Part shown: in pieces, positions 1 to 33,824 of the stretch
How the letters are laid out: each line of letters begins with the position of its first letter
Position numbering within the stretch: position 1 is the stretch's first letter
Assembly: GCA_001600635.1 (NCBI GenBank)
Contig: BCKL01000027.1
Location: forward strand, 1-33,824
Direction of reading: 5' to 3'
Source: Leucosporidium creatinivorum
Lineage: Eukaryota > Basidiomycota > Microbotryomycetes > Leucosporidiales > Leucosporidiaceae
DNA length: 33,824 nt
Notes under the pieces: generated by a model
Told to the model about the DNA's origin: nothing
Seen by the model: the letters and a program-made list of their open reading frames with translations, nothing else
Databases searched by the model: none
Position numbers and translations under genes: made by a program

Positions 1-48
1 AACCCTAACCCAACCCTAACCCAATCCTAACCTAACCCTAACCCAACC
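1..48. repeat. Telomeric repeat tract (CCCTAA type, degenerate)
   Basis: The window opens with units of AACCCTAACC mixed with AACCCAACC, CAATCC and CCTAACCT variants, so the other strand reads TTAGGG-like units pointing to the outside. The orientation (C-rich strand running 5' to 3' from the left edge inward) is that of a chromosome end. The tract is short, about 48 bases, and mixed TTAGGG/TTGGG/TTAGG, which could be the inner degenerate part of a telomere whose distal part was not assembled. Confidence 0.93.
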
Positions 49-393
49 GCTGTACTGGAGACGCTCGCCACACTCGAGACCTCGCAATAGCTTCCAACTA
101 CGCAGGCCTACCTGAGGAACCCAGCCTGCCCCTGCCGGTCAGCAAAGGCTCGGCTTTGGATGGGCCCCGAGCACAACTTGAAGGCGGCTGATCACTGTTT
201 GATGAGCCCAAATCATGCCCAAAGCGCCCACTCTCTCAGTCATTCCTCACCTCGCGCCGAGTGATTCACTACACCCCTCTCGCTCGGCCCCCCTTGGAAC
301 TTGGACTTGCCCCCTCGAGTCGCCGAGATCCCTCTCTTTCTCCTTCCTCAACTCGTCTTAACTCGTCTCAACATCTCTCGCGCTACAACTAGG
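49..393. other. Subtelomeric spacer and upstream region of first gene
   Basis: This is unique-looking sequence between the telomeric repeats and the first start codon. No helicase, transposon or tandem subtelomeric repeat is visible. The stretch 280-390 is pyrimidine-rich (CCCCTCTCGCTCGG and CTCGTCT runs), as expected for a basidiomycete 5' leader. Confidence 0.5.
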
Positions 394-1146
394 ATGGTGA
401 TCGCACTAGATCCTTCTTCACTAGAGGAGCCCAACAGCCCCGTCAAACGAGCACAAACGCCTGCTGCTTCAACCACGACGTCGCTGCTCCCTTCGCTCAC
501 CATCACCACCGCCTCGGCTTACCCTTCTGCGGCTGGACCGTCCACCACTTCTACTACTGCTGTACCCTTTCCTGGCTCCCCTCTCAAACGCAAATTGTCC
601 ATCGAACAGCAGCCACCGACACCGCGCTTCCTCGAGGAGTTCCAAGAAGAGGCCGACCCCTTCCACAACGCCGAATCGAACGCTTTCAAAGCAGCCAAGA
701 GTGCTAGACAGTGGAACGGTCTGTTGAGATGGGCAAGGAGGAGTAGAGGGCCGCAGTGGGATTGGGGAACAGCTCAGTCAGTCGTATAGCTCGCACTCGA
801 CCGCGCTTCGGCGCTCTGAGGGCTGCAAGCTGACCTCAACCACCTACAGATACCATGTCGATACCTCCTCACCCGAGTACTTTACTGGCGTGACTCGTGT
901 AGCAGCTTCGTGCGTCGCGTCTCTCCTTCAACTCGTTCCAACTGCTCCGCTCCTCGGCGCTCGCTTCGGCGTTGGCTCGGAGCTGTCTCTCAGCACACAC
1001 ACTGACCTGCATACCCCGATAGAGCCCTACCAGCGCACGTCGTCCCTTCTACGGCTACTTCCACCACCGACTCGGCGCCGCCCACCCCTTCACAATCCGG
1101 CGTCTACGATTCTGGCCGTCCCAGGCGCGCTCGTGCAGGGAGGTAG
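394..1146 (+). CDS. Unrecognised small Ser/Thr/Pro-rich protein, probable three-exon gene
   Basis: I do not recognise this protein. The ATG at 394 opens a frame rich in Ser, Thr and Pro with an SPVKR and an SPLKRK stretch, followed by a more ordered segment (FLEEFQEEADPFHN, then RQWNGLLRWARRS). A model that keeps frame is exons 394-776, 850-896 and 1034-1146 (180 aa), with branch-like GCTGACC and CTGACC before each acceptor; the tail is again low complexity and ends PRRARAGR. Without splicing the frame stops at 789. The first exon is the best supported part; the donors at 777 (GTCAGT) and 897 (GTGTAG) are weak and exon 3 rests mainly on frame and composition. It lies directly beside the telomere and about 150 bases upstream of the cytidine deaminase start. 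Confidence 0.4.
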
Positions 1147-1291
1147 TCAATCTAAGCTTCAGCTCTTCCTTAGCAGTACCATGTTGTATCCAATACAGAC
1201 CCTTTGCACCCACATAAACTCGCCCGCCCAAGTCCGCGAATCGACCGCGAAGCTCTCTGTCCCTCCGTCTCTCACCTGCTTGTACTTCGAC

Positions 1292-2361
1292 ATGTCTCTA
1301 CCAGCACTCACCGAAGCGCAACAAACTCAGCTCATCGCCTCTGCTCTCAAGGGTGCGCTCAAGCTCTTGTCAGTCCGCTACAGCCCGCTAACGCGCCCCA
1401 CCACGCGGTTCGCTCTCTCTCTCGAGCAGCTCGCGATGGATCCTACTCGCCCTACAGCAACTTTAGGGTCGGAGCTGCTCTGCTGTCAGAAGACGAGACG
1501 ATCGTGCTCGGCGCCAACGTCGAGTGTGCTAGTTATGGTGAGTCCGAGCGTTGGGAAAGGCTGAGCGAATTGGGGGAGCTGCAGAGACCTGTCGGGAGGA
1601 CTGAGGGATGTTGGAGGTGTAGCAGGCCCCGAGAGAGAGACACAGATCTCCTACAGCTCTGCTGTACATGCCAGCCCGCTCACGGCGCCTAGAAATGGCT
1701 CGCTGACCTCGACTCGCCCCACTCGCAGGAGGGACCATCTGCGCCGAGCGTACAGCCATCGTCAAGGGTGTGGTGAGTGTTTCTCAACCGTCTCGTAATG
1801 ATCCTGCCCGTTCGGCTGTCTTCTGACGGCGACAGCTCAGCTCGGCGCTCGTTTGCTGACCTTCTCCTGCCTACAGAGCGACGGCCATAAGCGTTTTGTC
1901 GGTCTTGCCATCAGCTCGTATGCTCTTCAATCGCTTATTCCACTCATCATCAAGCTGACTCTTCTCGGCCTCTTCCCTCCCTTCTTCGGCGATGCTCCTC
2001 CCACTCTCCTCCTCTCGCTCCTACGCTACAGCGACGTCGAAGGACCCATCTCCCCCTGCGGAATATGCCGTCAAGTTCTCCGCGAGTTCTGCCCCCTCGA
2101 CATGCCCATCCTCCTCGTCCCGTCCAACTACTCCTCCAAGACCAAGACCGTTTCGGCGACCGAGGCGACCCAGAAGGAGGGAGAGGACATCCTTGTGCTC
2201 ACCAGTATGGGGGAGGTGAGTTGTTGGATACTCGGGGGAGCTGCACGGCGTCGCAGAGCTGTCTTTGCGACTTCCAGCAGAGAACGAGTGCTGACCTTCT
2301 CTTCCTGCAGATGCTGCCGCTATCGTTCGGTCCCTCAAACCTCGACAAGCCCAACCCTTAG
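1292..2361 (+). CDS. CDD1: Cytidine deaminase (CDA family)
   Basis: Hydrolytic deaminase converting cytidine and deoxycytidine to (deoxy)uridine in cytosolic pyrimidine salvage. Exons 1292-1352, 1430-1537, 1729-1772, 1877-1917, 2032-2215 and 2311-2361 join in frame to 162 aa, within the usual 130-165 aa of the single-domain tetrameric enzyme. Visible family signatures are SYSPYSNFRVGAAL (residues 25-38), the C-A-E active site with zinc ligand Cys61 and catalytic Glu63, and PCGIC with zinc ligands Cys94 and Cys97. The C-terminal LPLSFGPSNL matches the family's usual end. The zinc ligands lie in separate exons, so splicing is required for an active enzyme. The region before the last exon carries an extra Lys/Thr/Glu-rich loop (SSKTKTVSATEATQKEG). 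The gene converges on TFB2 with about 200 bases between stop codons. Identity is secure; the exon 5/6 junction is the least constrained. Confidence 0.95.
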
Positions 2362-2559
2362 CTTCCCATCTCGTACTCTTACTGCAACATATGCGCTCAA
2401 TTATCGCCGTACAGAACTCCGTCACGACAGAGAGCGAGAGTTGAGAGCGAGAGTGAGAGCGAGCTGTCGAGCTTGGCAACTCGGCCGACGAGCGTGAAGC
2501 TGTGCGGATACAACAGGTTTGCACGACGACAGAAAGATCCCTCCGTCCCAGACTCTCAG

Positions 2560-4773
2560 CTACTGCCCTCCCGCCATCCTCCTCCGAATGTACTCTCTGC
2601 GAAGGCGAACAAGCAACGAGTGAGCTCTACTCCCCTTCTCGCTCGACAGCCTACTGCAGAACACTCACCGAACCTGAGTATGACCCTCTCCCGTCACGAA
2701 CATTTTCCTCAGCGCTGCACTCTCCCAGAGCATGACGCCGAGCTCGCGAGCATAGTTGGCGACGAGCTCAAAGTCGGCTGCTGCTGAGAAGTCGTCGTAG
2801 AGGTAGCCTGTGGCGATGCAAAGTAGCATACGAGGTCAGTGAGAGGCGAGCGAACCGCCCAAGACGGCAAAACCCACCCTCGCTCGACTGAACTCGCTCG
2901 CCCTCCTGCTGCCATAGCCGGATCTGATCGACGACGGTGGTAGGAAGGACCGACGGTGCGCCTTCTCGGATCTGATCCGCTCGCATTTGAGGGTGAGCGC
3001 GAGTGGTGAGGTACGAGATGATCTGGTGCGAGAAATTGAGACGGTCAGCTCCAACTCGGCACGCTCAACGAAGCCCAGAGCGACCTGATTCGCCGTAATC
3101 CCATTCGTCAACCCCCTCCTCACACTCTCCCTCGTAATCTGCCCCGTCACAAAGTTGGGGAACCGCGCCTTGAGGTGCACAAACAGGTTGAGCACGGCGA
3201 TTTGCAGTGGGTTGGCGGTGTAGGCGTAGACCTTGAAGTTGGTCTCGAGGACGAGGAAGCCTCGCTCCTCGTCGGCGTGGCGTGAGGAGACGAGTGGTGG
3301 TGCGGAAGAGGTGAGGGTGGTGGCGAGGCGGGTGGGGTAGAAGTCGGTCGAGTTGGGCTGTTTAAGTGACGGTGAGCGGATAGGTGACAGTGCGAGGAAG
3401 CTCAGATCGTACAGAGGGCTGATAGACGAGACCATAGTCGCACAGGTCGTGCAGCACGGCCTGTTCGGTCTCGGAGAAGCGTTCGGTCGAGTAGCCCTGG
3501 GTGCGAAGGGGGGTCAGTGGGAGCTCAGCCGAAGCTGCAGGCGACTCACTCGACCCAGGACGAGCGATCCGAGCATGAAGAGGAAACCGAGCACTCGAAC
3601 GACGTCCTGTGAGGCGCACAAGAGTCAGCAAACTGGGTTTCCAACGCTCGGCCGACATTGCTCACCGAAGCCTCCTCCAAGTACTGCAGCAATAGATCCC
3701 ACATTTGCGTATTGACATCCTCAAGCAAGAACTGGAAACCTTTCGAGGTGATGGAGAGGGTACGAAGCGATTTGGTCCTGCAGAGAGAAGCGGAGTGAGC
3801 GCCGAAGCGAGCGTCTCGAGCGAAAGCAGCTCACGGCGAGGTCATGAGCTCGCTCCGCATGAGCAGATTGAGCACTCCATCGGATGGTCGCTGGATCCCT
3901 GCTATTGAAGATCCAACCATGAAGTGTTGGATCATCTGCGGAGGGTGAACGAGGGTCAGCTTCGAATCGTTGACTGCTCTGCGAGATCGACGGACCTCCC
4001 ACTGGGTCTCGGCATAGCTGTCGAGGAAGGCAACGTCTACTGCAGGATCCTCATTGAGGCTGGGCACACCGAACGATCCGTGACTCCCTCTGCGAAGGGC
4101 GAGAGGGGAGGGTCAGCTCGAACCCCGAGTCCTGACCTGCAACGCTCGACGTACCCTCCCGTCAGCGCAAGCCTAAAGTTCTCTCGAAAGCGCTGGTGGA
4201 GGTCGAGCTCTTTGCCGTCTCCCATCTCGTCAGAGCTGCCCGGCTTCTCGTTGAGGATGTGAAGGCGAGCGAGGGCCGTGAGAGCTTGCGAGAGGTGTCT
4301 GTAAAGCAGCAGGGGCGTCAGCGGGAGACGATGCTATCCTACCAGCTGCAGCTGCGCTGCTACAGCTCGTCTACGCCTGAGAGAGCGCCGAGCAGGGAAG
4401 CGGGACTGACCTGTGCTCGCCTGAGCTGCCTCCGTCACTCTTGCGTGTCCTGACCCACAGCGCCAAGTCCACCATGGTAACAGATTGCTCGTACCAGAGC
4501 AAGTTGAGCACGATATGCCGCGCCGTCGCCGGTAGCAGCCTGCAGTTCAGCGGATTCGCGTCAGCTCATCGTTCTTTGTAAAGCTGTAGCTCGTCAGCGA
4601 GCTCACCTGAAGATGGACAAGCAGCTGGCAGGTGCATCGTATAGCCTGCCTACCATGCTCGGCGATAAGCGATCGAGGAAAGCGTAGAGGTGCGTCGAGA
4701 AGTCGCTCGAGCCATTGGGAGCAGCGTGGGCTGAGCCGGGCACAATCGTGTGCATCACATCAGCGGAAGCCAT
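2560..4773 (-). CDS. TFB2: General transcription and DNA repair factor IIH subunit Tfb2/p52
   Basis: Core TFIIH subunit that anchors and stimulates the XPB/Ssl2 translocase in promoter opening and nucleotide excision repair; its C-terminus pairs with Tfb5/p8. Twelve exons on the minus strand (4607-4773, 4411-4539, 4155-4298, 3996-4089, 3835-3935, 3666-3777, 3550-3606, 3413-3496, 3085-3357, 2878-3022, 2669-2807, 2560-2596) join to 493 aa, close to human p52 (462) and yeast Tfb2 (513). Recognised segments in order: LYDAPASCLSIFR, RFRENFRLALTGG, QWEMIQHFMVGS, ITSKGFQFLLEDVNTQMWDL, DFYPTRLATTL, ETNFKVYAYTANPLQIAVL, then RFPNFVTGQITRESVRRGL, VVDQIRLWQQE and the C-terminal DFELVANYARELGVMLWES. The start at 4773 gives the expected N-terminus. 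The last exon is only 37 bases; if its intron is kept, translation stops a few residues earlier. Essential in yeasts, so notable this near a telomere. Confidence 0.96.
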
Positions 4774-5094
4774 TCCTGTCAAAAACTCCCTGTAGCGGGC
4801 TACGAGACGAGTTGAAGCTGAAACGAGATGACGGCGGAAGGAGAGAGCTGAACCTCGGCGCTCGCTTTCGACTTGAGCTGGAGAGAGAGGGAAGCTCGCA
4901 GATCGAGCTCTTCAGTAATATCGAGGACATGAGTGTATAGCAAATGAAAAGCTAAAAAGAAACGAGTGAGTGGCTACAGGGGGGTAATAATGCAAAGGGG
5001 AGTACAATCGTCAACCGAGAGCCAGGACATTGGAGACGGCGGGAAGGGGGTTCGGAAGGGTGCGTAAAGCTGAAGATACGGTGTAGGGTAATGA
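4774..5094. other. TFB2 upstream region and GH5 downstream region
   Basis: This 321-base gap lies between two genes that both run on the minus strand, so it should hold the TFB2 promoter and the 3' untranslated region of the GH5 gene. I see no further gene and no clear TATA box. Confidence 0.5.
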
Positions 5095-7254
5095 CTAGTT
5101 GGCCGACTTCCAGTCTTTGCGAGACTGGGTCATCGACGAGGCTTCGGATGTCCACTCGGCCGAGGAAGCCGCGCTCGGCGAAGGGGTCCAGCTGGCCTTG
5201 GTCGTCGACGGCTGCCACTCGGAGCTGGAGCTGGGCTTCCACTCATTGCTGCTGGAACTAGGCTTCCATTCGGCTGAGGAGGAGGCGGCCTTGGACCACG
5301 AGGCGGAGGCAGAGGACCACTGGGCAGTAGTCGACGTCCATTGAGCGGTGGTTGAGGCGGCCTTGGACCAGGTGGAGGAGGCAGTGGTCGCGGGAACGGG
5401 GGCCTCGGTGAAGCTGCCTCCAGTGAGAGCAGCCCATGCAGGCTCGTCGGTCCAGACCTGTAGCGAGAAGAGGTCAGCGAAAGCTCAATCGCCGAAAGCC
5501 AGCGCCGAAACTCACCTCAAAGTCGGAAGCAGCCTTGCCGGGCTTGACAATCTCCCAGTACATCCAAGGGAGACCAGCGGTCTTGAAGGCAGCGACAAAT
5601 TGAGCGATGACGGTGGCCTTGTGAGCGCCGGTGATGCCCCACTCGCCCATCATGACAATCTTGCCGCTCGCCGCGCCCGACTTGGCGGCGATGAGGGCGT
5701 TGGCGGTGTTCTGAGCGTCGGTGCCATAGTCGTGGACCGAGACGATGTCGATCGAGTCGCAGGTGGTGGCCCAGGCGCCGAGGGAAAGGGTGGTCGTGAT
5801 GCCTCCTCCCGAACCGACGAGAATGCTGGAGCCCGAAGGGATGAGGGACTTGAGGGTGGCGGCGCGGTCGCAAGCCCAGGTGCCCGAAACAGAGTCCATG
5901 TGCTGTAGAGTAGAGCGAGAGAGTCAGTCGTCGAGTCTCGAGCGAGGAAGAAAGCCAAAACCGACTCACTCCCTGAGGCTCGTTCTGAGGCTCAAAGGCG
6001 TAGATGACATCGTCGAGCTCGGCCCAGGTCTTGCCGCCGAGCTTGTTGTTCTTGTGGCTGAGAGCGTGCTTGTAGCGGTTGTCCATAGCGGTAGCGGCCC
6101 ATCCGCTGGTGTAGAAGGCGCCGGCGTTGGCGACCTGCTGCACTCCCGAGGAGCCAGCCTTGACAATGTTGAGCTGGAGAGCGTAAGCATCGGTCGACCA
6201 GAAGCCGAGAGCGTAGCGGTCGGCAAGAGCGATCATGAGCTTGAGGCCTGTGAGAGGGAGAAAAATGAGCGCGAGGTTCGATGGCCGAGCAGCGTCGTTG
6301 AGACGTACCGCGCTGCTGGCAGTCGTACATGAGCTGGTCGATGAGCTCGAGGATAGTATCGTCATAGGTTCCGACCTGATTTGGCTCCACTGTGGGTGAG
6401 GGAGGGTCAGCAAGCCGATCCGAAGCTCGCTCGGCGACGGGAAAGTCAAGGCGCACGATCGTTGACCTCGACCGAGTTGGATCCCTGTAGGCGAGCGAAG
6501 GGTCAGCGAGATGTACAGAGTAGCCGATAGAACCGCCGAAAGAGCTCACTTTGTTGTTGGCGCCGACGTAGGCGACAAAGATTCGGACCACCTTGAAGCC
6601 TCCATCCTTGAGAGCGTCGAGCACGGCGTAACGATCATTGTCGGCCATGGCGTGGAGGTAGTACGAAGAAGCTCCGTGCCAGTAGCCTGACATGTCGGAA
6701 GCGGTCGAGGAGGTGGTGGAGGCAGCGGCTTTGGAGGAGGAAGTGGCGCTAGCCTTCGCCGAGTTGGAAGCCGAGGCGGTATCGGACCACGAGTTGGAAT
6801 CGGCCGACCAAGTGTTGGTGTCCTCGTAGAGGGTGTATTGAGTCCCGCGAGCCTCAAGATCCGACTCGTCCTCCTCGTTAACCTGAGACGAATCGAGGCC
6901 GGAATCCCTCCTCCGCTTCTCGCGACCCTGCTCCTGCTTCGTCAGGCGCTGAGCTCCACCCCGCTTGCCGATCCACTTCTTCTGCATGCCCATGCCCGAG
7001 CCGTGCATCGCCTGACCGTGCTGATGCCTCTTGAGGGCCGTCCAGTCCTCACCTCGCTTCTCGCGACCGTGAGCATGCTTGGCTGCAGCGTGGTGCTTGG
7101 TGGAGGGAGTCAAAGTAGCATCGGATGCAGAAGCGACCGAAGCCTTGGAAGCGGCGGCCTCTTGCAGAGCAAAGAGCTGATCGGGATTGGGAGGGGCGGC
7201 GTGAGCCAGCACCGAGGCGGTGAGGGCGAGAGGGATGAGGAGTTTGGAGAACAT
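5095..7254 (-). CDS. Secreted glycoside hydrolase family 5 (endo-beta-mannanase/glucanase-like)
   Basis: Predicted extracellular retaining glycosidase cutting beta-linked mannan or glucan. Six exons (6550-7254, 6457-6484, 6309-6389, 5970-6247, 5516-5902, 5095-5457) join to 613 aa. Residues 1-20 are a signal peptide (LLIPLALTASVLAHA). Residues 21-190 form a low-complexity pro-region with four Lys-Arg sites (about 66, 75, 97, 113), as for Kex2 processing. The GH5 domain runs from YWHGASSYYLHAM (about 191) to about 490. The acid/base is Glu361 in AFEPQNEPQG and the nucleophile Glu451 in VMMGEWG; a VHDYG strand lies between. The last 120 residues are Ser/Thr/Ala-rich with a Trp every 8-12 residues. 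Exon 2 is 28 bases; its donor (GTGCGC at 6456) was chosen because it alone keeps frame into EPNQVGTYDD. Subfamily and substrate cannot be fixed by eye. Confidence 0.9.
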
Positions 7255-8734
7255 TAAGGTCGAGGTAAAGAGGGTTGATGTAGATGTGTAGAGAGTTGAG
7301 AGAGTGAGTCGACGGGAAGGTGGGCGGGTTTGTTGATGAGACCTCTGTGAGTCGGCGGCGCCTCGCGAAGGGAAGGGGGGGATTAAATGAGTGTCGGGGG
7401 CAAGTGGCCAGCACTTGCTGAGAGGGTCGAGGGCGGCCGAGGCGAGGGGGGTTGCGTGTGGCAGTGGGTGACGGAGTGCTGTAAGACCAAAAGAGAGCGG
7501 GCGAGCGTTGATGAAAGAGAAAGAGAGAGAATGCGCAAGGGCAAGCCCGAGAAGCCTCTAACCTTCGCAGCCGGGAGTGAGCAAGTGGGAGAGGCTGGGT
7601 GCGACTTTAGGACTCTTGATTATGAGCTGGAACCTGACTTTTGATGCAGGTCCTGTCGCACAGTCGCCGCCGAGGGTCGCCCCCTTCCTCATCCGGGCTC
7701 GAATAGTGTCTCAAAGGCGGGCAGGAACTCGGGCGAGAAGACTGCTGCACGGTGCTACAGAGCTCCTGATTGCCTAGAGAGTCGTGTATTGTACTCGACC
7801 AAGCAAGCCAAGCAGTCGAGTGTAGCGAGGTAGAGCCGGTCAATGAAGCGGGAGAGCAAGAGCTTCGCCGAGCTCAATTTCTTGCCCTCGACTCGAACCC
7901 GTTGTCTCGCTCCTTGATTCACTTGCTCCTGTAGACGGGACTGCAAGCGTCTACTCAAGTACACAAGTATTCTTGGCCTTCCTGGCGTCTCCTCGAGAGC
8001 CGATCTGTACTCTGGCAAGTCGGGGCCAGCCCAACGACCAGCCTCCTCACTTCTCGGCGCTCGCAGACCTTTGCGCCGAGGTCTCAGGCGATCCCTCATC
8101 TCGTTCACTTGGTGCTCGTACATGCAAGTGCTGTACTCCTCCTTGCGAGGTACAGCTCAGTTCAACACCCTGCCGCTCCATTGTCCCCTCTCTCCCTTCA
8201 CCGAAGCCCCCATCCAGCCTCTCCGAAAATCGACTCCCGCCTCTCGGCTAGCAAGAGGGTTGGAGCGACCCACGTAACAGCGCAGGCCTCAAGGCAGCTG
8301 TCAATCAACAAGGGGGTTTGACAATTGACATCTCAATGGGTCGCGAGGAAGGGTGCTTCGAGCGAGCTAGCGAACGCCGAAGAGTGCTCACCTCGAACCC
8401 TGCTCTCAACACAAGAGATGATGTACATTGCATACTTCCGAAGCCCAACTACGGTATGCCACCTCGACGCCTTTCCTAAAGTCTCGAGCCTGCATAGCCA
8501 CCTCGGCGATCCCCTCACGTCTCCCTCGACTTCTCGTGCTCGCTGCTCCTCTCAACGCCGAGCGAGGTATGGAATGTGGAAGGTAATACAATCTCTATTG
8601 ACTCGAACACCCGAGCCACCATAATAGCGCAGACCAAAGGAGGGGGTATCTCCTGCTCCTCCCTTTCCGCCTCCAAACTCCAACTTCCAACTCCGAACCC
8701 CAACTAACATCAAGTTCACGACACACGCTTACGC
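7255..8734. other. Long intergenic region, GH5 promoter and PRMT1 downstream region
   Basis: About 1.5 kb between two minus-strand genes. The part next to the GH5 start (7255-7560) is purine-rich on the plus strand, with GA runs around 7490-7535, equivalent to a pyrimidine-rich leader for the minus-strand gene. The remaining open frames are short, lack introns of the local type and resemble no family I know. I see no gene. Confidence 0.5.
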
Positions 8735-10348
<1,614 letters not shown>

Positions 10349-11527
10349 GGTGATGCTGCAGCGGGGAGAGAAGCGACGGTCAGTACGAGTACTCTTCGGC
10401 GATGCTGGGGAGCTTCATGTGGCAATGCGAGAAGTGTAGGGGATAGCTGATGATCAACTTCAGGATCCTGCAGCCGAGCACACTGCTCTATTGCAACGCG
10501 TCAAGCTGCTCCTCGGCGCTCCAAGCAAACAATCCTGCTTCGGCGCTGCTCGAGCTGCACCCATCACCGAGAACTGCACTTGAGGCAAATCTCGGTGATC
10601 AAAGAGGTCGCTGCAGTACCCTGCGTCCTCCTGCACCATTACAGCCTCACTGCTGACCAGCCGCTCGAGCTAAAATGCGAGCAGCTCCACCAAGCTCTTC
10701 AAACAGCAGCGTTGCGTGCAGGAGAGCTTGTTAGGGTACAGCGGCGGTGGGATGGTGGTCTTGAACACTTGATCGAGCGGCCCCAGTTGTCGCATGCACC
10801 TAAGAAGAGCTCGGTCCCAGATTGCGAGACGTCAACTGACTTTTGGTTTGGACGAAGCTGGAGAAGACGGGGGAGGAAAGGCGGAAGAAGCGGCCTGTAG
10901 TGGAGTAGAAGGAGGAGAGGAAAGACGACGGGGGAGAAGCGCCGAAGAAGTTGTGTAGTCGAGCAAAGACGAGAGAGCGAGGAAGAGGGAAGGAAAGAGA
11001 GAGAGAGAGAGCAGGCGGCTCTGCGGGCGAAGTTTCTTAGGTCAGAGTTGAGAGGTTCCAGGCTTTGTAGTGCAGTACAAATAGGTTGAAACGATTACTT
11101 ACCACAGTTATAATGGTGTAGCACCGCCCCAGGCAGCTATCGCCGAGCCAACGCCGAGGCCTCCTGTTGAGCGAGCGGGAAGCGAGGCTCGGCTCAGCGC
11201 TCTGGGGGAGGGTTGAGCTGCTATTTGGCTCTGGATTCGACGCTCAGCTAAGCAGCCAGTTACGGAGCTTTGACTTGAGCGAGTCAGACCTCAACCGCAT
11301 CTACTACAGCTACACATCTCGCCGTTTCGCTTCTTCGCCTTCGACCCTTCGCTTCTCACCTTTCGGCTCGCTTAGCTTGGTTCGGCCCCAGCCTACTTCG
11401 GCGTACAGCAGCCGCAACAGCTCAGCAACAATCACCTGATACTCTCGGCTCTCGCTTCATAACCGCTCAGCTCTTCGCGCCGGACTCAGCTCCAGTTCAG
11501 GCATCAACACCGCTCAACAACGTCGAC
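10349..11527. other. Shared divergent upstream region of PRMT1 and Zn2Cys6 genes
   Basis: About 1.2 kb between two start codons facing away from each other, so both promoters must lie here. It contains a GA-rich tract (roughly 10855-11030, with an AG dinucleotide run near 10996) and several copies of the TCGGCGCT-type motif seen elsewhere in the window. I see no coding sequence with family resemblance. Confidence 0.5.
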
Positions 11528-14500
11528 ATGAGCGATCCTACAGGCAAAGCAGCAAGGGTGGCGAGGAGTAGGGCAGCTTGTGTAGGATGTAGGAGTACCA
11601 AACAGGTCAGTCCCGCCCTTTCGGCTACAACTTCGGCCTTCGCTCACGCCCGCTTAATTCCCACCTAGAAATGCGATGGACCTAACGTGATCCCATGTCG
11701 TCGATGCCAGCTCTACGGTATCGAATGCGAGTATCCTCCTTCCTCTGGCCCGGCACCGTCCAAACCGGCAGCTCCACGTCCAGCAGCAGCAGCCACCCCT
11801 TCTTCGGCGCCGATCTCAGCTCCCTTTGCTCCTCGACTGCCATCTTTGACCCAGGATAGTTTGATGAACGACCGGTGAGCTTCTCATACTGAACTCTACC
11901 TCGACCGAGCTGACATGCGATCAAACTGCAGCTTCCGCGAGATCTCCGAACGCCTCAAATCCATCGAATCCTCCCTCTCCCGCGTTCACCTCTCCTCCAA
12001 CGGCCACTCTCACTCACATCACCCACACGACGATTCTCCAAACTCGCTCCCCTCCCTCCACCATAGCACCTCCTCCCCCTCCTCCTCCTCGGCGCACACT
12101 CATCCCGAAGAAACCGGCCCTCTCCCCGGCAGCGGCGACACCGCCATCGCCCAGAACGCTCTACAAACCATCTCCGACGCTCTCGGTTTAATGGAGGCAA
12201 GGGAGAAGGCGCAGAAGGAAGCCGAAGAGGCTAGTGCGCCTGCGAGCCCGGAGGATTGGCTTTCGGCGTTAGAAGGGGCTCAGGCGGGTTTGGGGAGTAA
12301 AGGGATAGGCTCGGTGTTTGATGGGATACCCAAACTGGATGCGATCGTGAGGGGTGTTATGACGGCTGAGGAGTGCGAGGGGACGTTCAAGATGTGAGTT
12401 GGGGGCGGTGTTCGGCGGAGGGAGCTGAGGCTCGGCGCTGACAATCTTTCATTTTCACTGACTCCTCGACCTTCACCTTACTCTCGCATCACCACGACAC
12501 AGCTTCTTCCGCCTCCTCGCCCCCTGGGTCCTGTTCTTCGATCTCGAACGCGACTCGAACGCCTCCGAGATGCGAGAGCGGTCGCCCATCCTCTTCCATG
12601 TCATCCTCCTCTCCGTCTCCTACTACCTCATGGGCAAATCGGAACGAGCAACAAGCATCTACCACAGTCTCATGGCGCTCGTCAACGAGCTCATCGCGCC
12701 GATCCTCATCTCGACTCAGGCATACCACCTCACGGCAAGTCATCGCCGAGCTTCGCTTGATCAGAAGCGAGAGACTAACCTCCTGATCTCCCACAGACCG
12801 ACCTCGCTCGCGCTGTCAACCTCCTCATGCTGTTCAAGCCCGTCCAATTCGCCACTCTCTACGCCTCAGGCATCACCGATCCAGCGCAAGCCGAGCAAAT
12901 GTCCAAGCTCAACGGCTCGAGCTCGGCGACGAACTGGGCCCTCACAGTCCGCGTCGCTCTCTCCACCTCGCTCCACCTCGCTCCCCACAAGTTTACCAAG
13001 GTCTCCTCGCCCGGCACTGCTCCCCCTCCCGCCATCGTCTCGGACTTGCGACTTTGGCTCTGGCTCTGCGTCGTAGACGGCCACGGCGGGCTGACAGCAG
13101 GTCGACCTCTCGCTCTCGACATCTCCGAGGCCCTCCGCGTGACTCGCATGTTCGCCGCTCTTAACGCTCAAGTCGGCGACATCCGACTAGCAGCGACGGT
13201 CGAGCTGTACGGCGTAGCCCGAGCTGCCATCTCGACAGCGTGGTTCAAGGCAGGAGGAGCGGTACCGGTCCCGTCATACGAGCTAAGGAAGTACAACCGC
13301 GAGTTGGATGATTGGGAGGCGTACTGGCGGCCCGAGTTGGTCAAGGCGGGCAAGGAGGGCGACAACCTCGCCATGTCGATCCTCCACATTTTTGCCCCTA
13401 CGGTTCGCATCGTGCTCAACGCGAGGTGAGCTCTCGCCTCTCCTTGTCCCGACGGAGAAGCTGACCTCCCCTCCCCCTCGCAGCATCTTCACTCGCTGGC
13501 GGCATCAACGCAAGCTCTCCCTCTCTCGCGGCGGCGACGGTCGCCCCGAGCTCACCGACGATGACTGGGCCTTTCTCCAACTCGTGACCAACGCGACCGA
13601 GTCGCTCATGTTCTGCGTTTCGGTCGAATCGAGAATCTCAGGCTCGGTGGTGGAGAGGGCGGTGCAGTGGCCGGCGAGGGAGAAGGACCAGCCGAGGATG
13701 AGGTTGACGGTGGACCAAGCTGTCGTGGATACGCATCGGACGGCATTCGACCCTATCACCTGCATCGTGAGTTGGCTCCTCTTCCCGCTCGGCGTTAATG
13801 CGGAGCTCGAAGCTGATCCTCGGCGTTGCTATCCACAGACCTACATCTACCCTCTAATCCTCGTCGCCAAGATGGCCAACGCCGGTCTCGTTCGCTGCGA
13901 GTTCTACTGCCCTCGCGAGGAGTACGAGCTCGGCCTCACCGTCAACCAACCGCAACGCCTTGTCGCCGGAGCAAAGGTGAGCTCTCTTCGCAATCGCTGC
14001 TGCTCTTCCCAGCTTCAAGACCCTCGCCTTCCGCGCGTGCGACTATCGCTAACCTCACTTCTCTGCCTCGTCCAAACAGCTCGCCATCCTCCTCCAACTC
14101 GGCGCCGACTTCCTCACCGCCCTCGCCCCAACTCCCACCCATCCCGCTCACAAACACGCTCGCATGCTCCGAATGGTCTTCACCGCCGGTACTTTAGGTC
14201 GAGGGCCTCCCGCCGCTCCCGACTCCGACGAAGCAGCACAACGCCTTCTCGCCGCTCTCGCCGCTTCTCGCTCTACTACTCCCAACCCCACCGCCGAGCC
14301 GACCTTCTCCCTCCCACCTCTTCCCAACCTCCCTCCTACCGCTCCCCCCTCTTCTTACCCATCCCAGTCGATCCCCGACTGGTCCTCCGTCCCCGCCGAA
14401 GCCGGCCTCGCACTCGCCTCCATCCTCGGCGGAATCCAACCGGCCTACTTCGGCGAATCGGAATCAGCGAGCCAGGGCATCTTGTTCGAGGATCTGGGAG

Positions 14501-14670
14501 GGTCGTTGAGTGCGATGGATGTCGAGTTGGATTGGGATGGGCTGGAGAAGAGTATGAAGGCAGCTGAGATGCAGCAACAGCAGCAGCAGCAGGGGTTGGA
14601 TTCGGGCGTGGCGGGCATGGGAGGGCCGTTCAGCTCGACCGAGTGGCAAGGTTACTTCGCGCAGAAGTGA
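11528..14670 (+). CDS. Fungal Zn2Cys6 binuclear-cluster transcription factor
   Basis: Predicted nuclear DNA-binding regulator; its targets are unknown. Exons 11528-11605, 11669-11874, 11932-12393, 12503-12734, 12797-13425, 13484-13766, 13839-13976 and 14080-14670 join in frame to 872 aa. The zinc cluster spans residues 18-46 (CVGCRSTKQKC, then CRRCQLYGIEC; spacing C2C6C7C2C6C), followed by a Pro/Ala-rich linker and a short helix (FREISERLKSIESSLSRV) where dimerisation coils usually sit. The middle (about 300-720) is the fungal regulatory-domain type, with LFFRLLAPWVLFFD-like and LRLWLWLCVVDGHGG segments. The C-terminus is Pro/Ser-rich with a seven-glutamine run. The intron at 12735-12796 needs a GC donor (GCAAGT); no GT donor keeps frame with its acceptor. 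The exact subfamily is not identified. Converges on the dehydrogenase gene with 276 bases between stops. Confidence 0.91.
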
Positions 14671-14946
14671 AGATGTGTAGCTCTAGACTCTGTACTAGGC
14701 TGTCTCTTTATCTAGTAATACTATTGATGCTCTTCTCTGTCCGGTCTCTAGCTTCGGCGAAGTGGGCAACAGCGACTAAAGAATCTTACGCTGCATTTGA
14801 GTTCTCTGATTCCAGCAAAAATGGGCCCTAGATGCGTTCACTATACAACTTGGAACTTTTTCCTCGCCCGGTTCCCCGTCCCTCGGCGCTCCAACCATCT
14901 CGGCACTCGGAATCCGCCTCGGTGCTCGGGTCCCCTTGCTCCTCAC

Positions 14947-16038
14947 TCACATCTTGGCCATCCTACTTCCTCCATCCAAACGGATCGTACTGCCGTTAAG
15001 CATACTGTTCTCAACGATGGCGACGGCGAGCTGAGCGAACTCGTGTGGGTCGCCGAAACGGGCGGGAAAGAGGGTCGTCTTGAGCAGGCCTTCTTTGACC
15101 CTGGTGACGTGAAGGTAGGAAGGAGTGAGGAAGCAAGAGGGGTCTAACGTCAGCAAACCGGTCGTCGAGATGTGATACGGCAGCGGTAGCTCACTTTGGT
15201 GCAGTCGAAGCGCCCATCGCGGTCGAGAAGATGGAGGGAGCGATAGCGACCACACGGATCCCTGCGAGTGAAAAGACGGGTCAGAGATCTCTCACAGACC
15301 GGCCTAAGCTCCTTAGCTCACCGTAGCGAGCGAGATCCCTCGCCATGGGAAGCACCAAGCCCTCAACGCCGGCCTTGCTCGAAGCGTAAGCCGTTTGTCC
15401 CATTTGGCCCTCGGTGGCCGACACTGAGCTGGTGAAGATAATAATACCTCGGTCTTCGGTCACCTCGGGACTGTCGGGTGTCTTGTACGAGCGCAGAGGA
15501 GGCGAGGCAGCGATGATGTGAGCGGCGACGAGACGGGCGACGTTGAACGAGCCGACGAGGTTGATGTTGAGCGTCTCGGCGAAGACGTCGAGTGGGAACG
15601 GCTTGCCATCGTTCCCAACTGTCTACGAGTGAAGAGAGATAGAGTCAGCCTTATCTCGGTCGACTCAAGCCGTTCTTCGGCGCCGAGCAGCTCACCTTGC
15701 CCGCCATGCCGACTCCACCGCAGTGCACGACCCCGCCAATCTTCTTGCCCTTCCACTTGGTATCGACGGCTTTGATGGCCTTCTTGACGTCCTCCTCGCT
15801 CCTCACATCGCACTTGCAGAAGATGACACAGTCCTGCAGCAGTTTGGCGACCTTCTCGCCTGCTTCCTCGTCGAAATCAAGGACTGTAAGTAGCAGTGGT
15901 AAGCTTGACTATGTCTCGATGATGTTGCCACTACTCACCTGCTACATAAGCGCCCAGCTTGACTAGCTCGTGCACCGTCGCCAAACCCAACCCACTTCCC
16001 CCGCCGGTGACGAAGAAGACGTTGTGCTTGACCTTCAT
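14947..16038 (-). CDS. Short-chain dehydrogenase, 3-hydroxyacyl-CoA dehydrogenase type 2-like (HSD17B10 family)
   Basis: NAD-dependent oxidoreductase of the classical SDR fold, closest by eye to mitochondrial HSD10, which oxidises 3-hydroxy-2-methylbutyryl-CoA and other short acyl-CoAs in branched-chain amino acid and fatty acid breakdown. Exons 15939-16038, 15696-15883, 15322-15622, 15195-15261 and 14947-15100 join to 269 aa (human 261). Seen: cofactor glycine motif TGGGSGLG (residues 11-18), the Asp of VLDFDEEAG that favours NAD, catalytic Ser161/162 with Tyr175 and Lys179 (YASSK), and the typical C-terminus FPARFGDPHEFAQL then NGSTIRLDGGSRM. One insert (about 137-150) beyond the family core. 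No obvious mitochondrial leader beyond MKVKHN, so location is open. The acceptor before exon 3 is TAG rather than CAG; frame and homology require it. Confidence 0.92.
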
Positions 16039-16620
16039 CGTAGGAACAAGCAGTTACTGAGATGTACTGCTGAAGATGAACCGGACTTTGAGTAGCTGAT
16101 AGACGAGCGAGACGAGAGAAGGCGGAGAGAGGGGAGATGAGAGCGTGTGGGGGTTCAGCGAAGGGCGGGAAGGATGGTGTAGTGGATAGGCTGAGGTAAC
16201 GAGGTGTTCTGTAGGCGTTTGGTACGCTGTTTCTGTTGTGCAGAGGACGAGACGATGTGGCAGAAGAGTAAGGAGGGGAGCGCGTCGCCGGCTCTCAGGC
16301 TCTTTGCCGGCAGCAGCGTATCGTTCAAAGTGATGATTAGCAGCAGCTTGCCGGGCTCTACCTCATTAGTATAGCATTTCAGATCGGATCAGACCTAGCC
16401 GATACTTCTGCAGCAAGTTCAGAGGGATCTCGGCGTTACGCAGTCCAGGAGTTGCTTCTCACTCTTCAACTCTCGCCTCGACAATCAAATAGCTATGTAG
16501 GTCTATGGACGGTACTGTTTTCATTTTCCACTGATCATACAGCTCCTCGTCGGTCCTCCCCTACCGCCCGAGCAGCCTTCTCCGCCCTCTCGGCCTCACC
16601 GAATAATCCAAACTGCTAGC
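16039..16620. other. Dehydrogenase upstream region and VPS10 downstream region
   Basis: This 582-base gap holds the promoter of the minus-strand dehydrogenase and the 3' region of VPS10. I see no gene, repeat or convincing regulatory element. Confidence 0.5.
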
Positions 16621-19600
16621 TTATTCCTCGTCATCGTAGTCCTGCAGCAGCTGAGCGTCGTCCTCGAGATGGATATGACGGTAGCCACCGCGCGAGGATC
16701 TCCGTAGCCGCTCCGAGAGGAAGGGGATCTCCATCTCTTGGAAGCGAGAGACGACGGCGCCGACGACGCCGATGATGAACCATCTGTGGACGAAGGAGGT
16801 CAGCGACAGGCGAGAGAGGAGTTCCAAGAGCCGAGAACTTACGGCACCGAGAGCAAGAAATCGACGACGCCCGAGTTGCCTCCCTCCCCAGGCTCGGGCA
16901 GCCTGATCCTTCCACCGGCGCCTCCCCTCCTCCTGATCCACCAGACCGCCGCCATTCCCGCAAAGAGGAAAGGCGCGATGGTCATGGTAGCCCAGAAGAA
17001 CCAGCCGTGACCCGAGTGGCCAGGGCAGGCGTGGGCGTAGCCTCGGTCGAGCGTGAGGCCGCCGACACACTTGGAGTGCGGCACCTTGCGCATGTTGGTG
17101 CGCTCGTACCAGAACTGTTGGTCCCAGGCGCACGTCTCGTCCGACTCAAGAGCCTTGGCGCCGTCGACGAGGACACAAACTCCTCGCGAGTCGCGCTTGT
17201 AGTTGAACTCGCTGTGGAGCGGTAGACAGGGTCAGCGGCGAGTACAGAAAGACGAGAAGCGAGCAAAGACCTACCACTCGAAGTCCTCCTCGGTACAAGG
17301 GCAGTTCTTCTCGATCTTGTGAGGCTGAGGAAGGCGCTCGCCGATGTAGCAGTTGCGATCCCGAATGCGACGATGGTAGAGGGCCTTCAGACAAGATAGG
17401 TCAGCGTCGGGCCACGAAGGGAAAAAGCAAGCTCCACTCACCTGCACACCGAAGAGGCACTGCTCCTCGCGCTCCTCGCTCGGCGACCAGAGTTCAAAGT
17501 CGTCGTTGTTGGGATTAGCCAGGTCGAGGTTGCCTGTGGGGTGACAAGAAGGTCAGCTCGACGTCAAGAGCCGCGCCAGCAGAACTCACACTTGACGTTG
17601 GTGACGGAGGAGAAGTCGAGGTGAACGGCGACGGTCGAGTCTGGCTTGTCGGGGTAGACGCCGAAGAGGATGAACTTGCGACTGGTGTCCATGGGCACCG
17701 TCACGATAGACCTGACGCGAATGCGCTCGCCGAAGGTGTAATCCTGCCACGAGAGGCCCTCGTTGAGAGTGTACGAGACGTGGTCGGTGACCTCCTCGTC
17801 GTTGGCGAGGATGAGGATCGATCCTTGGTCACCGTACTCCCACATGTGGGCGTCCTTGTGCACCTCTTGCCAGGTGAAGCCTCCGTCGCGAGTAAGGAAC
17901 GTGTCCGAGTCAGTGTAGGGGACGAGCGACTCCCCAACGTTGCCGACGGCGAGCATGAGTCCGGTAGCGGAAGGCGACGAGTAGGTGGCGCGAGGGTCTT
18001 TGCGCTCGGTGTAGCCGTGGATATGAAGAGCGCAGTTCTGCGGTGGAGCGAGGTGAGCGAGATTCCTCGATCGAGGCGAGACGAACTCACGGCCGAAGTA
18101 CACTCGTAAGAGCGACCGAGAGCGTCCTTGGTCGGCGGGGTCATGGGCTTCCAGCGTCCACCTGCATGGAGCAAAGACTCAGACTCTGCACGTTCCCCGA
18201 GCTCAACTCGACACACCATCGTTGTGAGTGATCCTCGTCTGCAGCTTCTTGACGCCGCTGAGGGCCGCCTCCTCGGGGTTGCTGACAATGTTCATGACGG
18301 CGATGCCATCGAGACCAATCATCTTCTCGAAGTCGACGAATCCTTTGGCGTTGCGGTTGGCGTAGTCGAGCGAGGGGGAGTAGTAGGTGCCGTTTGAGTT
18401 GGACTTGAAGAGGCTGCCCCACTCGCTTCCAGGGTCGGCGTGTGTAGTGACGTGGAGGAAGACCGAGTCGGTGGTAGACTCGAGGACGGTGTAGGCCTGT
18501 GTGTGAGAGGTCAGCGAGAGGGCAGACGAGGCGAAAAGCGAGACGGCTCACCTGGTTCTCGAGGTGCATGTTAGGCGGGAAGCGAGCCAAAGCAAAGTCC
18601 TTGCCATTTAGCGACACCTTGAGTCCAATGGCGCGAGTGGCCTCGTAGATCTGTGGCGACGGAAAGCGTCAGCCTTGATTCGCAAGCGGACGAGGAAGCG
18701 CCTCGACTCACCTCGGCGACGACCATGTACTCCTCAAAGGTAGCGAATCCAACGATCGAGGGGAAGAGGACCTTCTTGTTGGAGTAGAAGTAGTCACCCG
18801 CGACGAGCTGCAGCGGGTTGTTGTTGGCGTAGACGGCACGCTGACTGCCCTTCTTATCGCGGTAAGACTCGCAGAAGATGATCTTCTCGTCGATGCGTAG
18901 CTTCTTGTCACGTCCCCACGAGCAGATGCGCACGTACTCGTCCACCTTGTACCAGTTGCGACCGTTGTCCTTGGTGTAGTAGGCGATGGCGCGGCAGTCG
19001 GTCGAGTCGGTCTCGGAGCACGATTGCTGGCCGGTCCAGATGAGCCAGTCGGGGCGGATGGGGTGGAAGTCGAGCAGGGGGATACCGAGGCTGTTGGGGT
19101 CGTTGGGAGCGGTAAAGGTGTTCCAGCTGTTGCCCTTGTCGGTGGTGTAGTGGACGGTGCGCGACTCGGTGATGAGGTAGGCGCGATCCTTCGAGTAGGC
19201 GTGCATGGTCATGGCGACGATGTGAGCTCCGTTGGCGACCTGGTTCCAGGAGAATCCTTCGTTGGACGACTGCCAGACGCGGTTCTGGGTGGTGAAGGCG
19301 ACGATGGTCTGCGAGCGGGGAGGAGATATCAGCGCCGAGCTCCCGCAAACGACGGGCGTCAGAACCGACCTTGGACTCTCCAAAGTAGGCCTGGTCGATG
19401 ACGAAGCCGGGGAAGGTGAACTGTGGGTCAAGAAGGAGGTCAGCGAAGCTCTCTACTTCTTTGCGAAAGTTCCGAAACGCACGACTTGGTGAGTGACGAG
19501 GCCGGGCGTCTCCTTGGCGGCGTGACAAGGCTTCATCTTGGGCTCGTCCTTTTTGATCCCGCGCTTGACGTCGCAGGTGTTGCCGGGGATGAGGCGGAAG

Positions 19601-22438
19601 CCGGAAGAGCCCTTGAACTTGTCGTCCTCGCGAACGCACGAACCCTCGGGGATGGCTTCGGGGCCGACGGGGATGCACTCGTCGCCGTCTGGCGCGAAGT
19701 TGTAATCGCTGCAAGTAGAGTCGAGATCAACGCTCGATTCGAAGCGACGAGATGGAGCCAACGCACCACTCGTAGTCCTCATCAGAGCAGGGGCAATCCT
19801 CCTCGATACCGACGGGGTCCTTAAACTTCTCGTGGACGACACAGTCGGCGTCAGGCTTGCGGCGCATGAACCATTGCTGTAGAGGAGAGATATGTGAGCG
19901 AGCTGCTCGGCGATGCGAGGGGCAGCGAACGCACCTTGTGGCCCATCAGACAATCGGGCTTGCCGCCGAGCGTCCTGGCGTACCACTTCTCCATATCGTT
20001 GTTGCCGCACTTGCGCTTGCCGAGAGTATCGAAATCGAGATGGACGACGACGTGACGCTCGCCATTCGAGCCCTTGTCCTTGGAGCGACGAGTGAGGGTG
20101 CCGAGGAGGATGAACTTGAGCGAAGTCGAGTCAGGTATGGTGGTGAGGAGGCGAGCGCGTATCTTGACGTCGAGTTCGACCTTCTTCCTGTTAACAGTAT
20201 CGAGAGTGTCAGCTTCGCGCACGAAACGAAAGACCAGCGCCCGAGACTGACCAGGTCTTGCCGAAATCGAACGAGTACTTGAGCTTGTCGGTAGGTTCTT
20301 CATCCTCGACCATGACGATCAAGCTGCCCTGATCTCCAAACTCGTACTTGTTGGCTCCATCGTCGACCATGCGCCAGGTGAGTCCAGCGTCGGTGGAGAG
20401 GAAGGTGTCGCATTCGTCGTAAGGGAGAAGCCGGTCGCCGACGGATCCAACGCCCATGACGAGACCGGGAGCGGTGGAGGAGAAGACGCGGCCGTAGTTG
20501 TGGGGTTGAGTGACCGAGTGGAGGTGGAGCGAGCAGGTTTGCTGTCGACCGAGACAGGATCAGCGAGCTTCTCGGCGGAGGGCGAACGCCAACTCACAAT
20601 ATCGCTGGTATCGCATTTGACCTTCTTGCCCTCGTCGTCGACTGATGGCGCCTGAATGAGGTTCCAGCGCCCTCCATCGTCGAAGGTGATCTTGGTCTTG
20701 AGGTACTTCTCCTCGCCCGCCTCGACCGCCTCGGGATTGGAGACAGTGTTGACGATGGCGACTCCCTCGACGCTGACGAGCTTCTCAAAGTCGACAATGC
20801 CCATCTTGTTGCGGTTGGTGTTCTCGAGGGAGCGCACAAAGTAGGTGCCGTTCGAGTTGGAGGTGAAGAGGGTCCCCGAGGTGGCGGAAGGGCTTGAGTT
20901 GACGTCGACGAGGATGGAGTGAGGGGTCGACTCGACGATGGTGTAGGCCGACTCCTTGAGGCCATGGCCGTGAGGGAAGAGGGCGCGAGACCAGGTCTTG
21001 CCGTCCTCGGTCACGTAGAGGACCATCTCATTCGAGCCTCCCTCGGTTCCGGCGGACGGGCGAAGGGCGGTGACGAGGTACTTCTGCACTCCTCCAATGC
21101 CAACGACTCCGCGAGCCTCCTTGCCGATGCCGAGGTCGACGAAAGTGGTGTCCTTGTCGAAGAAGTCGGTCGAGGAGTAGAGGCGCGACTCGCGGAGGGT
21201 GCGGGTGCCGCCGAGCGCGCTGGTGAGGGTGTTCTTGACGCTAGACTCGCTCGAGGCAGGCGGTTCCGAAGCGACGCAGTAGACGAGCTCGTCGGCGACG
21301 TACTTCGGGTACTCCTTCTTGTCGTGAGCGAAGATGCAGCGAGTCGTGTAGGACAGGAGAGGTTTGGGAGCGGAAGCGAAGGCGTCTTTGGTGTAGAAGG
21401 TCTGTGTGCGGTGCAGTCGGTTAGCCTTCAACTTGAGATCTCGCGTCTCGGGATGAAGCGAAGCGCCACGCACCTCGTCGTGACAGACGCGACCCTTCCA
21501 TCCGCCCATCTCCTCGCAGCTCTGCCCGGTGAAGAGGATCCAATCCCACTTGTTGGCGTGGAAACTGAGCGTGTTGGCGCTGATGCTGGGAGCGAGCGCC
21601 GATACGAATGACTGCCAGCTCTCGCCGCGGTTCATGGTGCGGTAGTGAGTGGTGCCCGAGGTGAGAATGAAGGCCTGCATTGAAACAGCTTAGCTTGCTG
21701 TACGACATGACCTCAAAAGCAGCCCGCTACTCACGATCTTGGTGTCGAATGGGTGGTCGACGAGCATCATAGCCTCGCCGTGAGGGACGCCGTCGATGAC
21801 CTTCCAACCCTTGCCTTCATCGGTAGAGCGCCAAACGTTCTTGCTGACCGAATCGTGATACATGACCACCTGTAGGGCGAGGTTACGATGTCAGCTGGCG
21901 CTTGCCGGCTCGTGCTCGACTGACTCGACGCCGAACTCGACTCAAAGGAGGTAGCGGGGCAGCTCGAAGCACATGCAATTAACTCCATAGCCCCTCAGGA
22001 ATCCGCTCGAGCTGCCAGCCAGCTCCCCTACACCTGCGAGGCTCTGAGAAGCGAGCGCGCCTCCTTCGATTCGACCCGAGCTGCTGCCCTTCTTGCGCCG
22101 ACTCGAGAGCATCCGCAAGAGCATACAGAGCTACAGAATGACGTGCAGATGCTCCCGCTACCTCTGCATCCTCTCCCGACTCGCTATCGAAGCCCACTTC
22201 GACGCGTCACGCCCCTGCCCCATCTCGCAGCACTGCTAGAGCACGCCACCCTCTGCTGTAAAGCTACAGAGAACGCGGGACTCACTGGGGTATCATCAAA
22301 GTAGAATATCCGTGCTGGTAAATTGTCGAACAGAGTGTGAGAAAGGCCCGGTTCGTCGCTGGCGCTGAGAGCGGTTGGTAGGAGGAGTGAGAGGCAGGCG
22401 GCGATGAGTAGCGACGTGAGCCGCCATGGTGATCGCAT
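16621..22438 (-). CDS. VPS10: Vacuolar protein sorting/targeting receptor Vps10 (sortilin family)
   Basis: Type I receptor that carries carboxypeptidase Y and other hydrolases from late Golgi to endosome. Eighteen exons, starting 22286-22438, 21735-21869, 21474-21674, 20598-21401 and ending 16843-17211, 16621-16783, join in frame to 1483 aa (yeast 1579). Residues 1-26 are a signal peptide. Two tandem Vps10 domains follow, each a ten-bladed propeller with Asp-box repeats ([47 protein letters not shown]) and a Cys-rich 10CC module ([16 protein letters not shown] and [16 protein letters not shown]). The membrane span is about 1377-1398 ([17 protein letters not shown]), then RRR; a second hydrophobic stretch ([11 protein letters not shown]) starts the last exon. 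The tail ends in a Tyr and acidic stretch (QDYDDEE) suited to retromer or clathrin-adaptor sorting. Intron 1 is long (416 bases) against a norm of 50-80; one intron (17385-17441) ends in AAG. Confidence 0.97.
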
Positions 22439-24180
22439 CCTGTATCTTAATAAGCTTGTAGCTCCGAGCTGTTCGGCGAGTCGGGAAGGAAGCGCGAGGA
22501 GATGTGGGAGAAGCCAGAGAGCTCGGTCGCGCTCGCTCGAAATGGCTGGGGAGGACACGTCCGAAGTCGGCTCACTTACGCTACATTTTGGCTATTCGGT
22601 GGGCTCGGCCGTTGTGTAGCTCTATACTCTCGATTTGAATAGCCCGTTGTCAACCCAAGTCTGCGCCGAGCCCCCCTCAGCTTCTTGGGCTCCTAGTCGA
22701 GAGGTCGAGGGGTCGGCGTGGTAGTGCAACTGTCTGGCGATGGCAGTGCACTCGCAGGCCCTTGTGCAGGTTTGTTTCGAGATAACCGAGTAGCAGTTTC
22801 ACAGGCGGGCGAGGCGGTGCTTTGCGGAGGCAAGGCGGCAGGCTCAGGTATGGGAAAAGAGAGTATGTTGCAGGACACAAAGTACGACAGGCAGGAGAAG
22901 AACAAGCGAAGCCGAGAGACTCGGAGGTGCATCTATGGCAGGAAGGAGTAAGGTCAGCGAGACGCTCTCCGAACCATCGCCGAAGTCCAGCGACCAGCTG
23001 AGAACATGCGCGGGTCTTGAGCCTATGAGGCCTCCGACTGACGTGCAATGTCTAATTGGATGATCTTCATCGAGCAAAGCTCTTAGAAGTCTAACATGTT
23101 TGGTAATTGGCTTCTTCATAGGCGAAGCTCAATCCCGAGCATGGTCACCAGCTGGTCTCCCTGCTTCACCCCAGTACCGAGCGAAGGGAGGAGAAAAGGA
23201 AGTGAAGCTCACCAGTAAGGTACAGGTCGGTGGCTGGTGGAGGTCGGCGCAGAGGAAGAGATCTCGGCGATAGCAACGGTCGGCGGGAGACAGCGACGAG
23301 CATGCAGTCGAACGCGGTTGGTAACGAGCAGTAGGCTGTAAGAAGACACAGAACACCTGATGGGAAGAAGGAGCGAGGTCAGCTACTGTTGTTTTGCTCC
23401 AGCAAAAATGTTCGGCGACGACCTCCTTCCTCCTCCTCCGGGCTCCAGCGCCTCCATACACACCAAAAAGGCAGGGGTGTCGGCTCAGGTATATGCTTGT
23501 CTTAGATGTTACGATCGGCATCGCAGCGGGCAGTCGTAAAACGACCGTTATCCCTGAATGCTGCTGAGAAAGCCATGCGTGGAACGTTGTCTTCATCGCC
23601 GAGACGCCCCTTAGGTAATGATCCTTGAGATCCTCTGTACTCCATCCCGATCCACCTCCAAATTCCGGGCTCGACGCGCACGAAGGGGAAGAAATGCTCA
23701 CCAAGAGAAAAGGAGCAGGGCGTACGCCGAGCGCTGAGCGGTGGTAGAGCTCAGCTCAGTAGAAGCATGGTAGACGGTCCAGAGTTAGAGAACGAGGTGA
23801 GGGATGGAGAAGAGGTTGGGAGAGAGAGAAGGGCGATGGGAGACGCGAAGCTTTCCCAACTTCTCGCCCGCCGAGGGGTCTGTCTACCGTCAACCTCTTG
23901 CACCCTTCGAAGAAGAGTGATAGAATGTACATTCAGCGCGCCGAAAGAGCCAGCACTGGTCTAAACATCTTTCCTACGCAAATTCGAAAAACTCCGGGCG
24001 ACACTAGTGTACCACATCACGAGCTAGAGCAGATCTCGGCGTTCGCTTTTCACTCTTCACATCCTCGCTCTCTGCTCAGATACAGTAGTTGCGCTCAACA
24101 AGTAAGGACAGCACGGACTTGAAAAACTTTACAACAGTGATTTCCTAGCGCTAAACATAAACCAGCTCTCCCCATCTCCC
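22439..24180. other. VPS10 upstream region and unassigned 1.7-kb stretch
   Basis: The first few hundred bases should include the VPS10 promoter. Further on, the minus strand shows local-style splice signals: donors near 23703 and 23215 (GTGAGC) and acceptors with good branch sites near 23360 (GCTGACC then CATCAG) and 22938 (GCTGACC then CCATAG). Translations around them are partly hydrophobic, but I could not join them into one frame with a start or recognise a family. On the plus strand a short frame from 23409 contains CLRCYDRH and soon stops. I report no gene. Confidence 0.4.
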
Positions 24181-25675
24181 TCAAACCAGCTCGTCGGCCT
24201 TACCCCCTCCAACTCCCGGCGACCTCGCCCACTCGAACGCCTTCTCTGACTCCCTAGTAACCTCCAACTCCGTCCTGTAGCTTCCCAGCCTCACGCTGAG
24301 CGGTCTGCTGGCTGCAAGACCCGACCCGCTGACACTGCGAAGCGCCGAAGGGTTCGCGCTCTGGAACTGAGCCATATGACCTCCGAGCTCTCGCTGCACG
24401 ACATCGCCGACAGTGAGGGTGGTGAAGAGGGAAAGAGTGTAGAGCGCTCCAAGAGGGTTGGAGGAGGCGTAGGGCACGTCACTGCAGGACGGTGGACGTC
24501 AGCGAGGCTCGGCGCTTGACTTTTCCTCGCTTGCGACTCACTAGTAGATCCCATCGTCTCCGAATCGCTGTGCGAGAATGGCAGTGATGGCAGCAAAGAC
24601 GGTCGTGTAGGCTGCCGACCGGATGAGCACCCTTCCAATGACGACGACGACCGAGTCGCTGGTTTCGTTCTGACCCCAGAGGTTGCGCCGAAGATGGTAC
24701 AGGTAGACGAGGGTGATAATGGTGTCGGTAGCGCAAGCTCCCCTGTATCGAGACGAGGTGGTCAGCCAAGAGCTCGCGATCGAGATTGCTGACCTTATTG
24801 CGAAGGCCCGCCGCCCGGCGCTCGGTCGACGCTCATTCGGCGAAGGCAGATGAGACTCACCACATCCAGCACATCAGGGCCTTGCGCAGGTCGATGCCAG
24901 GGATCCAATCATCTGGCTGGTAAGAAGTCCACCGCACCGAAGATCTAAGGGAGAGCAGCGCGATACTCAGCTCGGCGTTTCGGATGAGCCCCCTTTGCAA
25001 GCAACTCACGCAGTGGCGGCGATACCTGCGAGAAGAGTGAACGTGGCGAGCGATCCTGTGAGGCTGAGGTAGATGTAGCGAGACGTTGGTTGCTTCATGA
25101 TCTGCGCAGGCGAGAAGTTCGGCGATAGGAAACGAGGAGAGGCGGGCGTCGGCAGAGGCTTACCCTTGATGAGCGGATGCTCAGCGTGATCTGCACCACA
25201 AAAGCGATGACCGACAAGACGATGGGCTCGATAGCTTGAGGCAAGTTGGCCAAAGCGACGCTGGCGAAGGAACGGTCGAACAGCGTTCCATAGTACCACA
25301 GGTCATGGCAGATCAATCCAGTGTAGACCGTGTTGATGAGGACCACTCCATAGCAGACGAGTTTGGTGATTCGCCCGGAGCGATTCCAAGTGGGCGAAGA
25401 GCGAAGGTTGATGAGATGGGAGAGGACGAAGCCGAAGAGGCTTATCTGCAGGAAACCGCCTGTGCGAGAAGTTGGATGAGACAGGAGGACAAAGCGATAC
25501 ATTGAGATTTGCTGCACCTATGTAGAGCGGTCCGAACTGCGAGAGACAAGTGAACAAGGAGCGAGGAAGACGATCAGTCCCAAGCGACTGCGAGAGTGCC
25601 CCGCGCTCCTTTGCTGCTCACCAGTATCTCTGAAGCTCTGTGCGAGATGGGATCGGGTGAGTTGAAGTCAGCCAT
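24181..25675 (-). CDS. Seven-pass membrane protein, DUF6534-like basidiomycete family
   Basis: Predicted integral membrane protein of a large, uncharacterised basidiomycete family with seven helices; function unknown. Exons 25622-25675, 25501-25536, 25164-25445, 25010-25101, 24861-24944, 24542-24742 and 24181-24481 join in frame to 349 aa. Seven hydrophobic segments are visible: LYIGAANLNISLFGFVL, VCYGVVLINTVYTGLICH, IVLSVIAFVVQITLSI, YLSLTGSLATFTLLAGIAA, the ALMCWMWGACATDTIITLV segment, IRSAAYTTVFAAITAIL and LGALYTLSLFTTLTV, with loops and a hydrophilic C-terminal tail of about 80 residues. The short first exon (MADFNSP) is shared in style with the paralogue at 32970. The family assignment is from topology and the loop pattern HLINLRSSPTW, so I am sure of the membrane topology and less sure of the family name. 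It lies immediately downstream of CaaX-A on the same strand. Confidence 0.78.
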
Positions 25676-26428
25676 GGTGGTTGCGGGCGCTGGCGAAGCG
25701 GCTGAGGAGCAAGGTAGAGCAGGAGAACGAAGCGTGGACGGTGGCAGCCAAGGGCGATGATGAGGGAAGGACAGATGCACACAGAGTCCGCGTCGCACTC
25801 TAGCTCGAAGTTCCTACAATTCGTTGTGAAAGAACCAGGCGAGTCGAAATACAACCTCTTGGACGAGCAAGGAAAGTGCCGAGTGGAGCAGAATAATCTC
25901 GCCGAGGCACCTCCGGTTCTCGGAACCTCGACAACCTTGATGAAGGAAGACGAGCGTTGAGTGTGGCGATCTTGCTACTTGGCCACAGCTCGAGACAGCT
26001 GCAGCGTATGCTGAGAGCCTTTCGGTGGGTTGACGGGAACGGCGAAGCGGGGAAGAGACTCGCGGAGCAGCTCGGCGAAAGGCAAAGTGTCGCTGCTTCG
26101 CTTCGAGCGGGATCGCGTCCGCTACGCTCTTACCAGAGACAAAAAATCACTGCCTTGTGTCGCATGGTGCCCCAAGGCAGTCACAGGCTGAGCGATGGCG
26201 AAGTGGGATCAAGCTTCGGCGATCGTGCTTGCTCGAGCTAAAGTTGATGTTGGACCCTCGCTCTCAGCTAGCGAGTCTGGATCTACTACGCCAATCTGAT
26301 AGTACAACACTACTTCTACAAAACTGTTGAGCCTGACCCCATGCAGTCGCATTTTGCCTCTTCACCCCTTCGACCCCCGGCGCCCTGTAGTCCTACGCCT
26401 AGCTCCGCTCCTTTGCGAGGAACCCCGC
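25676..26428. other. Intergenic region between CaaX-A and the seven-pass gene
   Basis: These 753 bases should hold the promoter of the minus-strand seven-pass gene and the 3' region of CaaX-A. Frames here are short and unlike any known family. I see nothing specific. Confidence 0.45.
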
Positions 26429-27068
26429 TCACATCACCGTGCACTCTTGTACGGTGGTTGCCTGTGTTGGTGCTCTCCTTTCGTTTGGTGCAGCGTCGTC
26501 CAGAGCGATGAGCGTGGGTGAGGAAAGAGGGGAAGGGGAGAGCGAAGGGGAGTCGATGAGGACGTCTGTAAAAGAGCAGAGGGGTCAGCTCGAGCTCGGT
26601 GTGAAGACTAGAGATCTTGAAGACCTACAGTGGGTTTCGTAGATCAACTTGGCTTGCTCATGCAGCGCCGAATGGGATGTCGGAGCTCGGCTCGGCTTCG
26701 GCGAGGGTGGAGGCGTGAGGGTGAGAGAGGGCTGTAGAGGTCATCGGGGAGGGTTAGCGATGCTGCACAAGAACATTGAAGACGATTCGAAAGCTCACCT
26801 GTGCCATCTCGCTAAAATCAAGGCTAGAAATGCAGTCCGAAGACGAAGAAGAGCAGCGAGAGAGGGATGGTGTGGATGGTGGTGCTGAGGGCTGACTAGA
26901 GTGTGAACGACTCGAGTTGATAGTTGATATCCTCTTGAGACCTTTGCTGAACCCTATCATCCTCTTGCTCGAGGTGGAAGCGACTGCCGGTTCTTCGGCG
27001 AGCGAGGAAGGGAAAGTCAAGTCGAAAGGAGGAGACTGAGAGCGAGTGCGCTTGCAAGGGAGCTGCAT
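26429..27068 (-). CDS. Small CaaX-box protein A (unrecognised family)
   Basis: Unrecognised family. Exons 26799-27068, 26629-26731 and 26429-26565 join in frame to 169 aa. The protein is Ser/Pro-rich with a basic N-terminus (MQLPCKRTRSQSPPFD), a short ordered motif EQAKLIYETHY at 115-125 and a C-terminal VQECTVM whose last four residues form a CaaX box; Met at the end favours farnesyltransferase. I infer a farnesylated, membrane-attached cytosolic protein. The exon model is supported by CaaX-B, which has the same intron positions and phases (0 and 1), and by CaaX-C. Third-exon coding potential is clear because both A and B end in the same frame with small indels in multiples of three. It has no signal peptide or membrane span. 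A pheromone precursor is possible in principle, but the length and Ser/Pro body are unusual for one. Lies in the left arm of an inverted repeat. Confidence 0.77.
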
Positions 27069-27365
27069 TGTTGAGAGTGTCGAGTGAGGAAAGTAGAGAC
27101 AAGCTGCAAGAAGCTGATCCCGACCAACTTTTTCACTCCACATCTCACCTCGCCCTTCGGGGAGTCAGCTCGCTCGCAAAGCCAGCAGCCGGCCGCTTCG
27201 TCAGCCTGGCGAGCGGGCGGCCTTCGGAGGTGGAGGTCAGAGTCAGAGGCGGAATGTCGGGGGAACATGTTTATCGGAGCTCTTTGATGATGTGGAGCAA
27301 CGAGTAGGAGATGGAGGGAGGCAGAGAAGATGCGAAGTCGTTTCGGCCTCTCTCCCCTTCGCCGA
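26429..27365. repeat. Inverted repeat, left arm (partner 31453-32385)
   Basis: The reverse complement of this stretch matches 31453-32385 almost base for base over the upstream 300 bases and closely over the CaaX coding region and introns. Homology starts at a TCGGCGAAGG sequence and ends about at the CaaX stop codon, beyond which the two copies are unrelated. The arms are 937 and 933 bases with a spacer of about 4.1 kb. There are no terminal repeats or transposase, so it looks like a segmental inverted duplication and not a mobile element. Confidence 0.9.
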
Positions 27366-27693
27366 GGGGCAAGATTTTTCGATGGGCTGCTGAGGTTCAA
27401 GGTGGCGGAAAGGCTGCAGCAAGGTGGCTAGAAATATCTTAGAGATCTACCTTGCTAGAAGCGAACCGGCCCGAAGGCTACAGCGCTGGGTAAGCCCGTT
27501 GAGGCTATCGCCCCGAACTTGCGCCGAAGCCCTTTCTTCACTTTCGAAAGGTGATCTCACACCCCGCATGAACAGATGACTACAGATATTGCTTTCATGT
27601 ACAATGCGACCTTGAAGGTCCCTCCCCCCCGCGCAAATCATCAGCACTCGAGCTCTCCCCTCGGCTCCACACCCGCCCTTTGGCTTTCCCTCC
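27366..27693. other. Intergenic region between CaaX-C and the inverted repeat arm
   Basis: About 330 bases with no recognisable gene. It should contain the CaaX-C 3' region and the distal upstream region of CaaX-A. Confidence 0.4.
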
Positions 27694-28343
27694 TCACATC
27701 ACCTGACACTCCTGCACCACAGTAGGCTGTGAGTGCCTTCTTCTCCTCGCCCTTCTTTTTGCCCGCTTATATTCGCCTTCGTCCACCTCCAAAGCTGGTG
27801 CCAAAGCGGCGAGCGAAACGAGTGAAGTCGAAGCTTGCCGAGATGGAGAAATTGGGCGCTTGACGAGGTGGTCTGAGGCAGGGCAGCGGTCAGCCGAGAA
27901 GAGGGGCGGACTCCGGTACACCTACAATGTGTCTCGTAGATTCTCTGCGCTTGCTCGGGGACTGAAAGAGGTGGAGGCGAGGGATGGGAAGGATTCGGAA
28001 CCGGCTCGGTGGAGAGTGACCGAGAGGGTGGTGGAGTCGGCGTGGAAGGCTGTAGGCTTGCGAATGGTCAGGAAAAGATACTAACCGGGGCTCAGCGAGA
28101 AGAGAGAACTCTCAAGCGCACAAGTGACGAACGGGAGCCGGTGGCAAGTCTGCCGACCGAGGAAACCGCTCGGTGCACTCTTGGGCGAGATGAGGTGGCG
28201 CGGAAATGCAGTCGAGAGAGGTCGCGGGTAGCTCCACTTATGTCCAAGTGCTTCAAGGTCGAAGTTATAGCGGCCAAGGCGCGGGGATGCCTCCAACTCG
28301 TGCTGGAGGGAGACCGAGCTTGTGAGCTTGGTTCGGGCGGCAT
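27694..28343 (-). CDS. Small CaaX-box protein C, diverged paralogue
   Basis: Paralogue of CaaX-A and -B. Exons 2 (27926-28049) and 3 (27694-27872) are clear: they share the intron phase, the central EQAQRIYETHY motif (residues 106-116) and the ending VQECQVM, a CaaX box like those of A and B. The third exon differs by a strongly basic stretch (KRAKRRARRRR) just before the CaaX box, a typical polybasic plus prenyl plasma-membrane signal. Exon 1 is less certain: I use ATG 28343 to 28122 with a GTGCGC donor, since that gives the same phase 0 as the paralogues; its sequence (MPPEPSSQARS and on) does not align with theirs. The total would be 174 aa. An alternative donor (GTTAGT near 28085) fails to keep frame. 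Same strand as CaaX-A, about 0.6 kb upstream of it. Confidence 0.66.
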
Positions 28344-28715
28344 TTCAGGCTGCTGCTTGGCCGCTGAAGAATGATGCTTGCAAGTTAGGAGCATACCAGC
28401 TCGCTGGGAGAAGGCAAGAGGCAGTAGAAGCTGTTTAAAGGTTTGTACGGCTGCTCGGCCTTCCAGTCGGCGGAGGGGTTCGGGCTGACGTTGGGCGACG
28501 TACGATGTGTGAAAATGAAACTAATAAGCTCGTTCGCGGTTGAAGTGACTCTGTCGGTGTCTGTACGAGCATTCTGTAGGCGATTAATGATATCCCCGGC
28601 GAAGGGCCGAGGCTCGAGCGGGCGTGTTTGAAGCTGAGCGCGTCCCCCGTCTCTCGTCTCCCTTTCAAGTCCCTCCCCTCCCTCGAGCCTACCGTCCTGC
28701 AGCTCGTAGCCCAGC
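28344..28715. other. Divergent upstream region of CaaX-C and the sensor-like gene
   Basis: A 372-base gap between two divergent genes. On the plus strand it may hide a first exon of the sensor-like gene: a frame beginning MKLISSFAVEV near 28516 is followed by pyrimidine-rich sequence and AG acceptors (CCTGCAG near 28700, then CCCAG just before the ATG at 28716). I could not join it in frame with confidence. Confidence 0.4.
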
Positions 28716-30934
28716 ATGCATCAAGCTCTTGGGTCGGATAATCACCTACACCGCCGTCAGCGCGCCCTGCTCTCGGACGCTGGGTTGAGCATCAGCACCC
28801 CAGCAGGAGGGGCCGCCTCGACGCCCACAACGGCAGCTCCCGTGGCCACCGAGCCAACTTCCGCCGAAGTCAAGACGACTACAGCAGCTCCAGTAACTAC
28901 TACGCCTGCGGTAGAGACCACTACAACCCCTCCAGGTGAGTCTTTGAAACCTGTTGGAATGCCCGGCAACCGCGCGTTTTCGAGGGACGAAAGGAGACGC
29001 CGAGCGCCGAGAGGGGGGCTGGGAGGAGTCAGGGGAGATGTATGAAAGCAGGAGAAGGGCTGGAGATGGAGCGCACGCTCGCTAGCAGCCTACAGCTCGC
29101 TCCCAGCTTTCACCAAACACTCCTTGTCCCTGCCTTACGCGCCTTGGGCGCTGCGTGCCTCGCTCGCGTTCAAGTGTCGAGCGACGACGGGAAGGGATGT
29201 TGGAAGGGGGGTCCAATTATGTACAGCCTTAGCAAAGAGCTGTCAGGATGTAGCAGGCTCGCTGCAGGACCCTCACCAACCCTCTTTTGCCCTCGCCGAG
29301 ACATCCCAACTGACGATCGCTCTCTTCTCCTACCCGTCAACTTCTAGCCGTCGAGATTACCACAACCAGCGCCGCCCCTACTACGACTACGACCACGACT
29401 CCCGCCGAGGTCACTACGGTGCGTTTCTGGCCTCGGAACTAACAATCTCAACTCGGCACCGAGCTGGGCTGACCCGCTTTTCGCTCCACAGACCACGACT
29501 ACGCCAGAGCCTACTACCATCAGCTCGAGCACCACAACCTTGTCCACGACTGTACCTCCCACCACCTCCTCGACGACAACGGATCGCGTCGTCCCCTCGT
29601 CAACGACCCAATCAACCACCTCGCGCATGGCCACCTCGATTGCCTCTTCCTCCTCCTCCGCCTCTACCGAGGAAACCACCGCCCCTCTCTCCACTCGCAC
29701 CACCGTCGTGGTAGTCAATGGAAAGACGACGACCTCTACCGGACTCGCCTCGGGAACCGCCCTCGCCAACTCGAACAAGTCCAGCGATGGACCTTCCACT
29801 GGCGCCGTCGTCGGCATCGTCGCTGGAGCCCTTCTCGGAGTCGTCGTCATTGCTGCCATCATCGGCTATTTGCTCAAGAAGAAGCGCTCGCGCGACGATG
29901 ATGAGCCTTCGCCGTTCGACCGCGACGAGTTCAGGAGGACCTCGGCCATGCTGGATGATGATGTTGACGTCTACGCGGGAGGAGGATCGTTCGGTGGATC
30001 GCACCATGGACATGGCGACGTCTACAGCCAAGGACACTCGCCCCAGATGAGCGAGTACTCGATGCGCGAGCTCAACCGCTCCAACACGACCGGATCGGCT
30101 GGAGTCCTCCCTGGCCTCGCGCGCGGCGGAGCGCTCCAGAACCCTCGCCCTCCCACCGCCATCATGAACCACTACAACCACCAGCAGATGATGCCCTCCT
30201 TCCAGCCCGGTCAAGTCGTCCCCTCCGCCCCTGGTGGACCCGCCCCTTTCACCGCCTTCAACGCTACCCCTTCCTCGGACAACGGCATGGCGCTCTACGG
30301 TGGCTACCCCGTTCCTCAGCACCAGCAAGCTCAACTCGACCGCGTCGGAGGTCTCTACGCCCCTCAGCACGCCCCTCAGCAAGCTCCCATCAATGAATGG
30401 CCCGCTCAAGGCTACCCCGCCGGCCCCAACGGCGGCTGGATGCCCCAGCAGCGCTCGACTTCGCCCATGCAGTCTCAGCAGGGTCACCTCGAGCGCGGCC
30501 CTTCCAACGCCTCCGCCTACTCGGTTCGCTCGGACGGCTTCGGCAACGGCTCGGCGGGCATGGCTCCCCTTCCTCACGCCGCCACGAGGGGGTCACCCAA
30601 CGCCAGCAGGGAGGGATCGAGCGAGGGCCATGGTCGACCCCTCAGCGCCGTGCGCGAAGATTACGACGACCAAGCAGACCTCTCGAGCCGCAGCGGCACT
30701 CCCACCAACTCGAACGTGCAGCAGACGTTCTTCTCGCATGGGAGGGAGGATTCACTCGACGCGAGCGGAAGGGCGGGGAGCATCAACACCCAATTGCCGA
30801 GGTATGAGATGATGGATCAGAGGGAGAGGGAGAGGGCCGAGCATGAGTGGAGTGGGGCGACGGGGGAGAGGCAGAGGAGGTTGAGCATTAGGAATGGAGG
30901 GTTGGATGAGGACGATGCGTACGGTGGGATCTAG
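28716..30934 (+). CDS. Single-pass, Ser/Thr-rich membrane protein (Mid2/Wsc/Skg6-like sensor architecture)
   Basis: Predicted cell-surface protein with the layout of fungal wall-stress sensors: a long Ser/Thr/Pro ectodomain (about 25-200) suited to O-mannosylation, one membrane span at about 201-222 (GAVVGIVAGALLGVVVIAAI) followed by KKKR, and a cytoplasmic tail of about 350 residues rich in Gln, Pro, Ser and Gly with Tyr-containing repeats. Exons 28716-28935, 29348-29418 and 29492-30934 join in frame to 577 aa. The ATG used lacks a signal peptide, and an HRRQ site follows, so an upstream exon is probably missing. Intron 1 is long (412 bases). No globular WSC or Cys-rich domain is seen, so the exact family stays open. 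It lies in the spacer of the inverted repeat, divergent from CaaX-C. A large antisense open frame overlaps it and is taken as a composition artefact. Confidence 0.82.
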
Positions 30935-30937
30935 ATG

Positions 30938-30997
30938 GTGAGTCTGCTACTCTCGCTCGCGTCTTCGAGGCTGAAGCTGACCCTCCCCTCGTCGCAG
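30938..30997 (+). other. Probable intron in the 3' untranslated region of the sensor-like gene
   Basis: Three bases after the TAG stop the sequence shows a full local-style intron: GTGAGTCTGC donor, GCTGACC branch and GTCGCAG acceptor, 60 bases long. Coding continues on neither side in the sensor frame, so the intron would lie in the untranslated region. Confidence 0.5.
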
Positions 30998-31452
30998 ACC
31001 CTCTCCCCTTCCAACCCCCTCGGCTCAGCGCCAGCATACCCCACGCTCCACCACAGCGTTGTCTCTACTCTTTCCCACTCGTTCGACTCTTCTTTCGCTA
31101 TCCCCCTCCCCCTTCCGGCAGCGAGGCTTGATGCCTTCGCTTGCCGGCTTTTTTCAACCCCCCTTCTTTCGGTCCGTCGCCAGGAGACGAGATGCTTGCT
31201 TCCTCATGACCACCACCCATGCCACGTTCATCAGGCTTTACTCCTTCGTATATACCCCCTCCGCTTCCCCTGCACAGACTCTATGCACATTCAGACTCGG
31301 CGAGGATGAGATGCGAAGCGAAGCGCGAGCAGAGATGTAGGCTCCGCGGGCAGTTTCGCTTCGAGCATGGACCGTCTCTAGATGACTCTGGCTACCCTGG
31401 TGCAGCCTCTCGCCCTCCGCGACTCTCAACAGCTGAGCGGATTTCCTGCTTC
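30998..31452. other. Sensor-like gene downstream region and distal upstream region of CaaX-B
   Basis: Pyrimidine-rich on the plus strand. I see no gene here. The sequence is unique up to the start of the right inverted-repeat arm at 31453. Confidence 0.4.
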
Positions 31453-32385
31453 TCGGCGAAGGGGACGAGGCCGAAACGACTTCGCATCGTCTCTTGCTTC
31501 CGCCCCCACCTCGTACTCGTTGCTCCATATCATCAAAGAGCTCCGATATACGTGTCCCCCCGACATTCCGCCTCTGACTCTGACCTCCACCTCCGAAGGC
31601 CGCCCGCTCGCCAGGCTGACGAAGCGGCCGGCTGCTGGCTTTGCGAGCGAGCTGACTCCCCGAAGGGCGAGGTGAGACGTGGAGTGAAAAAGCTGGTCGG
31701 GGTCAGCTTCTTGCAGCTTGTCTCTACTTTCCTCACTCGCATCAATTTAAAACAATGCAGCTCCCTTGCAAGCGCACTCGCTCTCAATCTCCTCCTTTCG
31801 ACTTGACCTTCCCTCCCTCGCTCGCCGAAGTGCCGGCAGTCGCTTCCACCTCGAGCAAGAGGATGATAGGGTTCAGCAAAAGTCTCAAGAGGATATCAAC
31901 TATCAACTCCAGTCAGCCCTCAACACCACCTTCCACTCCTTCCCTCTCTCGCTGCTCCTCTTCGTCTTCGGACTGCATTTCAATCCTTGATTTGAGCGAG
32001 ATGGCACAGGTGAGCCTTCGAATCGTCTTCAGTGCCCTTTAACTGCTTTTCTGACCCTCCCCGATGGCCTCTACAGCCTTCTCTCACCCTCACGCCTCCA
32101 CCATCGCCGAAGCCGAGCCGAGCTCCGACCTTCCATTCAGGTCTGCATCAGCAAGCCAAGTTGATCTACGAAACCCACTGTAGGTCTTCAAGACCTCTAA
32201 TTTTCACACTGAGCTCGAGTTGACCCCCCTGCGCCTTCACAGACGTTCTCATCGACTCCCCCTCCCCCTCTCCCTCCCCTTCCCCTCTTTCCTCACCCAC
32301 GCTCATCGCTCTGGACGACGCTGCACCACACGAAAGGAAAACACCGAAGCAGGCGACCACCGTACAAGAGTGCACGGTGATGTAA
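31453..32385. repeat. Inverted repeat, right arm (partner 26429-27365)
   Basis: The right arm of the inverted duplication described for 26429-27365. It carries the upstream region and all three exons of CaaX-B. The non-coding upstream 300 bases are at least as well conserved as the coding part, including a GTGAGACGTGG to TTGCAG segment that resembles a leader intron (about 31672-31718). Confidence 0.9.
31755..32385 (+). CDS. Small CaaX-box protein B, near-identical paralogue of A
   Basis: Exons 31755-32009, 32077-32179 and 32243-32385 join in frame to 166 aa. Relative to CaaX-A there are about a dozen and a half substitutions and two in-frame length differences (five residues lost in exon 1, two gained in a Ser-Pro run of exon 3). 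The central QQAKLIYETHY (110-120) and the C-terminal ATTVQECTVM are kept, so the CaaX box is intact. Keeping frame through indels while splice sites (GTGAGC, GTAGGT, CTACAG, TTCACAG) stay unchanged suggests both copies are functional. As for A, I infer a farnesylated protein of unknown role. The partner seven-pass paralogue follows about 0.6 kb downstream on the same strand, mirroring the A side. Confidence 0.77.
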
Positions 32386-32969
32386 ATAGGCTAGGGTAGC
32401 TCAAAAGCAAGCTGAGCTTGGCTGCAGCATGAGGCTCGGCGCTAAACGGGAGGGTCGCTGTACGTTTGTAGACGGACGAGTGTGGCTATTGGTCGTGTCA
32501 ACTGTTGTGCCAATTAGTTTTAGTGGTGTGCTATCAGTTCTCGCATCGACTCGACGTCCTGCTGCGACGAGAAAGAGGACAGCAGCTCGGCGCTCGGCTT
32601 CGGCGAGCCATAAATCACCCCGCTGCGAAGGCTCCAAGCACTCACAACGAAGTGGGGATCGGAAGGATCGCGAGAGACTTTCCCTCCTCTCCCATAGAGT
32701 GATGAAGACACCGGGACTGCCTCAATTCTGTAGGTTTCTAGAGCCGACTGTGCCTCGCCGAGCTTCTCCTCACCTTCCATCCTCGTCGCCGGGATCAGCT
32801 CACTCAACGCTTCGGAGTGGCTCCTCGCGCCTAGTCTTGCAGCCTGAAGATGTACAGGCGAACTCCTCATTGCTGTTCAGGCGCATGACAGCCTCCTCCT
32901 CTCTCCCTCCCCCCTCCGTTTCATTTCTTCTGCGCTCCACTGAGCCTCTGCACCGACCTCCAGCTGCCA
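32386..32969. other. Intergenic region between CaaX-B and the second seven-pass paralogue
   Basis: About 580 bases, the counterpart of 25676-26428 on the mirrored side, but I see no obvious sequence match between the two. It contains two copies of the GGCTCGGCGCT/AGCTCGGCGCT motif (32433 and 32584) and no recognisable gene. Confidence 0.4.
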
Positions 32970-33484
32970 TGGCGGATCTCACATCTACTCAACCAGCTTC
33001 TTTAGGACTTGCAGAGACCTTGGTGAGCATCCTCTCGTTCTTGCGACTGATCCGAGCTGCGAGAGCTCGAAGCTGACCTTCGCCCTCGCTTTTCGTCTCT
33101 ACGCTACCCCCGGGATCTCAGCTACTTCCAATACTCGTTGGAGCCATGTTTCAAATCGGTCTATACGGCTTCATCATCTCCCATCTCATCAACTTACGGT
33201 CCTCACCGACCTGGACTCGCGCCAGCCGTTTCACTCGGGCAATCTGCTACGGCGTCGTCTTCCTCAACACGGGATACACAGGGCTCATTGCACATGACAT
33301 CTGCTACTATGGCACGCTCTCGAAGCGCGACTACATGTCCATCTCGGACGGCACGGTCCCTCAGTCGGTGGAGCCGGTTGTGCTCGCTACCATCGCTCTC
33401 ATCGTACAGAACACACTCGCTGTTCGGTCTTCGAGGGTGAGTATTGGATTGAGCCTCACGAGCTCACGCGCATTTATAGCGTAG
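32970..33484 (+). pseudogene. Partial seven-pass membrane protein paralogue (DUF6534-like)
   Basis: Exon 1 (32970-33020, MADLTSTQPASLGLAETL) is followed after an intron by an exon from about 33122 that starts LLPILVGAMFQIGLYGFIIS and runs to about 33437 (NTLAVRSSR). It aligns end to end with the first three exons of the gene at 24181-25675: shared HLINLRSSPTW, CYGVV, YTGLI.HD..YYGTL and the VQ.TL..RSSR end. In place of the second intron of that gene, the two segments are here one continuous exon. Only three of seven membrane helices can be read; after the GTGAGT at 33438 I find no match to later exons in the remaining 387 bases, and reading through stops at 33484. Either it is a truncated duplicate or the rest lies beyond the window after a long intron. 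Confidence 0.68.
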
Positions 33485-33824
33485 GTGAAGCGGCTGGGCA
33501 GCGCAAGAGCTGACGAGCGATCTCCAATCTCGTTGAAGCCGTTCACGACGCGAGGCGGGAGATGTAGCTGAATTGGGCGGCCTGCCGTACATTTCGATGA
33601 GCTGATAAAAACTACAAGTTGATAAAAACTATACGGAGGGCCAGTGAAACCTGCCCCTGCAGGGAAACTGTCCGCCCCGTGGTCAACGAGAGTAGCCGAG
33701 ACGAGAAGGGGAGCGAGACTGAGNAGGGGAGATGAGACCGAGCCAAGGGAGAGAGAGCCGAGAGGCGAAGGAAGTGTGAGATAAAGAGAGAAAAGAAGGG
33801 AAGGAGGGTGGGAAGTCAAAAACC
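33438..33824. other. Window end without a recognised gene
   Basis: The sequence after the last readable exon holds no family I recognise. The final 130 bases are strongly purine-rich (GAGAGAG, AAGAGAGAAAAGAAGGG) and contain one undetermined base at 33724, which hints at a hard-to-assemble tract. Confidence 0.5.
33603..33631. repeat. Short direct repeat TGATAAAAACTA
   Basis: The 12-base sequence TGATAAAAACTA occurs at 33603-33614 and again at 33620-33631, a 17-base period, in an otherwise GC-rich setting. It is AT-rich and could be a local slippage duplication. Confidence 0.7.

Follow-up and report, generated by a model that had tools for sequence, protein, structure and literature searches.

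The window, by which is meant the whole stretch of DNA that was analysed (33,824 nucleotides), spans positions 1-33824 of contig C27, in a genome of 27.7 Mb and 63 contigs. Its right part, together with the contig beyond it, carries an array of two gene families, one of seven-pass genes (7TM) with a DUF6534-like stretch and one of genes whose proteins end in a CaaX motif (CaaX). The features are listed below in contig positions; those from 7TM-C onward lie beyond the window.

24184-25675, minus strand: 7TM-A, seven-pass gene, 348 aa, seven exons, GT-AG introns, a stop codon and no internal stop; intact
26431-27488, minus strand: left arm of the inverted CaaX duplication (gene and upstream DNA)
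26432-27068, minus strand: CaaX-A, 169 aa, three exons, GT-AG introns, CTVM end
27697-28394, minus strand: CaaX-C, 191 aa, three exons; diverged third paralogue, CQVM end
28718-30934, plus strand: single-pass Ser/Thr-rich gene, open frames; first exon near 28718, long last frame 29348-30934
31330-32383, plus strand: right arm of the inverted CaaX duplication
31755-32382, plus strand: CaaX-B, 166 aa, three exons, GT-AG introns, CTVM end
32969-33436, plus strand: 7TM-B, exons 1-2, 123 aa; the only part inside the window
38819 to at least 40334: 7TM-C
54234-52710: 7TM-D, with a frame change inside exon 2
56282-54806: 7TM-E, with a frame change at a 26-base direct repeat in the last exon
58285-56813: 7TM-F
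59395-59083: CaaX-family relic (the 59-kb locus)
73809-73207: CaaX-E, VQECMVM end
76661-76017: CaaX-F, VEQECGVM end

The original prediction had described two mirrored cassettes, each of one CaaX gene and one seven-pass gene, around a spacer. The inverted arrangement of CaaX-A and CaaX-B and the intact 7TM-A are indeed present, but of the plus-strand seven-pass gene only exons 1-2 lie inside the window, and position 33484, which had been taken as the right border, is merely the end of an open frame. A run of 3,250 N begins at the end of the window (contig 33825-37074) and cuts this gene, and therefore 7TM-B is incomplete within the window; seven-pass exons at 37376-38304, beyond the gap, could complete it and probably belong to it. 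Nor does the mirrored pair stand by itself: the contig goes on with three further CaaX-family loci, one of which is a relic, and four further seven-pass genes, of which two are broken. In total there are six seven-pass copies at 24-58 kb, with 7TM-D and 7TM-E broken, and six CaaX-family loci at 26-76 kb, five intact and one a relic. The two further genes that had been placed in the spacer are both found there: a third CaaX paralogue, the diverged CaaX-C with its CQVM end, and a Ser/Thr-rich gene, whose open frame shows a single hydrophobic stretch (read by eye) and whose long last frame gave no Pfam family over the cut-off. VPS10 and TFB2 are among the neighbours in the window.

The five intact CaaX models encode proteins of 159-191 aa and share the same architecture, with three exons and intron phases 0 and 1, the phase of CaaX-F being partly a matter of choice as its intron 1 donor was picked by demanding phase 0. 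The first-intron donor of CaaX-C (GTGCGC) is a weaker call. In all five models the C-terminal Cys-a-a-X stands directly at the stop codon and has the form CxVM (CTVM, CTVM, CQVM, CMVM and CGVM), preceded in CaaX-C by a polybasic stretch and then VVQECQVM. Exon 2 of each model encodes the segment [LV]xx[QE]AxxI[YF][EA]T[HP], which follows a Pro/Ser/Thr-rich stretch; the Pro, Ser and Thr content of the five proteins is 34-46%, and at the hydropathy cut used none of them has a hydrophobic or membrane segment. At the relic, none of the three frames reaches a CaaX end before the next gene.

The arms of the inverted duplication (26431-27488 compared with 32383-31330) are 87% identical over 1,072 columns. 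In the 5' DNA the identity is 71% over 31330-31502 and 94% over 31503-31754; it is 94, 92 and 92% in the three exons and 81 and 86% in the introns, and it is down to 55% immediately after the stop codon and 41% beyond the far end. The CaaX-A and CaaX-B proteins are 91% identical, with dN 0.039, dS 0.18 and dN/dS 0.22 (164 codons). The synonymous divergence is similar in the three exons (dS 0.16, 0.21 and 0.19), and therefore no part of this gene pair looks freshly converted. The dN/dS ratio indicates that CaaX-A and CaaX-B are real and under constraint. From their sequences, the CaaX genes as a family are likewise judged genuine, because the three exons, the shared intron phases and the CxVM end recur in all five. 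It is thus very improbable that the CaaX frames arose by chance or represent decayed sequence, even though the sequence is of low complexity and Ser/Pro-rich, one copy is a relic, and no Pfam match that counts was obtained for the three proteins scanned whole (CaaX-B, C and E; the one match listed, of E at 0.94, is at chance level): such sequence would have to account for the dN/dS of CaaX-A/B and for the common phases and ends. A search of solved structures with CaaX-B gave no match.

A pattern made from the CaaX tail finds four exact places and one at one mismatch in the 27.7 Mb, all five on C27, compared with no forward and two reverse matches for the reversed control pattern; family members having another tail would be missed by it. 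A second, looser pattern at up to three mismatches adds three places, on C2, C15 and C31, which were rejected as members, having Arg in place of the Cys and a frame that runs on without a stop. The place on C15 (C15:165124, three mismatches) is separated by 3.5 kb from a DUF6534 match at C15:168599. On C33 there is a weak match to CaaX (E 0.0036), also set aside because it yields no coherent gene model. No tail-pattern match is found at the DUF6534 places on other contigs, and relatives sought in viral contigs and prokaryote genomes (two scans each) were not found. The CaaX family is probably an undescribed, diversifying family of disordered proteins that are farnesylated.

Proteins with a CaaX end are processed by farnesylation, trimming and methylation. 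The CaaX proteins of the array would be synthesised as cytosolic proteins, receive a farnesyl group on the cysteine of CxVM, undergo trimming and methylation, and, as far as can be judged from sequence alone, would then be held on the inner face of a membrane. The conserved exon-2 segment and the Pro/Ser/Thr-rich stretch preceding it may bind a partner, in which case the protein would be a lipid-anchored adaptor.

A different fate of the same tails has also to be considered. The tail residues [RK]-x-P-x-Q-A-x-x-V-Q-E-C are conserved in CaaX-A, CaaX-B and the otherwise diverged CaaX-E, and in CaaX-A and CaaX-B the conserved tail is preceded by Glu-Arg, which in basidiomycete pheromones is a processing site. 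It could be supposed that the CaaX proteins are precursors, that their farnesylated tails leave the cell and that the seven-pass proteins sense these tails, as a lipopeptide ligand-receptor module outside the mating-type locus. We regard this as improbable. The inverted repeats that hold CaaX-A and CaaX-B do recall those reported for the pheromone genes at MAT A1 of red yeasts (PMC3236058); however, the Glu-Arg is absent from the tails of CaaX-C, E and F, the proteins are of 159-191 aa, encoded by three exons, and have their conserved internal motif outside any tail that could be cut off, and exon 3 of CaaX-A/B is no better conserved than exons 1-2 (dN 0.052 versus 0.032 and 0.041). The seven-pass genes are also not STE3 genes: a profile search with STE3 (PF02076) gives matches only at C25:435951-436551. 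With STE3 on another contig and VPS10 and TFB2 as neighbours, the array was rejected as an STE3 mating-type locus. To look for pheromone genes beside STE3, the two 3.3-kb STE3 loci were also scanned for CaaX-like ends, and the frames obtained were short and not evidently of a pheromone type. An orphan lipopeptide or lipoprotein-receptor system that is organised, with inverted repeats, like a pheromone/receptor (P/R) mating-type locus, and that combines the new CaaX family with DUF6534-type receptors outside the mating-type locus, is a shade less probable still.

For the seven-pass genes, open spliced models are obtained for 7TM-A, 7TM-C and 7TM-F, and in these three, which were the ones counted, the hydropathy cut used gives 7, 7 and 6 hydrophobic segments, respectively. 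The Pfam scan of whole proteins covered two of the six copies, and both match DUF6534 (PF20152) below the curated cut-off of 28.2 bits: 7TM-A, in an earlier model that differs around exons 4-5, with 24.3 bits (E 7e-5), and 7TM-F with 18.8 bits (E 0.0038). The DUF6534-like stretch sits in the second half of the protein. A profile search of the genome finds at least 21 pieces that match DUF6534 with E values of up to 1, on many contigs, with none listed on C27, and therefore the C27 copies are, by their sequence, a diverged branch related to DUF6534. The only matches of 7TM-F in a search of solved structures are two enzymes at chance level (E 0.26 and 0.27). The seven-pass family had been said to have no described function, and this needs updating, as DUF6534 proteins are now proposed as a candidate new class of fungal GPCRs, by machine-learning prediction only (PMC12842992); its consensus candidates, 767 in all, are from Agaricomycotina (section 3.5 of the same paper).

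The two families have different histories. As had been predicted, divergence among the seven-pass copies far exceeds that among the CaaX copies: 7TM-A and 7TM-B share 54% of their amino acids (dS 1.69), compared with 91% and dS 0.18 for CaaX-A and CaaX-B. 7TM-A is closer to 7TM-D (78% aa identity, dS 0.69), these dS values between seven-pass genes being saturated and hence imprecise. In the tree, from which one of the five outgroup loci (L015, a scrambled model), the last exon of 7TM-E and the broken stretch of 7TM-D were left out, 7TM-A is joined with 7TM-D (support 0.997) and 7TM-B, C, E and F are set apart (0.981), with weaker splits inside the latter group (0.784 and 0.837). The CaaX-A/B copies thus seem far more recent than the divergence of the seven-pass genes beside them, unless the CaaX genes have been refreshed by gene conversion. 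The view that the pair had been kept or created twice is not supported by these dS values and the sister position of 7TM-A and 7TM-D. Joint duplication of a two-gene cassette was rejected from the gene trees and the dS values, with gene conversion as its remaining way out. An older joint duplication could be masked if the CaaX genes had undergone such conversion.

Three CaaX-family loci, CaaX-A, CaaX-B and the relic at 59 kb, are each followed directly by a seven-pass gene on the same strand, with spacings of about 750, 580 and 800 bp, respectively; as all of these adjacencies belong to one array they are not independent, and no P value is given. CaaX-C, E and F, half of the six loci, have no seven-pass gene immediately downstream: the next gene after CaaX-C is CaaX-A, and the nearest seven-pass gene found is about 15 kb from CaaX-E and 18 kb from CaaX-F. 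An element of 42 bp is found upstream of all six seven-pass genes, with its core 202-237 bp upstream, in a score matrix that was trained on these same six upstream regions, which leaves the result for the CaaX genes as the informative one. It was not found upstream of any of the five intact CaaX genes, where the best scores are -7 to -21, against a background with a median of -14 and a 95th percentile of -2 (300 stretches of 700 bp drawn at random from roughly the first 32 kb).

It is possible, if rather doubtful, that the linkage exists for a functional reason, in that the farnesylated CaaX protein would serve the receptor-like seven-pass protein encoded next to it as a cytosolic adaptor or regulator. 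The three same-strand adjacencies and the clustering of both families in the same 52 kb are in agreement with this, as is the proposal of DUF6534 proteins as candidate GPCRs (PMC12842992). But the gene trees of the partners disagree, three of the six CaaX-family loci are without an adjacent seven-pass gene, no copy of the element shared by the seven-pass upstream regions was found at the five intact CaaX genes, and the CaaX-tail pattern has no match off C27, yet DUF6534 matches occur on other contigs. A literature search judged on titles and the starts of abstracts found no description of a CaaX gene linked to a DUF6534 gene.

We consider it moderately probable that the predicted pairs are the left end of a local array of about 52 kb shaped by birth and death, in which two unrelated families have multiplied, the CaaX proteins are lipid-anchored adaptors, and the adjacency of CaaX and seven-pass genes is a by-product. 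In such an array the DUF6534-like seven-pass family and the CxVM-ending CaaX family would each multiply by tandem and inverted duplication; the seven-pass neighbours may act as receptor-like proteins, with a linkage to the CaaX genes that would be historical. The frame changes of 7TM-D and 7TM-E and the relic at 59 kb are as expected of birth and death. Most simply, the adjacency is a by-product of duplication in one small array and not the mark of a co-inherited pair. Against this, a purely accidental neighbourhood would not need the same-strand order of CaaX gene and then seven-pass gene three times, and the tail match on C15 is close to a DUF6534 match.

The array can be compared with several known systems. 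As in the basidiomycete P/R mating locus, seven-pass genes are linked to CaaX genes. The pheromone precursors of that locus are typically short CaaX proteins, whereas the CaaX proteins described here are longer, have three exons and carry an internal conserved motif, and the putative receptors are DUF6534-like and not STE3. The placing of CaaX genes in inverted repeats is shared with what is reported for MAT A1 of red yeasts (PMC3236058). Snowball (snb1) of mushroom-forming fungi is likewise a basidiomycete seven-pass orphan, but it belongs to another family, DUF6533, and no linked CaaX gene is described for it in the available text of the report (PMC10949477). Compared with the DUF6534 (PF20152) seven-pass proteins, 7TM-A and 7TM-F score below the Pfam cut-off, and the consensus candidates of the GPCR proposal, for which the function is only predicted, are all from Agaricomycotina (PMC12842992); hydrophobic segments as in a seven-pass protein (7, 7 and 6 in the three copies counted) and the DUF6534-like stretch are shared. 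An undescribed CaaX family adjoins a seven-pass type that was recently predicted to comprise receptors (PMC12842992), and if the CaaX and seven-pass proteins do interact, the CaaX proteins would be a candidate partner for DUF6534-type proteins.

A conserved element of about 42 bp is found upstream of all six of the seven-pass DUF6534-like genes of the array (7TM-A to 7TM-F), with its core located 202-237 bp 5' of the start codon. The copies in the window are as follows:
25895-25936, minus strand, upstream element (~42 bp)
32724-32765, plus strand, upstream element (~42 bp)
This element is conserved even though synonymous sites are near saturation in most pairs among these six genes, and it is possible that it functions as a promoter element. 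When its 25-base form is searched against the 27.7 Mb genome, allowing up to three mismatches, matches are observed only at 7TM-B, 7TM-C and 7TM-F. For the inverted paralogues CaaX-A and CaaX-B, the 250 bp preceding the start codons (31503-31754 and the mirror stretch upstream of CaaX-A) are 94% identical, which is on a par with the exons and exceeds the identity of the introns; a promoter or 5' leader may be conserved in this stretch.

One additional intron, of 58 bp, is present in 7TM-A (25460-25517, minus strand); the modelled paralogues lack an intron at this place. Exon 2 of 7TM-B is separated from the next seven-pass exons by ~3.9 kb (contig C27, 33437-37375, including the N gap), which may reflect an intron that is long or has been invaded, or else a fault in the assembly.

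The other genes considered here are:
2836-3513, minus strand, TFB2, conserved neighbour
17564-21689, minus strand, VPS10/sortilin gene, conserved neighbour, having more than one Vps10 stretch
28718-30934, plus strand, gene of a Ser/Thr-rich protein in the spacer between the CaaX copies (open frames)
The spacer gene product is probably a single-pass protein; a Pfam scan of its long last frame gave no family over the cut-off.

The array itself seems to be included in a larger inverted duplication, as an inverted copy of 219 bp (92% identity) is present at two loci of C27:
40629-40847, L011, beyond 7TM-C
52147-51938, L012, beyond 7TM-D
This copy lies ~2 kb past a dynamin-family frame (C27, 48804-49829).
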